From the NCBI GenBank assembly GCA_947491305.1, contig CANLIL010000011.1:1-62266 (forward strand): 62,266 bases of DNA. The letters are read 5' to 3'. Positions 1-62,266 of the stretch are shown in pieces. The stretch comes from Flavobacteriales bacterium (GTDB lineage Bacteria > Bacteroidota > Bacteroidia > Flavobacteriales_D > Crocinitomicaceae). The position numbers and the translations under genes were made by a program. Positions within the stretch are counted from its first letter, which is position 1, and every line of letters begins with the position of its first letter. Below the pieces are notes generated by a model. The model was given only the letters and a program-made list of their open reading frames with translations. It had not been told where the DNA came from and ran no database searches.

Positions 1-64
1 ATCCTATTCTTTCGGGAGTGCCGGCCTGTCTGCCGACAGGTAGATTCGATTCCGGCCCGAGGTA
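1..64 (+). tRNA. 3' part of a tRNA gene, interrupted in the T-arm
   Basis: The window opens inside a tRNA. The canonical 3' end is visible: T-stem GCCGG (20-24), T-loop TTCGATT (45-51), T-stem CCGGC (52-56), a 7-base acceptor strand CCGAGGT (57-63) and discriminator A64; CCA is not encoded. Bases 2-17 look like the long variable arm of a class II tRNA (TCC ... GGGA), which suggests Leu, Ser or Tyr, but the anticodon lies outside the window. Between the 5' T-stem and the T-loop sit 20 extra bases (25-44). Without them the T-arm is perfect; with them the gene may be a pseudogene. Identity is uncertain; the tRNA assignment rests on the T-arm and acceptor strand. Confidence 0.7.
25..44. repeat. 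20-base palindromic insertion in the tRNA T-arm
   Basis: CCTGTC (25-30), loop TGCC (31-34), GACAGG (35-40), followed by TAGA. It separates T-stem position 53 from T-loop position 54. Small palindromes of this CCTGTC...GACAGG style are, as I recall, dispersed in many flavobacterial genomes, so a miniature repeat insertion is the simplest reading. I see no second copy in this window. Confidence 0.6.
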
Positions 65-68
65 CAAA

Positions 69-97
69 AGCTCTGATGAAAGTCAGGGCTTTTTCTT
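69..97 (+). terminator. Rho-independent terminator after the tRNA
   Basis: AGCTCTGA (69-76) pairs with TCAGGGCT (83-90), with one G-T pair, around a 6-base loop, followed by a T-rich run. It lies 4 bases after the tRNA end and would stop rightward transcription of the tRNA unit. Confidence 0.75.
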
Positions 98-257
98 ATT
101 ATTAGAAATATTTTCCCAAAATGAAACAATTTTACTCCTCGTTAAAGATTAATCACTTGATATTCAAATAACTAATTTTTTGGCATATTTTTTATAATAC
201 AAATATTGATTAACGTAGAGTGGTTTCATGATAATCAGGTTAGGTATATTAGGTATA

Positions 258-287
258 AAGAGGGTTGTTCGCAACCCTCTTTTTTTT
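258..287. terminator. Bidirectional terminator
   Basis: Perfect 10-base stem AAGAGGGTTG (258-267) and CAACCCTCTT (272-281) around TTCG, with a strong T run on the plus strand and a weak one (CTTTAT) on the minus strand. It lies directly downstream of the minus-strand yraN stop and ends any rightward transcription from the tRNA side. Bases 98-257 show no other feature. Confidence 0.8.
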
Positions 288-645
288 ATACCAATGGATA
301 AAAGGCATCTAGTATGTGTTCCAAGTCTGTTCTGAACGAATTGTGAACAATGGAAACAATATCAAAGCGTGTGTTGCGATTAATTTCTTTGCTTTGAAGG
401 TAAAAGTTGGCCACTTGAATAATTTGTTTTTGCTTTTGTTTGGTAACTGCGCGCCAAGGTTCACCAATTTCTGCTGTTTGCCGTGTTTTTACTTCAACAA
501 TTACTAAGATTTCATTATCTAAACAAATGATATCAACTTCATTTTTTTTAAAGCGATAATTTCGTTCAATAATGCGGTAGCCTTTTTTTATTAAATAAGT
601 GACAGCGAGGTTTTCCCCATAAATGCCAAGTTCTGCAGTGTTCAT
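286..645 (-). CDS. yraN: YraN family endonuclease-like protein (UPF0102)
   Basis: 119 residues, the normal family length. The restriction-endonuclease-like core is present: E11 in a G-E-N-L-A stretch, D38 in EVDII, and E51-x-K53 in VIVEVKTR. The family has the fold of Holliday-junction resolvases and related nucleases; its cellular role is not settled. ATG start at 645. It is the last gene of the leftward acpP-fabF-rnc run, 45 bases after rnc, and is followed by the terminator at 258-287. The family call is firm; the biochemical role is inference. Confidence 0.9.
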   Translation of the reverse strand: MNTAELGIYGENLAVTYLIKKGYRIIERNYRFKKNEVDIICLDNEILVIVEVKTRQTAEIGEPWRAVTKQKQKQIIQVANFYLQSKEINRNTRFDIVSIVHNSFRTDLEHILDAFYPLV

Positions 646-690
646 TTTTCTTCAATTAGGTAGTTGAAGATACAAAAAATTAGTAAAGAA

Positions 691-1410
691 TTAAAATTCC
701 CCCATTAACTCAAGGGTTTCTTTTGCGGCAGCTTGTTCGGCTATTTTTTTGGAATTTCCAGTGCCTTTACCATACTTGGTTTGGTTGATGGAAACTTGAA
801 TGGTATAGGACCAGTTGTTGTTGTTGTTTTCTTCTGAAAGTACGTCAAAGTCAATGTTCAAATGATTGCGTTGACACCAAATGATGAGTTTTGATTTAAA
901 GTCGATTTCTTCCTCTAAAACTTTGTTGACATGAATGTATTTTCTGAAAATGTGATGCTGTACAGCGTTTTTAACCGCTTGAAATCCTCCGTCTAAGTAG
1001 ATTGCTCCAAAGATCGCTTCCAATGCATTCCCTTCAATCGTTGGCAAGTTGATTGAGCGCCCTTTATGGTAACGAATAATGTTTCGAAGTTCCATTTTAT
1101 CTGCAATTTCAGATAAAGTTTTTCGGTTAACAATTTTTGATTTGATCTTCGTTAAGTAACCTTCATCTTCACCTGGAAATCGTTGAAACAAGTATTCTGC
1201 TACAACAGCATCGAGAATGGCATCTCCTAGAAATTCTAAGCGTTCATTAGAGGTGTCTTCATCGGAATTCACCAAAGATTTGTGGGTAACTGCTTGAATG
1301 AAATAGCTTAAATTTTTTGGGCGGTATCCAAAACGCAATAAAATAAAGCGAATTAATACAAGTTCGCTTTTAGACTTTTTTTTTCTAAATAATGGAAATT
1401 TAATACCCAA
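691..1410 (-). CDS. rnc: Ribonuclease III
   Basis: 239 residues. Cleaves double-stranded RNA in rRNA processing and mRNA control. The nuclease domain carries the signature NERLEFLGDAIL (about 55-66, with E56, E59 and D63) and E131; the C-terminal dsRNA-binding domain spans about 165-238. Where E. coli has the metal ligand D114 (ADTVE), this protein reads GNALE (N128). I recall N here in other Bacteroidota, so it is probably lineage-typical. No ATG lies near the expected N-terminus; a TTG follows the in-frame fabF stop with no gap and gives the usual length. Translation is therefore probably coupled to fabF. Confidence 0.93.
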   Translation of the reverse strand: MGIKFPLFRKKKSKSELVLIRFILLRFGYRPKNLSYFIQAVTHKSLVNSDEDTSNERLEFLGDAILDAVVAEYLFQRFPGEDEGYLTKIKSKIVNRKTLSEIADKMELRNIIRYHKGRSINLPTIEGNALEAIFGAIYLDGGFQAVKNAVQHHIFRKYIHVNKVLEEEIDFKSKLIIWCQRNHLNIDFDVLSEENNNNNWSYTIQVSINQTKYGKGTGNSKKIAEQAAAKETLELMGEF

Positions 1411-2664
1411 TTACCCAACGAATTTTTTCACAATAACGCTCGTATTATGTCCGCCAAATCCAAATGTATTGGAAAGCGCAACATTCACCACACGTTTTTG
1501 TGGTTGGTGGAAGGTAAAATTCAATTTTGGGTCTAATTCAGGATCATCTGTAAAATGATTGATTGTTGGTGGTATGATATCATGTTTAACAGCCATGATA
1601 CAAGCAATCGCTTCAATTGCTCCAGCAGCTCCTAATAAATGCCCAGTCATTGATTTCGTTGAACTGATGTTCAAATTGTAAGCATGTTCACCAAAAACTG
1701 CTTGAATTGCTTTTACTTCTGCAATATCTCCTAATGGAGTAGATGTTCCATGAACATTTACATAGTCGATAGCAGTTGGGTCAATTTGCGCATCGTCTAA
1801 CGCTGCAATCATCGTGTTTCGCGCACCTAATCCTTCAGGATGTGGAGCAGTCATGTGATAAGCATCACCAGACATTCCGCCACCAATTACTTCCGCATAA
1901 ATTTTAGCACCGCGTTTGATAGCGTGTTCGTATTCTTCCAATATCAATGCACCAGCACCTTCTCCAAGTACAAAACCGTCACGGTCTAAATCGAATGGAC
2001 GAGAAGCAGTTTCAGGAGAATCATTTCTCGTTGATAAAGCTTTCAAACCATTGAAACCACCCATTCCCATTTGGTTAACAGCCGCTTCAGATCCGCCAGT
2101 AACAAAAGCGTCGGCTTTTCCAAGACGAATCAAGTTGTAAGCGTCAATAATTGCGTTTGTTGCTGAAGCACATGCAGAAACCGTTACGTAATTTGGGCCA
2201 CGTAAACCGTATTTAATAGAAATGTGACCAGCAGCGATATCTGCGATCATTTTTGGAATAAAGAAAGGATTGAAACGTGGTGTTCCATCTCCGCTAAAAA
2301 AGTTTTCAGCTTCGTCTTGAAATGTTTTTAATCCACCGATTCCTGAACCCCAAATCACACCTACTCGGTCTAAATTTGGATTTGATTCCATCAAGCCAGC
2401 ATCAGCTATGGCTTCCGTTGCGGAAACCATAGCGTACTGTGAAAATTGATCTAATTTTCTAGCTTCTTTTCTGTCGATGAAATCTTCGACATTGAAGTTT
2501 TTTATTTCACAAGCAAAATGCGTTTTGAACAAAGAAGCATCGAATTGCTTAATTGGTGCAGCTCCACTTTTTCCGCTTAGTAACGCATCCCAGTATTCAC
2601 CTAATGTGTTCCCAATTGGGGTCAAGGCACCCATTCCAGTTACAACGACTCTTTTTAATTCCAT
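1411..2664 (-). CDS. fabF: 3-oxoacyl-ACP synthase II
   Basis: 417 residues, full length. Condenses malonyl-ACP with acyl-ACP in cytoplasmic type II fatty acid elongation. The thiolase-fold catalytic triad is visible: C165 in SACASA, H305 in VHGTSTP, H342 in TGHLLGAAG. The C-terminal glycine-rich NTFGFGGHN is intact. ATG start at 2664. It follows acpP by 41 bases and abuts rnc, the common bacterial acpP-fabF-rnc order, so it supplies the condensing enzyme next to its carrier protein. One promoter ahead of acpP probably drives all three genes. Confidence 0.97.
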   Translation of the reverse strand: MELKRVVVTGMGALTPIGNTLGEYWDALLSGKSGAAPIKQFDASLFKTHFACEIKNFNVEDFIDRKEARKLDQFSQYAMVSATEAIADAGLMESNPNLDRVGVIWGSGIGGLKTFQDEAENFFSGDGTPRFNPFFIPKMIADIAAGHISIKYGLRGPNYVTVSACASATNAIIDAYNLIRLGKADAFVTGGSEAAVNQMGMGGFNGLKALSTRNDSPETASRPFDLDRDGFVLGEGAGALILEEYEHAIKRGAKIYAEVIGGGMSGDAYHMTAPHPEGLGARNTMIAALDDAQIDPTAIDYVNVHGTSTPLGDIAEVKAIQAVFGEHAYNLNISSTKSMTGHLLGAAGAIEAIACIMAVKHDIIPPTINHFTDDPELDPKLNFTFHQPQKRVVNVALSNTFGFGGHNTSVIVKKFVG

Positions 2665-2705
2665 AGAGAAATTATTAATTCAATAAATGCAAGCTTGTGT
2701 TTAAA

Positions 2706-2942
2706 TTAGTTAACGTTTTCTTCGATAAAAGAAATTGCGTCACCAACAGTTTGAATGTTCTCAGATTGATCATCTGGAATAGCGATATTGAATTCTTTTT
2801 CAAATTCCATAATCAATTCAACTGTATCTAATGAGTCAGCTCCTAGATCGTTTGTGAAAGACGCTTCGTTTGTTACTTCACTTTCTTCAACTCCTAATTT
2901 ATCTACGATAATAGAAATTACTTTTGATTTGATATCAGACAT
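2706..2942 (-). CDS. acpP: Acyl carrier protein
   Basis: 78 residues, acidic. The phosphopantetheine site is S37 in GADSLDTVE, in the usual helix-2 position. Carries growing acyl chains for FabF and the other fatty acid synthesis enzymes in the cytoplasm. ATG start at 2942, preceded by a Bacteroidota-type promoter at 2973-3003. First gene of the acpP-fabF-rnc(-yraN) transcription unit. Confidence 0.97.
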
Positions 2943-2972
2943 TTCTTTTTTATTTATTGGTTAATCAGCTTG

Positions 2973-3003
2973 CAAAGAAAAAAACAATGCGTTAAAAAAC
3001 AAA
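2973..3003 (-). promoter_or_regulatory. Promoter of acpP-fabF-rnc
   Basis: On the minus strand, TTTG (3003-3000), 19 bases, then TTTCTTTG (2980-2973), one mismatch from the Bacteroidota -7 consensus TAnnTTTG. The expected start point is near 2968, giving a leader of about 25 bases before the acpP ATG. Confidence 0.6.
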
Positions 3004-3134
3004 ATAATTCGAAAGAATATTCTGAACAATTACGCTAAACCCCCCTATTTGTGTCTGTTTTTATTTCAACAGTGTATTATTTTTAACACTTTTCTAAGTA
3101 AAAATGGCTAGTTTTCGAATTTTCAACCCGCTAT

Positions 3135-3168
3135 TTTGAGATTTATTTTTGGTTTCTACCTACCTTTG
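3135..3168 (+). promoter_or_regulatory. Promoter of purN
   Basis: TTTG (3135-3138), 22 bases, then a perfect TACCTTTG (3161-3168). Only 4 bases separate the -7 box from the purN ATG, so the transcript may be leaderless or nearly so. Confidence 0.65.
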
Positions 3169-3172
3169 TGCT

Positions 3173-3745
3173 ATGAATAAAGTACGTTTAGCTCTTTTTG
3201 CATCTGGAACTGGGAGTAATGTTATGAGTATTTTAGATTATTTCAAAGATCATCAACACGTTGAAATCGTTTTTGTTTTGACGAATAATCCGCAAGCTTT
3301 AGTTGTTGAAAAAGCTCAAGCATTCGGCGTTCGCATAGATGTATTATCCAATGAAATTGTTGAGAATGGCAATATATTATCTACGATTTGTGAAGCAGCT
3401 GCCATTGATTACGTCATTTTAGCTGGTTATCTTCGAAAAATTCCAGCTGATTTTATTCATAATTACCCTCAAAAAATCATCAATATCCATCCTTCATTGT
3501 TGCCAAAATTTGGTGGTAAAGGAATGTATGGAGACAATGTTCATAAAGCTGTTTTAGCAGAATCTGAAGTAGCAACAGGAATTACAATTCATTTTGTAAA
3601 CGAAGAATTTGATAAAGGTGAATTAATTGCTCAATTTTCGTGCGCCTTAGCTGCAGATGAAACATTAGCAACGTTAAAAGAAAAAATACATGCATTGGAA
3701 CAGTTAAACTTTCCAAAAGTGATTGAGAAAACGGTTTTAAATTAA
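3173..3745 (+). CDS. purN: Phosphoribosylglycinamide formyltransferase
   Basis: 190 residues from ATG 3173; an in-frame TTG further up (3149) would place the start inside the promoter, so the ATG is preferred. Transfers a formyl group from 10-formyl-THF to GAR, the third step of purine synthesis. Visible residues: the N-terminal SGTGSN phosphate-binding loop, N104 and H106 in NIHPSLLPKF, and D147 in FDKGE, matching the catalytic N-H-D set of E. coli PurN. marC follows after 5 bases. Other purine genes in the window are purQ and purD at 31.7-33.6 kb. Confidence 0.95.
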   Translation: MNKVRLALFASGTGSNVMSILDYFKDHQHVEIVFVLTNNPQALVVEKAQAFGVRIDVLSNEIVENGNILSTICEAAAIDYVILAGYLRKIPADFIHNYPQKIINIHPSLLPKFGGKGMYGDNVHKAVLAESEVATGITIHFVNEEFDKGELIAQFSCALAADETLATLKEKIHALEQLNFPKVIEKTVLN

Positions 3746-3750
3746 GAGAA

Positions 3751-4341
3751 ATGTTAGCTATGTTAGGTGAATTTAGTTGGTCGGAATTGTTCAAAGCAAC
3801 TACGGTTTTATTTGCAGTAATCGACATCGTTGGTTCGGTTCCCATTATTATCAAAATCAAAGAAACTTCAGGAGAATTACATCCGCTTCGCGCGAGTTTT
3901 GTTTCGTTTGGGATAATGATTGGTTTTTTAATTTTAGGTGAAAGTATCTTAAATTTATTTGGTGTTACAATAGAAGCGTTTGCTGTGGCGGGTGCTTTTA
4001 TCTTATTTGCAATGGCTTTGGAAATGATTTTAGGGATTCGCCTCTTTCGCGATGAAGTTACGGGTAAAACCGCCAGTATTGTACCCTTGGCATTTCCAAT
4101 TATTGCAGGTGCAGGAACAATGACAACCCTGGTTTCGTTAAAAGCGGAGTTTCAAGAAATTAACATCATTCTAGCGATAATCATTAACATTATCATTGTA
4201 TATGCTGTGCTTCGTTTGACTAAAAAAATTGAAAATCTTCTTGGCCAAGGTGGAATTGCCATCTTAAAAAAGGTGTTCGGAATTATTTTGTTAGCGATTG
4301 CAATTAAATTATTTTCAACGAATTTAAAAGCGTTACTATAA
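3751..4341 (+). CDS. MarC family integral membrane protein
   Basis: 196 residues, six predicted membrane segments. The family motifs are present: a polar FAVIDIVGSVPI near the first helix and PLAFPIIAGAGTMTT about two-thirds along, in the position of the family's PLaiPliaGPG motif. MarC (UPF0056) proteins were once linked to multiple antibiotic resistance, but that role was not confirmed and the transported substrate is unknown. It sits 5 bases after purN, so it is co-transcribed, and ends 5 bases before the stop of the convergent aldehyde dehydrogenase gene. ATG 3751 is used; a second ATG at 3760 is possible. Confidence 0.88.
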   Translation: MLAMLGEFSWSELFKATTVLFAVIDIVGSVPIIIKIKETSGELHPLRASFVSFGIMIGFLILGESILNLFGVTIEAFAVAGAFILFAMALEMILGIRLFRDEVTGKTASIVPLAFPIIAGAGTMTTLVSLKAEFQEINIILAIIINIIIVYAVLRLTKKIENLLGQGGIAILKKVFGIILLAIAIKLFSTNLKALL

Positions 4342-4346
4342 CTTGT

Positions 4347-5789
4347 TTAATACGAAATGTAAACGTTTTTTGGTTCTGTAAAGAAACGCAATGCTTCTTC
4401 TCCGCCTTCTCGACCTACTCCTGATGCTTTCATTCCGCCAAATGGTGTTCTTAAATCGCGGACTAACCATGCGTTGACCCAAACGATGCCAGCATCTATT
4501 TTATCCGCCATGCGGTGTGCTCTTTTTAAGTCAGTGGTCCACAACGTAGCTGCCAAACCGTATTGGGTTGAGTTGGCCATTATTAAAACTTCTTCTTCTG
4601 TATCAAATGGTGTGATGGTAACAACTGGACCAAAAATTTCTTCTTGGTTCGTTCTACAATCGTATGCCAATCCTTCAATCACAGTTGGGCGCAAGTAATA
4701 ACCATTGTTGTAAGGCACTTCTAAATGCACTTGTTCGCCTCCTGTTAAAATAGTTCCGCCTTCTTCTTTTGCTAATTGAACATAGGAAAGCACTTTTTCC
4801 ATATGTGGTTTCGAAACGACAGCACCTAAAATTGCTTTTGGGTCTGTTGGATTAGAAACGGTTGTTTTGGCTACTTTTTCAACAAAAGCAGTTTTGAATT
4901 TTTCATACAAAGGGCGTTCAACAAAAATTCGGGAACCGCACAAACATATTTGTCCTTGATTAGCGAAAGATGAGCGCAAAGTTGTTTTTAGCATCTCATC
5001 AAAATCGCAGTCAGCAAAGATGATATTGGGATTTTTTCCACCCAATTCCAACGATAATTTTTTGAACATTGGCGCAGCAGTTTTTGCAATGTATTCGCCT
5101 GTTTTTGTTCCGCCAGTAAATGAAATTGCTTTAATTTTTGGGTGTTTCACGATAGCATCACCAACCGAAGAACCTAAACCATGTAAAATATTCAAAACGC
5201 CGTTTGGCATTCCTGCTTCTTGCGCTACTTTCCCTAATAAATATGCTGTGTAAGGTGTAATTTCAGAAGGCTTTGCAATCACGCAATTTCCAGCAGCTAA
5301 TGCAGGAGCGATTTTCCATGAAAACAAGTATAACGGTAAGTTCCAAGGTGAAATACACCCAACAATTCCAATTGGTTTACGCAAGGTATAATTCACGCCT
5401 TCGCCCACCATGTAATGGGATTCAGAAGCAAAATGGGTAATGGCTGTAGCAAAGAAATGAAAATTTGAAATGGCTCTTGGAATATCAACATGGGCAGCTA
5501 AACTCAAAGGTTTTCCATTATCGCGCGATTCTGCAGCAACAAATTCATCCATGCGATTTTTAATGCCATCGGATAATTTGATTAAAATCTCGCTGCGTTC
5601 TTCGTTGCTCATTGCCGACCAAATTGGAAAGGCTTTTTCTGCACTTTCAACCGCTAAGGCAACATCTTTTTCATCTGAATTCGGAATCAAGGAATATACA
5701 TTTCCTGTTGCTGGTTCGTAATTATCGATATACGCACCGTTTATTGGCGCACAATATTCACCATTGATAAAGTTTTGTAATTTTTCCAT
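4347..5789 (-). CDS. Aldehyde dehydrogenase, ALDH8-like (probable 2-aminomuconic semialdehyde dehydrogenase)
   Basis: 480 residues, complete NAD-dependent ALDH: N150 in SPWNLP, E248 in LELGGKNP and catalytic C282 in GQICLC. The sequence runs close to human ALDH8A1 from memory, sharing the stretches NFI-G near the N-terminus, DIPR, ISPWNLPLYL, SSFANQG-ICLC and FGGMK-SG-GREG. ALDH8A1 oxidises 2-aminomuconate semialdehyde in tryptophan degradation by the kynurenine route. Tryptophan 2,3-dioxygenase lies 5 kb away and a cyclase-family hydrolase at 44 kb, which supports this role. A 2-hydroxymuconate semialdehyde dehydrogenase is the main alternative. Confidence 0.85.
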   Translation of the reverse strand: MEKLQNFINGEYCAPINGAYIDNYEPATGNVYSLIPNSDEKDVALAVESAEKAFPIWSAMSNEERSEILIKLSDGIKNRMDEFVAAESRDNGKPLSLAAHVDIPRAISNFHFFATAITHFASESHYMVGEGVNYTLRKPIGIVGCISPWNLPLYLFSWKIAPALAAGNCVIAKPSEITPYTAYLLGKVAQEAGMPNGVLNILHGLGSSVGDAIVKHPKIKAISFTGGTKTGEYIAKTAAPMFKKLSLELGGKNPNIIFADCDFDEMLKTTLRSSFANQGQICLCGSRIFVERPLYEKFKTAFVEKVAKTTVSNPTDPKAILGAVVSKPHMEKVLSYVQLAKEEGGTILTGGEQVHLEVPYNNGYYLRPTVIEGLAYDCRTNQEEIFGPVVTITPFDTEEEVLIMANSTQYGLAATLWTTDLKRAHRMADKIDAGIVWVNAWLVRDLRTPFGGMKASGVGREGGEEALRFFTEPKNVYISY

Positions 5790-5807
5790 GTTTCAAATTT
5801 CGCTGGA

Positions 5808-5815
5808 CGAAAGTA
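5808..5815 (-). promoter_or_regulatory. -7 promoter box of the aldehyde dehydrogenase gene
   Basis: TACTTTCG on the minus strand, 18 bases ahead of the ATG; one mismatch to TAnnTTTG. No clear -33 element is visible. Confidence 0.4.
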
Positions 5816-5864
5816 AGTGATTTTTTTGGAAAAAATGAAATCGAATGTGTGATTTTAGATAGAA

Positions 5865-6698
5865 TTACCAAACTGGGCAAGTGCTACAATCATTGGTTGG
5901 TCGAATGTAGAACAGCATCCCAATTGCAGCATTGAATTGCGTGAACCAAACTCCTTGAACAGCTTTCGCATTCAATTCTGCTTCTCTTGTTCGGATTGAA
6001 AATTGGTTGTGGTAGCCTGTTGTGAAATTGGTAAGCAAGTATACTTTTTTAAAAAACTCGAAGCGCAGTCCTACATTTCCTGAAAAATTGATGCCAGATA
6101 GTGAAGTTGTTCCTGTTTCATTTTTACCTGCAAAATTGAAGGTGGAATTCGAAACCAATGCGCCTAAGTTTGCGCCGATGTTACTCGCAACAAGAAAATT
6201 GCGTTGACTCCCAACAGCAAATAAATGATCTGTACGTGTCAACCCTAAAGAAAAATTAGAGATCGCTTCATTGGCAAATACAAATTGATTGCTATCCAAT
6301 GAAACAAGTTGATTGACATACGAACCTGAAAAATAGCCACTTGGATCAACCCCTGGATTGATTTTTCCATTGATGGTTACTGCACCATTGTCATAATAAC
6401 GGTAATTCATTCGGTTATAAGCAAGATTCAAGGCCCAATGTTTCCCAACATAATAGCCAATTTTAGCATCAAGTTGAGGGCCATTTGCACCGATAATATT
6501 GTCTTGTGGACTCCCATTTGCAAGTGTGAAATCGTAACCAATACCTTGAAATTGAACGGAATTACTTAAATAATTTGTTTTGTTCAAACCAACTTCAGCA
6601 AAAAGCGTTCCTTTTGAATTTGAAACTTTTCCTTTCCGTTTATTTTGAGCGATAACCAACAGAGGAATAAAGAGCATTAAAAACAACAAACTTCGCAT
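5865..6698 (-). CDS. Predicted outer-membrane beta-barrel protein
   Basis: 277 residues. Signal peptide with a cut after LLVIAQ (about residue 18). The mature part is rich in alternating polar/aromatic strands (for example ALNLAYNRMNYRYY and VGLRFEFFKKVYLLTNF), and a late segment reads TQFNAAIGMLFYIRP, typical of a barrel closing strand. A short tail with two cysteines (NDCSTCPVW) follows, which is unusual for a barrel. It ends the lipoprotein-barrel pair 7387-5865 (2-base gap), so the two probably act together in the outer membrane. No specific family recognised. Confidence 0.7.
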   Translation of the reverse strand: MRSLLFLMLFIPLLVIAQNKRKGKVSNSKGTLFAEVGLNKTNYLSNSVQFQGIGYDFTLANGSPQDNIIGANGPQLDAKIGYYVGKHWALNLAYNRMNYRYYDNGAVTINGKINPGVDPSGYFSGSYVNQLVSLDSNQFVFANEAISNFSLGLTRTDHLFAVGSQRNFLVASNIGANLGALVSNSTFNFAGKNETGTTSLSGINFSGNVGLRFEFFKKVYLLTNFTTGYHNQFSIRTREAELNAKAVQGVWFTQFNAAIGMLFYIRPTNDCSTCPVW

Positions 6699-6700
6699 AA

Positions 6701-7387
6701 TTAACGCGTAATAATGGATAAAAATTCTTTTTGTGAAAGCACTTTTTCTAGGCGATAATGCGCTTTTTTATTTTTAGTATGCCATTCAACTAATCCATAA
6801 CCTTTCGCATAATAGCTAATTGCGTCACCTTCTTGAATGTTTTCCTTTTTGGTAAATGGGTTAAAATTCGTCATACGAATACGGTCTACAAAACAAATGG
6901 TTGGTTCATTTTCACCCAATACTTCCCAAGAGATTTCACTGCCTTTTACTTTGCGTTTCACTTCTCTTAGAATCAATGTCGAATCTAAAAAGCCTTGAAA
7001 ACGTGAAGCAAATGCGACTTCTTCTTGCGCATTCATTGGAATTAATTTATCTTTAAATAATTCAGCCTTTGTTTTTTCATTGTTGCGGTTAACCACCATG
7101 TGATCCATGATGTTCAACGAATCCACATTGTAATTTAAGGCTTCAATGATGCGTCCATCTGTTGAATAGATCTCCACAACAATGTGTTCGCCTTGTGAAT
7201 CTTCCACTTTGTAAATGCGGTGAAATTGCTCGTCTAAACCGTTTGCAATATCGCGGTATAAATAGATTTTAGGAACAGAATCTACTTCATAGAAATAGGC
7301 TGCGAATGGATTTTTTGAATCCAACTTGTTTGAATTACAAGAAAATAAAAGCACTAAAAGTACACTACAACTAAAAACAAATTTCAT
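6701..7387 (-). CDS. Predicted lipoprotein of unknown function
   Basis: 228 residues. Signal peptide followed by lipobox LFSC with C17. No Bacteroidota family that I can name; the mature part is soluble, with mixed charge and a central IEALNYNVDSL-like strand region. It lies 2 bases upstream of the beta-barrel gene on the same strand, so the two are co-transcribed. ATG start at 7387. Confidence 0.75.
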   Translation of the reverse strand: MKFVFSCSVLLVLLFSCNSNKLDSKNPFAAYFYEVDSVPKIYLYRDIANGLDEQFHRIYKVEDSQGEHIVVEIYSTDGRIIEALNYNVDSLNIMDHMVVNRNNEKTKAELFKDKLIPMNAQEEVAFASRFQGFLDSTLILREVKRKVKGSEISWEVLGENEPTICFVDRIRMTNFNPFTKKENIQEGDAISYYAKGYGLVEWHTKNKKAHYRLEKVLSQKEFLSIITR

Positions 7388-7451
7388 TCGAATCGGCGTT
7401 TAATTTATAAGTTAAAATTCAGAACAATGTTACAAAATTTCGTAGAATTTA

Positions 7452-8447
7452 TTACGACATTTTTAAGAAAGCGACTTCTTTTTCACTCAAATGGCGGTAC
7501 ATTCCTCTTGGGACATCTTTTTTTGTAAGTCCAGCAAATTGTACACGGTCTAATTTTGTCACTTCATACCCTAAAGCTTCAAACATTCTACGTACAATTC
7601 TATTTTTTCCAGAATGCAATTCAATACCTATTTCGCGGGAATTTCCGTCTTTGATAAATTCAGCCACATCAAATTTAGTGCGACCATCTTCTAAATCCAA
7701 TCCTGCAACTAATTTTTCTAAATCTTCTTTTTTAACAGGTTTACTTAATTCAGCTTGATAAATTTTGGAAGCTCTATGTTGTGGGTGTGTCAATTTTTTG
7801 ACCATATCACCATCATTGGTAAACAGCAATAAGCCAGTTGTTTCACGATCCAAACGCCCTACCGGATAAATTCGTTCACGACACGCTTTGCGCACCAAAG
7901 ACATCACTGTTTTTCTTCCCAATGGGTCGTCCATCGTTGTGATGAAACCTTTAGGTTTATTCAATAAAACGTAGCGTTTTGTTTCCGCATTGATCGTTTC
8001 ACCGTCGTATTGCACAACATCACCAGGTTTAATTTTATATCCAAGTTCCGTTACAATATGACCATTAATAGACACAACACCTGTTTCAATTAAAACATCT
8101 GCTTCTCTTCTTGAACAAATTCCAGCATTGGATAAAAATTTATTCAAACGGATATCATTATCATTAAAAGAGGGAAGTGGATCACCCTTTTTTTGTTTGT
8201 CTTTGTAATCGATGTATTTACGTTTATCACGCGCTGAAACTTCTTTCGGCTTTTCGGGATCTGCTTTTACGCGACCTCCAGCTGGAGCTGGTTTACTTGT
8301 TTTAGGACCATCTTTTTTAGGACCTTTACTGAATGGAGAAGCTTCTTTTTTCTTAGGTTTGAAGGCATCTCCAATTTTTGTTTTTTTGGTTGAAGAGTTG
8401 GTACGAGACGTACGCGATTTATCTCTTCCTGTGTTTTTTGTGTTCAT
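7452..8447 (-). CDS. rluB: 23S rRNA pseudouridine synthase, RluB/RsuA family
   Basis: 331 residues from ATG 8447 (an adjacent GTG at 8450 is the only alternative). Layout: a lysine- and proline-rich disordered N-terminus of about 95 residues, an S4 RNA-binding domain (about 98-150), then the RsuA-type catalytic domain with D200 in GRLDRETTGLL, the residue that attacks the uridine. Isomerises uridine in 23S rRNA helix 80-93, by family. The long basic extension is absent from E. coli RluB but is common in Bacteroidota. Confidence 0.88.
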   Translation of the reverse strand: MNTKNTGRDKSRTSRTNSSTKKTKIGDAFKPKKKEASPFSKGPKKDGPKTSKPAPAGGRVKADPEKPKEVSARDKRKYIDYKDKQKKGDPLPSFNDNDIRLNKFLSNAGICSRREADVLIETGVVSINGHIVTELGYKIKPGDVVQYDGETINAETKRYVLLNKPKGFITTMDDPLGRKTVMSLVRKACRERIYPVGRLDRETTGLLLFTNDGDMVKKLTHPQHRASKIYQAELSKPVKKEDLEKLVAGLDLEDGRTKFDVAEFIKDGNSREIGIELHSGKNRIVRRMFEALGYEVTKLDRVQFAGLTKKDVPRGMYRHLSEKEVAFLKMS

Positions 8448-8466
8448 CACGAGCAGAATTTAGGTG

Positions 8467-8499
8467 CAAAGATACGTCAAATTCCTTGTTATTGAACAA
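8467..8499 (-). promoter_or_regulatory. Promoter of rluB
   Basis: Minus strand: TTG (8499-8497), 22 bases, then a perfect TATCTTTG (8474-8467). The leader would be about 15 bases. Confidence 0.6.
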
Positions 8500-8608
8500 T
8501 TTGCCTATTTTCCATCGTTTACAAAGTTGTATTTGTAACATTGATTACAGACAAAACAATTTTATTTGGTTTACTTTGTACGATCTAACATTCAACAATT
8601 CGCACCAA

Positions 8609-9220
8609 ATGGAATTCAGCAACAAAGCACATTGGGAAACAATTTACACGACAAAAACGCCTGAACAGGTTAGTTGGACACAAGAGAAACCAGCTATTTC
8701 ATTGGAATTAATTGAAGCAGTTAATCTGCCGAAATCTGCTAAAATCATTGATATTGGTGGCGGAGATAGTTTGTTGGTAGATTTTTTATTGGAAGCTGGC
8801 TATTCTGAGATTACTGTGTTGGATATTTCACAAGCGGCATTGGATCGCGCTAAAAAGCGTTTAGGTTCAAAAGCAGCATTGGTAACTTGGATTTGTTCAG
8901 ATATTCTTGATTTTAAGCCTACAGAAATGTATCAACTTTGGCATGACCGAGCAGCCTTTCATTTTTTAACCCAGCCAAAAAGTATCGCAACGTATACGGA
9001 ATTAACAGAAAAGCATGCAGTAAATTTAATTATTGGGACATTTTCAGAATCGGGTCCGTTGAAATGTAGCGGTTTGGAGATTAAACAATATTCAGAAAAG
9101 TTAATGGAAATTTCATTTGAAAAAGCGTTTACTAAAATAGAATGTGTTTTTTCAGATCATGTCACACCATTTGATACCACGCAACATTTCATTTTTTGTC
9201 GGTTTCAGCGCAATGCGTAA
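8609..9220 (+). CDS. Class I SAM-dependent methyltransferase
   Basis: 203 residues from ATG 8609; the frame stays open further left, but that part overlaps rluB and its promoter and encodes no recognisable domain. Motif I is IIDIGGGDS (SAM-binding loop), followed by VLDIS with an acidic ribose-binding residue, and WICSDILDF before a WHDRAAFHFL motif. This WHDR-AFHFL pattern matches small-molecule methyltransferases of the thiopurine/tellurite type. The substrate cannot be read from the sequence. It ends 3 bases before the stop of convergent cysS. Confidence 0.8.
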   Translation: MEFSNKAHWETIYTTKTPEQVSWTQEKPAISLELIEAVNLPKSAKIIDIGGGDSLLVDFLLEAGYSEITVLDISQAALDRAKKRLGSKAALVTWICSDILDFKPTEMYQLWHDRAAFHFLTQPKSIATYTELTEKHAVNLIIGTFSESGPLKCSGLEIKQYSEKLMEISFEKAFTKIECVFSDHVTPFDTTQHFIFCRFQRNA

Positions 9221-9223
9221 TGA

Positions 9224-10690
9224 TTAGCTCCAAGTTGTTCCTTCTTTGCCATCTTTGACTGTAATTCCAGCGGCAGCAAGTCCGTCACGAATTTTATCAG
9301 ATGTTGCCCAATCTTTTTGTTCGCGTGCTTGTTGGCGAAGTGTTAATACCAAATCCATTACAGGCGTCAATTTTGAAGCGTTTCCTTCTTGCTCTAGTTG
9401 AATCCCCAAAACATGTTCAACAAAGCGATAAATTTCAGTGGATAAAAGGATTAAATCATCCGCTGAAATGGTTTCTTTTCCATCGTTGATGAGGTTGATT
9501 TTTTTCGCTGCTTCAAATAAATTGGCTACTAAAATTGGCGCATTAAAATCGTCATTCATTGCTGAATAAAAACTTTCAACAAGTGCTGTAACATCAAACG
9601 ATGAAGTAGGCGAAGTTGTCAGCTTGGAAACCATAGAAACAGCATCGTTTAAACGACCAAAGCCTTTCTCAGCAGCGTTTAAAGCCTCTGGTGTAAAGTC
9701 TAAATTGCTTCTGTAATGCGCTTGCATCATGAAAAAGCGAATGACATTTGGCGAATATGGTTTGTCAAATAATTCAGTTGTTCCTTCAATGATTTCTTTT
9801 GGCAGAAAATAATTTCCAAAGGATTTACTCATTTTTTGACCATTGACATTCAGCATGTTGGCATGCATCCAAAAGTTGGCAGGATTACAACCCACAGCAC
9901 CACAGTGTTGTGCAATTTCGTCTTCGTGGTGCGGGAATTTTAAATCCATACCACCGCCGTGAATATCAAAGTGTTTTCCTAAGTATTTGGTGCTCATTGC
10001 TGTACATTCGATATGCCAACCTGGATTTCCATTTCCCCAAGGAGAACGCCAAATTTGCATATCGTCTGGATTGGCTTTTTTCCACAAGGCAAAATCAGCG
10101 AAAAAGCGTTTTTCATCTTGTGCATTTAAAACACGCGTTTCTTCTGCTAATTCATCTATTTTACGGCCACTTAATTTACCATATTCGTATTTTTCACTGT
10201 ATTTTTTGACATCAAAATAAACGGAACCATTTACAACATACGCATATCCATTTTCGATGAGTTGCTCAATGATTTCAATTTGCTCTTGGATATGACCCGT
10301 TGCAGTTGGTTCAATACTTGGCGCAAGTAAATTGTAAATTCGTTGTAATTCTAAAAATTTTTGATTGAATTTGTAAACTATTTCAAGCGGTTCAATTTGT
10401 GCCGCTTTCGCTGCGTTTCCGATGCTATCAACTGCTTCACCTGTACTATTTGTTATGTGACCTGCATCGGTAATGTTACGAACATATTTTACGTCAAATC
10501 CTAACGTTAACAGGTAACGATAAATTAAATCAAAATTGATAAATGTGCGCATGTTCCCCATGTGAGGCTCGCTATACAACGTTGGACCACACACATACAT
10601 TCCAACAAAATCTTTGTGAATAGGAGTAAATTTTTCTTTTTTCCCAGAAAGTGTATTGTAAATGTGTAATGCGTTTTTTCTTTGATCCAT
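9224..10690 (-). CDS. cysS: Cysteinyl-tRNA synthetase
   Basis: 488 residues, full length. Class I synthetase: C34 in YVCGPTLY (zinc ligand, start of the Rossmann fold), HIGH-type signature PHMGN, zinc site WHIECTAMS, and the KMSKSFGN loop. The C-terminal part carries the anticodon-stem helices. Charges tRNA-Cys in the cytoplasm. ATG 10690. Stands alone with its own -7 box at 10709-10716. Confidence 0.97.
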   Translation of the reverse strand: MDQRKNALHIYNTLSGKKEKFTPIHKDFVGMYVCGPTLYSEPHMGNMRTFINFDLIYRYLLTLGFDVKYVRNITDAGHITNSTGEAVDSIGNAAKAAQIEPLEIVYKFNQKFLELQRIYNLLAPSIEPTATGHIQEQIEIIEQLIENGYAYVVNGSVYFDVKKYSEKYEYGKLSGRKIDELAEETRVLNAQDEKRFFADFALWKKANPDDMQIWRSPWGNGNPGWHIECTAMSTKYLGKHFDIHGGGMDLKFPHHEDEIAQHCGAVGCNPANFWMHANMLNVNGQKMSKSFGNYFLPKEIIEGTTELFDKPYSPNVIRFFMMQAHYRSNLDFTPEALNAAEKGFGRLNDAVSMVSKLTTSPTSSFDVTALVESFYSAMNDDFNAPILVANLFEAAKKINLINDGKETISADDLILLSTEIYRFVEHVLGIQLEQEGNASKLTPVMDLVLTLRQQAREQKDWATSDKIRDGLAAAGITVKDGKEGTTWS

Positions 10691-10708
10691 GAATTGATTT
10701 TTGAACTA

Positions 10709-10716
10709 CAAAAATA
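10709..10716 (-). promoter_or_regulatory. -7 promoter box of cysS
   Basis: Perfect TATTTTTG match to TAnnTTTG on the minus strand, 18 bases before the ATG. No convincing -33 element. Confidence 0.45.
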
Positions 10717-10802
10717 GGAATTTTTTACATTCTATTCTATCGGCTATTTCTCAGATCTTCAAAACTTCAGCATTGCTATTTTTTCAATCAAAAAAAATCG
10801 AA

Positions 10803-11762
10803 TTATGATTCAGCTAAAACTTCATCCACCCAAGTTTTCCCCCATTCTTCTATTTCGTTGGAAGGCCAAAGTGCTGGATAAAATATACGTTTTTGAAATC
10901 TTGGAGGCAAGTATTTTTGCCAATTTGTACCACCAGTTGCTACGATATCAGCAGCCTGACCTTTGTTTAAATATTGAACAGCAGATTTGTAATGTGCTAA
11001 TGGCCAATTAATGTTGACATTGACATCATTTTGTTTTAACGCTTGAATCACTAAAGGATTTTGTTGGTCTTCTTTAGACAATCTAAGGTAAACTTGCCAC
11101 AAATTTGTTTGTGTAGATTGTTCACCTAAATTGATAAATTCTTCTTGGTAGCGTTCTTCAAATTGAATTAATGTCAAGGTTTTTTTTCCTGTTCCAATTT
11201 CTGTTGCGCCTTCTTTCCAATAAATATGTTCATACATCTCATTAATTGGGGATGAAACAGTAAATTGTTGGCGTTTATCTTTGTGTACTAAATTGATAAA
11301 ATCAGTACTTAATATTTCTATGAAACGGTATTGAGCAGATTGGAAACCACTTGCAGGCAGTAATGACATTCTAAATTGCAAAAACTGCTCGCGTTCCATT
11401 CCATTGATCATGATTTCAAAACTTTTTATTAACGCTTCAAAATAACGATTAACGCGCGTTACTCTGTCTATAAAAAAGGCAGCAGTTAAATCCGTTTTTT
11501 GTCCAAGTTGTTTGAATTCATGGATCGATAGTTTAAAATACAATTCCGTAATTTGATGATACATAATAAAAATCTCTTCATCAGGAATTTGTGTTTTTGG
11601 TTTTTGCAAACTCAACAATGTATCTAAGGCAATGTAATCCCAATACTTTGTTGTATCAGCATACAATAATCCATCAAGATACGAAAGCAAATCTTGTCCT
11701 AGTGCGTTGTACTTTTCATTCAACTGCTCTAAGCGGCTTTGTATTTCGGGTGTAATTTCCAT
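10803..11762 (-). CDS. kynA: Tryptophan 2,3-dioxygenase
   Basis: 319 residues from ATG 11762; a TTG two codons earlier is less likely. Heme enzyme that opens the indole ring of L-tryptophan to N-formylkynurenine. Key residues are in place: H69 (distal base) in MYHQITELYFK, R131 (substrate carboxylate) in FRMSLLPASGFQS, and H257 (heme ligand) in PLAHYKS, followed by the TGGT loop. The H69-R131 spacing of 62 equals that of the Xanthomonas enzyme (H55-R117). Monocistronic, with a strong promoter. Together with the ALDH8-like gene at 4.3-5.8 kb it implies tryptophan catabolism or NAD synthesis via kynurenine. Confidence 0.93.
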   Translation of the reverse strand: MEITPEIQSRLEQLNEKYNALGQDLLSYLDGLLYADTTKYWDYIALDTLLSLQKPKTQIPDEEIFIMYHQITELYFKLSIHEFKQLGQKTDLTAAFFIDRVTRVNRYFEALIKSFEIMINGMEREQFLQFRMSLLPASGFQSAQYRFIEILSTDFINLVHKDKRQQFTVSSPINEMYEHIYWKEGATEIGTGKKTLTLIQFEERYQEEFINLGEQSTQTNLWQVYLRLSKEDQQNPLVIQALKQNDVNVNINWPLAHYKSAVQYLNKGQAADIVATGGTNWQKYLPPRFQKRIFYPALWPSNEIEEWGKTWVDEVLAES

Positions 11763-11780
11763 GTTCAATATTTAACAACA

Positions 11781-11811
11781 CAAAGGTAACATTTGCGCAA
11801 TGCCTTGCAAA
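11781..11811 (-). promoter_or_regulatory. Promoter of tryptophan 2,3-dioxygenase
   Basis: Minus strand: TTTG (11811-11808), 19 bases, then perfect TACCTTTG (11788-11781). One of the best matches to the Bacteroidota consensus in the window; leader about 15 bases. Confidence 0.7.
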
Positions 11812-11870
11812 TACTTGTTAATACTTTAACATTTTTGTTATAAAAACGCGATTTACTGACCGTTTGAAAC

Positions 11871-11901
11871 AAAAAAATGGATACAATTAAGGCATCCATT
11901 C
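11871..11901 (-). terminator. Terminator of aspS
   Basis: AATGGAT (11876-11882) and ATCCATT (11894-11900) form the stem; on the minus strand it ends in a run of seven T. Lies 34 bases after the aspS stop. Confidence 0.75.
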
Positions 11902-11934
11902 TTAGTTTTAATGAAGTATTATATAATTACGGTC

Positions 11935-13680
11935 TTATTTCAAACGAATTCCCAATTCTTTTAATTGTGCTTCATTTAAAGGCGATGGGGCATCTATCAT
12001 TGTATCGCGACCACTGTTATTTTTTGGGAATGCGATGTAATCACGAATCGATTCTGAGCCGCCCATTGTTGCAACCAAACGATCTAAACCAAATGCCAAA
12101 CCACCGTGAGGAGGTGCTCCGTATTCAAAAGCACTCATTAAGAATCCAAATTGTTCTTGCGCTTCTTCTTTTGAAAAGCCTAGTAAATCAAACATGCGAG
12201 ATTGTAAATCACGGTCGTGAATTCGAATCGATCCACCACCTAATTCTACACCATTCATTGCTAAATCATAGGCATTGGCACGAACTTTTCCTGGTTCTGT
12301 TTGAATTAAATGCATGTCTTCTGGTTTCGGAGAAGTAAATGGATGATGCATAGCGTGATAACGTTCATTTTCTTCATCCCATTCTAACAAAGGAAAATCC
12401 AATACCCACAATGGTTTAAACATGTTTGGATTGCGCAAGCCTAGTTCATTTCCTAAGTGTAAACGCAACTCATTTAATTGCTTTCTAGTTTTATCTAAAT
12501 CTCCACTCAACACAAAAATCAAATCACCCGATTTTGCATTGGCTGCTTTCGCCCATTGCGCTAAATCTTCTTGGGAATAGAATTTATCAACGGAAGATTT
12601 GAACGTGCCATCTGCATTGCAACGCACATAAACCAATCCTTTAGCACCAATTTGAGGACGTTTTACCCATTCGGTTAATTCATCAATTTGTTTCCGCGTA
12701 TATTCGACACAATCTGCTGCGTTAATCGCAATCACTGCTTCTGCTGCGTCAAAAATGGCAAAGTCTTTTCCTTTTGCAAGTTCTGTTAAATAAACAAACT
12801 CCATGTCAAAACGAATGTCAGGTTTGTCGGAACCATATCGCGCCATTGCTTCCGCATAATCCATGCGTGGGAAAGGCTCAGTAAATTCTACACCGCGTAC
12901 CGTTTTAAACAAATGTTTGATTAAACCTTCAAACGTATTTAAGATATCATCTTGTTCTACAAAGGCCATTTCGCAGTCAATCTGTGTAAATTCTGGTTGA
13001 CGGTCTGCACGTAAATCTTCATCTCTGAAGCATTTTACGATTTGGTAATAACGGTCAAATCCTGAAACCATCAACAATTGTTTGAACGTTTGAGGAGACT
13101 GCGGCAAAGCATAAAATTGCCCTTCATTCATGCGAGATGGAACGACAAAATCACGGGCACCTTCAGGAGTTGACTTGATCAACATCGGTGTTTCAACATC
13201 TAAGAAATCCAATGAATCCAAGTAGTTACGTGTTTCCAATGCAACTTTATTACGCAAACGCAATTTTTGTTGAACAGGACCTCTACGTAAATCTAAATAT
13301 CGGTATTGTAAACGCAATTCATCCCCACCATCTGTTTCATCTTCAATGGTGAAAGGCGGTAATTTTGCAGCGTTTAATATAGTTAATTTTAAAACAACGA
13401 TTTCAATATCGCCAGAAGCTAGGTTTGCGTTTTTGCTCGAACGTTCAATAACTTCTCCTTCCACTTGAATTACGAATTCACGACCTAGCTTACGCGCTTG
13501 CATGCACAAATCAGCATTATCTTCTAAGTTGAAGACCAATTGTGTAATGCCATAACGGTCACGTAAATCTACGAACGTCATTCCGCCCAAATCACGTGAG
13601 CGTTGCATCCAACCTGCTAACGTTACTGTTGTTCCGATGTGTTCTTTGCGTAATTCTCCACAAGTATGCGATCTGTACAT
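11935..13680 (-). CDS. aspS: Aspartyl-tRNA synthetase
   Basis: 581 residues, bacterial type: OB-fold anticodon domain (about 1-105), class II core, bacterial insertion (GAD) domain in the middle (about 275-410), motif 2 around [18 protein letters not shown], and motif 3 GLAFGLDRL. Charges tRNA-Asp. ATG 13680. It begins 24 bases after the carboxylase gene upstream, so it is probably read from that promoter as well; the terminator at 11871-11901 closes the unit. Confidence 0.97.
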
Positions 13681-13704
13681 TTTATTTTTTTTGAAAGTTG
13701 TTTT

Positions 13705-15246
13705 TTATAATGGAATGTTTCCGTGTTTTTTAATTGGCAATGTTTCCGCTTTGTTTTCAAGCATTTTAAACGCAACTATTAAGCGTACACGCGTTTCTTC
13801 AGGGAAAATAACAGCGTCTACAATTCCTCGTTCTGCCGCACGGTATGGATTGGCAAACAACTCGGCGTATTCTGCTTCTTTTTCCAGTAATTTTTCTTCT
13901 GGATTGGCAGCATCTGAAATTTCACGTTTAAAAATAATTTCAGCTGCACCTTTTGCACCCATTACTGCAATTTCAGCTGTTGGCCACGCAAAATTTAAGT
14001 CTGCACCCAAACTATTTGAATTCATCACACAGAAGGCGCCACCGTATGCTTTACGGGTAATAACTGTAATTCTTGGAACTGTTGCTTCAGCAAATGCATA
14101 CAATAATTTCGCGCCATGTGTAATGATTCCCCGCCATTCTTGGTCTGTACCAGGTAAGAATCCAGGAACATCTTCAAATACCAGTAATGGAATATTAAAT
14201 GAGTCACAAAAACGAACAAAACGAGCAGCTTTTCGAGACGCATCAATATCTAAAACGCCTGCCATTGCTGCAGGTTGATTGGCAACAATCCCAATTGTTT
14301 TTCCTTCTAAACGTCCAAATCCAACAACAATATTTTTAGCAAAGTCTTCTTGCACTTCTCTAAAACTTTCGTCGTCAATTACGCAATCAATTACTTTACG
14401 GATATCGTAAGGCATGTTTACATTTTCTGGAATGATATTTTTTATTAGTTCAAATTTCGAAGGATTAAATGAAAAACGTTCTGGTTGCGGCGCTAATTCA
14501 TTTGCATTTTGTGGCATGTAGGTAATTAAATCGCGCACTTTTTTCAAACATTCCACATCATTAGAAGCTGTGAAATGATTCACCCCTGATTTTTCAGCAT
14601 GTGTTTTCGCACCACCTAAATCTTCAGAACTTACTTCTTCGTGTGTCACTGTTTTTACAACATTTGGACCTGTAACAAACATGTACGAAGTTTCTTCCAC
14701 CATGAAAATAAAATCAGTTAATGCTGGAGAATAAACGGCTCCACCTGCACAAGGCCCCATAATTACAGATATTTGAGGAACAACTCCTGATGCGCGTGTA
14801 TTTCGGAAGAAAATATCAGCATAACCAGAAAGTGAAACAACCCCTTCTTGAATTCTTGCGCCGCCAGAATCATTCAATCCAATCACTGGCGCACCATTTT
14901 TCATCGCCAAATCCATCACACGACAAATTTTAGCAGCATGTGTTTCTGATAAAGAACCTCCTAAAACAGTAAAGTCTTGCGAGAACACATAAATTAAACG
15001 TCCGTGGATGGTTCCATAACCAGTAATTACGCCATCTCCCGGAAAATGAGATTTATCTAATCCAAAAGTAGTTGCACGGTGCTCAACAAATTGTCCAATT
15101 TCTTGGAATGAATTTTCGTCTAACAATTGTGTAATGCGTTCGCGTGCAGTTAATTTACCTTGCTCGTGTTGCTTATCGATACGTGTTTGTCCGCCTCCAA
15201 CTAATGAAGCATCACGTTTATTTTGTAGCGCTTGATTTTTATCCAT
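13705..15246 (-). CDS. Acyl-CoA carboxylase, carboxyltransferase (beta) subunit
   Basis: 513 residues from ATG 15246, the usual length of propionyl-CoA carboxylase beta (PccB); an in-frame TTG 13 codons earlier would precede the family's N-terminus. Two crotonase-like carboxyltransferase halves are seen, with oxyanion-hole glycines in [13 protein letters not shown] and [11 protein letters not shown]. Moves carboxyl from biotin to an acyl-CoA, most likely propionyl-CoA. Methylmalonyl-CoA epimerase, the next enzyme of that pathway, is at 42.5 kb. The biotin carboxylase/carrier subunit is not in the window. Precedes aspS by 24 bases. Confidence 0.92.
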
Positions 15247-15282
15247 AAATGCTATTTTATCCGCTTTATTCAAAAGGGATAA

Positions 15283-15290
15283 CAAAGATA
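15283..15290 (-). promoter_or_regulatory. -7 promoter box of the carboxylase-aspS unit
   Basis: Perfect TATCTTTG on the minus strand, 36 bases before ATG 15246. -33 element not clear. Confidence 0.5.
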
Positions 15291-15344
15291 ATTTTAAATG
15301 TTAAATACAGGAAGTAGATGAGTGGAAAAAACGTTTTTGAGGGA

Positions 15345-16319
15345 TCATTTTTTATTGTGTGAAATCTCAAATTGACCAAATTTTATCAAAAATCCCCGTT
15401 TTGAATCATCCGTTTTTTTACTGATTTTAAAGTCAATTTCTTTGTTCAATAGGTTTCCTAAACGATTGGTGATGGGCTGAATTGGGTTGTGCATTTCATC
15501 TGATTTAATTGGATCCGACGCAATTGCTTGGTTTTCTGTTAGATTTTTAACCGTATGGGCTGCTGGAGTAATTTGTGCTACTGTATTGGAATTCTCAGGC
15601 ATTTCCAGTTGAACAATACAATCCCTAGGAGGCATTTCACGGGTATGAATGACAGTTTTTGGAAGTTCGTTTTTTAGAACCTGTTTAGAACTTGTTTTTT
15701 CAATTTTAGTTGCGTAATTAGTTTGAACTTTGGTTTTAAGCACTTTTTTTACAGGCTCTCCAACGTTATTTTTCGCCGATTGAACAGGTGATTTTTTAGA
15801 ACTATTTAGAACTGATTCAGAACCAAAAAGTTCTGTTAGGATAATAAAACCAACTAAGCAAGCCGCCGCTAATGACATATAAATTGGCCAAAGTGGTTTG
15901 GAAACTGCTTTTTTTAGAGCTTGTTTGTTTGGAAAATTATGTGATAAATCAGGTGATAATTTGGTCTTTTTTAGCTGTTCAAACTCTTTTTGAGCAGAGT
16001 AGTTTTGTGCTAAAAAAACGTTTAATTCTGCTGTTTTTTCTGAAGCTAATTCGTTTTCAACGGCTGCTAAAAGAAAAACCGAATAATTTGAATGATTAAT
16101 AGGAGCATAAGCGGCATTTATTTGGTATAAAGTGGTTTTAAATTCTTTGTCAATTGTGGTTTCAGTCGCTTCAATAACTGGAAGCGCATCATCCGTTAAT
16201 TGCAAGTTCGGGTTTTTCGTTAAAAAATCTAGGAACAACAAACGCACGTCTTCACTCAGGTTCCCTTCCAGGTAATCCAAGTAAAATGCTTCGTAATTTT
16301 CGTGTGTTATTGTTTTCAT
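15345..16319 (-). CDS. Single-pass membrane protein, probable anti-sigma factor
   Basis: 324 residues. One membrane segment near residue 148-166 (PIWPIYMSLAAACLVGFIIL); the N-terminal ~140 residues are cytoplasmic-type and the rest is a low-complexity Lys/Ser/Thr-rich external part. No zinc-finger HXXXCXXC motif is seen. The N-terminal YEAFYLDYLEGNL resembles the start of Bacteroidota anti-sigma proteins. It starts immediately after the ECF sigma stop codon (0-base gap), the classic sigma/anti-sigma arrangement. The role is inferred from that context, not from a recognised domain. Confidence 0.65.
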   Translation of the reverse strand: MKTITHENYEAFYLDYLEGNLSEDVRLLFLDFLTKNPNLQLTDDALPVIEATETTIDKEFKTTLYQINAAYAPINHSNYSVFLLAAVENELASEKTAELNVFLAQNYSAQKEFEQLKKTKLSPDLSHNFPNKQALKKAVSKPLWPIYMSLAAACLVGFIILTELFGSESVLNSSKKSPVQSAKNNVGEPVKKVLKTKVQTNYATKIEKTSSKQVLKNELPKTVIHTREMPPRDCIVQLEMPENSNTVAQITPAAHTVKNLTENQAIASDPIKSDEMHNPIQPITNRLGNLLNKEIDFKISKKTDDSKRGFLIKFGQFEISHNKK

Positions 16320-16805
16320 TTAAAGTACTAAATCTAAATCTTTAATGTAATTTTTCATTGTCATACGCGCTCGAAAAATATACACTTTTACTTGTGCTTC
16401 TGTCAACGCGGTAATAGCGGCAATTTCAGCGTAACTGTATCCTTCATAATCTCTTAACAATACCACCGATTGTTGAATCAATGGTAATTTTTCTAAGGTT
16501 TTATGAATAATTGTTTGCAGGTCAAATTCCGGTAATTTAGCTTGTTGAGGTGGTGATTTCAATTGCTCAAAATCGCCATTTCTTTTTTCTTTTTTTATCC
16601 AATCAATAATGCAGTGATAAGCAGTTGTAAATAAATAAGATTTTACTTTCTCTGTATTTATTTCTACATGTTTGATCCATACTTTTGTGAAAGTTTCTTG
16701 TACAATGTCTTTTGCTGAATCCTCATTTCTAAGGTGTTTCAACGCAAATCGGTAAAGATTATCTGCATAATCGTCTACCGCTGTATTGTATTCAGTTACC
16801 GTCAT
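16320..16805 (-). CDS. ECF-type RNA polymerase sigma factor
   Basis: 161 residues. Region 2 (about 8-75) contains the -10-binding helix with DIVQETFTKVWI; region 4 (about 105-155) has the helix-turn-helix YSYAEIAAITALTEAQVKVYIFRAR. No region 1 or 3, so extracytoplasmic-function type. Expected to redirect RNA polymerase in response to an envelope signal relayed by the adjoining membrane protein. Shares a 78-base divergent spacer with the membrane-protein gene at 16884. Confidence 0.92.
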   Translation of the reverse strand: MTVTEYNTAVDDYADNLYRFALKHLRNEDSAKDIVQETFTKVWIKHVEINTEKVKSYLFTTAYHCIIDWIKKEKRNGDFEQLKSPPQQAKLPEFDLQTIIHKTLEKLPLIQQSVVLLRDYEGYSYAEIAAITALTEAQVKVYIFRARMTMKNYIKDLDLVL

Positions 16806-16871
16806 GTTAGTTTCAAATCGCTTCTAAGACGAACAAGTTACAAATTAGTTACAGCACCCTTTGATTTTTTT

Positions 16872-16879
16872 TACTTTTG
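16872..16879 (+). promoter_or_regulatory. -7 promoter box of the 16884 gene
   Basis: Perfect TACTTTTG, only 4 bases before ATG 16884; suggests a leaderless or very short-leader transcript. No good -33 element. Confidence 0.5.
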
Positions 16880-16883
16880 TGTT

Positions 16884-17477
16884 ATGCAAAAACAAAAATA
16901 CATTCAATTATTTGCTGACGCTTTGATTCCAGTACTTGGTTTCTTTTTTTGGCATTGGAATAGTTATTTCATTGTTCTATTCTATTTCATCGATGCAATT
17001 AGCGGGATGGTTTTCTCTCATATAGAAGCATATAAAATAGAAGCAGTTCAGAAAAATAGTCAAAAAACGTGGGTTATTTTTGGCGGATTAAGCACGATAT
17101 TACTGCTAATTTCTGTTCTAGTTACACATTTAATTATGCTTAAAATAAATCCATCCATTCAATTTAAACAGGAATTAATTGCTTTTTGGCAGTATGAAGA
17201 CATGGGTTTTGCACAAGGGTATTTATTAATCCCTTTGATATTATTTGCCGGTTATCAGCGGTATAAAATGGAATTTCTACTTCCAAAAATGGCGGAACGA
17301 ATTCCAATGAAAATTCACTGGAAAAAACAGGTATCGGCTTACAGCGTATTGGTGGGAGTTTTATTACTTACTTATCTGCTAACACAATTCGTGGTTTTTA
17401 CAGAAACTGTTTATGTTTTAGCGCTAATAATTGGATTAAGCGGTGCCGGATTTTTGCGGTTAAAGTTGGTTAATTAG
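16884..17477 (+). CDS. Multi-pass membrane protein of unknown function
   Basis: 197 residues from ATG 16884; the longer open frame to the left overlaps the sigma gene. Five hydrophobic segments (about 12-42, 62-83, 107-127, 147-170, 174-192). No motif that I recognise. Diverges from the ECF sigma gene and ends by overlapping the stop region of the convergent lipoprotein gene by 8 bases. It could be a target of the sigma factor, but nothing in the sequence shows that. Confidence 0.7.
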   Translation: MQKQKYIQLFADALIPVLGFFFWHWNSYFIVLFYFIDAISGMVFSHIEAYKIEAVQKNSQKTWVIFGGLSTILLLISVLVTHLIMLKINPSIQFKQELIAFWQYEDMGFAQGYLLIPLILFAGYQRYKMEFLLPKMAERIPMKIHWKKQVSAYSVLVGVLLLTYLLTQFVVFTETVYVLALIIGLSGAGFLRLKLVN

Positions 17478-19023
17478 GAATTAATTCAGCATCTATTTCC
17501 CAGTTACTTCGGACTTTTATGGGGTTGGAAAACAACAAACATTTTTCAGGTTGCTGCCAATAATTCAAACTTCCTGTGTCCCAGATTCCATTTTTGTTCT
17601 CATCTAAAATCACCCTAAATTGATACTCTCCAGCTTCTAAATAGGGGAGCACACATTTTTTAGATGGCATAAACGAATAACTTTTAATGGTTTTATTCGC
17701 TTGAAGAATTTCCAATACTAAAGGAGATTTAAACGCACTTAAGTCCATATTGATAACACCAAATTCTTTTTCTTGTCGCACTATGATTGACAGGTTAATG
17801 GAATCTGAAAGCAATCCATTTCTGCTTTTCACAGCGCCTTTTTGTGCAATGAATTGTAAGTTTTGAAGGTTTGAACGCTCGAGTTCTATGGTGACTTCAT
17901 TACTTGAAAACAGCACTTTGTGGTTGATTTCTGTCGAATCTTCTTTGTTAACGAGCTTTATTTTTTCCGATGTTACAGCTTCAATCAAATCATTCAATCT
18001 GAACGAAATTGATTCATTTGGCCGCACTTTTTGCTCTTTAAAAGTTGGATTGAAATTGTATTTTTCAGTTTTTTCTTTTTGTGTTAAGCGCAGTGTTATG
18101 GTGTCAGAATTTTTTGTTGCACGATCAACAATAACCTCCAATTCATTGATTGGTTTTACGGCTACAAAAAATTGAATGCTATCCGAAGTAATTGGTCGAA
18201 TTTGTTGTGCTTGTAAAACTTCATTATTAACCCGTATTGTTGCTTGTTCAAGCGCGTAGTTGGAACTTAACACAAATGAATTTGGAGGCAGAAAACGCAG
18301 CGATTTTAATTGCGCTTTTCCACGTTCTTTAAACAATCTAATGGGAATAGAATCTATAATTGATTGTGATAATTGTAACGAATTTGTTTTAAAACCAACC
18401 AATTCATTTTCTTGCAGTTCTAAATCTTTGTTCTCATCTTTAAATGCTTTAACGAAATAGTTTCCTTGTTTTAAATAGTTAAAAACTGCAATTCCGTTGG
18501 AACCACTTTTGGCAAAATAATAAGGTTTCGTGGAATCTTTTTCGTTAAATAAACCAACTGTAATGTCTTGAAGTGGTGCGTTGGTAAAAGCATCTTCTAC
18601 TTTAACACTATAGCGTAACGAATCAACGAAACTTCCTGTTGAAAAAGCATAGGCCATCAACGAATCGTTTCCTTCCGCAACATCTTCAATTGTTCCGTTT
18701 AAGTATACAACATAGGTTGTATTTGCTTCTAATTTTTCTTTCCATTCAACTGTTGCTGTTTTTTTAGTAATTGAAACAGTTGGTCGTGCATGTTTTGGCA
18801 CCATGACCAAGGTTTGTTGCGGATTGTTGACTTGAATGAATTCGTCAAATGTCAACGAAAATGAATTACCAGAAAAATAAATACTATTGTTAGGAGGTGT
18901 TGTTTTTGAATCAATTAATTGTGGCGCAACGGTATCTTTTTCGCCACCAGTAATTTGACCTACTTGGGCACAACCAACCAATATACAACTTAAAAGAAAA
19001 CCTATAAAATATCGGAAAGCCAT
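17470..19023 (-). CDS. Ig-like domain lipoprotein
   Basis: 517 residues from ATG 19023; a GTG two codons earlier is possible. Lipobox LVGC with C18, so outer-membrane or periplasmic lipoprotein. Residues about 30-128 form a bacterial Ig-like (Big_5 type) domain: VAPQLIDSKTTPPNN ... FDEFIQVNNPQQTLVMVP ... LEANTTYVVYLNGTIEDV. A carboxypeptidase-regulatory-like domain follows (about 137-200, NAPLQDITVGLF). Common in Bacteroidota, function unknown. The start overlaps the upstream GAF-domain gene by 22 bases, suggesting translational coupling. Confidence 0.8.
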   Translation of the reverse strand: MAFRYFIGFLLSCILVGCAQVGQITGGEKDTVAPQLIDSKTTPPNNSIYFSGNSFSLTFDEFIQVNNPQQTLVMVPKHARPTVSITKKTATVEWKEKLEANTTYVVYLNGTIEDVAEGNDSLMAYAFSTGSFVDSLRYSVKVEDAFTNAPLQDITVGLFNEKDSTKPYYFAKSGSNGIAVFNYLKQGNYFVKAFKDENKDLELQENELVGFKTNSLQLSQSIIDSIPIRLFKERGKAQLKSLRFLPPNSFVLSSNYALEQATIRVNNEVLQAQQIRPITSDSIQFFVAVKPINELEVIVDRATKNSDTITLRLTQKEKTEKYNFNPTFKEQKVRPNESISFRLNDLIEAVTSEKIKLVNKEDSTEINHKVLFSSNEVTIELERSNLQNLQFIAQKGAVKSRNGLLSDSINLSIIVRQEKEFGVINMDLSAFKSPLVLEILQANKTIKSYSFMPSKKCVLPYLEAGEYQFRVILDENKNGIWDTGSLNYWQQPEKCLLFSNPIKVRSNWEIDAELIPN

Positions 19024-19487
19024 GCGCACAATTGTGTTAAATAGTTCGAATCTGTTTGGTCAAAGTTAGCAAGAGATGTGCTATCTATGTCTAAAACAGC
19101 AATAACTTTTTTATTTTTTATTATTGGTAACACGATTTCACTTTTGGAAAGGGAACTGCATGCAATGTGTCCAGGAAATTCAGCAACATTTGGTACAATA
19201 ATCGTGTTTTTTTGTTCCCACGCAGCACCACAAACACCTTTCCCAAATGGAATGCGTGTACATGCAATTGGGCCTTGGAAAGGACCTAAAACTAATTCAT
19301 TCGTTTCCTCATCAACGATGTAAAAACCGACCCAAAAAAAATCAAATGCCGTTTTGAGTCCAGCAGCAACATTCGCTAAATTAGCAACGCTATTTTTTTC
19401 ACCATCAATGAGTGCCTCCAATTGAGGTAATAATTCCTGATAAATTGCTTCTTTTGTCGCGCTATGAATAATTAAATCTTCTGCCAT
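19002..19487 (-). CDS. msrC: Free methionine-(R)-sulfoxide reductase (GAF domain)
   Basis: 161 residues, a single GAF domain. Three cysteines, C76 (GPIAC), C86 (KGVCGAAW) and C110 (FPGHIAC), have the same spacing (10 and 24) as the catalytic and resolving cysteines of E. coli fRMsr (C84, C94, C118). Reduces free L-methionine-(R)-sulfoxide in the cytoplasm and so repairs oxidised methionine. ATG 19487. Its last 22 bases overlap the start of the Ig-like lipoprotein gene. Confidence 0.92.
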   Translation of the reverse strand: MAEDLIIHSATKEAIYQELLPQLEALIDGEKNSVANLANVAAGLKTAFDFFWVGFYIVDEETNELVLGPFQGPIACTRIPFGKGVCGAAWEQKNTIIVPNVAEFPGHIACSSLSKSEIVLPIIKNKKVIAVLDIDSTSLANFDQTDSNYLTQLCAWLSDIL

Positions 19488-19569
19488 TTTTTAAATTCTA
19501 GAACAAATTTGCTTTTAATAATTGACACTTCACAATTTTTTTGTAAATTCAAGTATCAAAAAACACCTT

Positions 19570-20289
19570 ATGTTAGAAAAAACTCCTTTAGATCGCGTTT
19601 TATTTTTGGATATTGAGACCGTTCCACAAACGTATCAGTTTCCAGATTTGGAAGAAACCACTCGAAAATTATTTGAAGCGAAAACACGTTTCATGCAAAA
19701 TGATGAAAAATCGTTTGAAGAATTATACAACGACCGTGGTGGAATTTATGCAGAATTCGGAAAAATTATTTGTATTTCTGTTGGTTTTGTGCATGAAACC
19801 CGCACGGGTAATGAAATTCGAATGAAGTCATTTTACCACGATGATGAAGAAACATTGTTGAAGCAATTTGTTAACTTATTGGAAAACAATCCAAAGTATG
19901 CCATTTTGTGTGGGCACAATGCGAAGGAATTTGATTTCCCTTACATCTGTCGCCGTTTATTAATTAACGGCATGAAATTGCCAAGTGTTCTTGACATTGC
20001 AGGAAAAAAGCCTTGGGAAATTAGTCATTTAGACACCTTAGAATTATGGAAATTTGGCGATTACAAAGCGTTTACATCGTTGGCGTTATTGTGCCATGTT
20101 TTTCAAATTCCAACACCAAAAGATGACATTTCAGGCGCCGATGTTGCTCGCGTATATTACGAAGAACAAGATTTGGAACGCATCAAAGTATATTGTGAAA
20201 AAGATGTTGTTGCTTTGATCCAATTGTTTTTAAGAATGAGAGGTAATTCCTTAATTGACGAAGCTTCCATCCATTTTTCAAATCAATAA
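19570..20289 (+). CDS. Predicted 3'-5' exonuclease, PolB-like domain
   Basis: 239 residues from ATG 19570. DEDD-type nuclease: motif I VLFLDIET (D14, E16), motif II CGHNAKEFDFPYICRRL, motif III YCEKDVVALIQLFLR. Matches the stand-alone family resembling the proofreading domain of DNA polymerase B. Probably degrades DNA or RNA 3' ends; the substrate is not known. Closed by the terminator at 20321-20351. Confidence 0.85.
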   Translation: MLEKTPLDRVLFLDIETVPQTYQFPDLEETTRKLFEAKTRFMQNDEKSFEELYNDRGGIYAEFGKIICISVGFVHETRTGNEIRMKSFYHDDEETLLKQFVNLLENNPKYAILCGHNAKEFDFPYICRRLLINGMKLPSVLDIAGKKPWEISHLDTLELWKFGDYKAFTSLALLCHVFQIPTPKDDISGADVARVYYEEQDLERIKVYCEKDVVALIQLFLRMRGNSLIDEASIHFSNQ

Positions 20290-20320
20290 GAAAAGTACTA
20301 ATTCAAATTAATTCGCATAA

Positions 20321-20351
20321 AAAAAGCCTAGTTATTAACTAGGCTTTTTTT
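20321..20351. terminator. Bidirectional terminator
   Basis: AAAAAGCCTAGT and ACTAGGCTTTTT form a perfect 12-base stem with A and T flanks, so it works for both the exonuclease gene (+) and the lipoprotein pair (-), which converge here. Confidence 0.85.
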
Positions 20352-20365
20352 AAATATCGGCTTTT

Positions 20366-20746
20366 TTATTGAATGAAAACTGTTTCTGTAGAAGTAGTTT
20401 CTTGTTCAATTTTAACAATTCCTTTTCCTGATTTATTGTTTAATGAAGCATTGATGTCTAAAACTGCAACACCTGCTTGACCTAATTGGTAAACATCATT
20501 GAAGTTGAAGTCAGCTACACCAGCTAAATTTGTATAAGCAGTGTCATACAATACAACGTTTGAAGGCTGATTGGTTGTTGACTTACCATATAAAATAACT
20601 TTTGCCAATGGAACTAATGCATTTGTTTCATCACGAACAGATATGCGTGCAATTGTATCTTCTTTTTTTCTACATCCAGAAGAGAAAGAAACACCTAAAA
20701 GTGCTATAATGATAAATAGTGTACTGCGTTGTAAAAGATGATTCAT
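20366..20746 (-). CDS. Small lipoprotein, paralogue of its neighbour
   Basis: 126 residues from ATG 20746 (the longer frame runs into the upstream gene). Signal peptide, then lipobox-like SSGC with C25. The mature domain (about 30-126) looks like a small beta-sandwich of the carboxypeptidase-regulatory type: RISVRDETNALVPLAKVILYG ... DT-YTN-AGVADFNF ... ETVFIQ. Aligns along its length with the product of 20757-21140. Second of a two-gene unit ending at terminator 20321-20351. Function unknown. Confidence 0.75.
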   Translation of the reverse strand: MNHLLQRSTLFIIIALLGVSFSSGCRKKEDTIARISVRDETNALVPLAKVILYGKSTTNQPSNVVLYDTAYTNLAGVADFNFNDVYQLGQAGVAVLDINASLNNKSGKGIVKIEQETTSTETVFIQ

Positions 20747-20756
20747 ATTAAATAGT

Positions 20757-21140
20757 TTAATCAAACATAAAAATTGTTTCAACAGCTGTGATGTGCATTC
20801 TACATCTAACATATGCTGAGTCTTGTAAAGTACCTTTTTTTGCAATTACATCAAAATAAGCTACTGGATTATCTTCTCCAGCTTTTGAATAGTAACTGTC
20901 TAAATTAAATTGTGCGTAACCGGATGAATTTGTAAAAAGCGTATCCACGTATGGCAAAGTCGCTGGATTTGAATTTACATCTCCAATAATAACTACCTCA
21001 GCATCTTTCAGAAGTTCATTACTTTGAGAGCGAACAAATATTTTCATTACAGACGGATCTGTATTTTTACAAGCAGATAATCCACTTAAAAAAGTGATTA
21101 GTAAGCCGGCAAAAAATGAATATCTTAAAGTATTTTTCAT
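20757..21140 (-). CDS. Small lipoprotein, paralogue of its neighbour
   Basis: 127 residues. Signal peptide and lipobox LSAC with C24. The mature domain follows the same pattern as the next gene: IFVRSQSNELLKDAEVVIIG ... DTLFTNSSGYAQFNLDSYY ... VETIFMFD. The 10-base spacing and shared design indicate tandem duplication. No known function; the domain is typical of surface lipoproteins that serve as small structural or binding modules. ATG 21140. Confidence 0.75.
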   Translation of the reverse strand: MKNTLRYSFFAGLLITFLSGLSACKNTDPSVMKIFVRSQSNELLKDAEVVIIGDVNSNPATLPYVDTLFTNSSGYAQFNLDSYYSKAGEDNPVAYFDVIAKKGTLQDSAYVRCRMHITAVETIFMFD

Positions 21141-21313
21141 AGTTAGTTTAAAACAATTCGTTAAAGATAAACTTTTTTTAATTTAATCACGCAACATTGT
21201 ACCTCTTAATTTCTTAACTTCGTACGCTGTGTGTAGTTATAAACGATAAATAATCAATAAAAGTTGCATTATTTACATTAATTATTTCGCACGAAAGATT
21301 GAAAAATTCAGAA

Positions 21314-22336
21314 ATGAAAGAAAAAATAGAAAAAATACAAGCTGAAATTAATGCTTATACAATAGAGAATACTGCTAATTTAGAAGCTTTTCGCATTCAA
21401 TTTATTGGGTCAAAAGGAAGTGTGAAAGAATTATTCAACGATCTTAAGGCAGTTCCAAACGAAGAAAAAAGAGCCATCGGTCAATTGTTAAATGCTTTGC
21501 GCATTGAAGCGGAAGATAAATACAATTTGTTTAAAGCACAGTTAGAAACGACTGCAAGCGCGACTTCCAAATTAGATTTTTCTCGTCCAGGTGACAACAA
21601 TGAAATTGGCGCGCATCATCCTTTGTCGTTAGTTCGAAGTGAAATCATTTCCATTTTTAGTAAAATTGGATATTCTGTTTCTGAAGGACCTGAAATTGAA
21701 GATGATTGGCATAATTTTTCAGCCTTGAACTTCGCCCCAGAGCACCCAGCACGTGATATGCAAGATACATTTTTCATCGAAAAAGGGGAGAATGAAATGG
21801 CATTACGAACGCATACAAGTTCAGTTCAAGTGCGTGTGATGGAAAATTCAACGCCTCCAATTCGCACGATTTCACCAGGCAGAGTCTATAGAAACGAAGC
21901 AATTTCAGCACGTGCTCATTGTTTTTTCCATCAAGTGGAAGGGTTATACATTGATAAAAACGTTTCGTTTGCTGATTTAAAACAAACACTTTTATATTTT
22001 GCAAAAGAGTTATTTGGTGAAAAAGCTCAAATTCGTTTGCGTCCTTCTTATTTTCCTTTTACTGAACCAAGTGCAGAAGTAGATGTTTCGTGTTCTATTT
22101 GTAATGCAAAAGGCTGTAATGTTTGTAAATATTCTGGTTGGTTAGAGATTTTAGGTTGTGGAATGGTAGACCCAAATGTATTGGAAGCAAGTGGCATTGA
22201 TTCAACCGTTTATTCTGGCTTTGCCTTTGGAATGGGTGTTGAACGCATCACACAATTAAAATACAAAGTCAACGATCTTCGTTTATACTCTGAAAATGAT
22301 GTTCGTTTTTTAAAACAATTTAAAGCAGGTATTTAA
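21314..22336 (+). CDS. pheS: Phenylalanyl-tRNA synthetase alpha subunit
   Basis: 340 residues from ATG 21314; a TTG five codons earlier is not needed. N-terminal coiled coil (about 1-85) that binds tRNA, then the class II core with motif 2 (PGRVYRNEAISARAHCFFHQ) and motif 3 (GFAFGMGVERITQLKY). Works as alpha2-beta2 with PheT, whose gene is not in the window; separation of pheS and pheT is common in Bacteroidota. Its TAA overlaps the ATG of the next gene by one base. Confidence 0.96.
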   Translation: MKEKIEKIQAEINAYTIENTANLEAFRIQFIGSKGSVKELFNDLKAVPNEEKRAIGQLLNALRIEAEDKYNLFKAQLETTASATSKLDFSRPGDNNEIGAHHPLSLVRSEIISIFSKIGYSVSEGPEIEDDWHNFSALNFAPEHPARDMQDTFFIEKGENEMALRTHTSSVQVRVMENSTPPIRTISPGRVYRNEAISARAHCFFHQVEGLYIDKNVSFADLKQTLLYFAKELFGEKAQIRLRPSYFPFTEPSAEVDVSCSICNAKGCNVCKYSGWLEILGCGMVDPNVLEASGIDSTVYSGFAFGMGVERITQLKYKVNDLRLYSENDVRFLKQFKAGI

Positions 22337-22692
22337 TGGGACTTTTTTCTAAACCAGTGCCATTGAATTGGATACAATTGACAACAAAAGATCAATTGAA
22401 TGAGGCATTAGCATCTTCAAGTGAACAACCTGTTTTATTTTTTAAGCACAGTACGCGTTGCAGTATTTCCACGATGGCTTTGTCTCGTTTCGAATCTAAT
22501 TGGAACAAGGATGCTGGCTGTAAAATTTATTTTTTAGATTTAATTACGTACCGTGAAATTTCTAATTTATTGGCTGAAAAAACACACGTTGTTCATCAAT
22601 CACCGCAAGTAATTGTTGTAGCAAATGACCAAGTTATTTATACAGAAACACATAACGGAATTCGCGCCCAAGAAATTTTAACATTAATATAA
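22336..22692 (+). CDS. ytxJ: YtxJ-like thioredoxin-fold protein (bacillithiol system)
   Basis: 118 residues. Thioredoxin-like fold with one active cysteine, C42, in FKHSTRCSISTMAL, the signature of the YtxJ family (proposed monothiol bacilliredoxin). It would remove bacillithiol from mixed disulfides in the cytoplasm; this fits Bacteroidota that make bacillithiol, but no bsh gene lies in the window. Starts on the last base of the pheS stop codon, so it is translationally coupled to pheS. Confidence 0.85.
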   Translation: MGLFSKPVPLNWIQLTTKDQLNEALASSSEQPVLFFKHSTRCSISTMALSRFESNWNKDAGCKIYFLDLITYREISNLLAEKTHVVHQSPQVIVVANDQVIYTETHNGIRAQEILTLI

Positions 22693-22697
22693 GTTAA

Positions 22698-23777
22698 ATG
22701 AAAAAGTACCTTATTTTTGGTTTATTGATTCTGGCACTTGCTGCATTTGTAATCGTTCCTTTTTTTAAAAACAAGAATGTAGTTTCTGATAATGCAACAG
22801 ATGATTTACCGGCAATGTTTTCTTTCAAAGAAAATTTGGCAACAAAAGGCGATGAGGTCGTTGCATTAAAAATTGCTATTAATTCTTCTGAAATTAAGTT
22901 AATGGAAATTTTCTACAACGATAGTGTTGTGGGAACGTGGAAAAATCCAACAGCAACGCTAAATTATTCTTTTAAAGCAGGTGTTTTTGGCGTTGGAACC
23001 CGTTCGTTAGTTTTGCATACTACTTTAAAAGATGGTTCTACATTTGATGATGAACGCATGGTTCGCGTTTTATCTGAAATTATCCCTGAAAAATGGACAA
23101 TTGAAAAAATCGCTTCTTTTCCGCACAATACAACGAGTTTCACGCAAGGATTGGAATTTAATAAAGGTGAATTGTTTGAAGGCACCGGTCAACGTGGTCA
23201 ATCCATTGTTGCAAAAGTGAATTTAAAATCTGGTGCAATTGAACAAAAAATGGGCTTAGATGCTACGTATTTTGGAGAAGGGATAACAGTTTTTAAGGAT
23301 AAAATTTACCAATTAACGTGGCAAGATCAAAAGTGCTTTGTTTACAATAAAAAAACCTTTCAAGTCGAAAAAGACATTCCATACAATGGTGAAGGATGGG
23401 GATTGTGTAACAATGGAACATCTATAATCATGTCGAATGGTTCAGAGCGTATTGTTTTTAGAAATCCTACAACATTTGAAATTGAACGAACAATTGAAGT
23501 GTATAACAACGAAGGTCCAATTGCGAATTTAAATGAATTGGAATATGTTGACGATTTGATTTATGCCAATGTTTGGATGACCAATTTCATCGTTGTGATA
23601 GATCCAAATAATGGAAAAGTATTGGCACAAGTAGATGCGTCTTCAATTGTGTCAGAAGGTAAAGGAACAACTGGCGATGTATTGAATGGAATTGCATACA
23701 ATCCAGCAACGTCGAAATGGTATTTAACGGGTAAAAACTGGGCGAAATTGTTTGAAGTAAAATTTAAAAAAGCTTAA
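22698..23777 (+). CDS. Glutaminyl-peptide cyclotransferase (bacterial beta-propeller type)
   Basis: 359 residues. N-terminal membrane anchor (about 4-24, LIFGLLILALAAFVIVPFF), an Ig-like linker (about 40-120), then a five-bladed propeller (about 125-359) with the family motifs FTQGLEF, FGEGIT, GEGWGLC and LNELEYVDDLIYANVW. The family turns N-terminal glutamine of exported proteins into pyroglutamate, which matters in Bacteroidota because many mature proteins begin with Q after the signal cut. Several signal peptides in this window end in A-Q or G-Q. Third gene after pheS-ytxJ (5-base gap). Confidence 0.88.
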   Translation: MKKYLIFGLLILALAAFVIVPFFKNKNVVSDNATDDLPAMFSFKENLATKGDEVVALKIAINSSEIKLMEIFYNDSVVGTWKNPTATLNYSFKAGVFGVGTRSLVLHTTLKDGSTFDDERMVRVLSEIIPEKWTIEKIASFPHNTTSFTQGLEFNKGELFEGTGQRGQSIVAKVNLKSGAIEQKMGLDATYFGEGITVFKDKIYQLTWQDQKCFVYNKKTFQVEKDIPYNGEGWGLCNNGTSIIMSNGSERIVFRNPTTFEIERTIEVYNNEGPIANLNELEYVDDLIYANVWMTNFIVVIDPNNGKVLAQVDASSIVSEGKGTTGDVLNGIAYNPATSKWYLTGKNWAKLFEVKFKKA

Positions 23778-24476
23778 TTATAAAGCTGGATTAAAAGCAC
23801 TAATGTTGGTGACTTCGTGCAGTTGACCATTTTCAACGCGGATTACTTTTCCTTCGAATTTTTCCACCATTGTCATATCGTGCGTTGCCATTAGTACAGC
23901 AGTTTTTTCTTCCATCGCTACAGCTAATAACAATTGCATAATTTCACTCGAAGTTTCAGGATCTAAATTACCTGTTGGTTCATCCGCTAAAATTAAAGCA
24001 GGTTTATTAATTAAAGCTCGGGCAATTGATACACGCTGCTGTTCCCCGCCAGATAAAGTATGCGGCATGCTGTTCATTTTTTGTTCGATTCCAACTAATT
24101 GCAACACTTCTTTGGCACGTTTCAACATTAAGGATTTGTCCTTCCAGCCTGTAGCGGACATTACAAACAACAAATTATCGCCTACTGTTCGATCCATTAG
24201 TAATTGAAAGTCTTGAAACACAATTCCAATTTTTCTTCTCAACAACGGAATGTCTTTTTTTGAAAGTTCATTTAGATTAAATCCTGCAACAGAACCATTG
24301 CCTTCATTTAATGGGAGTTCTCCATAAATTGTTTTCAGCAAACTACTTTTTCCGCTGCCCGTTTTACCGATTAAATAAACGAATTCATTTTCCTTCAAGG
24401 TAAAATTTACACCATCCAACACACAGACATCTTGTTGAAAAATCCGGGCATTATTAATTTCGATTACTTTTTCCAC
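23778..24476 (-). CDS. ftsE: Cell-division ABC ATPase
   Basis: 232 residues. Walker A GKTGSGKS (37-44), signature LSGGEQQRVSIARAL, Walker B LILADEPTGNLD and H-loop ATHD. The N-terminal half reads like Bacteroidota FtsE (EFVYLIGKTGSGKSSLLKTIYGELPL). Powers the FtsEX complex that controls peptidoglycan hydrolysis at the septum. The partner FtsX lies 34 kb away at 58314. GTG start at 24476; no ATG nearby. Convergent with the cyclotransferase gene with no gap between the stops. Another FtsE-like exporter ATPase is a less likely alternative. Confidence 0.85.
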   Translation of the reverse strand: MEKVIEINNARIFQQDVCVLDGVNFTLKENEFVYLIGKTGSGKSSLLKTIYGELPLNEGNGSVAGFNLNELSKKDIPLLRRKIGIVFQDFQLLMDRTVGDNLLFVMSATGWKDKSLMLKRAKEVLQLVGIEQKMNSMPHTLSGGEQQRVSIARALINKPALILADEPTGNLDPETSSEIMQLLLAVAMEEKTAVLMATHDMTMVEKFEGKVIRVENGQLHEVTNISAFNPAL

Positions 24477-24631
24477 ACTAAAAGATTTAAAGTGTAAAGA
24501 TCGTTAATATGATTTGTTATTTTAAATTGATGCGATAATTATCTTAACAGATTCACGTTTAAAACTTTTAAAGACCTATTCAATTAAGGAGTTGAATGTA
24601 ACTTACTTTTATACGATTAAATGCAATTCAA

Positions 24632-27600
24632 ATGAAGTTAAAATTTATTATATTCCTTTTAGTGCTATCTCCACTGGTTTTAGTGGCGCAAACATCTGGG
24701 AAATACAAATCGGAGTATGTTCGTTTTTATAAGGCGGAAGAACTTTTTCAGAAAGAACAGTATGCAGCCGCTCGAATTGAATTTAGAAATTTCATTCAAG
24801 AACAAAAAGATGAACGAGATCCACAAGTTATCAAGTCTTTTTATTACGAAGGAATTGCTGCATTGGAAATGTTCAACAACGATGCGCTTGATTTATTACT
24901 AGCATTCAATAAAAACTATCCCGAAAATATTTACAAAAATTCGATTTATTTTAAAGTTGGAAAGTTTTATTACCAGAAAAAAGAATTCAAAGAAGCGATC
25001 GTTTGGCTCAGTCAAGTGAATGTGTTTACGCTTGATTCGAAAGAAAAAGACGAATATTTCTTTAAATTAGGGTATGCAAATTTTCAGGAAAAGAACAACG
25101 TTGCTGCTCGCGCTGCATTTAGTGAGATGAAAGATGGTTCATCAACTTATGCGGGACCAGGATTGTATTATTTTTCACACATTGCATACATTGACAAAGC
25201 TTATCAAACTGCGTTGGATGGATTTTTAAAATTGCAAACAAACACAAGTTTTTCAAAAGTCGTTCCATACTACATTGCTCAAATCTATTATTTACAAGGA
25301 AAGTATGCGGAAGTAACAAAATATGCAGCTTCAACTTTAGATACAATTAGTGTTTCCAATGAAATTGATTTGGACCACTTAATTGGGGATGCTTATTTTC
25401 GGGTAGGGAAATACGATGAAGCCATTCCTTATTTAGAAAAATATAATAAAAAACACACCACTTCGCGAGATGATGAATACCAATTAGGCTTTGCTTACTA
25501 TAAAATCGGATCGTATGAAAAAGCCATCAGTCCTTTTGATAAAGTTGCAGCAAAAAACGATAGTTTGTCACAAATTGCCTTCTACCATATCGGAGAGTGT
25601 AATTTAAAATTAAAGAAATTAGTTGGCGCTAGATCAGCGTTTGAAGCTGCGTCTAAGCGTGAATTTAACCCAATGATTCAAGAAGATGCCTTGTATAATT
25701 TTGCTATTTTATCGTATAAATTAGATTTGAATCCATACGATGAAGCGGTTATTGCATTGGAACAATTTTTATTAAAATTCCCAGAATCCCGCCGTATTTC
25801 AGATATCAACCAATATTTAGTAAATGTTTATTCATCGACAAACAATTATGCTAAAGCTTTAATCTCCTTGGATAAATTACCAAAAAAAGACGCAAAACTA
25901 AAAGCGGTTTATCAATTGGTCGCTTACAATCAAGGTGTAGCTTTTTTCCAAAAAGATGATTTTAAAAATGCGCTACAATCGTTTGAATTAGTTGAAAAAC
26001 ACCCGCTGGAGCCATCTTATACTGCACGCGCACGATTTTGGTCGGCAGAGGCCTATTTTAGATTAAATAAAATTGACAATGCAATAACTTCCTACAAAGA
26101 TTTTTTAGCAATGCCTGCAACATTAGCAGCTGAATTGAAGCCTGATGCATATTACAATTTGGGATATGCCTACTTGAGAAATAAAGATATTTTACAATCG
26201 ATTGAATCGTTTAGACTTTATTGCCAATCTTCAACAAAAAACAAGACAAAGTTAGCTGATGCCTATTCCCGTATTGGTGACGGTTACTATATGACGAAGC
26301 AGAATGAAAACGCTATAAAAAATTATTTAGAAGTAATAAAATTAAAAGTAGCGAGTGAAGATCAAGCATTGTTTTACTTAGCTAAATCGTATGGTTTTGC
26401 GAATCAAGAAGATAAGAAGATTAGCCATTTATTAGATTTAATAAATAACTACAAAAACTCAAAATACATTCTGCAAGCTGTATTTGAAGTGGCAAATAGT
26501 TACAAAGCAAAATCTGAATTTGATAAAGCAACCCGCTATTTTATGCAAATTATTGAAGATTATCCCGCATCTAATCTTGTATTGCCATCCCGCATTGAAA
26601 TTGCAGATATACATTATAAAAAATGGGAATATGCGAAAGCTGAAAAAGAATATTTAGCCTTATTGAGTTCCAATGGAGAAGACCAACAAGTTTGTGCAAC
26701 TGTAGTTCGAGGATTAGTTGATGTTTATACGGCTACAAAACAGCCTGAGAAAGCAAGCCAAATGGCTATCGATTATTCTTGCGCAAATATTTCTCCTGAA
26801 GAACAAGAAAACATGTTTTATGCACCTGCAATAGAAGCATTTAGAGACAGTTCATTTGCTTTGGCAGCTTCAAATTTTGAAAAATATTTAGTGAAATTCC
26901 CAACAGGTCGCTTTAAAAATGATGCGACATTCTTTATGGCTAATGCATATTTTTCAGCAGGTGACAAAGAAAAAGCGATTGTTGCATATCAAAAAATATT
27001 AGAAGGGGCAAACAATTCATATACGGAAACTTCTGCTGCGCGTGTTGCCCAACATTTTTATAATTCAGGAAAATACGATGAAGCCATTGTTGCTTATTCT
27101 CGTATAGATAAATTAAGTTCAAAACCAGCATTGATTTTCAATACGAAATTAGGCTTAATGCGTTGTAATTTCCTATTACAAAACTGGGAAAATACTGTAT
27201 TAAATGCCAAAGCTGTACTTGAAAGTAGCCAATTGAACAACGCCATCCGAATCGAAGCAGAATATGCAAAAGGCTTGGCAGAATTCTCGTTAGAAAATTA
27301 CTCAGAGGCAAAAAGTAATTTAGAATATGTCATTAAAAACGCAACGACTGTATTGGCAGCGGAAGCGCGTTATACGTTAGCAGAATTATATGCCAAACAA
27401 GAAGACTATAAAAAAGCAGATGCTGAAGTAAATGGATTGATAAAAATGAAACCAAGTTATAATTTTTGGGTTGCTAAAGGATTATTGCTTCAAGCGAAAC
27501 TTTCAATTGTTCAAAAAGATTATTTCCAGGCTGAACAACGTCTGCGGTCTATTATTGACCATTATCCAATTAAAGACGATGAAATTCTTACAAACGCGAA

Positions 27601-27694
27601 TGCTTTATTGGATGAATTAATGCAATTAAAGAATCAAATCAAGCCTGTTGAAAAACAAGAAGAGACGATTATTGATGTTAAAGAAGAAAATTAA
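24632..27694 (+). CDS. Large secreted TPR-repeat protein
   Basis: 1020 residues. Signal peptide ending LVLVAQ (about residue 20), then tetratricopeptide repeats almost to the C-terminus; clear units include YFKVGKFYYQKKEFKEAIVW, AFYHIGECNLKLKKL and ARYTLAELYAKQEDYKKAD. Periplasmic or outer-membrane scaffold by inference. The next gene, an outer-membrane barrel, begins 1 base after its stop, so the two probably form one complex. Conserved pairs of this kind occur in Bacteroidota, but no function is firmly known to me. Confidence 0.85.
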   Translation: MKLKFIIFLLVLSPLVLVAQTSGKYKSEYVRFYKAEELFQKEQYAAARIEFRNFIQEQKDERDPQVIKSFYYEGIAALEMFNNDALDLLLAFNKNYPENIYKNSIYFKVGKFYYQKKEFKEAIVWLSQVNVFTLDSKEKDEYFFKLGYANFQEKNNVAARAAFSEMKDGSSTYAGPGLYYFSHIAYIDKAYQTALDGFLKLQTNTSFSKVVPYYIAQIYYLQGKYAEVTKYAASTLDTISVSNEIDLDHLIGDAYFRVGKYDEAIPYLEKYNKKHTTSRDDEYQLGFAYYKIGSYEKAISPFDKVAAKNDSLSQIAFYHIGECNLKLKKLVGARSAFEAASKREFNPMIQEDALYNFAILSYKLDLNPYDEAVIALEQFLLKFPESRRISDINQYLVNVYSSTNNYAKALISLDKLPKKDAKLKAVYQLVAYNQGVAFFQKDDFKNALQSFELVEKHPLEPSYTARARFWSAEAYFRLNKIDNAITSYKDFLAMPATLAAELKPDAYYNLGYAYLRNKDILQSIESFRLYCQSSTKNKTKLADAYSRIGDGYYMTKQNENAIKNYLEVIKLKVASEDQALFYLAKSYGFANQEDKKISHLLDLINNYKNSKYILQAVFEVANSYKAKSEFDKATRYFMQIIEDYPASNLVLPSRIEIADIHYKKWEYAKAEKEYLALLSSNGEDQQVCATVVRGLVDVYTATKQPEKASQMAIDYSCANISPEEQENMFYAPAIEAFRDSSFALAASNFEKYLVKFPTGRFKNDATFFMANAYFSAGDKEKAIVAYQKILEGANNSYTETSAARVAQHFYNSGKYDEAIVAYSRIDKLSSKPALIFNTKLGLMRCNFLLQNWENTVLNAKAVLESSQLNNAIRIEAEYAKGLAEFSLENYSEAKSNLEYVIKNATTVLAAEARYTLAELYAKQEDYKKADAEVNGLIKMKPSYNFWVAKGLLLQAKLSIVQKDYFQAEQRLRSIIDHYPIKDDEILTNANALLDELMQLKNQIKPVEKQEETIIDVKEEN

Positions 27695-27695
27695 G

Positions 27696-29408
27696 ATGAG
27701 ACATATTATTTTTTATTTTGTTATTGCACTTTCAACGAGTGTTTTTGGTCAAGGTGAACCTGACATTATTTGGAGTGGAAAAGCGATGCGTGAAGTTGAA
27801 CCAGCCTATCGCATCACGGAGCATCCTAAAATTATTGATACGGTAATTGCTACGTCAATAATTGATTATCCAACACTTGTGTTACAACATGCTACATCAA
27901 TAAAATTAGACAATATTAATGCCGCATCGATAAAAACGGAAGCAAAATTAACGCAATTCTATCAATCGTATTTAAAAATGGGAATAGGTTCAGAGTTGAT
28001 GCCTTTGGGGGAATTTTATTTTAATTCAAAACGTTCTCGGAAATATCTATACGGAGCACATGTTACTCATTTAAGTTCTTTCGGGAATTTTGATAATTAT
28101 GCTCCAGCGCAATTTGATAGAACAGGGCTTGCTTTAAATGGCGCGCTTATTGAAAAAAAATACACAGTAAATGGAAATCTTTTTTACACTAATCAAGGGT
28201 TCCATTATTATGGCTGGCAAATTCCAACAGATTCTGTTGATCGCTCAACAATCGCTCAACGATTTCAAGACATTGGTGGAGGGGTGAAATATGCAATTCA
28301 CGGAAAAGATAGCGCTACGTTGAACTATACTGTTGGATTAGATTACGCTAATTTTAGTACAAAAAAACCACTCGAAGATAGTCTTGCAGATTGGCGTACA
28401 AAAGAAAATTATTTCGCGATTTACGGATCAGGAACCTACAAAAAAGGAAAAGAAATCTTTGCAGCAGATTTATCTGTTCGTCATAATTCGTACAATTATG
28501 GAAAAGAAAATGACACGATTGTTGGCTACGGAAATGGGATATCGGTTGGGAATACGCTTGTAAATTTAAGTCCTTCCATTACCACTTTTTTAAAAAATAA
28601 CCGCATCAAAGTAAAATTTGGACTAGACATTGCGTTGGAAGCATTAAATGGCACAAAAGTTCACATTTATCCTGCGATTGAGGCAAAATACCCCTTGTTT
28701 AATGACATTATCATTCCGTATGCAGGTTTAAGAGGAGGAATCAAGCAACAAACATTTAAAACATTAGCGCGTGTCAATGAATTTATTTTGCCAAATATTC
28801 AATTATTAAATGAAAAAACACCCATTGATTTTTATTTTGGTTTTAAAGGAACGTTGACAAAACAATTGAGTTTTAACGCAAGTGCAAGCTTTGCAAAAAT
28901 TCAAAATAAAGCATTGTTTGTTAGCGATACCTTATATTCTGTCGGAAATAAGTTTAATGTAATTTACGACACCTTAACACTGTCAACTTTTGAAGGTTCT
29001 TTGTCTTATCAACAAAGTGAAAAGTTAAAAATTGATGGAATAGGTAGAATTTATTCGTATCAATTAAAAAATGAAATCTACGCTTGGAATTTACCAACGT
29101 GGCAAGTAATTTTGAGAGGAAGTTATAACTTATATGATAAATTTTTAATCAATTTAGATGTGAATTTTGAAGGTGGTAGAAAAGCGAAAGTGTATCAAAA
29201 AGATGCTGAAACCGTTGTTGAAAACAATCAATTTGCTCAACCACTTCAGTTTATTACAGATATTAATTTAGGAGTTGAATACCGATACAGTAAAAGAATT
29301 TCTGCCTTTATTCAATTCAACAACATTGCTTCACAGCGTTACTTCAGATGGTACAAAACGCCTGTTCAAATTTTCCAAGTAATGGGAGGAATTACAGTTC
29401 GTTTCTAA
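27696..29408 (+). CDS. Outer-membrane beta-barrel protein (TonB-receptor-like), partner of the TPR protein
   Basis: 570 residues from ATG 27696; the frame is open further left, but that part lies inside the TPR gene. Signal peptide ending TSVFGQ (about 19). The rest is a repeated barrel-strand pattern with tight turns, and the last strand (QIFQVMGGITVRF) ends in F, as outer-membrane proteins recognised by BamA do. It resembles the barrel portion of TonB-dependent receptors, but I see no plug domain or carboxypeptidase-regulatory domain. Directly downstream of the TPR gene. Confidence 0.8.
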   Translation: MRHIIFYFVIALSTSVFGQGEPDIIWSGKAMREVEPAYRITEHPKIIDTVIATSIIDYPTLVLQHATSIKLDNINAASIKTEAKLTQFYQSYLKMGIGSELMPLGEFYFNSKRSRKYLYGAHVTHLSSFGNFDNYAPAQFDRTGLALNGALIEKKYTVNGNLFYTNQGFHYYGWQIPTDSVDRSTIAQRFQDIGGGVKYAIHGKDSATLNYTVGLDYANFSTKKPLEDSLADWRTKENYFAIYGSGTYKKGKEIFAADLSVRHNSYNYGKENDTIVGYGNGISVGNTLVNLSPSITTFLKNNRIKVKFGLDIALEALNGTKVHIYPAIEAKYPLFNDIIIPYAGLRGGIKQQTFKTLARVNEFILPNIQLLNEKTPIDFYFGFKGTLTKQLSFNASASFAKIQNKALFVSDTLYSVGNKFNVIYDTLTLSTFEGSLSYQQSEKLKIDGIGRIYSYQLKNEIYAWNLPTWQVILRGSYNLYDKFLINLDVNFEGGRKAKVYQKDAETVVENNQFAQPLQFITDINLGVEYRYSKRISAFIQFNNIASQRYFRWYKTPVQIFQVMGGITVRF

Positions 29409-29428
29409 AAGTAACGTTGCTGAACAAA

Positions 29429-30079
29429 CTAAATTTTAGGTATATTATTCTTTTGAAAGAATGCTTTTTGGCGGATAAAAATAAAAATCACACCAATTGA
29501 TATTGAGGCATCTGCTAAATTCCAAATTGCAGGAAAAACTTGTTTCGTTCCAATAATTGGCACCCAAGTTGGCCACGTGGCATCGAATTTAAACATGTCA
29601 ACGACATTCCCTAATAAAAAGCCTGTTGGACGGGTTTCTATCGTCCCAAAAAAGCCGCAATCTGTTTTAATTCCAGAACCTTCTAAATGGTTAAATGCCA
29701 TGCAAGGGTCGTATGGAAAAATGAAGTCATAAAACATGGAATCGATCAAATTACCAAATGCACCAGCTATAATTAATCCAATTGCGACTAAAAAACCCGT
29801 TTTTGCCCCCGCTTTTGCTTGTTTGAACCAATAATAACCAATGCCACTTATTGCTACGATTCTAAAAATACTTAAGGCTAATTTATGCCACATTTTATTT
29901 CCGAAGGTTGTACCAAAAGCCATCCCTTGGTTTTCAATGTACTCCAAAACAAACCAATTACCAAAAACTGAAACATCTTCTCCTGGTTGAAAATGTGTTT
30001 TGATGTAAATTTTTATCAATTGGTCACAAAGTAAAATGAGGGCAACGATGGCCCCCACTAAAAATAATTTATTTTTCAA
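29429..30079 (-). CDS. lspA: Lipoprotein signal peptidase
   Basis: 216 residues. Four membrane helices; the aspartyl-protease pair is D113 (FGNLIDS) and D190 (IWNLADAS). About 75 residues separate the two aspartates, far more than the roughly 19 in E. coli LspA; the extra loop (about 115-175) contains two cysteines and lies on the periplasmic side. I recall similar long forms in Bacteroidota. Cuts the signal peptide of prolipoproteins such as the seven found in this window. TTG start at 30079, 4 bases after the DksA-like gene. Confidence 0.93.
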   Translation of the reverse strand: MKNKLFLVGAIVALILLCDQLIKIYIKTHFQPGEDVSVFGNWFVLEYIENQGMAFGTTFGNKMWHKLALSIFRIVAISGIGYYWFKQAKAGAKTGFLVAIGLIIAGAFGNLIDSMFYDFIFPYDPCMAFNHLEGSGIKTDCGFFGTIETRPTGFLLGNVVDMFKFDATWPTWVPIIGTKQVFPAIWNLADASISIGVIFIFIRQKAFFQKNNIPKI

Positions 30080-30083
30080 TCTA

Positions 30084-30467
30084 TTAGTTGTTTTGAGCGT
30101 TTTTTGCTTCGATGCTCATTGTTGCATGCGGCACTAAACGTAAACGTTCCTTTGCAATTAATTTACCCGTTACACGACAAATTCCGTATGTTTTGTTTTC
30201 AATTCGAATCAAAGCAGCTTGTAAACTTTGAATAAATTTTTCTTGGCGCGCTGCTAATTGAGACATTTCTTCGCGTGATAAGGTTTCTGAACCGTCTTCC
30301 ATCATATTGAATGTTCGACCAGTATCATCTGTACCGTGATCATCATTGTGTGAAAGTGAACCTAATAATAGATCAAAATCAATTTGTGCTTCTTTTAATT
30401 TATTTTGAATTAATTCTTTAAATTCTGTTAATTCAGAATCTGTGAATCGTGTTTTTTCTTGTGTCAT
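30084..30467 (-). CDS. TraR/DksA-family regulator
   Basis: 127 residues. N-terminal coiled coil (about 10-95) and a C-terminal zinc-finger-like knuckle YGICRVTGKLIAKERL ... VPHATMSIEAK. Only one cysteine of the four in the DksA zinc finger remains; this degenerate C-x-x-T-G form is common in Bacteroidota. Expected to bind RNA polymerase in its secondary channel, affecting stringent-type control. Followed after 4 bases by lspA, a frequent Bacteroidota neighbour pair. Confidence 0.85.
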   Translation of the reverse strand: MTQEKTRFTDSELTEFKELIQNKLKEAQIDFDLLLGSLSHNDDHGTDDTGRTFNMMEDGSETLSREEMSQLAARQEKFIQSLQAALIRIENKTYGICRVTGKLIAKERLRLVPHATMSIEAKNAQNN

Positions 30468-30507
30468 AAAAAATTGTTTAAATACCTTCCCTTTTTATTA
30501 GTGGGGA

Positions 30508-30515
30508 CAAATATA
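30508..30515 (-). promoter_or_regulatory. -7 promoter box of the dksA-like/lspA unit
   Basis: Perfect TATATTTG on the minus strand, 40 bases ahead of ATG 30467. Confidence 0.45.
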
Positions 30516-30624
30516 TTTTAAAATTAGAAAGAATTCATCATTTTTCAGTACGAAATAATAACAATTTAATGAATTAATTCAATTAAATTCATCTTAAAAC
30601 AGAATAGGGTGCTTTATATTTGAT

Positions 30625-30632
30625 TATCTTCG
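30625..30632 (+). promoter_or_regulatory. -7 promoter box of the 30637 gene
   Basis: TATCTTCG, one mismatch to TAnnTTTG, 4 bases before the GTG start at 30637. The same box-to-start distance is seen at purN and at 16884, which supports this GTG as the start. Confidence 0.45.
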
Positions 30633-30636
30633 CTTT

Positions 30637-31590
30637 GTGTTAAAATTATTTTTAGGAAATAGAGCAGGTGTTTTGATCGTTTTGCCATTTATAGTTCTGG
30701 CTTACATTTATTTGAATTCACTTACGAATTATTATCAACAAGGCACATCCATAAACTTAGGTTTATGGGGTGAAATGAAGAATTCTTTTGGACTACTTTC
30801 AAAAATTTTAGGCGGGTTATTAGTTCTTTCCAATGCATTTTTGATCAATTGGATTTTCAATACCAATGAATTTTATGAGCGAAACACTTACATTCCAGCA
30901 TTGTTGTATGTAGTTTTAATGAGTTTTTACCATTCGCTCTATTCAATTGATGGTTTACTAATTGCGCATACATTCTTGATTTTACTACTAGTAAAATTGT
31001 ACCAACTAGGTCAAAATAGTGACGCGCGAAAAACCATCTTTAATGGGGCAATTTTTGCTGGAATCGCGGCCACATTTCATCCGCCATTATTTGTTTTGTT
31101 ACCATTATTAATCACCATGGTTTTAATCATCCGACCCTTTGTTTTCCGCGAATTCATATTATTGATAATGGGCATATTGGTGCCTACAATTTATGCGCTG
31201 TTTTTTTACCATTACTACAATCATAAAATCGATTTTCAGCTATTAAAACAAGTTTCAGACTATCAAAAAAAACATATTGACTTCATTGTAACAGCAAGTT
31301 TATTTGTCATACTTTTCCTTTTTAGCTTAGTAGGAATTAGTTCCAAAATGCAAAAATCAAGTATTCGTTTGAAAAAATTAGTCCGTATTTTGTGGATATA
31401 TGTTGCTATTGCTGTGTTATTAGGAAGTTGGGATTACTTCATGTTTGGTCAAATTGAACGATTTAGTTTTTTAATGATTCCCTTGTGTTTTTTCTTGCCT
31501 TTTTCATTTACCACAAAAAAGAATCAATTCATTACAACTATTTTGTTTTATTTGACATTTGTGTATTCATTTGTTAATTTCTTCCTTTAA
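30637..31590 (+). CDS. Multi-pass membrane protein, DUF6427-like
   Basis: 317 residues with 8-10 hydrophobic segments. The middle part (about 130-200: AIFAGIAATFHPPLFVLLPLL ... IRPFVFREFILLIMGILVPTIYALFF) fits my recollection of the flavobacterial DUF6427 family. Function unknown. GTG start at 30637, chosen because the -7 box sits 4 bases upstream and no ATG gives a full first helix. Upstream of purQ on the same strand with an 81-base gap that holds a separate promoter. Confidence 0.7.
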   Translation: MLKLFLGNRAGVLIVLPFIVLAYIYLNSLTNYYQQGTSINLGLWGEMKNSFGLLSKILGGLLVLSNAFLINWIFNTNEFYERNTYIPALLYVVLMSFYHSLYSIDGLLIAHTFLILLLVKLYQLGQNSDARKTIFNGAIFAGIAATFHPPLFVLLPLLITMVLIIRPFVFREFILLIMGILVPTIYALFFYHYYNHKIDFQLLKQVSDYQKKHIDFIVTASLFVILFLFSLVGISSKMQKSSIRLKKLVRILWIYVAIAVLLGSWDYFMFGQIERFSFLMIPLCFFLPFSFTTKKNQFITTILFYLTFVYSFVNFFL

Positions 31591-31619
31591 TCTTCCCTTT
31601 TTAAAAGGATTATTTTGAT

Positions 31620-31627
31620 TAATTTTG
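31620..31627 (+). promoter_or_regulatory. -7 promoter box of purQ-purD
   Basis: Perfect TAATTTTG, 44 bases before the purQ ATG; the leader between them contains the hairpin at 31643-31656. Confidence 0.5.
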
Positions 31628-31642
31628 CATAGATTTTTATTT

Positions 31643-31656
31643 GTGAGGAAACTCAC
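31643..31656 (+). promoter_or_regulatory. GNRA-capped hairpin in the purQ leader
   Basis: GTGAG (31643-31647), GAAA loop, CTCAC (31652-31656). Ends 15 bases before the purQ ATG, so it lies in the ribosome-binding zone. It does not resemble a purine riboswitch. Confidence 0.45.
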
Positions 31657-31671
31657 TTAATTCTTTATAAC

Positions 31672-32358
31672 ATGAAATTTGGAGTTGTTACTTTTCCTGG
31701 GTCGAACTGCGATGAGGATATGGTGTATGTTTTACAAGACTTGATGGGTCAAAAAGTGGAACGACTTTGGCACAAAGATACCGATCTTAAAGGGGTTGAT
31801 TTTGTTGTTTTACCAGGCGGGTTCTCTTTTGGCGATTATCTGCGTTCTGGAGCGATTGCTAAATTATCACCAATCATGGGCGAAGTTATCAACCATGCTA
31901 ATAAAGGAGGATATGTTTTAGGCGTGTGTAATGGCTTTCAAATTTTAACAGAATCTGGTTTATTAGAGGGTGCATTATTACACAACAACAATCAAAAATT
32001 TATTTGTAAAAATGTTTTTTTAAAACCAGTTTCTCAAACAGCTGCAATTACAAAAGGGTTGGATCTAAATCAAACAGTTAAAATTCCAATTGCACATGGT
32101 GAAGGGCGCTTTTTCGCCGATCAAGAAACCATGAAAAGAATTGAAGATAATGATCAAATACTATTTCAATATTGTTCTCAAGATGGTATCGTTTCGGATG
32201 AATTTAATCCGAATGGCGCGTTATTGAACATCGCAGGAATTACAAATTCGAATAAAAATGTATTTGGTATGATGCCACATCCTGAACGTGCTTCTGATAA
32301 ATTTGTAGCAAATGAAGATGGAAAATTAATTTTTGAATCATTATTAAAATATTGCTAA
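31672..32358 (+). CDS. purQ: Phosphoribosylformylglycinamidine synthase, glutaminase subunit
   Basis: 228 residues. Class I glutamine amidotransferase with nucleophile C86 in GVCNGFQIL and the H-x-E pair in PHPERAS. Supplies ammonia to PurL for FGAM formation. A stand-alone PurQ means the three-subunit enzyme (PurS, PurQ, small PurL), not the single large PurL found in many Bacteroidota; purS and purL are not in the window. purD follows after 13 bases. Confidence 0.96.
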   Translation: MKFGVVTFPGSNCDEDMVYVLQDLMGQKVERLWHKDTDLKGVDFVVLPGGFSFGDYLRSGAIAKLSPIMGEVINHANKGGYVLGVCNGFQILTESGLLEGALLHNNNQKFICKNVFLKPVSQTAAITKGLDLNQTVKIPIAHGEGRFFADQETMKRIEDNDQILFQYCSQDGIVSDEFNPNGALLNIAGITNSNKNVFGMMPHPERASDKFVANEDGKLIFESLLKYC

Positions 32359-32371
32359 AGCAACTTAAATT

Positions 32372-33646
32372 ATGAGAGTTTTATTGTTAGGATCTGGTGG
32401 AAGAGAACATGCATTGTCATGGAAAATTGCGCAAAGTTCAGCCTTAGAGGAATTATTTATTGCTCCTGGTAATGCTGGAACACGTCAATTTGGAAAAAAT
32501 TGCGCGATTAACCCAACTGATTTCGAAGCCATTAAAACTTTTGTACTGGAAAACCGAATCAACATGCTTGTTGTTGGCCCAGAAGAACCTTTAGTAAAAG
32601 GGATACACGATTTTTTCTTAGCAGACGAATCCTTGAAAAATGTGCCTGTAATTGGGCCAAATAAATACGCCGCTCAATTAGAAGGAAGTAAAGATTTCGC
32701 AAAGAAATTCATGATGCGTCACAATATTCCTACCGCAAAATACGCAACGTTTACAAAAGATACACTTCAAGAAGGTTATGCTTTTCTTGAGAGCATGAAG
32801 GAGCCGTATGTATTAAAAGCAGACGGTTTAGCTGCTGGAAAAGGGGTCTTAATTTTAGATAATCTAAAAGAGGCAAAAGCTGAATTAAAAAGTATGCTTG
32901 CCGATGCCAAATTTGGAGAAGCAAGTTCACGTGTCGTTATTGAACAGTTTTTAAAAGGAATTGAATTGTCTGTTTTTGTTATTACAGACGGGGACGCCTA
33001 CAAGTTATTGCCTGAAGCAAAAGATTATAAACGAATCGGTGAAGGTGACACTGGTTTAAATACGGGTGGAATGGGTGCTGTTTCTCCAGTTCCTTTTGCA
33101 GATGCAGCCTTTATGGATAAAGTTAAAAATCAAATTATTATCCCGACTGTCAAAGGACTTAAGAATGATGCAATTCCATACAAAGGGTTTATTTTCTTTG
33201 GGCTTATTAATGTAAAAGGAGATCCGTATGTAATTGAATATAATTGCAGAATGGGCGACCCAGAAACTGAAGTAGTAATTCCAAGATTAAAATCTGATAT
33301 ATTAGATTTATTTGAAGGTGTCGCAACAAATACACTTTCAGAATGTGATGTGCAATTTGAAGAAAAAGCCGCTGCAACAGTAATGATGGTTGCTGGGGGT
33401 TATCCTGAAACGTATGAAAAAGGCAAGCAATTATATGGCTTAAACGTAGCTACTGACAGTCTTTTGTTTCATGCGGGTACATCTAGTGATGGACCAGCTG
33501 TTCTTTCTGCAGGAGGAAGAGTATTGGCAGTAACATCTTATGGTAAAAACTTAGAAATCGCCTTGTCAAGATCGTATGCAACACTTGAAAACATTGAGTT
33601 TGAAAATGCATATTATAGAAAAGATATTGGTTTTGATGTTGTTTAA
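32372..33646 (+). CDS. purD: Phosphoribosylamine-glycine ligase
   Basis: 424 residues, full-length GARS of the ATP-grasp fold. N-terminal LLLGSGGREHAL, central ATP-grasp part with VLKADGLAAGKGV, and the metal site IEYNCRMGDPETE. Joins phosphoribosylamine and glycine with ATP, the second step of purine synthesis. Co-transcribed with purQ. Confidence 0.97.
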   Translation: MRVLLLGSGGREHALSWKIAQSSALEELFIAPGNAGTRQFGKNCAINPTDFEAIKTFVLENRINMLVVGPEEPLVKGIHDFFLADESLKNVPVIGPNKYAAQLEGSKDFAKKFMMRHNIPTAKYATFTKDTLQEGYAFLESMKEPYVLKADGLAAGKGVLILDNLKEAKAELKSMLADAKFGEASSRVVIEQFLKGIELSVFVITDGDAYKLLPEAKDYKRIGEGDTGLNTGGMGAVSPVPFADAAFMDKVKNQIIIPTVKGLKNDAIPYKGFIFFGLINVKGDPYVIEYNCRMGDPETEVVIPRLKSDILDLFEGVATNTLSECDVQFEEKAAATVMMVAGGYPETYEKGKQLYGLNVATDSLLFHAGTSSDGPAVLSAGGRVLAVTSYGKNLEIALSRSYATLENIEFENAYYRKDIGFDVV

Positions 33647-33684
33647 TACATATTTTCTAACTTTATGGAAGATTAACTGCTAAA

Positions 33685-34947
33685 ATGGACTATTCCTTTT
33701 ATACGCTTATCATTCTTTTATCCTTACTATTTTCTGCATTTTTTTCAGGAATGGAGATTGCATTTTTATCCTCTAACCGCTTGAAAATTGAATTGGACCG
33801 ACACAAAGGCACTTTCAACGGAAAAGTGATGGGAAGATTCTACAAAAAAGAATCCTTTTTTATAGCATTATTATTACTTGGAAATAATACCGCATTGGTT
33901 TTATTTGGTATTTATGCTGCAAAAATTTTAGAACCAATTATTGAAAATTGGGGGATATTAGAACCAGCATTGATATTAATTATTCAGACCATACTATCTA
34001 CTTTGCTTGTGTTAGTTGTGTCTGAATTTTTACCGAAGGCTTTGGTCCAAATAAATCCAAATGGATTTTTGCGCATTGCAACAACTCCCATGCTATTAAT
34101 TTACAGCTTGTTATACCTTCCTACTCAACTTGTTATGTTTGTAAGCGGGTTATTTCTTCGGCTGTTAAAAACAGATCGTTCGAATTCTGCAAAGGTATTT
34201 TCAATTGTCGATTTAGAACATTATGTTCAAGATATTTCCGCGCGCATCAAAGAAGAGCAAGATTTTGGCAATGAAATGCAAATTTTACAAAATGCCTTAG
34301 ATTTCAGAACAATCAAAGCGCGAGATTGCATGGTGCCACGAACTGAAATAATTGCGATTGAAGTAGACGAAGCGATCGAACGATTGAACAAACTATTTAT
34401 TGATAATGGTTTATCTAAAATAATTGTTTACCGTAAAACAATTGACAACATCATTGGCTACGTTCACTCATTTGAACTATTCAAATCGCCGGTTTCAATT
34501 AAACAGATTTTACTCCCAATTTCCTTTGTTCCATCTGCCATGCCTGGAAAAGAATTGTTAGAGTTATTTACGAAACAAGCTGGAAATATTGCTGTTGTCG
34601 TTGATGAATACGGCGGAACAGCAGGAATCGTTACGATTGAAGATGTTGTCGAAGAAATTTTTGGTGAAATTGAAGATGAACACGATGTAGAGGATTTATT
34701 AGAAGAAAAAATTTCAGAAGACTCCTACCGATTTTCAGCGCGTTTAGAAATTGATTATTTAAACAATGAATACGGGTTTAATTTACCTGAATCTGATGAA
34801 TATGAAACGCTTGGCGGATTTATAATCCATCAATTAGAAACAATTCCAGCATTAGGTGAAATCATTGAATTAGAAAATAGTACACTAGAAATAGAAAAAG
34901 TAAGTGATCGTAGAATTGAAGTTGTCTGTTTAAAAATTAATGAATGA
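33685..34947 (+). CDS. CNNM/CorC-type membrane protein with CBS domains
   Basis: 420 residues. Layout: DUF21 transmembrane domain with four helices (about 5-150), two CBS domains (about 205-325, with MVPRTEIIAI and VVDEYGGTAGIVTIEDVVEEIFGEI), and a C-terminal CorC/HlyC domain (about 340-420). Family members export Mg2+ or Co2+ or regulate that export; the gliding protein GldE belongs to the same superfamily, but no gld gene is adjacent. Its stop overlaps the start of the next gene by four bases (ATGA). Confidence 0.87.
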   Translation: MDYSFYTLIILLSLLFSAFFSGMEIAFLSSNRLKIELDRHKGTFNGKVMGRFYKKESFFIALLLLGNNTALVLFGIYAAKILEPIIENWGILEPALILIIQTILSTLLVLVVSEFLPKALVQINPNGFLRIATTPMLLIYSLLYLPTQLVMFVSGLFLRLLKTDRSNSAKVFSIVDLEHYVQDISARIKEEQDFGNEMQILQNALDFRTIKARDCMVPRTEIIAIEVDEAIERLNKLFIDNGLSKIIVYRKTIDNIIGYVHSFELFKSPVSIKQILLPISFVPSAMPGKELLELFTKQAGNIAVVVDEYGGTAGIVTIEDVVEEIFGEIEDEHDVEDLLEEKISEDSYRFSARLEIDYLNNEYGFNLPESDEYETLGGFIIHQLETIPALGEIIELENSTLEIEKVSDRRIEVVCLKINE

Positions 34948-35768
34948 AACGATTAATTGCGCTTTCATTGTTGCTTTCAGCATGCTCAAAGTATACAACG
35001 TCAACTTACAAATTACCCAAAGAACTTAAAGAAATTTCTGGATTTGCTATTTTTAATGATTCTTTGTTAATCGCGCATAATGACAGCGGAAATGAACCAA
35101 AAATCTATTTTTTAACTAAAAAAGGTAAAATTGTTCATACATGTACCATTAACAATACAACAAACACAGATTGGGAAGATATTTCAATTGACCCAAATGG
35201 GACTATTTATATAGCTGATGTTGGCAACAATTTGAACAGCCGCACCAATTTATCAATTGTAAAAATAGACGGTAAATTAGCCATTAATCAAGCTGCTTGT
35301 CCGGCTGAAATCATTCAATTTTCCTATAAAAATCAACTTGATTTTCCTCCAAAAAATTCAGATTTAAACTTTGATTGTGAAGCCATCGCTTGGCACAATG
35401 ATTCATTAATATTATTAACGAAGCCCCGAACAATTCCATGGAAAGGATTCGCTTATATTTATTCACTTTCTACACAAGTTGGCGCATATCAACTGAGTCC
35501 AAAAGATTCCCTTTTTATTGGTAAAAATGGCTGGAAAAAAGATGCACCTACAGCACTTGAAATTGTTGAAAATCATGCGCTTGTTTTAACGTATAACCGA
35601 TTTATGTTATTTGACATTCATGCGCAAAAATGGAGATTAAAATCTTCGCATGTATTTAAAAACATTAGTCAAAAAGAAGCAATTACAACTGATCGACATG
35701 CAATATACATTGGTGCAGAAAAACACCGTTTGCTGGGGGGTCCTTTTTTATATATTTTAGAAAAGTAA
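34944..35768 (+). CDS. Predicted lipoprotein with propeller-like repeats
   Basis: 274 residues. Lipobox LSAC with C14. The body has repeats of the form ISGFAIFNDSLLIAHNDSGNEPKIYFL, TDWEDISIDPNGTIYIADVGNN and NFDCEAIAWHNDSLILLTKPR, that is, a beta-propeller of about four to six blades; the DWED-G-D-N pattern recurs in Bacteroidota surface proteins. Function unknown. ATGA overlap with the CBS-domain gene and a 12-base gap to the S9 peptidase place it in a three-gene operon. Confidence 0.75.
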   Translation: MKRLIALSLLLSACSKYTTSTYKLPKELKEISGFAIFNDSLLIAHNDSGNEPKIYFLTKKGKIVHTCTINNTTNTDWEDISIDPNGTIYIADVGNNLNSRTNLSIVKIDGKLAINQAACPAEIIQFSYKNQLDFPPKNSDLNFDCEAIAWHNDSLILLTKPRTIPWKGFAYIYSLSTQVGAYQLSPKDSLFIGKNGWKKDAPTALEIVENHALVLTYNRFMLFDIHAQKWRLKSSHVFKNISQKEAITTDRHAIYIGAEKHRLLGGPFLYILEK

Positions 35769-35780
35769 AATTTATCGGTT

Positions 35781-38552
35781 ATGAAAATATACCAATGGTC
35801 CATTCTTCTCGTTTCTTTTAGTTTTGTTTCATTATCATTTGCTCAAAAGAAAGAAATTAACGCAACAGTTTATGCGCAATGGAAAAAAAATGAAAATCAA
35901 CAAATCAGTCCAAATGGTAGATATATTTCCTATGAAATCAATCCACTTTTTGGCGATGGGTTTGTTTATTTATACGATACTGAATCAGCAGTTTTAGATT
36001 CTTTTCCGAGAGGAAAACAAGCAGGGTTCTCTTTCCAAAGTGATTATTTTGTCTATAAAATTGTTCCTGGTTATGATACCTTAAGAACCTGCGAATTAAA
36101 AAAAATTGACAAGAAAAAATGGCCAAAAGACTCACTTGGAATTATTGTTTTAAGTACTAAAAATCAACGAAAACTATCAGATATTAAGTCATTTGAATTG
36201 GGTAAAGAACATAATTTTCTTTCCTATTTTAAAAACAGTGACGAGCTTTCCAAAGCAATACCTGTAAAAAAGAAATGGTGGAAGAAATCAAAAAAACCAG
36301 TAAAGGCAATTCAGTCAGACGGAACGGCATTGACCATTCTTGAACCAATTTCGAATTTTTCTAAAGCTTGGTTACATGTTACCAATTGTGAACTTTCAAA
36401 AAATGGAACGTATGCAACGGTAACAATGCATCAAAAAACTAAAAAAGATAGTTATCAGTTGGATTTGTTTGAGATTGCACTTCAAAAAACACATGAAATT
36501 ACACAGCAACAAACAGCGATTCCTTCGGTTGTTTTTAGTGATAATCAAAAACATTTAGCCTATTTATCAAGTCAAGATACTTCCGCACTAAAAAAGTATG
36601 ATTTAACCTTAATTACACTTGATTCATTGACTGCAAAAGCAGCAAATGCTTCAAAAAAAATCGTGCTATCGGATTCCTTAAAAACAATTTCGATGCACCA
36701 AAATCCTGTCTTTACATTAAATGGAAATCTTCTTTATTTTGGCATCAATGACAAACAACCAATCCCCGAAAAAGATACCTTATTAGAATCTGAGAAAGCC
36801 CATTTAGATATTTGGCATTACAAAGATTTACGCATTCAACCACAGCAATTGGTACAATTAAAACAAGATGAAAAACGTTCAGAATTAATGGTGTATTACC
36901 TTCATAAAGATCTCATTGTGCCACTTTCAAATGACACATTAAATGTTGCAATTGTAAAAGACCTTCATGCAGATTATTTGTTAGGATCTGTTTCGTATCC
37001 ATATGAAATTGAATACCAATGGGAAAGTGCGCACCGAAAAGACCATTATATGGTTTCATTGAAGGATGGCTCAACGAAATTGCTTGCAAAAGGCGTCGCT
37101 TTCGATGGAAAGTTGTCGCCTAAAGGGAAGCATTACACGTATTTTGACTCCAAATCAAAAAAGTACATTCACCTCGATCCATTGACAATGAACGAAATGT
37201 GTTTGACCTGCGCTCAACCTTCCATTAATTGGCAATCTGATATCAATGGGATGCCGATGGATGCGGACCCGTTTGGAATCATTGGTTATTCAAGAAATGA
37301 AGATTCCGTCTACATTCAAAGTGAAAAAGATGTGTGGATATATTCTTTTTTATCGCAAAAATTAGTGTGTCTTACAGAAGAACTTGGCGTTCGAAATCAA
37401 CAAGAAATAGCGCTGCGTTTATGGGAAAACGATAGTGTGTTTATCGATCGTTCCAATGTATATTTTTATGGATTTGATCAATTGACGAAAGGTTTTCATT
37501 TGTATGATTTTGATGACAAACAAGGGTTAAAAAAGCTGCATTCTGCCAACAGTTCATTTGTTCAGTTACTTCGTTCGCCAAATAAAAAGACGCTATTGTT
37601 GCGTCAATCAACACTTGAAGCGTATCCTGAAGTGATGTTTACAACAAACAATTTTTTGTCCCTTCAAACAATTTCCAAAACAAATCCACAACAAGCAGAA
37701 TACAATTGGGCAACAGTGGAATTAGTAAAATGGAAATCGTATGATGGAATTCCTTTGGAAGGCTTGTTTTATAAACCAGAAAATTATGATGCAACAAAAA
37801 AATACCCTTTAATTTTGTATTACTATGAATTAAATTCAGATAATTTATTCAGTCATTCTGCGCCAAAGCCAACTGCATCTATTATTCATCCAACAGAATA
37901 TGCTTCAGCTGGTTATTTGGTTTTCATTCCAGACATTCGTTATACGGCAAAAGGTCCTGCAAAATCAGCCTACAATTCCATAATGAGTGGCGTTGACTAT
38001 TTGTTAAAAACTGTTCCTTCAATTGATTCAACGCGCATGGGATTGCAAGGTCAAAGTTGGGGCGGATACCAAACGGCTCAATTAATAACCATGACAAATC
38101 GTTTTAAAGCTGCGATGGCTGGTGCGCCAGTTTCAAATATGACTTCAGCTTACGGAGGAATTCGATGGGGAGCTGGAATAAATCGCCAATTTCAGTACGA
38201 ACGCACGCAAAGTAGAATTGGAAAAACTTTATGGGAAGCGCAAGAAAAATACATTGAAAACTCGCCTCTATTTCACGTTCCAAAAATTCAAACTCCTTTA
38301 TTAATTATGGCAAATGACAAAGATGGTGCGGTTCCATGGTACCAAGGAATTGAAATGTATACTGCAATGCGCCGTTTAAATAAGCCTTGTTGGATGTTGA
38401 ATTACAATGGCGACGACCATAATTTAACCAAAATGGCAAATAAAATAGATTTAAGCATCAGAATGCGTCAATTTTTTGATCATTATTTATTGGGAAAACC
38501 AGCTCCGAAATGGTTGCTTGAAGGAGTCCCTGCTTTGGAGAAGATTAAATAG
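35781..38552 (+). CDS. Secreted prolyl-oligopeptidase-family (S9) serine peptidase
   Basis: 923 residues. Signal peptide ending LSFAQ (about 22). N-terminal propeller region (about 40-640) and C-terminal alpha/beta-hydrolase domain. Catalytic triad: S759 in GQSWGGYQT, D848 in KDGAVPW, H880 in GDDHNLT. Likely a periplasmic or surface dipeptidyl- or oligopeptidase. It is longer than DPP4-type enzymes because of an insertion around residues 165-180 rich in lysine and tryptophan. Last gene of the operon beginning at 33685. Confidence 0.9.
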   Translation: MKIYQWSILLVSFSFVSLSFAQKKEINATVYAQWKKNENQQISPNGRYISYEINPLFGDGFVYLYDTESAVLDSFPRGKQAGFSFQSDYFVYKIVPGYDTLRTCELKKIDKKKWPKDSLGIIVLSTKNQRKLSDIKSFELGKEHNFLSYFKNSDELSKAIPVKKKWWKKSKKPVKAIQSDGTALTILEPISNFSKAWLHVTNCELSKNGTYATVTMHQKTKKDSYQLDLFEIALQKTHEITQQQTAIPSVVFSDNQKHLAYLSSQDTSALKKYDLTLITLDSLTAKAANASKKIVLSDSLKTISMHQNPVFTLNGNLLYFGINDKQPIPEKDTLLESEKAHLDIWHYKDLRIQPQQLVQLKQDEKRSELMVYYLHKDLIVPLSNDTLNVAIVKDLHADYLLGSVSYPYEIEYQWESAHRKDHYMVSLKDGSTKLLAKGVAFDGKLSPKGKHYTYFDSKSKKYIHLDPLTMNEMCLTCAQPSINWQSDINGMPMDADPFGIIGYSRNEDSVYIQSEKDVWIYSFLSQKLVCLTEELGVRNQQEIALRLWENDSVFIDRSNVYFYGFDQLTKGFHLYDFDDKQGLKKLHSANSSFVQLLRSPNKKTLLLRQSTLEAYPEVMFTTNNFLSLQTISKTNPQQAEYNWATVELVKWKSYDGIPLEGLFYKPENYDATKKYPLILYYYELNSDNLFSHSAPKPTASIIHPTEYASAGYLVFIPDIRYTAKGPAKSAYNSIMSGVDYLLKTVPSIDSTRMGLQGQSWGGYQTAQLITMTNRFKAAMAGAPVSNMTSAYGGIRWGAGINRQFQYERTQSRIGKTLWEAQEKYIENSPLFHVPKIQTPLLIMANDKDGAVPWYQGIEMYTAMRRLNKPCWMLNYNGDDHNLTKMANKIDLSIRMRQFFDHYLLGKPAPKWLLEGVPALEKIK

Positions 38553-38612
38553 GGAATTAGTTTGTTAGTTGATTAGTCATTAGAATTTCAATAGAACAAC
38601 GATCTTTTAAAA

Positions 38613-38700
38613 GTTTTGAGTTGAAGGTTTTGAGTTGAGATTTATACATTACAACGATTCATTCTTAAATTCCTTCATTCCTTCATTGTTTAATTCCTTC
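38613..38700. repeat. Short direct repeats between convergent genes
   Basis: GTTTTGAGTTGA occurs at 38613-38624 and 38627-38638; ATTCCTTC occurs at 38669-38676, 38677-38684 and 38693-38700. The 199-base spacer 38553-38751 holds only this simple-sequence material; no clear terminator is visible for either flanking gene. Confidence 0.6.
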
Positions 38701-38751
38701 ATTAGTTAGTCATAAAGTCTTTAAATCCTTCAATCTTAAAATCAAAAAAAA

Positions 38752-38997
38752 CTACTGATTGCATGCACAACTTTCACAGGCTTCTTTGGAAGTAAAACCA
38801 ACAGGAGAACAGCCGCTGTAACCAATTAATCCACACGTATTTGTTCCTTGATTGTAAAACCAAGATTCAAAATAAGCGGCACACGTTGTACCTGTTTCAG
38901 GGGTTTCTAAACATTTAGCTTGTTGACTATTCGTGCAGTCTTTTGTACAGCTATAACAACAAAAAACTAAAGCAATACTAGCAATTAAACGTTTCAT
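38752..38997 (-). CDS. Small lipoprotein with a Kunitz/BPTI-like domain
   Basis: 81 residues. Signal peptide with lipobox-like CYSC (C17). Mature domain cysteines C29, C39, C55, C63, C74 and C77/C79 follow the Kunitz order; spacing 10, 16, 8, 11, 3-5 against BPTI 9, 16, 8, 13, 4. The aromatic core SWFYN (45-49) matches RYFYN of BPTI, and GYSGC (59-63) with F68 then C74 matches VYGGC...F...C. By alignment the reactive-site P1 residue is A40 and P1' is A41. The start ATG overlaps the TGA of the TonB-dependent receptor gene (ATGA). Kunitz domains are rare in bacteria. Whether it inhibits proteases is unknown. Confidence 0.75.
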   Translation of the reverse strand: MKRLIASIALVFCCYSCTKDCTNSQQAKCLETPETGTTCAAYFESWFYNQGTNTCGLIGYSGCSPVGFTSKEACESCACNQ

Positions 38998-41414
38998 TTT
39001 TGGCGTAATTTAAAGTCAATTTTATAATAGAAAATGGGTAAAAATCCAAGTTGTTGTTTGATCGCAAACGGATCAGCAGAAGGATCTTTTAAATTGGGCG
39101 CATACGCTAAGCTCAGGAAGTTTTGCGTATTTAAAAGATTTACTAAATCCAACCCGATTTCATGCGTAGATTTTATCGAATTGTATTTCCAACTAATTTT
39201 TAAGTCTGCTCTAAAATAGTCTTTAAACTGACGATCGTTGAACAACGAATCTCTAAAAATTACTTCGTTGTACAGTTTTGATTTTTCAACATCTGCATAT
39301 CCGTAGCGTCTGCCTCCTGCAACCGTAATTTTTATTCCTAATGAGATGATTTGTTTATCACTTATTTTAAACTCTTTACCAGCCAATAAATTAGCCACAT
39401 AATTTCCGTTGTAAGAGGTGTTGCGAGTTATCCCATCACTTCCTTTGTAAGTAGATTGATAATATGTTCCAGAAAACAAGAAAAAGAATGATTTATCAAA
39501 GTATTTTTGAACCGTTAATTCAATCCCATAATTTGTTCCTGTTCCAGTATTTTGAAGTGAGTCAGGGAAAAAACGTTGGAATCCACCGCCCATATTTATC
39601 AATGAAAATGAGGATGGTGTAACCGTTACAGGAATGTTGTATAGGTATTGGTAATACAGTTCGCTTCGTACATTAAATCCTTTGTTAAATGACTTCTCAT
39701 ATCCAATTCCAGTATGTAAACTCCGGGTAAAATCCATGTTTTTGTTGTGGTAGATTTTTGCTCCGTTTTGATCAAGTTTGTGATAGGTATACGTGTACAA
39801 AGGTTGCATTCCACTGTGCATTCCAGCTCCAGCAAAAATCGATTGATTTTTATTCATTTTATACTTCCATCCTAAACGAGGCTCAACGATACTTTTACTG
39901 TTGCTCAACGTGAAGAATTGCGCATGCAGTCCTGCTGTAAAATCCATTTTTTCTGAAATTCTAACCTTCCATTGTGCAAATGGTTGAACCAACATCGCTG
40001 TACCTTTATAATCCCAACGAACCACAAAATTATTATCTGATACCAATTGTTTTGCTGAATCGATTTGATTCATGAAGTAAAAATCTGCGTTCATTCCAAC
40101 TTTCAATAAATGACGTTTATTGAATTTATGATTCGCACTGAAGTAAGCACTTGCTTTTGTAGTAGCAAAACTATAACCCATTAATGGTTTGATGGAATCA
40201 ATTCGAATGGTATTGTCAGGTTCAATTGCACGCCATAAATAATTATGATTAGAATGTTGTTCATCGTAAGCTAATGAAACCGTTGTTGTAATAAATGTTT
40301 TTTCAGAAATTGATTTTTTAAAGTTCAGCCCTGTAACACCCATTGATGTTCCAAAATACTGGTCTCTGTCTCCTTCACCGTAAAATTCTTCGGAGTACTT
40401 TTTTTGATCAGAAATTAATATTTCAATTTCACTTTTTCCACCAATTCCATAAAATGAAAGCGCGCCACCTTTTTTCAATAACCAATTAAATTTAAACGCA
40501 AGATCGCCATAAACTGGAACAGCATCTGTTCCTAATTTAATTCCAATTTGCTTAAACATACTCAAGGTAGAATAGCGTCCCATCACCAAATAACTCGAGC
40601 GTTTTGATTTACTTAATGGTCCTTCTGCTAAGAATTCAGTTCCTAAAACACCAAATTGCCCAGTAAATTCATGTTGATTTGTGTTACCGTTGCGCAATTT
40701 TAAATCAAAAACACCGGATGTACTGTTTCCATATTCAGCTGGAAATGCACTCATAAAGAAATCTGAATTACCAAGTATTTTGTTGTTTAAGACAGAAACA
40801 GGGCCGCCCGTACTCCCAGAAATTGCAAAGTGTGAAGGATTCGGAATATCTACGCCTTCGATTTTCCAAACGACACCAAGCGGAGAATTCCCACGGATAA
40901 TAATGTCATTTCTAGAATCATCCGCACCTTGAACACCTGCAAAATTAGAAGCCATACGCGCTGGATCCATTCGCGAACCAGGATAGCGGTTCGTTTCTTC
41001 CACGCTAAATTGTTGCGCTGAAATCACCGCTAATTCATTGATAACTTGTCCTCTTTTTCTTGCTACAACTTTGATTTCTTTCACTTCTGTGTAGCGTTCT
41101 GTCATTGGAACATTGGCAATGGTTTCTCGACCAGAATTCACCTCTATCGTAATGATTTTTACTTCGTATGCATTCATTGAAACTTCAAGTTGGTATTTTC
41201 CTACCGGAATATTTTCCAACACAAAAAGTCCATTATTATCGGTGATTGTACGAAGAATTTTTGTTGTATCTTCCAAATAAACCGTGATTTTTGCCCCAAT
41301 TAATTGAAAATTGGTTTCGTTGTCATAGATTTTTCCTCTTACATTTTGCATCGGTTGCGCCCAAGCTGAAAAAACAATAAATAAAATGATAATGGGTAAA
41401 AAAATACGTTTCAT
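38994..41414 (-). CDS. TonB-dependent outer-membrane receptor
   Basis: 806 residues. Signal peptide ending FSAWAQ (about 19), carboxypeptidase-regulatory-like N-domain (about 24-105: GKIYDNETNFQLIGAKITVY ... VPVGKYQLEVSM type), plug domain (about 135-235, with DIIIRGNSPLGVVWKIEGV), then a 22-strand barrel to FFYYKIDFKLRQK. Imports or binds an unknown ligand using TonB energy. There is no SusD partner; instead the Kunitz-like lipoprotein is translationally coupled to it. ATG 41414, -7 box at 41460-41467. Confidence 0.93.
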   Translation of the reverse strand: MKRIFLPIIILFIVFSAWAQPMQNVRGKIYDNETNFQLIGAKITVYLEDTTKILRTITDNNGLFVLENIPVGKYQLEVSMNAYEVKIITIEVNSGRETIANVPMTERYTEVKEIKVVARKRGQVINELAVISAQQFSVEETNRYPGSRMDPARMASNFAGVQGADDSRNDIIIRGNSPLGVVWKIEGVDIPNPSHFAISGSTGGPVSVLNNKILGNSDFFMSAFPAEYGNSTSGVFDLKLRNGNTNQHEFTGQFGVLGTEFLAEGPLSKSKRSSYLVMGRYSTLSMFKQIGIKLGTDAVPVYGDLAFKFNWLLKKGGALSFYGIGGKSEIEILISDQKKYSEEFYGEGDRDQYFGTSMGVTGLNFKKSISEKTFITTTVSLAYDEQHSNHNYLWRAIEPDNTIRIDSIKPLMGYSFATTKASAYFSANHKFNKRHLLKVGMNADFYFMNQIDSAKQLVSDNNFVVRWDYKGTAMLVQPFAQWKVRISEKMDFTAGLHAQFFTLSNSKSIVEPRLGWKYKMNKNQSIFAGAGMHSGMQPLYTYTYHKLDQNGAKIYHNKNMDFTRSLHTGIGYEKSFNKGFNVRSELYYQYLYNIPVTVTPSSFSLINMGGGFQRFFPDSLQNTGTGTNYGIELTVQKYFDKSFFFLFSGTYYQSTYKGSDGITRNTSYNGNYVANLLAGKEFKISDKQIISLGIKITVAGGRRYGYADVEKSKLYNEVIFRDSLFNDRQFKDYFRADLKISWKYNSIKSTHEIGLDLVNLLNTQNFLSLAYAPNLKDPSADPFAIKQQLGFLPIFYYKIDFKLRQK

Positions 41415-41459
41415 AGTGCTGTAGCTATTTGTTTTATCTAAGTGTAGTTGACAAGATTA

Positions 41460-41467
41460 CAAAATTA
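41460..41467 (-). promoter_or_regulatory. -7 promoter box of the receptor/Kunitz operon
   Basis: Perfect TAATTTTG on the minus strand, 45 bases ahead of ATG 41414; -33 element not clear. Confidence 0.45.
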
Positions 41468-41556
41468 ATAGCAAAAAAAAAAATTTGAATGGCTATTGTA
41501 TTAGTAGATTGTTAATTAACCATTATTTTGTTTTTAAAAAAAGACAAACCAAAAAC

Positions 41557-41586
41557 TTGTTTTATTAAAAAATGCTATTAATTTTG
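41557..41586 (+). promoter_or_regulatory. Promoter of the 41622 gene
   Basis: TTG (41557-41559), 19 bases, TAATTTTG (41579-41586); leader of about 30 bases. Divergent from the receptor operon. Confidence 0.6.
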
Positions 41587-41621
41587 TTTAGTTATAATGA
41601 AACCCAAATGTTAAACCTATC

Positions 41622-42422
41622 ATGAAGGCGAATATTATTAGTATAATTTTCTTATTATTTTTTAGCACTTCCTTTGGATCGATGTTGTCTGTTGAGGGCA
41701 TTTATCAGGGTAAAAATGTCTATGTTCAAAATCCTGTGTCGAGCGATGGGTTTGGATATTGTGCTTCTAAAGTGATGGTGAATGGGGACATTGTTCCAAG
41801 TAATACTGGAAATGGAGATTTTGAAATTGATTTATCTGATTTAAATATTTCAATTGGTGAGCCTTTATTCATTGTCATTGAACATGAAGATGGTTGCAAA
41901 CCTATCATTATCAATCCCGAAGTATTATTGCCAAGAAGTACGTATGTGATCTCAAAAATGACGGTAGAGAAAAGCGGTTTATTAGAATGGGAAACTTCTA
42001 AAGAACAAGGTAAATTGCCATTTTTAATTGAACAATTTCGTTGGAATAAATGGGTTACAGTTGGTGAAGTGCAAGGTGTTGGCACAAGCGGCAAGCATTT
42101 ATACGCGTTCAAAGTAGCACCACATAGTGGTCAAAACACAGTTCGTATCGTTCAAGTAGATCACACAGGCTTAAAACGTCCTTCAAAAGAAGTTAAGTTC
42201 ACGTCTCTTATTCCAAAAGTGAGTAAAAACCCAACAAAAGTGAAAGATGTAATTCATTTTACGGCTAATAATAAACCAATTGAAACGCGATTTGAAATCT
42301 TTGATGCGTATGGAAATATCGTTAAAAAAGGCGTTGGCGCTTCTGTAAATTGTAAAAATTTAGTAAGAGGTGCTTATTACATCAATTTCGACAACACAAA
42401 CGAAAAGTTTATTAAAAACTAA
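41622..42422 (+). CDS. Secreted protein with a T9SS type A-like C-terminal domain
   Basis: 266 residues. Signal peptide ending STSFG (about 20). The last ~75 residues (IPKVSKNPTKVKDVIHF ... RFEIFDAYGNIVKKG ... LVRGAYYINFDN ... KFIKN) have the layout of type IX secretion sorting domains, so the protein is probably exported to the cell surface. The N-terminal half has two conserved-looking beta domains with no name known to me. Divergent from the receptor operon. Confidence 0.75.
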   Translation: MKANIISIIFLLFFSTSFGSMLSVEGIYQGKNVYVQNPVSSDGFGYCASKVMVNGDIVPSNTGNGDFEIDLSDLNISIGEPLFIVIEHEDGCKPIIINPEVLLPRSTYVISKMTVEKSGLLEWETSKEQGKLPFLIEQFRWNKWVTVGEVQGVGTSGKHLYAFKVAPHSGQNTVRIVQVDHTGLKRPSKEVKFTSLIPKVSKNPTKVKDVIHFTANNKPIETRFEIFDAYGNIVKKGVGASVNCKNLVRGAYYINFDNTNEKFIKN

Positions 42423-42457
42423 TGTATATTTGATGTGAATATCAATTATAGATTAGA

Positions 42458-42859
42458 ATGCTGAATAAAATCGAACATTTGGGAATTGCCGTTAAAAGTA
42501 TTGACGCATCGTTAAAAACATTTGAAACCTTATTAGGCACCGAATGTTATAAAATTGAAAGTGTTGCTTCAGAAGGTGTAAAAACTGCCTTTATTCAAAT
42601 TGGAGAATCCAAAATCGAATTGTTAGAAGCGACTGATAGCAACTCGCCAATCGCCAAATATTTGGAAAAAAGGGGACAAGGAATTCATCATATTGCATTT
42701 GATGTAACGGATATTTATGAAGAAATCGAACGTTTGAAAAAAGCTGATTTCGAATTAATTCATGTAAGTCCTAAAGATGGTGCTGACAATAAATTAATCG
42801 CATTCTTACACCCAAAATCAACGGAGGGAATCTTGGTTGAATTGTGTCAAGAAAAATAA
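42458..42859 (+). CDS. mce: Methylmalonyl-CoA epimerase
   Basis: 133 residues, two-module VOC fold. Metal ligands by family: H7 (IEHLGIAV), H78 (GIHHIAF), E128 (LVELC); E54 in KIELLE aligns with a catalytic glutamate. Interconverts (S)- and (R)-methylmalonyl-CoA, joining propionyl-CoA carboxylase (beta subunit at 13.7 kb) to methylmalonyl-CoA mutase. Its 3' end overlaps the convergent HAD gene by 13 bases. Confidence 0.93.
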   Translation: MLNKIEHLGIAVKSIDASLKTFETLLGTECYKIESVASEGVKTAFIQIGESKIELLEATDSNSPIAKYLEKRGQGIHHIAFDVTDIYEEIERLKKADFELIHVSPKDGADNKLIAFLHPKSTEGILVELCQEK

Positions 42860-43458
42860 GTAATTAATTCTTTTTCTGGTTTGAGATGCAGCGTTTGTAG
42901 ACCACATTTTTTTGCGCCTTCAATGTGTTGAATGCTATCATCAATAAATAGCGTTGTACTTAGATTCAAGTTATTTTCACGACAAACAAATTCAAAAATT
43001 TCAGAGTTTGGTTTTCTCAACCCAAGATCATGAGAAAAATACACCTTTGTAAAATATGCTTCCAATGGTTTTGCTGTCAATTTAGCAAGGCGTTGTCGCA
43101 CAACAGGCACATGTAATTCGTTGGTATTCGATAGCAAAAATAAGGGGTATTTTGGGGCTAATTTTTCTAATAAAGTTAATTTTTCGATTTGAAAATCTAA
43201 GAGCATTGCATTCCAAGCATGCACGACTTTGTTTGGTGAAATAGGTTCTGAAAAATAGTTTAAGATGGAATTGATAAAATGTTGTCCACTTATTTGACCC
43301 GTTTCAAAACGATCAAATAAATCTTGTTGACTTGCTTGACTGTACAACTCATTAAAATTGCTGATCCCTAAATGTTCAAATGCCTGGCGCGTTTTTGTGT
43401 AATCAATGTCAATTAAAACACCACCGAGGTCAAAAATTATTGCGTCTATATTTTCCAT
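42847..43458 (-). CDS. HAD-superfamily hydrolase (subfamily IA, YihX-like)
   Basis: 203 residues. Motif I IIFDLGGVLI (nucleophile D10; the second Asp of DxD is Gly, as in YihX), motif II LLSNTNELH, motif III LGLRKPNSEIF and motif IV FIDDS. Likely a phosphatase of small sugar or nucleotide phosphates. The ATG (43458) lies only 2 bases from the stem of the yceI terminator, so expression may depend on read-through. Confidence 0.88.
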   Translation of the reverse strand: MENIDAIIFDLGGVLIDIDYTKTRQAFEHLGISNFNELYSQASQQDLFDRFETGQISGQHFINSILNYFSEPISPNKVVHAWNAMLLDFQIEKLTLLEKLAPKYPLFLLSNTNELHVPVVRQRLAKLTAKPLEAYFTKVYFSHDLGLRKPNSEIFEFVCRENNLNLSTTLFIDDSIQHIEGAKKCGLQTLHLKPEKELITYFS

Positions 43459-43459
43459 A

Positions 43460-43490
43460 AAAAAAGGATGAGCTAAAAACCCATCCTTTG
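43460..43490 (-). terminator. Terminator of yceI, abutting the HAD start codon
   Basis: AAAGGATG (43463-43470) and CATCCTTT (43482-43489), then a T-run on the minus strand which runs directly into the HAD-gene ATG (43458-43456). Could be a leaky terminator or attenuator. Confidence 0.75.
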
Positions 43491-43519
43491 TAAAATTAGT
43501 GCTTCTTTTGGAAGAATGC

Positions 43520-44116
43520 TTATTTTTTTGCTTTTAAAACTAAGTTCAAATCAAAATCAATAACTGGAGAAATTCCTTGACCACTTTCTGGATCAACTTG
43601 TAAACCTGGGATTTTTAAAGCTGTTAAATCCATATTGAATTTACCTATTAACGTCATTTTTCCTTTTGAATCAGTTGCCATAGCAACAGGTAATTTTTGT
43701 TGAATCGTTTGCCCCAATAAATTGATGGTAGTTGCTAATTTTCCATCGTTGTAACCAGTTACAAGAACAGTAATTTTAGGAAATAACGCAGTCGAGAAAA
43801 ACTCAGGTTGTGTTAAATGTCCTGCTAATGCTTTTTGTTTGTCAGCTGGTAAACCTTTATCTGTTACAACAATTGTTGACATATCGATATCAAATGATCC
43901 ACTAACTAAATTTGCACCATTCATTTCAATGTTTCCATTTGAAAAACTCAATTGTCCAACATGGAAATATTCTGCACTTTTTCCACCTTTCCAAGATAAA
44001 CTTGAAGATTTAGTGTCTAATACATATGCTGTATTTCCTTCTTTTTTGTCCGCTGTTTTCCAAGCAGAAAATAATGCTACTGATGCTACAATAGCTGCTA
44101 AAAATAATTTTTTCAT
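43520..44116 (-). CDS. YceI family secreted protein
   Basis: 198 residues from ATG 44116. N-terminal export signal; the usual lipobox would be FSAC, but here reads FSAWK, with tryptophan at the cysteine position. The YceI lipocalin-like fold (about 32-196) is clear: YVLDTKSSSLSWKGGK, SGSFDIDMSTI, GNMD-type repeat LIGKFNMDLTALKI. YceI proteins bind isoprenoid-type lipids; the role here is unknown. Closed by the terminator at 43460-43490. Confidence 0.88.
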   Translation of the reverse strand: MKKLFLAAIVASVALFSAWKTADKKEGNTAYVLDTKSSSLSWKGGKSAEYFHVGQLSFSNGNIEMNGANLVSGSFDIDMSTIVVTDKGLPADKQKALAGHLTQPEFFSTALFPKITVLVTGYNDGKLATTINLLGQTIQQKLPVAMATDSKGKMTLIGKFNMDLTALKIPGLQVDPESGQGISPVIDFDLNLVLKAKK

Positions 44117-44130
44117 CGTCTTTTTTTTGA

Positions 44131-44138
44131 CAAATATA
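44131..44138 (-). promoter_or_regulatory. -7 promoter box of yceI
   Basis: Perfect TATATTTG on the minus strand, 14 bases ahead of ATG 44116. Confidence 0.45.
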
Positions 44139-44164
44139 AAAATAATATACCATGGTAAATAACT

Positions 44165-44199
44165 TTTGTATTTTTTATTTAAAAAAATCATTAATTTCG
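44165..44199 (+). promoter_or_regulatory. Promoter of the cyclase-family gene
   Basis: TTTG (44165-44168), 23 bases, TAATTTCG (44192-44199, one mismatch), 11 bases before ATG 44211. Confidence 0.4.
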
Positions 44200-44210
44200 A
44201 CTAAAAAAGG

Positions 44211-44966
44211 ATGAAGTTACACTTAGATTCAAGCAACTATATAGAAACAAATGAACCAATTGATATTTCCATTTCATTGGTTGATGGGGAGAAAAATTTA
44301 CGTGCTTGGTATGTTGACCCGCCACAAATGAAGCCAGTTATGGAAAACGGTTTTGTGGGTTCTGTTGCCTTGGGCGGCTCAGTTAATTTTCGTTCTATTT
44401 TTTTTAATCCTCACGGACATGGGACACATACGGAATGTCTTGGGCATATTACACCTGAGATTTACTCGATCAATCAATCATTAAAAACCTATTTTTTCAA
44501 AGCACAATTGGTAACTGTAACGCCTATTGAGACAGCGATAAATGGAGAATTAGACGCAGTCATTCACCGTCAATTATTAAAAGAAGGGGAATGGGACGCA
44601 ACAATTGATGCCTTATTGATTCGAACCATTCCCAATTCAAGTTCTAAAACGTATAATGATTATTCTGCAACAAATCCACCTTATATATCACTTGATTGCA
44701 TTGCATTGTTAAATGATCGTGGCATCAAACATTTATTAATTGATTTACCGAGTGTTGACCGAGAAAATGATGGCGGAGCATTGGCATTTCATCATCAATT
44801 TTGGGGAGTTCCTGATAATTTGAATTTTGAGCGAACGATTACAGAATTGATTTATGTTCCAGATTCAGTTGAAGATGGTACTTATTTGTTAGAATTACAA
44901 ACAGCTCCTTTTGAAAATGATGCTTCACCATCTCGACCAATTCTTTATCAAATAAAAAAGGGTTAA
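44211..44966 (+). CDS. Cyclase-family metal-dependent hydrolase (candidate kynurenine formamidase)
   Basis: 251 residues, a single cyclase-fold domain. The metal motif is HGHGTHTECLGH (H68 to H79). The usual form is HxGTHxDxxxH; here the first histidine is one residue off (H68 or H70) and Asp is Glu (E75). Family members include bacterial kynurenine formamidase (KynB), and the presence of tryptophan dioxygenase and an ALDH8-like dehydrogenase in the window makes that attractive. The variant motif leaves other amidase or cyclase roles open. Stands alone, ending in the terminator at 44956-44984. Confidence 0.78.
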   Translation: MKLHLDSSNYIETNEPIDISISLVDGEKNLRAWYVDPPQMKPVMENGFVGSVALGGSVNFRSIFFNPHGHGTHTECLGHITPEIYSINQSLKTYFFKAQLVTVTPIETAINGELDAVIHRQLLKEGEWDATIDALLIRTIPNSSSKTYNDYSATNPPYISLDCIALLNDRGIKHLLIDLPSVDRENDGGALAFHHQFWGVPDNLNFERTITELIYVPDSVEDGTYLLELQTAPFENDASPSRPILYQIKKG

Positions 44967-44984
44967 CAATGTCAACCCTTTTAT
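44956..44984. terminator. Bidirectional terminator
   Basis: AAAAGGGTT (44956-44964) and AACCCTTTT (44974-44982). It starts inside the last codons of the cyclase-family gene. It would also end leftward transcripts coming through the response-regulator 3' region. Confidence 0.8.
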
Positions 44985-45000
44985 TAGTAGTAAGTTAATT

Positions 45001-45048
45001 TTAGTAGTCTCCAATTTGAGGTAAATTAATTGGAGTAAAATCATTCAT
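45001..45048 (-). CDS. Possible 15-residue small ORF downstream of the LytTR regulator
   Basis: ATG at 45048, 14 further codons, TAA; predicted peptide MNDFTPINLPQIGDY. It lies 158 bases after the response-regulator stop on the same strand and 17 bases before the terminator stem at 44956-44984, so it would be on the same mRNA. A-rich bases precede the ATG. The 240-base stretch 44967-45206 otherwise contains only scattered stops. Too short for statistical support. Confidence 0.2.
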   Translation of the reverse strand: MNDFTPINLPQIGDY

Positions 45049-45206
45049 TTTAAAGCTAAACTAGAAAACTGCCTCTCCAAGCAGGTGTCTTTAAAAAGAA
45101 TGAGTAATCCTGTGAGTTAAATGTATTATTACTTTTCTATTAAATTTTACTAAATGAATATTTTGAGGCTTTCAATGAATATTTAACCTAGTTGAGTTAT
45201 TATTAG

Positions 45207-45950
45207 TTACAAATTTTCCAAAATATTGAAAAACGCTTCTCTTTTTGCAGAAGACAATGGCACTTCGGAACCATCTTTCATTATTACAAATCCTCCATTT
45301 GCTTTATCGTAGCGTTCAATAAAATCAATGTTTATTAAATGTGATTGCTGAACACGCATAAAATTATGTCCGACTAACAAGGTTTCGTAATCTTTCAATG
45401 TTTTAGAAACGACTATTTTTTTTCCGCCATTAAGAATGAAAGACGTATAATTTTTATCTGCTTCACAACGGATAATATCGTGTAATTCAACAATAAAGAC
45501 ACTTTCATGTGTTTTTAATACCAATCTTTTTTTCTGATTTGGTAAAATATTGTTTTGTAATGCATCTATTTGATTGTCAATTTTTTTAGTATTAACAGCT
45601 TTAATTGCTTTTTCAACCGCTTCTTTTAATTCAAGTGGATCGACAGGTTTTAATAAATAATCTAATGCGCTAAACTTAATTGCTTGAATGGCAAATTCTT
45701 CATGTGCGGTGATAAAAATTACTTCAAAAGATATATTTTCTAGTTGTTTTAACACATCAAAACCTGTTCCATCAGGCATTTGAATATCGATAAAAAGAAT
45801 GTCTGGTTGATGATTTTGTATGGCTTTAATTGCAGTATCCATCGTCTCACCTTCTGAAATAACGGTTAAATCGAATCCAAACGTTTCAATCATTTTAGCG
45901 ATTAAATCTCTCGTTCTTTTTTCGTCGTCAATGATTAATACTTTTTTCAT
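45207..45950 (-). CDS. LytTR-family response regulator
   Basis: 247 residues. Receiver domain (1-120) with phosphorylation site D55 in ILFIDIQMPDG, the acidic pocket at IIDDE and K105 in LLKPVD; a LytTR DNA-binding domain (about 143-245) with HESVFIVELHDIIRCEA and MRVQQSHLINIDFIERY. Output: binds direct repeats upstream of its targets. Starts 26 bases after its histidine kinase, so both are one operon. Confidence 0.94.
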   Translation of the reverse strand: MKKVLIIDDEKRTRDLIAKMIETFGFDLTVISEGETMDTAIKAIQNHQPDILFIDIQMPDGTGFDVLKQLENISFEVIFITAHEEFAIQAIKFSALDYLLKPVDPLELKEAVEKAIKAVNTKKIDNQIDALQNNILPNQKKRLVLKTHESVFIVELHDIIRCEADKNYTSFILNGGKKIVVSKTLKDYETLLVGHNFMRVQQSHLINIDFIERYDKANGGFVIMKDGSEVPLSSAKREAFFNILENL

Positions 45951-45976
45951 AACTATCCTTAATTTAAGCGTTTAAG

Positions 45977-48205
45977 TTATTGAATAAAAGGCGGTTTGAT
46001 TTCTGTGAATGGTAACGAAATTAATAATTTTGTTCCGGTTTTACTAGTTTTATTTAAATCTTCTATTTTTAAATAGCCATCTGTTTTATATTTATTATTC
46101 AAATTGTCTATTCTATCGCGTGTAATCTTCATGGCCATACTTTTATGCTGTTTGTTTTTCTTCAGCATTTCAGATCCTGATCGACCAATTCCATTGTCAA
46201 TAATTACGATGTGCAGCATGTTTCCAACTTTGGAAAAAGAAATGGAAATATAGCCTCCTTCAATGGTATGTAATTGTCCATGTTCTATTGCATTTTCAAT
46301 AAAAGGCTGCGTGATCATTGGAGGAATTTGAGAGGCTTCTAATTTCAAATCATCCATTACTTCAATTGTGTAATCAAAGCGGTCTTCAAAGCGCAATTTT
46401 TGGGTTTCTAAGTATTTATTTAAAATTTCTATTTCTGTTTCTAAGGGTATAAATTCTTTTGGTGAATTTTCTAATATCAAACGCATCAACCGTGAAAAAT
46501 TGACTAAAAATTTAGATGAATTTTCGGCGTCATTTTCATAAATGTAACTTTGAATTACGGACATTGCGTTAAACACAAAATGTGGATTCATTTGAGTTCG
46601 TAAAAGCGTTTGAGACATTTCTGCTTCTTTTTGTTGTTGCTTGATTATTGTTTGATTCCATCGGTAAAAACTGATGACGCCTGCTAAAATGATGATGATT
46701 AAGAATCCAATAATGATATAAAGCTGAAAGTTATTTCTCAATTGGCTGTTTTCCAATTTAGTAGCGGTTAATACCCGTTCATTCCGTTGCTTTTCAATTG
46801 CGTTTGCTTGTGAAAGAATCAATCGCTCGCGCTGGTCTGATTGGTACAATTCACTCAATTCTGCAATTTTTGTTGCAGCTTGTAAATTCGTATTGCTATC
46901 CAATTGGTTAATATACAATTGCATGTACGTAAACGCTTGCTTATTATTTCCAAGTGCTCCATAAATAGCAGCAATTTCTCGGTAAGTTGGATAGATTAAA
47001 TTTCGAGCGCCATATTGCTGCCGAATTTGAATGGAACGATTGAAATAAGTTAAGGCATTTTGATACTTTTTCTGGTATTCAAAAATAGTGGCCACATTGT
47101 GGTAAACATCGCCAATTTTACTTTTATTTCCTGTTGTTTCGTAATAAATCAGTGCTTTGTTAAATTGTTTTCCTGCACCAGTGTAGTTATTTAATTCTCT
47201 GTAAATGATACCTAAGTAATTGTATGCTTCGCCTAATCCGTCTAAATCATTTTGTTGTGTCAGAATAGTGATGGCAGTTTTAATGTCTTTAAATGCAAGC
47301 GCATATTCTTTTTTATCCAAGTGAATGGCTCCTATGCTAGTTAAACACAAACCCATTTGTCGCTTATCATTGATTTTTTTGGAAAAATAATAAGATTGCT
47401 TAAAGTAAAATGCAGCATCTTCCACATTCTTTATCCCTTGTTGCGATTTACCAATGATGCGATTGTACTTTGCAACTTTGTATAAATCATTGACTTCATT
47501 GGCAATTTGAAGCGCAATGAAATTTTTTGCTACACTCAATTCAATTTGACCAAAAAAACTATAAATGCTGGCTTGGGTATGAAAACTCTCCGCTAAACTA
47601 CTTTTGTTGGACGACCTACGAGCATATTGAATGCCTTGATCTGAATATAGTAAGGCCGAATCTTTTTTGTTTTGCAACATAAATGAAATGGCGACCAAAT
47701 TTTTAGATTCTGAAATGTGCGCATAATCTCGCATATTTTTGGCGATGTTATTCGCTTTTTCCGCAAAAAACAATGCATTCTTAAAATCGCGCGAATTGCT
47801 GTAATATTTACTCAAATGACAGTAAACTTTGAACGATAAATTGTGGTCTTTTACTTTCTGAACAAAGGGGAAACAAGAGAATACATCCATGAAATACTCG
47901 TCCTGTTTCCCTTGTAATTCATTTACTTCAGCACTGTAAAGCAATGCACTCAGCCGAATGGCTTCATCAAATCCCCTGCTTTTTTGCAATAAAACATGTT
48001 TAATAGAGTCTGCTTTTCCAATGTTGTTTGTTTTATAAAATTCTCCAAGCGATAAGGTGTTTAAGTATTTTACGCGAGGACTTTTTTCTGTTTGAATGGT
48101 TTTAATCAATTGATTTTCTTGCCCTGTTTGACCGAACAAGCCTGTTGTATAATGTTGTAGCAACAACACAATTAGTACTCTTAAATAGTGCTTCAATTGA
48201 TTCAT
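45977..48205 (-). CDS. TPR-containing sensor histidine kinase (LytS-like)
   Basis: 742 residues. Signal peptide or anchor at the N-terminus, about nine TPR units in the periplasm (about 60-450), one membrane helix (about 494-514, IIIGFLIIIILAGVISFYRW), then a His_kinase domain with H542 in TQMNPHFVFNA and an HATPase domain (IENAIEHGQL, DNGIGRSG). Partner of the LytTR regulator. In Bacteroidota such TPR kinases sense cell-surface or peptide states, but the ligand is unknown. ATG 48205. Confidence 0.9.
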   Translation of the reverse strand: MNQLKHYLRVLIVLLLQHYTTGLFGQTGQENQLIKTIQTEKSPRVKYLNTLSLGEFYKTNNIGKADSIKHVLLQKSRGFDEAIRLSALLYSAEVNELQGKQDEYFMDVFSCFPFVQKVKDHNLSFKVYCHLSKYYSNSRDFKNALFFAEKANNIAKNMRDYAHISESKNLVAISFMLQNKKDSALLYSDQGIQYARRSSNKSSLAESFHTQASIYSFFGQIELSVAKNFIALQIANEVNDLYKVAKYNRIIGKSQQGIKNVEDAAFYFKQSYYFSKKINDKRQMGLCLTSIGAIHLDKKEYALAFKDIKTAITILTQQNDLDGLGEAYNYLGIIYRELNNYTGAGKQFNKALIYYETTGNKSKIGDVYHNVATIFEYQKKYQNALTYFNRSIQIRQQYGARNLIYPTYREIAAIYGALGNNKQAFTYMQLYINQLDSNTNLQAATKIAELSELYQSDQRERLILSQANAIEKQRNERVLTATKLENSQLRNNFQLYIIIGFLIIIILAGVISFYRWNQTIIKQQQKEAEMSQTLLRTQMNPHFVFNAMSVIQSYIYENDAENSSKFLVNFSRLMRLILENSPKEFIPLETEIEILNKYLETQKLRFEDRFDYTIEVMDDLKLEASQIPPMITQPFIENAIEHGQLHTIEGGYISISFSKVGNMLHIVIIDNGIGRSGSEMLKKNKQHKSMAMKITRDRIDNLNNKYKTDGYLKIEDLNKTSKTGTKLLISLPFTEIKPPFIQ

Positions 48206-48250
48206 TTGTGGTTAAAAATACAATTTTGATTGTAAACTATTCATTCAAAT

Positions 48251-48284
48251 TGGCTTTTATTCTATTTTGGAATCCTTATCTTTG
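48251..48284 (+). promoter_or_regulatory. Promoter of leuS
   Basis: TTG (48251-48253), 23 bases, perfect TATCTTTG (48277-48284); leader of about 21 bases. Confidence 0.6.
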
Positions 48285-48310
48285 CCTCTTTGTTAAAAAG
48301 CAATCATACG

Positions 48311-51091
48311 ATGGAATATAATTTTAGCGCGATAGAAAATAAATGGAGAAGCTTTTGGGCTGAAAACAAAACGTTTAAAGTCACAGAGGACCTTTCTAAA
48401 CCTAAGTTTTATGTGCTTGATATGTTTCCGTATCCTTCTGGTGCTGGTTTGCACGTTGGACATCCGCTTGGTTATATTGCTTCTGACATTTATGCGCGTT
48501 ACAAACGTTTGCAAGGTTTCAATGTTTTACATCCAATGGGCTATGATTCATTTGGTTTACCTGCCGAACAATATGCGATTCAAACGGGCCAACATCCTGC
48601 AATTACAACAGAAGAAAACATTGCGCGTTACCGCGATCAATTGGATAAAATGGGGTTTTCATTTGATTGGGATCGCGAAGTTCGAACTTCTTCACCTGAA
48701 TATTATAAATGGACGCAATGGATTTTTAAGCAATTATTCGAATGCTATTACGATAACAATTCAAACAAAGCGGAACGTATTGCTCAACTGATTTCAGTTT
48801 TCGAAGCAAACGGAAATAGTGCTGTAAACGCCGTTTCAGATTGTGAAACAATTTTTTCTGCTGCTGAATGGAACGCATTTGACGCGCGAAAAAAGGAAGA
48901 GATTTTACAAGAATACCGTTTGGCTTATTTAGCGGATAGCTGGGTAAACTGGTGTCCTGCTTTGGGGACTGTTTTGGCAAATGACGAAGTCGTTAACGGT
49001 GTTTCTGAACGTGGAGGTCATCCTGTGGAACAAAAATTAATGCGCCAATGGTCGATGCGAATCAAAGCATATGCTGAGCGTTTATTGACTGGTTTGGATA
49101 CAGTTGATTGGACAGACTCCATCAAAGACCAACAACGTAACTGGATTGGAAAATCGATTGGCTGTAGCCTTCAATTCCAAATTGCAGATTCCAAATTGCA
49201 GATTGAAGTATTTACAACGCGTCCAGATACTGTTTTTGGTGTTTCTTTCATGGTGTTAGCACCTGAACATCCATTTGTGGATGAAATTACAACAGTTGAA
49301 TTCGCTGAAGGCGTTGCGAATTATAAAAAAGAAGCATCGTTAAAATCGGAACGCGATCGTCAAGCTGACGTGAAAAATATTTCAGGTCAATTCACGGGAG
49401 CATTTGCCATTCATCCGTTTACAGGTGAAAAGCTGCAAATTTGGATTGGCGATTACGTCTTGGCTTCCTACGGAACAGGTGCTGTTATGGCAGTTCCATG
49501 TGGCGATCAACGCGATTACGATTTCGCGCAGCATTTCAACTTAGCAATTAAAAATATTTTTGCTGACGTTGCTATTTCAGAAGCTGCATACACGGAAAAA
49601 GATGCAGTCATTGCGAACTCAGATTTCTTGAACGGCTTAGAGGCAAAAATGGCGATGAAAAAAGCGATTGAAGCCATCGAAGCAAAAGGTATAGGAAAAG
49701 GAAAAACAAATTACCGTTTACGCGATGCTGTTTTTAGCCGTCAGCGTTATTGGGGAGAACCATTCCCAGTATATTTTGAAAATGAATTGCCACATTTGGT
49801 AAACGACGATCAATTACCGATTCGTTTGCCTGAAGTAGATAAATATTTGCCAACGGAAGCAGGTGAACCACCATTAGCGCGTGCAACCAAAGATGCTTGG
49901 AAAGAACAATTCCAAGGCGATCGAATGGATTACAACACGATGCCAGGTTGGGCAGGAAGTTCTTGGTACTTCTTGCGTTACATGGATCCTAAAAATGAAG
50001 CGGAATTTGTTTCCAAAGAAAAAGCAGATTACTGGAAACAAGTGGATTTATACATCGGTGGTTCGGAACATGCAACGGGACATTTATTGTACGCGCGTTT
50101 CTGGACGAAATTTTTATTCGACCAAGGCTATATTTCGTTTGATGAGCCTTTTAGCAAGATGATCAACCAAGGAATGATTTTGGGGAGAAGTAGTTTTGTG
50201 TATCGAATTAAAGACACCCATCAATTTGTTACAAATTCTAAGAAAGATCAATACGACGTAACAGCAATCCACGCCGACATTGCCTTAATTGACAACGATA
50301 AATTAGACATAGAAGGATTTAAAGCGTGGCGTTTAGAGTTTGCAAATGCTGAATTTATTTGCGAAGAAGATGGATCTTACACCTGTGGTTCTGAAGTCGA
50401 AAAAATGTCGAAGTCGAAGTACAACGTGCAAACGCCTGACGAACTCGTAGAGAAGTTTGGAGCGGATACCTTACGTATGTATGAAATGTTCTTAGGTCCG
50501 TTGGAGCAAAGTAAACCCTGGGACACAAAAGGAATCAATGGCGTTCACAACTTCTTGCGGAAATTATGGCGTTTGTTCAACATCGATGAAATGGGTCAAG
50601 CACATGTTTCCTCCGAACCTGCTTCAAAAGATTCGTTAAAAACGTTGCACCGAACGATTAAAAAAATGACGGATGATTTAGACCGTTTTTCGTTTAATAC
50701 AGGTGTTTCCAATTTTATGATTTGTGTGAACGAGTTGACGGATCAAAAATGTACCAATAAAGCAATTTTAGAAGATGTGATTATCATGCTTTCTCCTTAT
50801 GCGCCGCACATTTGCGAAGAATTGTGGGTGAAATTAGGCAACGAAGCGGGCGCGATTAATTTTGCGACTTTCCCTAAATTTGATGAAAGTCATTTAGTGG
50901 AAGCCAACCATGCGTATCCCGTTTCTTTTAATGGAAAAATGCGCTTGAAAATTGAATTACCAACAGCTTTGAATGCTCAAGAAGTGGAGGCAGCAGTGTT
51001 AGCAAACGCCGATGCACAAAAATGGTTAGAAGGCAAAACGCCTAAAAAAGTGATTGTCGTTCCAGGGAAGATTGTAAATATTGTTCTTTAA
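48311..51091 (+). CDS. leuS: Leucyl-tRNA synthetase
   Basis: 926 residues from ATG 48311. HIGH-type motif GLHVGHPLGY, editing (CP1) domain with FTTRPDTVFG and GTGAVMAVPCGDQRDYDFA, and KMSKSKYN. The long insertions typical of Bacteroidota LeuRS are present. A 14-base tandem repeat inside the gene (49174-49201) is translated in two frames, as FQIAD and then SKLQI, in a loop just ahead of the editing core. Confidence 0.96.
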   Translation: MEYNFSAIENKWRSFWAENKTFKVTEDLSKPKFYVLDMFPYPSGAGLHVGHPLGYIASDIYARYKRLQGFNVLHPMGYDSFGLPAEQYAIQTGQHPAITTEENIARYRDQLDKMGFSFDWDREVRTSSPEYYKWTQWIFKQLFECYYDNNSNKAERIAQLISVFEANGNSAVNAVSDCETIFSAAEWNAFDARKKEEILQEYRLAYLADSWVNWCPALGTVLANDEVVNGVSERGGHPVEQKLMRQWSMRIKAYAERLLTGLDTVDWTDSIKDQQRNWIGKSIGCSLQFQIADSKLQIEVFTTRPDTVFGVSFMVLAPEHPFVDEITTVEFAEGVANYKKEASLKSERDRQADVKNISGQFTGAFAIHPFTGEKLQIWIGDYVLASYGTGAVMAVPCGDQRDYDFAQHFNLAIKNIFADVAISEAAYTEKDAVIANSDFLNGLEAKMAMKKAIEAIEAKGIGKGKTNYRLRDAVFSRQRYWGEPFPVYFENELPHLVNDDQLPIRLPEVDKYLPTEAGEPPLARATKDAWKEQFQGDRMDYNTMPGWAGSSWYFLRYMDPKNEAEFVSKEKADYWKQVDLYIGGSEHATGHLLYARFWTKFLFDQGYISFDEPFSKMINQGMILGRSSFVYRIKDTHQFVTNSKKDQYDVTAIHADIALIDNDKLDIEGFKAWRLEFANAEFICEEDGSYTCGSEVEKMSKSKYNVQTPDELVEKFGADTLRMYEMFLGPLEQSKPWDTKGINGVHNFLRKLWRLFNIDEMGQAHVSSEPASKDSLKTLHRTIKKMTDDLDRFSFNTGVSNFMICVNELTDQKCTNKAILEDVIIMLSPYAPHICEELWVKLGNEAGAINFATFPKFDESHLVEANHAYPVSFNGKMRLKIELPTALNAQEVEAAVLANADAQKWLEGKTPKKVIVVPGKIVNIVL
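49174..49201 (+). repeat. 14-base tandem repeat inside leuS
   Basis: ATTCCAAATTGCAG twice without a gap, then the first bases of a third copy. As 14 is not a multiple of three, the copies are read in different frames, yet the gene stays open. The unit resembles the AATTCCAAATT-type simple repeats often seen between flavobacterial genes. Confidence 0.8.
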
Positions 51092-51275
51092 ATTTATACA
51101 AATACAAGGAAATAAATAAGTTAGTTGAATGGCTAAAACAATAGCATTGACATCATTATCAATGAAATAATTAGTTATTAAAAATTGACTCTTGAAAAAA
51201 AAATGTTAGAATTTTTGCTAAAAATTAGATTAGTTTATCTTTTGATTTAATTTTGCTAAAAATTGGAAAATTAGA

Positions 51276-51328
51276 GACACGATTTAAGCTGTTCAGGAGA
51301 AGAAATTGTTTTGAAACAAAATCGTGTC
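51276..51328 (+). promoter_or_regulatory. Long-stem hairpin in the leader of the acidic-protein gene
   Basis: GACACGATTT (51276-51285) and AAATCGTGTC (51319-51328) are perfect 10-base inverted repeats 33 bases apart; inside them lies TTGTTTTGAAACAA, itself a 6-base hairpin. It lies 42 bases ahead of the ATG at 51371. A possible -7 box, TAATTTTG, is at 51248-51255. Confidence 0.5.
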
Positions 51329-51370
51329 ATATTTGCGAATAGAATTGTTAAATTAGAAATATACGAGCAC

Positions 51371-51709
51371 ATGTCAAAAAGAAGGTCAATTATTAGTTAC
51401 GAGAAATTAACGATCGATCAAAAGAAGCAAATTCTTAAAGATTTTCCAGATGGTTACATCAATCATTTAACTTCCATTACTACCCCAACAGGTGAAGTAT
51501 TGGATGCGTTAATTTGGGAAACAGATGAGGTAATTTATTTAGTTAAAATCAACAAAGTAATACCTAAAGCTGTTGCAGTTGAAGACGAGGACGATATTGA
51601 AGAAGTGGATGTTAAAGACGACGATCTAGACGCTGACGACGACGAGGAAGATGATTCTTACGACAAACCAGATGCGGATGCAGAAGACGACGATGAAGAC
51701 GAAGAATAA
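51371..51709 (+). CDS. Small protein with a strongly acidic tail
   Basis: 112 residues from ATG 51371; upstream codons are open but cross the leader hairpin. Residues 1-65 form a small basic, beta-rich domain (SYEKLTIDQKKQILKDFPDGYINHL, then ALIWETDEVIYLVKI); residues 70-112 are nearly all D and E. This resembles small Bacteroidota proteins sometimes labelled as DNA-primase-related, without evidence. The charge pattern fits a nucleic-acid or chaperone-like interaction; function unknown. Terminator follows after 16 bases. Confidence 0.7.
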   Translation: MSKRRSIISYEKLTIDQKKQILKDFPDGYINHLTSITTPTGEVLDALIWETDEVIYLVKINKVIPKAVAVEDEDDIEEVDVKDDDLDADDDEEDDSYDKPDADAEDDDEDEE

Positions 51710-51725
51710 ATCGCTTTAATAAATT

Positions 51726-51755
51726 AAAAAAGGACTCAATTGAGTCCTTTTTTTT
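51726..51755 (+). terminator. Strong terminator after the acidic-protein gene
   Basis: AAAAAAGGACTCAA and TTGAGTCCTTTTTT form a perfect palindrome followed by T8. The stretch 51756-51966 shows a small GAAGC/GCTTC hairpin (about 51900-51925) and a TATCTTTA box (about 51947-51954) ahead of the next gene; nothing else. Confidence 0.85.
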
Positions 51756-51966
51756 GTCCCCATTTAAAATTTCATGATAAATCATTCAACTTAAATTTTA
51801 TATTCTAATAATAAAGAGTAAGTTTAACCAACTAATACGATTTATTGTGACAAAAGAAACCAACCACTCTACTGCATCATGTATTTTGCATCAAAATATA
51901 TGAAGCAAGCTCCAACAGCTTCGTAGTTGAAAAAAACAAGTATCTTTATATTAACAAATCTTATTA

Positions 51967-52947
51967 ATGTTAAAATCCGTTTTTTATAGTGTTTGTTTAC
52001 TCCTCTGTGCGTTCTCGTCTTTGAACGCGCAACAAAATTTGGTACCTAATGGGGGGTTTGAGGAATATTACCATTGCCCAAGTACTGCTCAAGGTTTCTA
52101 CATTGACGCGTGCAAGTACTGGACAACTCCTTCTTTTGGTAGCCCAGATTATTTCAATGCTTGCAGCACGGAGTTTGATGCTTCTGTTGGGTATTACCTG
52201 TTTAGTGTTCCTGAAAATTATTACGGCAATCAAGCCGCTAAAGAGGGCAACGCATATGCAGGTTTTTCATTTACCCAACTAAACGATACTTCCTTGACGT
52301 ATTCCGAATACATCCAAGTTCAGCTTAAGCAAACGCTTCAAGCAGGTGCATTTTATCACCTGAATTTTTTTGTGCATAACCCAGTAATTGAGTGTCCTAA
52401 CTCCATCGGTGCTTTGTTTACTAACAATCAATTGAATCTAAGCACCCAAAACATCATTCCGCTGACACCACAATTTCAAAGTGATTTAACGCAGTTTTTT
52501 TGCGACACCAATATGTGGTATGAATTGAACTATACCTTTCAAGCGAGTGGCACAGAAAATTACCTCACCATTGGAATTTTCACGCCTTTATATGAACTGA
52601 AGCTTACGGATTATAACGGTACTGTTATTTCAGGACCAGATATGAAAGGAGCTTCTGTAATGATGTATATTGACGATGTTTCTTTGGTGGAAACTGACCC
52701 ATTTGAATACACCAATATTTTTAGCCCGAACGGCGATGGCGTAAATGACATTTTCACAATTGAAAGCACTTTCTTTAATGAAGCAACAATTTACAACCGT
52801 TGGGGAGTGGTGGTGTATCACACGGATGGCAAGGTAACTTGGGACGGTAAATTTAATGATTTGGACTGCGTAGAAGGTGTTTATTATTACAGTTTGAATC
52901 TGAAAAACAACACAACAAAAAACGGTTTTTTGACATTGGTAAGGTGA
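51967..52947 (+). CDS. T9SS cargo protein with a type B (CHU_C) sorting domain
   Basis: 326 residues. Signal peptide ending SSLNAQ (about 21). N-terminal beta-sandwich of carbohydrate-binding type (LVPNGGFEEYYHCPS ... IYIDDVSLVE), then about 250-326 a gliding-motility-associated C-terminal domain: NIFSPNGDGVNDIFTIES ... IYNRWGVVVYHTDG ... TWDGKFNDLDCVEGVYYYSLNLK. The type B domain directs export by the type IX system and surface attachment. Co-directional with the S74 protein, 13 bases upstream, so they form an operon. Confidence 0.9.
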   Translation: MLKSVFYSVCLLLCAFSSLNAQQNLVPNGGFEEYYHCPSTAQGFYIDACKYWTTPSFGSPDYFNACSTEFDASVGYYLFSVPENYYGNQAAKEGNAYAGFSFTQLNDTSLTYSEYIQVQLKQTLQAGAFYHLNFFVHNPVIECPNSIGALFTNNQLNLSTQNIIPLTPQFQSDLTQFFCDTNMWYELNYTFQASGTENYLTIGIFTPLYELKLTDYNGTVISGPDMKGASVMMYIDDVSLVETDPFEYTNIFSPNGDGVNDIFTIESTFFNEATIYNRWGVVVYHTDGKVTWDGKFNDLDCVEGVYYYSLNLKNNTTKNGFLTLVR

Positions 52948-52960
52948 AAATTTTACCAAA

Positions 52961-55900
52961 ATGAAAACAATACATCATTTATTTTTAATCGTTTTAGCAC
53001 TCAGTTGGAGTCTAAAATCAGTTGCTCAGGCAACGAATGGAGTTGTAGCAAATAATGGTTATAATCTTAGCGGGTATCTCGGTTGGAATAACACCAGCGG
53101 CTTCAACCCACTTTTCTTCAAAACAAATGCTATCAACCGCATGAAGCTCAATGGCAACTACTCCAGCGGAACCAACCAATACGCCATCGACGGCTTTACG
53201 TTTGGGGCTACAGCTACCAACATTAACACCTCGGGGTATTTGCTCCTTGGGCAGGAAGTGCAAAACGGCACTTTTTTTAATACAAAAGGTGCATTTTCAA
53301 TGTTGCATTTAAATGGCGATAAAGGCGCGTTTGTTCAGGAATTAGGCTATCGTCCGTGGATGCGCACTGGAATTACATTTACAGACAACCAAGACTTGAG
53401 CTATTTTGGCTTGCGGCAAGTGGGAACAGGTAACGATATTACAGAAACAACAATGACGTGGTCTGATAATTCGAGCACTGCTAATGGTCCTGATGACTTT
53501 GTTTTTCGTTTCACTGGCGGTAACTGGTCGGGAAGCGCCACTACCACCAATACTGATTTAAGAACGATTTCAGATTTTGATGGGATGCACATTGGGCGCT
53601 TTACAGGTGAAGGATTGTTTGGTTTAGGCAATACATTTGGCATACAAAATACGAGCATTCCTGCTAATTTGTATGTACGCCCACAATCAATTTTTCACCT
53701 CAGTTATGACCGACAAGCAAATGCAATAAATGAGCGCTTTGGGTTCATGCAAGTTACGTTGCGCGATGCAACTATTGCGAGAGGTACCGGCGAAACCGAA
53801 TTTGATGGTTTGCGTTTTGGTATAGATAATGACGTGCTTACCACAGCCGGAACTACTTACTTAAACAGTTATTTGCGTTGGCAAGAAAACACACCATTTA
53901 TCGTGCAAACAGATTGGGACAATGCAGCAGGTGGCGTAGAAGCAGGTGAACGCATCAGGGTTTCAACAACTGCATCACCAGGTGTACCAGCAACGATGTT
54001 AAATGCAGCAAACACAACGCGGGTTGCAATTCCGTATAATGGCAATGTGCCCATAACAACACCATATGCTCTATTCAATCTTGGAACCAATCCGGTTTCT
54101 AATTTTTCACGCTACATGGATGACGGTGTTTTAACAAGCTTATTGTCAACCAATTTATTTTCTGGCATTACACCTGTTAACTATGCAAAAGCGCCTTTAA
54201 CAGCAGTTGTTGGTTTTGGAGGAAGTGATCTTGTCTTTATGAATTCCAATACAAGTTCAAATTTAGTGGATAATGATAAAGTTTGTGTACGAATAGATAA
54301 AACTACCAGAAATGTTGGGATTGGAAATTTTGGGCCTTTAGGTTCAATTAATACTGCCCCTTCTGAAAGAATAGATGTAGAAGGAAACGGCAGGTTTAGA
54401 GATATTCCCGCACAAGGTGGGCAATCACTTATTTTAGGTTTGCAGATTTCTACTACAAATCCAAATGATGTTGAATTATCTAGGTTAAGTTTCCCTAACA
54501 ACCCTAATGTTGCATTATTAGGAAATGGTACTTTTGGTCCGATTTCAAATCTAAGCGCTAATAATGGAAATTCAGTGAGTGGGAATAATGTTGTTTTAGG
54601 TCAAAATGTAAATCAAATAGGTTCGCCTGCAATTTTACTAAGCAATCGCCAAATACCATTAAATAATTTCAATATATTGTATACAGGTTCAGGAAGAATT
54701 GGTATTGGTAATAACTTTACTTCTATTTCTCCTATTGCAAAAATGGATATAAGAGCTTCTTCAATCGACCCAACTGGACTTTATATTAACAATACGAATA
54801 ATATGGCTAGTATTCCTTTGTATGATTTAAATAAAATTGAAAACGCAGCAACTGGAACACTCATTAATCAATCATTAGTTGTATTAACTTCTGGAAATCC
54901 AACCAAAAGAGCTGTTGGTATTAACACATCTGCTAATACTAATTTATCACCAATAAATGTAGGTATTGAAGGTTGGGGAATTGATGCTATAAATTCAAGT
55001 ATTGGCGGGCAATTTTCTGGAAGTAGAACAGCTAATAACACGAATAATACAGTAAGTATTGGTGCTTTATGTGGTGCAAATAATAGTTTAACTAATTACG
55101 GAATATCAACTAGAGGAGGAAATCCAGGAGATATAACAAGTCAAAATAACTATGGCGTTTATTCACAAGCAATTGGAGGTGCTATTTCTTATGGTATTTA
55201 TGCAGAAGGAATAAATGGATCATCTATCAACAGAGCAGGCTATTTTAATGGAATTGTAGAATCTGTTACTGGTACTTTCATATCAGATCAACAATTTAAA
55301 GATAGTGTACATCAATTACATGGAAGTTTAAATGCGCTAGCACAATTGAATCCAGTTGAATATGTTTTTGATGTAGCTAATTACCCTCAATTTAATTTTA
55401 CATCTGAAAAACAATTTGGATTTATTGCGCAAGAAGTTGAACAAGAATTTCCAAACCTAGTATATAAAAGTGTAATGCCAGCAAAAATAGATTCAGTGGG
55501 TAATGTGATTTCACCTGAAACTCCCTATAAGTCGCTTAATTACATTGGATTAATACCAATTAACACACAAGCTATTAAAGAATTAAATGCAATTGTTACT
55601 GCGCAAGCAACTGTTATCGATTCATTGTCTCAAAAATTAGATGAGGTAAATATGCGTTTATCAAAATTAGAAAATTGTTTATCTAATCTACTACCATCTT
55701 TGTGTGAAGCAAATGCATCTTATCTTCCAGAGAATCAAACTAATCTACAATACAAACAAGTAGACAACGTTAAATTATCTTCATTAAGCTCAATTGTATT
55801 GTACCAAAACAATCCAAATCCGTTCAATGAAACAACAGATATTATGGTTACAATTCCTGCGGAGGTTAAAAATGCACAACTCAAATTTTATAGTATCAAC

Positions 55901-56047
55901 GGAACGTTAATTAAAGAATACACGATTGAAGAACGTGGTACTAGTAAATTAAAAATTGATGGAAACGAATTGATCAACGGAATTTATACGTATTCATTAA
56001 TCATTGATGGTAAAGAATTTGCTACCAAAAAAATGATCAAACAATAA
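52961..56047 (+). CDS. T9SS type A cargo with an S74 (tail-fibre) chaperone domain
   Basis: 1028 residues. Signal peptide ending SVAQA (about 24). N-terminal and middle parts (25-770) are Gly/Asn/Thr-rich beta structure like phage tail fibres. Residues 772-890 match the S74 intramolecular chaperone domain: FISDQQFKDSVHQLHGSL, then LNPVEYVF, FGFIAQEVEQEFPNLV, YIGLIPI, AIKEL; candidate catalytic S775 and K780 are present. A coiled coil follows (about 865-910). The last ~80 residues (YQNNPNPFNETTDI ... ATKKMIKQ) are a T9SS type A sorting domain. Base composition shifts from GC-richer (to about 54.2 kb) to AT-richer in the 3' part. Confidence 0.87.
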   Translation: MKTIHHLFLIVLALSWSLKSVAQATNGVVANNGYNLSGYLGWNNTSGFNPLFFKTNAINRMKLNGNYSSGTNQYAIDGFTFGATATNINTSGYLLLGQEVQNGTFFNTKGAFSMLHLNGDKGAFVQELGYRPWMRTGITFTDNQDLSYFGLRQVGTGNDITETTMTWSDNSSTANGPDDFVFRFTGGNWSGSATTTNTDLRTISDFDGMHIGRFTGEGLFGLGNTFGIQNTSIPANLYVRPQSIFHLSYDRQANAINERFGFMQVTLRDATIARGTGETEFDGLRFGIDNDVLTTAGTTYLNSYLRWQENTPFIVQTDWDNAAGGVEAGERIRVSTTASPGVPATMLNAANTTRVAIPYNGNVPITTPYALFNLGTNPVSNFSRYMDDGVLTSLLSTNLFSGITPVNYAKAPLTAVVGFGGSDLVFMNSNTSSNLVDNDKVCVRIDKTTRNVGIGNFGPLGSINTAPSERIDVEGNGRFRDIPAQGGQSLILGLQISTTNPNDVELSRLSFPNNPNVALLGNGTFGPISNLSANNGNSVSGNNVVLGQNVNQIGSPAILLSNRQIPLNNFNILYTGSGRIGIGNNFTSISPIAKMDIRASSIDPTGLYINNTNNMASIPLYDLNKIENAATGTLINQSLVVLTSGNPTKRAVGINTSANTNLSPINVGIEGWGIDAINSSIGGQFSGSRTANNTNNTVSIGALCGANNSLTNYGISTRGGNPGDITSQNNYGVYSQAIGGAISYGIYAEGINGSSINRAGYFNGIVESVTGTFISDQQFKDSVHQLHGSLNALAQLNPVEYVFDVANYPQFNFTSEKQFGFIAQEVEQEFPNLVYKSVMPAKIDSVGNVISPETPYKSLNYIGLIPINTQAIKELNAIVTAQATVIDSLSQKLDEVNMRLSKLENCLSNLLPSLCEANASYLPENQTNLQYKQVDNVKLSSLSSIVLYQNNPNPFNETTDIMVTIPAEVKNAQLKFYSINGTLIKEYTIEERGTSKLKIDGNELINGIYTYSLIIDGKEFATKKMIKQ

Positions 56048-56061
56048 GAAAAAAAGTATTA

Positions 56062-56098
56062 AAAAGATGGACTATTTTATAATAGTTCATCTTTTAAT
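56062..56098. terminator. Bidirectional terminator between the S74 gene and lepA
   Basis: AAAAGATGGACTATT (56062-56076) and AATAGTTCATCTTTT (56081-56095) pair over 15 bases with one G-T pair. It overlaps the lepA stop codon and serves both converging genes. Confidence 0.8.
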
Positions 56099-57890
56099 CA
56101 TTCAATTTCAAAACGGCCATAAACGCTTCTTGTGGTACTTCCACACGTCCTACTTGGCGCATGCGTTTTTTACCTTCTTTTTGTTTTTCTAACAATTTAC
56201 GTTTACGGGAAATATCACCACCATAACATTTTGCGGTAACATCTTTTCGCAAAGCTTTAATGGTTTCTCGGGCAATAATTTTTGCGCCAATTGCTGCTTG
56301 AATTGGAATCTCGAATTGTTGACGCGGGATTAATTCTTTCAACTTAGAACAGATTTTTTTCCCTAAATCAAAGGCATTGCTTCGGTGAACCAAAGCAGAA
56401 AGCGCATCTAATTGTTCGCCGTTCAACAATAAATCCATTTTAATCAAATCCGATTGTTTGTAACCAATTGGATGATAATCAAACGAAGCATAACCTCGTG
56501 AAACAGATTTCAAACGATCGTAAAAGTCAAATACGATCTCCGCCAACGGCATTTCAAACGTTAATTCAACACGGTCTTGCGTTAAATAAACTTGATTTTT
56601 AATTTCGCCACGTTTCTCAATACACAAGTTCATGATTTGACCGATGTATTCAGATTTTGTAATGACTTGTGCTTTTATATACGGCTCTTCAATTCTTTCA
56701 ACACCAGAAGGATCAGGCAATTCCGAAGGATTGTTGACAATAAACGCTTTTTCCTTGTCTTTGTGTAAATAGCAGAAGTACGAAACGTTCGGAACAGTTG
56801 TGATTACCGTCATATTGAATTCGCGTTCCAATCGTTCTTGGATAATTTCCATGTGCAACATTCCTAAGAATCCACAACGGAAACCAAAGCCTAAAGCTGC
56901 AGAAGATTCTGGCTCAAACACCAAGGAAGAATCGTTTAATTGCAATTTTTCCATGGAATAACGCAATTCTTCGTAATCGTCTGTTTCAACGGGATAAATT
57001 CCAGCAAAAACCATTGGTTTTACGTCTTCAAATCCTTTAATTGGAATCTCACAAGGATTTGCAGCCAAGGTTAGCGTATCACCAACTTTAACTTCTTTCG
57101 CCGTTTTAATTCCTGAAATAATATACCCAACATCGCCAGCACGTACTTCTTTTTTAGGATTCAACTCCATTTTCAAAATCCCCACTTCTTCCGCATTGTA
57201 ATCTTTCCCTGTGTTTAAGAAACGCACTTTATCACCCTTGCGGATAACCCCATTTTTAACGCGGTAATAGGCAATAATTCCTCGGAAAGGGTTGAATACA
57301 GAATCAAAAATCATGGCTTGAAGCGGCCCGTTTTCATCTCCTTTAGGAGCTGGAATACGCGTGAGAATTGCTTCTAAAATCTTGTCAACGCCCAATCCTG
57401 TTTTACCAGATGCGGGAATGATGTCTTCCATATCGCAGCCAATCAATTCAATGATTTGATCGGATACTTCTTCCGGCATTGCGCCAGGAAGGTCCATTTT
57501 ATTTAAAATTGGAATGATTTCTAAATCGTGCTCTAAGGCTAAATACAAATTTGAAATCGTTTGCGCTTCAATTCCTTGCGATGCATCTACAATTAACAAA
57601 GCCCCTTCACACGCTGCGATTGAACGCGAAACTTCGTAAGAAAAATCTACGTGTCCGGGAGTATCAATTAAATTTAAAATATAATCTTCGCCCTCAAACG
57701 TATAATTCATTTGAATCGCGTGACTCTTAATTGTAATTCCACGTTCACGCTCGAGGTCCATATCATCCAAAGCTTGCGCTTTCATATCACGATCAGAAAT
57801 TGTCCCAGTAGTTTGCAAGAGACGATCGGCAAGTGTACTTTTCCCGTGATCGATGTGTGCGATGATACAAAAATTGCGTATATTTTTCAT
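56094..57890 (-). CDS. lepA: Elongation factor 4
   Basis: 598 residues, full length. GTPase motifs [15 protein letters not shown] (P-loop), [16 protein letters not shown] and the effector RGITIKSH; domains II, III and V follow, then the LepA-specific C-terminal domain (about 490-598, with [18 protein letters not shown]). Back-translocates ribosomes and aids initiation under stress. ATG 57890 with its own promoter. Confidence 0.97.
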
Positions 57891-57934
57891 GTAAAAATGC
57901 TTCGTATTGTTGTTTTTAATTTTCCAAAGGAATA

Positions 57935-57968
57935 CAAAAGTACGTCAAAAAATCAAAAAAATCATCAA
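57935..57968 (-). promoter_or_regulatory. Promoter of lepA
   Basis: Minus strand: TTG (57968-57966), 23 bases, perfect TACTTTTG (57942-57935); leader of about 40 bases. Confidence 0.55.
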
Positions 57969-58004
57969 CTTCAAAAGGAAGCATTGGTGAATAAATTAGA
58001 AACT

Positions 58005-58037
58005 AAAAAAGGAAGCAACGAGTACCTCCTTTTTTTT
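58005..58037. terminator. Hairpin with T-runs on both strands
   Basis: AAAAAAGGA (58005-58013) and TCCTTTTTT (58027-58035) around a 13-base loop. It lies in the gap between two divergent genes, where no annotated transcript ends; so it may close an unannotated RNA. Confidence 0.6.
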
Positions 58038-58313
58038 ACCTAAAACTACTACTACTTATGAAACTAACTAAACTACTTTGTTTTAAATTGACATTTTAAG
58101 GTCAAATTCAAAAGGCTTGTTATACTACTATGACGTAGAAAGCTTAAAAATAGTATGCATCAACGTAAAATTTAACTTAAATTATGAATTAATAGGTTTA
58201 CAAATGTTTTTAAATTATTGAAATACAACTAGTTATACTTATTAACAATTCATCAGTTAAATATTATTTTTGTTCAATTTAAACGCATTGGTTTTATTTT
58301 TAACTTCGCTTCG
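58038..58313. other. Gene-free stretch of 276 bases upstream of ftsX
   Basis: The gap between lepA and ftsX is 423 bases in all, the longest in the window. Besides the lepA promoter, the hairpin and the ftsX -7 box I see a CTACTACTACT run (58047-58057), the inverted pair TTGAC/GTCAA around 58088-58106, and otherwise AT-rich unstructured DNA. No ORF of note. A small RNA read leftward and ended by the hairpin at 58005 is possible but not shown. Confidence 0.3.
58301..58308 (+). promoter_or_regulatory. -7 promoter box of ftsX
   Basis: TAACTTCG, one mismatch to TAnnTTTG, 5 bases before the ftsX ATG; another near-leaderless arrangement. Confidence 0.4.
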
Positions 58314-59204
58314 ATGAGTACAACTGCAGAAAAATATAGTAAAAAAGGGGTTCGAACGAGTTACATTTCAACTGTCATTGGAATTTCCCTTGTCTTGTTT
58401 ATGATTGGATTGGTTTTAGCAGCCGTTTTTGGTTTAGAAAATGTGCAACGTCAAGCGAAAGAAAGTTTGCAAGGCGATTTGTTTTTTATGCCAGAAGTCA
58501 ACAATGCCGATATCAAGCAAATCGAACAAGAATTAAAAACGTGGAGCCAATTTAGCGCTGTTTATTTTGTATCACCCGACCGTGCAATTGAAGAGTTTTC
58601 TGGGACAGATCAAAATTCCGGGCAAATTTTAGGAATTTTTGAAGGCGATAATCCTTTGCCTGCAACCATTAGTTTTCGTCCAAAAGCAGAACATGCAACG
58701 AAAGTGGGTATGGAGAAAATAAAATTTGCTTTATTAAAAGCCTATCCCGATCAATTGGATGAGGTAAATTATGACAAATCAAGTGTTGAATCAGTTAATA
58801 TTGGCTTTAAGCAATTTGTTTTGTTGTTTTTAGTGGTTGCAATTTTATTGATAACAGTTGCTGTAGCAATGATCAACAACACGATTCGTTTGGCCTTGTA
58901 TTCAAAACGTTTTACCATTAAAACCATGCAATTAGTTGGTGCAACAGCTGGATTTATTCGCAAGCCGTTTATTTTGCAATCGATTTATCAAGGTGTAATT
59001 TCTGCATTAATTGGATTGGGCTTGTTATTAACCTTGTTTTATGCGTTGAATAATGTTTTGAGTACCTTAGAAATTAGTTTCTCGTTGGAAAGCTTCTTAA
59101 TTCTTTCAATCTCACTAATTTTAATAGGTATCGTCATCACTGTAATTTCAACTTGGATAGCGCTTAACAAATATTTGCGTATGAAATTGGATGATTTGTA
59201 TTAA
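58314..59204 (+). CDS. ftsX: Cell-division permease-like protein
   Basis: 296 residues. First helix about 20-43, a periplasmic domain (about 45-165, FtsX extracellular domain), then three helices (about 170-195, 220-245, 265-290). The last part has the MacB/FtsX fold motif KRFTIKTMQLVGATAGFIRKPF. Works with the ATPase FtsE (gene at 23778, opposite strand). First gene of a rightward run: ftsX-DUF3098-uppP-truB, a typical Bacteroidota order. Confidence 0.92.
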   Translation: MSTTAEKYSKKGVRTSYISTVIGISLVLFMIGLVLAAVFGLENVQRQAKESLQGDLFFMPEVNNADIKQIEQELKTWSQFSAVYFVSPDRAIEEFSGTDQNSGQILGIFEGDNPLPATISFRPKAEHATKVGMEKIKFALLKAYPDQLDEVNYDKSSVESVNIGFKQFVLLFLVVAILLITVAVAMINNTIRLALYSKRFTIKTMQLVGATAGFIRKPFILQSIYQGVISALIGLGLLLTLFYALNNVLSTLEISFSLESFLILSISLILIGIVITVISTWIALNKYLRMKLDDLY

Positions 59205-59213
59205 ATTTGTTTT

Positions 59214-59459
59214 ATGGAAACTAAAAAATCAAACTTCGGGTTTCATCCTGAAAATTATAAATTGTTAATCATTGGATTAATCATCAATATTATTGGCTTT
59301 CTTTTAATGATCGGTGGAGCCGCAAAAGACCCCAACGAATTTAACAAGTCAGAAATATTCAGTTCTGTTAGAATTACACTTGCTCCACTATTCATTGTTG
59401 CTGGTTATGTTGTAATTTTCTTTGCGATTATGCGTAAGCCTAAGGCTAAAAAAGATTAA
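59214..59459 (+). CDS. DUF3098 small membrane protein
   Basis: 81 residues, two membrane helices (about 16-38 and 52-73: LLIIGLIINIIGFLLMIGG and LAPLFIVAGYVVIFFAIM), basic C-terminus. Matches the Bacteroidota-specific DUF3098 family, regularly found after ftsX. Could be an accessory subunit of FtsX or UppP. Nothing is proven. Confidence 0.85.
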   Translation: METKKSNFGFHPENYKLLIIGLIINIIGFLLMIGGAAKDPNEFNKSEIFSSVRITLAPLFIVAGYVVIFFAIMRKPKAKKD

Positions 59460-59468
59460 TTTTTCTTT

Positions 59469-60287
59469 ATGGATTTTATTCAAGCACTTGTGTTGGCTTT
59501 CATTGAAGGCTTAACAGAGTTTTTACCTATTTCTTCTACAGCACACATGATTTTTGCGAGTTCTATTTTTGGAACAGCTAATGATGAATTTGTGAAAATG
59601 TTTCAAGTTTCGATTCAATTTGGAGCAATTTTATCTGTTGTAGCGCTTTATTGGAAAAAGTTTTTTGATTTTAAATCAATTTCATTTTACTTAAAATTAG
59701 CCTTGGCAGTTATTCCAGCCTTGATCTTAGGAAAGTTGTTTGATGACAAAATTGAAGCAGTGCTTGAAAGTCCAATTCCAATTGCAATTGTATTAATTAT
59801 TGGAGGCATCGTGCTATTGTTCATTGATCGGTTCTTTAAAAATCCTACGATTCAAAAAGAGGAAAACATTGGAATTCCCAAAGCAATTGCTATTGGATTT
59901 TGGCAATGTTTAGCGATGATGCCCGGAACTAGTCGTTCGGCTGCTTCTATTATTGGTGGAATGCAGCAAGGCTTGTCTCGTAAAGTAGCAGCAGAATTTA
60001 GTTTCTTTTTAGCTGTCCCAACAATGCTAGCTGTTACCTGTTATTCCATCTTTTTAAAAGATTGGAAGTACAAAGGGGTTGAGCAAAAAGGGTATGAGAT
60101 GATTACAGCTTCTTCTCAAAATATTGGCTTATTTGTTATCGGAAATGTTGTTGCATTTGTTGTTGCTGCGATGGCGATTAAGTTTTTCATACAGTTTATT
60201 GAGAAACATGGTTTTCGCATTTGGGGTTGGTATCGAATTGTCGTTGGGATTCTTTTATTACTTCTTTTCACGGTGGTTTTCAAATGA
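59469..60287 (+). CDS. uppP: Undecaprenyl-diphosphatase
   Basis: 272 residues, seven or eight membrane helices. BacA/UppP motifs EGLTEFLPISSTAH (residues 14-27) and MPGTSRSAASIIGG carry the catalytic Glu, His/Ser and Arg. Recycles undecaprenyl diphosphate to the monophosphate lipid carrier for cell-wall and polysaccharide synthesis. Its TGA overlaps the truB ATG (ATGA). Confidence 0.96.
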   Translation: MDFIQALVLAFIEGLTEFLPISSTAHMIFASSIFGTANDEFVKMFQVSIQFGAILSVVALYWKKFFDFKSISFYLKLALAVIPALILGKLFDDKIEAVLESPIPIAIVLIIGGIVLLFIDRFFKNPTIQKEENIGIPKAIAIGFWQCLAMMPGTSRSAASIIGGMQQGLSRKVAAEFSFFLAVPTMLAVTCYSIFLKDWKYKGVEQKGYEMITASSQNIGLFVIGNVVAFVVAAMAIKFFIQFIEKHGFRIWGWYRIVVGILLLLLFTVVFK

Positions 60288-60973
60288 ATTTTTTAGAAGG
60301 AGAAACGTTATTGGTCGACAAGCCATTGAATTGGACATCGTTTGATGTTGTCAATAAATTGCGTTGGAACATCAAACAAGTTCTAAATCTAAAAAAAGTA
60401 AAAGTTGGTCACGCAGGAACACTCGATCCTTTAGCAACAGGTTTATTGGTGATTTGTACAGGAAAAAATACCAAAAAAATCGATGCGTTAATGGCCGGAA
60501 TGAAAACGTACACGGGAACTATTTTACTCGGAAAAACGACTCCTTCGTATGATTTAGAATCGGCCTACGATCATGAATTTCCAACAGCTCACATTACACC
60601 AGAAATGTTGGAAGCAGTTCGGCAAACTTTTATCGGAGTTTTGCAACAAACGCCCCCGATTTTTTCCGCGAAACAAGTTGATGGAAAAAGAGCGTATGAC
60701 CTTGCCAGAGCTGGAAAAGAAGTCGTGTTAAAGTCCAATCAAATAGAAGTCACAGAATTTACGATTAATACCAAACGTTTTCCAGAAATTGATTTTGAAA
60801 TTACGTGCTCAAAAGGAACCTATATTCGTTCTATTGCCCATGACTTTGGGAAAGCGTTAGAATCAGGCGGTACATTAATTGCTTTACGCCGAACAAAATC
60901 GGGCGCACAATCGATTACAGAAGCCAAATCTGTTGAGGAATGGATTGAAATTATCCAAGGAAGTCAGCAATAA
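60284..60973 (+). CDS. truB: tRNA pseudouridine-55 synthase
   Basis: 229 residues from ATG 60284; earlier codons overlap uppP in another frame. Catalytic D48 in VGHAGTLDPLATG, at the same number as E. coli TruB, plus SKGTYIRSIAHDFG. It lacks the C-terminal PUA domain of the 314-residue E. coli protein; this short form is common in Bacteroidota. Makes the universal pseudouridine 55 in the tRNA T-loop. ATGA overlap with uppP. Confidence 0.94.
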   Translation: MNFLEGETLLVDKPLNWTSFDVVNKLRWNIKQVLNLKKVKVGHAGTLDPLATGLLVICTGKNTKKIDALMAGMKTYTGTILLGKTTPSYDLESAYDHEFPTAHITPEMLEAVRQTFIGVLQQTPPIFSAKQVDGKRAYDLARAGKEVVLKSNQIEVTEFTINTKRFPEIDFEITCSKGTYIRSIAHDFGKALESGGTLIALRRTKSGAQSITEAKSVEEWIEIIQGSQQ

Positions 60974-61017
60974 ATCGCCATTTTACCCGCTTGCAAGTTA
61001 TTAAGTAAGGCAAACAC

Positions 61018-61048
61018 TTGACAAGCCCTCTATTATTTTGTATCTTTG
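61018..61048 (+). promoter_or_regulatory. Promoter of queA
   Basis: TTGACA (61018-61023) and perfect TATCTTTG (61041-61048), 20 bases from the TTG to the -7 box. The strongest consensus match in the window; leader of about 30 bases. The spacer 60974-61083 holds nothing else. Confidence 0.7.
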
Positions 61049-61083
61049 CACACCTTTTCGAAAAAGGGTTAAAAATTGCATGT

Positions 61084-62142
61084 ATGAGTAAAATGAAACT
61101 TTCCGATTTTAGTTTTGACCTACCAGAAGAACTAGTTGCGGAATACCCAAGTGATAATCGTGACGAAGCGAAAATGATGGTTTTACACCGTGAAACAGGA
61201 AAAATCGAACACAAATTATTCAAAGACATTATTAATTACTTCACTGAAGGCGATGTAATGATTATGAATAATACACGTGTTTTTCCTGCTAGAATGTACG
61301 GTAACAAAGAAAAAACGGGTGCTAAAATCGAAGTGTTTTTATTGCGCGAATTGAACCGTGAAAGTTTATTATGGGATGTTTTAGTTGATCCGGCACGTAA
61401 AATTAGAATTGGAAATAAATTGTACTTCGGCGATGATGATTCATTGGTTGCAGAGGTAATTGATAACACGACATCTCGTGGTAGAACATTGCGTTTCTTA
61501 TTTGATGGTCCTTACGAAGACTTCAAAGCAAAAATCACAGAATTAGGAGAGACACCACTTCCGAAATACATTAAACGTGCAGTTGAACCAGAAGATGAAG
61601 ATCGTTACCAAACAATTTTCGCGAAAGAAGAAGGCGCTGTAGCAGCACCAACAGCAGGTTTGCATTTTTCACGAGAACTGATGAAACGTTTGGAGTTGAA
61701 AGGTATTCAATTTGCTGAAGTTACTCTTCATGTAGGTTTAGGAACGTTCCGTCAAGTTGAAGTAGAAGATTTAACGAAGCACAAAATGGATTCAGAACAA
61801 GTTATTATTTCTGAAAAATGCGCGAATACTGTAAACGAAGGGAAAAAGAATAAAAAACGCATTTGTGCAATTGGAACAACTTCCATGCGATCAATTGAAA
61901 CATCTGTTTCTACAGAAGGAACGTTGAAACCATATGATGGTTGGACCAATAAATTTATTTTCCCTCCATATGATTTTAGCATTGCTAATTGTATGGTTAC
62001 GAATTTCCATACGCCACTTTCTACCTTATTAATGATGATTTCTGCATTTTGCGGTCACGAATTAATGGTAGAAGCTTACAAACAAGCTGTTGAAAACAAG
62101 TACAAATTTTACTCTTATGGCGATGCCATGTTGATTTTGTAA
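61084..62142 (+). CDS. queA: S-adenosylmethionine:tRNA ribosyltransferase-isomerase
   Basis: 352 residues from ATG 61084; an earlier open stretch lies in the promoter, and ATG 61093 is a possible alternative. Family landmarks: [62 protein letters not shown] and [19 protein letters not shown]. Adds the cyclopentene-diol ring precursor to preQ1 in tRNA during queuosine synthesis. Ends in the terminator at 62166-62191. Confidence 0.95.
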
Positions 62143-62165
62143 TTCCATATTTCATAGATGATACG

Positions 62166-62191
62166 AGGGAGGCAATTGTCTCCCTTTTTTT
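62166..62191 (+). terminator. Terminator of queA
   Basis: AGGGAG (62166-62171), 8-base loop, CTCCCT (62180-62185), then T7. The last 75 bases of the window contain only simple TTCGTG-type sequence. Confidence 0.8.
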
Positions 62192-62266
62192 GCTCAAACC
62201 TTTTTCATCATTTAGTTTCTAATTTCTTCGTGTTTCTTCGTGGCTTTGTGACTTTTTATTACTGTT

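Follow-up and report, generated by a model that had tools for sequence, protein, structure and literature searches.

Known Kunitz proteins and inhibitor lipoproteins in bacteria

Kunitz/BPTI domains (Pfam: PF00014, which we take to be MEROPS family I2) have, to our knowledge, been studied almost wholly in animals. In BPTI, the aromatic core reads RYFYN and the turn VYGGC, and successive cysteines lie 9 (C1-C2), 16, 8, 13 (C4-C5) and 4 (C5-C6) residues apart. SmCI (PDB: 4bd9), presumably animal in origin, holds three Kunitz-like stretches in one chain, the first of which ends in CxCN, and is, according to its PDB title, a carboxypeptidase inhibitor. Small inhibitory lipoproteins have also been described in Bacteroidota, where a comparison is offered by the potempins of Tannerella forsythia, which are, as far as we know, not Kunitz proteins. 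These are reported to work alike, as small protease-inhibiting lipoproteins, but to be encoded beside their targets, the KLIKK proteases (PMC7296668). Kunitz domains themselves are already known from bacterial records, as in the F6W77 protein deposited under Acinetobacter baumannii, whose Leu-P1 domains inhibited elastase in vitro; it is described as secreted, with five classical six-cysteine Kunitz domains, and its abstract, Results and Discussion mention no lipid anchor (PMC11511053).

Here we describe a small Kunitz-domain protein encoded in the window, by which we mean the whole 62,266-nucleotide stretch of contig CANLIL010000011.1 of a Flavobacteriales bacterium (Bacteroidota; GCA_947491305.1). 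The protein resembles the Kunitz/BPTI family in exceeding the cut-off of the Pfam profile, in its cysteine order, aromatic core and YxGC turn and in its Ala at P1', but differs from BPTI in being a predicted bacterial lipoprotein with an extra cysteine pair and a non-basic P1. Among the titles listed from the open-access literature, none dealt with Kunitz lipoproteins in Bacteroidota, nor did these listings show a description of a lipoprotein branch that combines additional cysteines with a non-basic P1; we regard it as a variant within a family that Pfam already recognises. A patchy but conserved bacterial branch of this kind would open inhibitor-protease arms races between microbes to study and would bear on the origin of the Kunitz frame, and the analysis corrects a tempting reading of the neighbouring receptor as the partner of the protein.

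A small gene on the minus strand of the window

The small gene lies at 38752-38997, where a sequence-only reading of this DNA had correctly placed it, leaving the minus strand unstated. It is real: for the three pairs formed by the window and its two near relatives, dN/dS in the mature part of the protein is 0.12, 0.07 and 0.04, which indicates purifying selection. The TGA that ends the receptor-like gene upstream and the ATG of the small gene run into each other as ATGA, an overlap also noted in that reading; on its 3' side, the small gene faces a convergent gene of the S9 peptidase family, found at the same position in loci L044 and L045. The features discussed below are:

38752..38997, minus strand, gene of the small Kunitz-domain lipoprotein, 81 aa, stop codon included (open reading frame, PF00014, dN/dS)
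38994..38997, minus strand, ATGA formed by the receptor gene's stop codon and the Kunitz gene's start codon, the same in the two near relatives (G016 and G025)
38994..41414, minus strand, gene of a TonB-dependent-receptor-like protein, 806 aa, upstream and overlapping (CarboxypepD_reg over cut-off)
35781..38552, plus strand, gene of an S9 prolyl-oligopeptidase-family protein, convergent neighbour, context only (PF00326, 80.4 bits)
38947..38997, minus strand, signal peptide and probable lipidated cysteine, residues 1-17, ending FCCYSC (by eye)
38935..38937, minus strand, extra cysteine C21, candidate partner C77 or C79 (co-occurrence with the CxC end)
38767..38913, minus strand, Kunitz core, C29 to C77, with the PF00014 match at residues 29-76 (Pfam, family profile against the PDB, cysteine comparison)
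38875..38883, minus strand, predicted reactive-site triplet C39-A40-A41, P2-P1-P1' (cysteine spacing to BPTI; P1 variable, flanks nearly invariant)
38761..38769, minus strand, CxC end C77-A-C79 (C77 and C79 invariant in 38/38)

Between the small gene and the convergent peptidase gene, 'ccttcatt' units are repeated at 38658-38712. A scan for promoters and terminators was uninformative (promoter-like stretches: 8, with 12.2 in shuffled sequence; terminator-like stretches: 4, with 2.0 in shuffled sequence), PADLOC matched neither the Kunitz gene nor the receptor gene, NCBIfam gave no match for the small protein, and none of the 25 stretches of the viral collection that matched a pattern was a relative.

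Membership in the Kunitz/BPTI family

Judged from its sequence, the small protein belongs to the Kunitz/BPTI family. PF00014, the profile against which the sequence-only reading had proposed to check it, matches residues 29-76 with 28.4 bits, above the curated cut-off of 21 (E = 1.9e-6), and a six-frame search of the 2.53-Mb genome with the same profile returns this gene (E = 4.6e-6) as the sole match at E <= 10. In 14 control genomes searched in six frames, 5 had a match at E <= 10 and none exceeded the cut-off, so that the likeness goes beyond chance. Compared with the PDB by phmmer, the protein matches SmCI best (2.4e-6), followed by boophilin (2.3e-5) and entries of BPTI (from 3.9e-4); a profile built from 28 family members, window protein included, again places SmCI first (8.6e-18), ahead of boophilin (1.6e-12) and TFPI (6.5e-12). 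With this profile, 89 distinct PDB sequences pass 1e-3, and among the 60 of them listed we take every name to denote a Kunitz-domain protein.

All 28 aligned family members, the window protein being one, match PF00014 at E <= 0.01. The Kunitz cysteines, whose conservation in homologues had been named as a second check, are invariant in 28/28 of them and in all 38 sequences of the window type, and W46, G62 and F68 are likewise invariant across the 38. Together with a signal peptide that by eye ends in Ser-Cys, the Pfam match, the profile-to-PDB search and the cysteine conservation bear out the original description of a Kunitz/BPTI-like lipoprotein. AlphaFold2 models built from only three sequences per alignment are of low confidence (mean pLDDT 47.4 for the full length and 55.3 for residues 20-81), and Foldseek found zero matches at E <= 10 with the second, low-confidence model (residues 20-81, three sequences); since prediction from three sequences was not confident, the Kunitz assignment is one made by sequence comparison.

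A probable lipid anchor

A lipobox cysteine, C17, follows the signal peptide by eye, and at least 90% of the 28 aligned family members share it; locus L047 lacks it. The protein is probably anchored to a membrane by lipid. In Capnocytophaga canimorsus, the reported consensus for surface export is K-(D/E)2 or Q-A-(D/E)2 (PMC5080379), and the window sequence C17-T-K-D-C, with a single acidic residue, departs from it. Because the K-(D/E)2 motif is half present, surface exposure is uncertain.

Cysteine architecture and departures from BPTI

The cysteines C29, C39, C55, C63, C74, C77 and C79, the aromatic core SWFYN (45-49), the GYSGC turn (59-63) and the first intervals of 10/16/8 are all as the sequence-only reading described them. 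It had passed over C21, which brings the mature domain to eight cysteines, and the probable lipid cysteine C17. Counted from C29, the cysteines stand at 0, 10, 26, 34, 45, 48 and 50, with C21 at -8 and C17 at -12. Intervals differ from those of BPTI at C1-C2 (10 vs 9), C4-C5 (11 vs 13) and C5-C77 (3 vs 4); in homologues the first intervals are 9-10/16/8 and the later ones shorter than in BPTI, so that the Kunitz spacing is kept in part.

For comparison we assembled 71 Kunitz proteins. Of these, 38 are of the window type, and 7, likewise small, make up a second type; 24 are larger and look secreted, and the remaining 2 come from the phylum sample. The search of the order had given 61 places, from which four weak ones were left out (the second place in G031, and those in G237, G250 and G259); also left out were L052, where a 353-aa protein that lacks the Kunitz cysteines is matched weakly, the partial L118, and repeat loci of one gene, such as L018 (a duplicate of L051), L024, L035 and L041. 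A CxC end is present in all 45 window-type and second-type small proteins and in 0/26 of the rest. An extra cysteine at most 10 residues before C1 occurs in 44 of the 45 CxC-ending proteins (the exception is L057), and within the window type, window included, 37/38 have it 6-9 residues ahead of C1; among the 26 proteins with other ends, 5 have a cysteine before C1, by eye in the signal peptide, and none has one in the mature part. This co-occurrence, in counts uncorrected for relatedness, suggests a fourth disulfide that would join the N and C termini, from C21 to C77 or C79. With the Kunitz pairing 1-6, 2-4, 3-5, C29 would likewise have two candidate partners, C77 and C79.

Several departures count against reading the domain as an inhibitor. 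Most of the 38 window-type sequences, the window's own among them, have a primary loop C1-C2 of 10 residues (9 in BPTI), and C4-C5 spans 11 rather than 13. Gly at position 36, presumably the counterpart of BPTI G12, is replaced in 18/38 window-type sequences, and the position of BPTI F33 holds I, K, T, Q, R or V. The stretch corresponding to BPTI 39-44 also departs.

Predicted reactive site

By cysteine register to BPTI, we take A40 to be P1, in agreement with the alanine aligned to P1 in the sequence-only reading. Among the 38 window-type sequences, window included, P1 is Q in 16, M in 9, A and L in 4 each, E in 2, and F, Y and H in 1 each; Lys or Arg occurs in none. P1' is Ala in 37/38, and C39 and A41, which flank P1, hardly vary. 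Exchange of P1 on a fixed frame is a pattern known from inhibitors, and an almost invariant P1' Ala beside a changing P1 fits a reactive site.

Between close homologues, the counts suggest that P1 is among the faster-changing columns. Among pairs of 85% identity or above, P1 leads the 53 columns, differing in 15/30 pairs (10/21 at 90%), and at the 75% level it comes second; the pairs are non-independent, and their variability at P1 is therefore suggestive only. Parsimony on four close clusters gives 4 changes at P1, a shared second place after the 5 changes of column 69; over the whole tree, 12 changes fall on P1, which ranks 12th of the 53 columns. On these two ranks, we rejected the idea that no site varies more than P1. 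As P1 is, moreover, Ala in the window and both of its nearest relatives, its hypervariability is moderate. Met (ATG) and Gln (CAA/CAG) alternate at P1 in otherwise similar genes, an exchange that needs at least two base changes.

Proposed function and its alternatives

On balance, and with somewhat better than an even chance of being right, we read the protein as a membrane-tethered, standard-mechanism inhibitor of a serine protease that is not trypsin-like and has a small neutral S1 pocket. After removal of the signal peptide, C17 would be lipidated, and a short linker (18-28) would carry a single Kunitz domain (29-79), which would probably sit at the outer membrane and be closed by the extra N-to-C-terminal disulfide. 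The loop around C39-A40-A41 would offer Ala as P1 and inhibit competitively by the standard mechanism, and, if P1 Ala is a guide to the target, this would be a chymotrypsin-fold serine protease of an elastase-like or alpha-lytic-like kind. Its likely role would be to protect the cell surface against the proteases of competing, predatory or grazing organisms. A broader proposal is more tentative, and we hold it to be possible but doubtful: that the eight-cysteine Kunitz inhibitors of Flavobacteriales form a lipid-anchored family, with a P1 that diversifies in an arms race with the secreted serine proteases of predators or competitors, forming a surface anti-protease shield on an animal-type frame.

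The protein could instead regulate a secreted or periplasmic serine protease of the cell itself, as potempins do for the KLIKK proteases in Tannerella, an explanation we consider unlikely. The genome encodes two S1-type proteins over the PF00089 cut-off, one HtrA-like (L119, named by eye) and one secreted (L120), an open frame of 762 aa whose C-terminal tail looks sorting-like by eye and which is confirmed as trypsin-like; an endogenous target is thus possible. Potempins likewise speak for this reading, as small lipoproteins reported to be encoded directly ahead of the target protease (PMC7296668). Against it, the Kunitz gene has no S1 protease gene adjacent to it, and its convergent neighbour encodes an S9 peptidase, which would be an unusual target for a Kunitz domain. 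Moreover, the Kunitz gene is missing from most relatives, being present in only 31 of the 240 searched, and is therefore not a core regulator.

That the Kunitz frame has been retained for something other than inhibition, for instance to bind a ligand or to adhere, seems improbable. Some venom Kunitz proteins are non-inhibitory, and altered loop lengths, the loss of several canonical residues and an acidic P1 in 2/38 window-type sequences all speak for such a role; against it stands the P1' Ala, almost invariant while P1 varies, which fits the reactive site of the inhibitor we favour.

The neighbouring receptor-like gene

The upstream protein, read earlier as a TonB-dependent receptor, is best called TonB-receptor-like on the basis of its sequence matches. 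Pfam Plug matches 2/5 aligned receptor members but not the window's own, and the receptor profile finds 6ytc, titled 'TonB-dependent receptor', at positions 25-117. Compared with the PDB by phmmer, the window's receptor protein alone gives zero matches. For the pairs of the trio, receptor dN/dS is 0.024-0.026. Because the Kunitz gene sits at the end of the receptor gene, the two may be co-expressed in the trio clade by way of the ATGA overlap.

The pair of receptor and small gene, which the sequence-only reading had proposed to look for in relatives, is found in the two close ones (G016 and G025) and is unseen elsewhere. Within the genus, receptor matches at >=66% identity occur in 23/26 genomes, four of them as fragments, and the Kunitz gene in 3/26, several of these genomes being incomplete. 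In the flanks (~1.5 kb, less in one) of 16 complete genus receptor orthologues outside the trio, the Kunitz gene appears in 0/16, and the receptor stop is mostly followed by what looks, by eye, like the 3' end of a convergent gene. In a comparison of 33 other genomes with a Kunitz gene, 28 from the family and 5 from other families of the order, a receptor homologue is present in 32; it is adjacent to the Kunitz gene in none and lies within about 20 kb of it in 3. The pairing is thus kept in one small clade, and linkage to the receptor as a general feature was rejected. The three nearest homologues lie about 1.1 kb (G033), 3.8 kb (G301) and 15 kb (G064) from the Kunitz gene; those in G033 (L050) and G301 (L056) are paralogues with about 41% identity to the window's receptor, and their proximity is possibly chance, each genome having six such receptor matches.

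That the small protein serves the neighbouring receptor as an accessory, whether plug, lid or guard acting with that one receptor, accordingly finds no support in the 33 other Kunitz-bearing genomes, none of which has an adjacent homologue, or in the 16 orthologues, whose flanks of about 1.5 kb (less in one) hold no Kunitz gene. We think it quite improbable, even though the ATGA overlap persists in three genomes despite dS of 0.5-1.5 between their receptor genes, and paralogous receptors lie near the gene in G033 and G301. The receptor neighbourhood is probably just where this Kunitz copy landed.

Distribution and other Kunitz groups

The small Kunitz protein represents a real gene family in these bacteria. 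The gene is found in 3 of the 26 genomes of the genus (own and 25 others, several incomplete) and in 31/240 of the family; in the order, 59/299 genomes match PF00014 at E <= 0.01, 55 of them over the cut-off, and in a sample of the phylum 6/395 match at E <= 0.001, the window's own included. The general rarity of Kunitz inhibitors in bacteria, from which the sequence-only reading had started, thus holds for the phylum sample. Across loci, the gene occurs in many contexts; in three genera (L055, L056 and L057) it stands beside or near a gene for a sigma-factor-like protein followed by one for an anti-sigma-like membrane protein, both by eye.

Two other kinds of Kunitz protein were collected with it. 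A second bacterial group, mostly from family f9 (L012-L017, L019-L027 and L080-L083; e.g., L080:6780-7538), consists of secreted-looking open frames of 140-405 aa, most above 240, with one canonical domain (9/16/8/12) near the N terminus, Glu (16/24) or Phe (8/24) at P1 and, by eye, a C-terminal region common to many. The seven small lipoprotein-like proteins of the second type (L074-L079 and L051) have PKYYF- and WGGC-like motifs and Lys, Arg, Phe or Glu at P1, and by eye look more like the animal consensus than the protein of the window does; L114, one of the two others from the phylum sample, resembles a small lipoprotein by eye.

Kazal-like proteins were also seen. In the window's own genome, there is one weak Kazal match, below the cut-off and with two stops inside. 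A small Kazal-like protein is encoded about 2.2 kb from the Kunitz gene at L055:9649-9897 (by eye only), and another directly downstream of the Kunitz gene at L082:8094-8336, where PF00050 passes with 22.2 bits.
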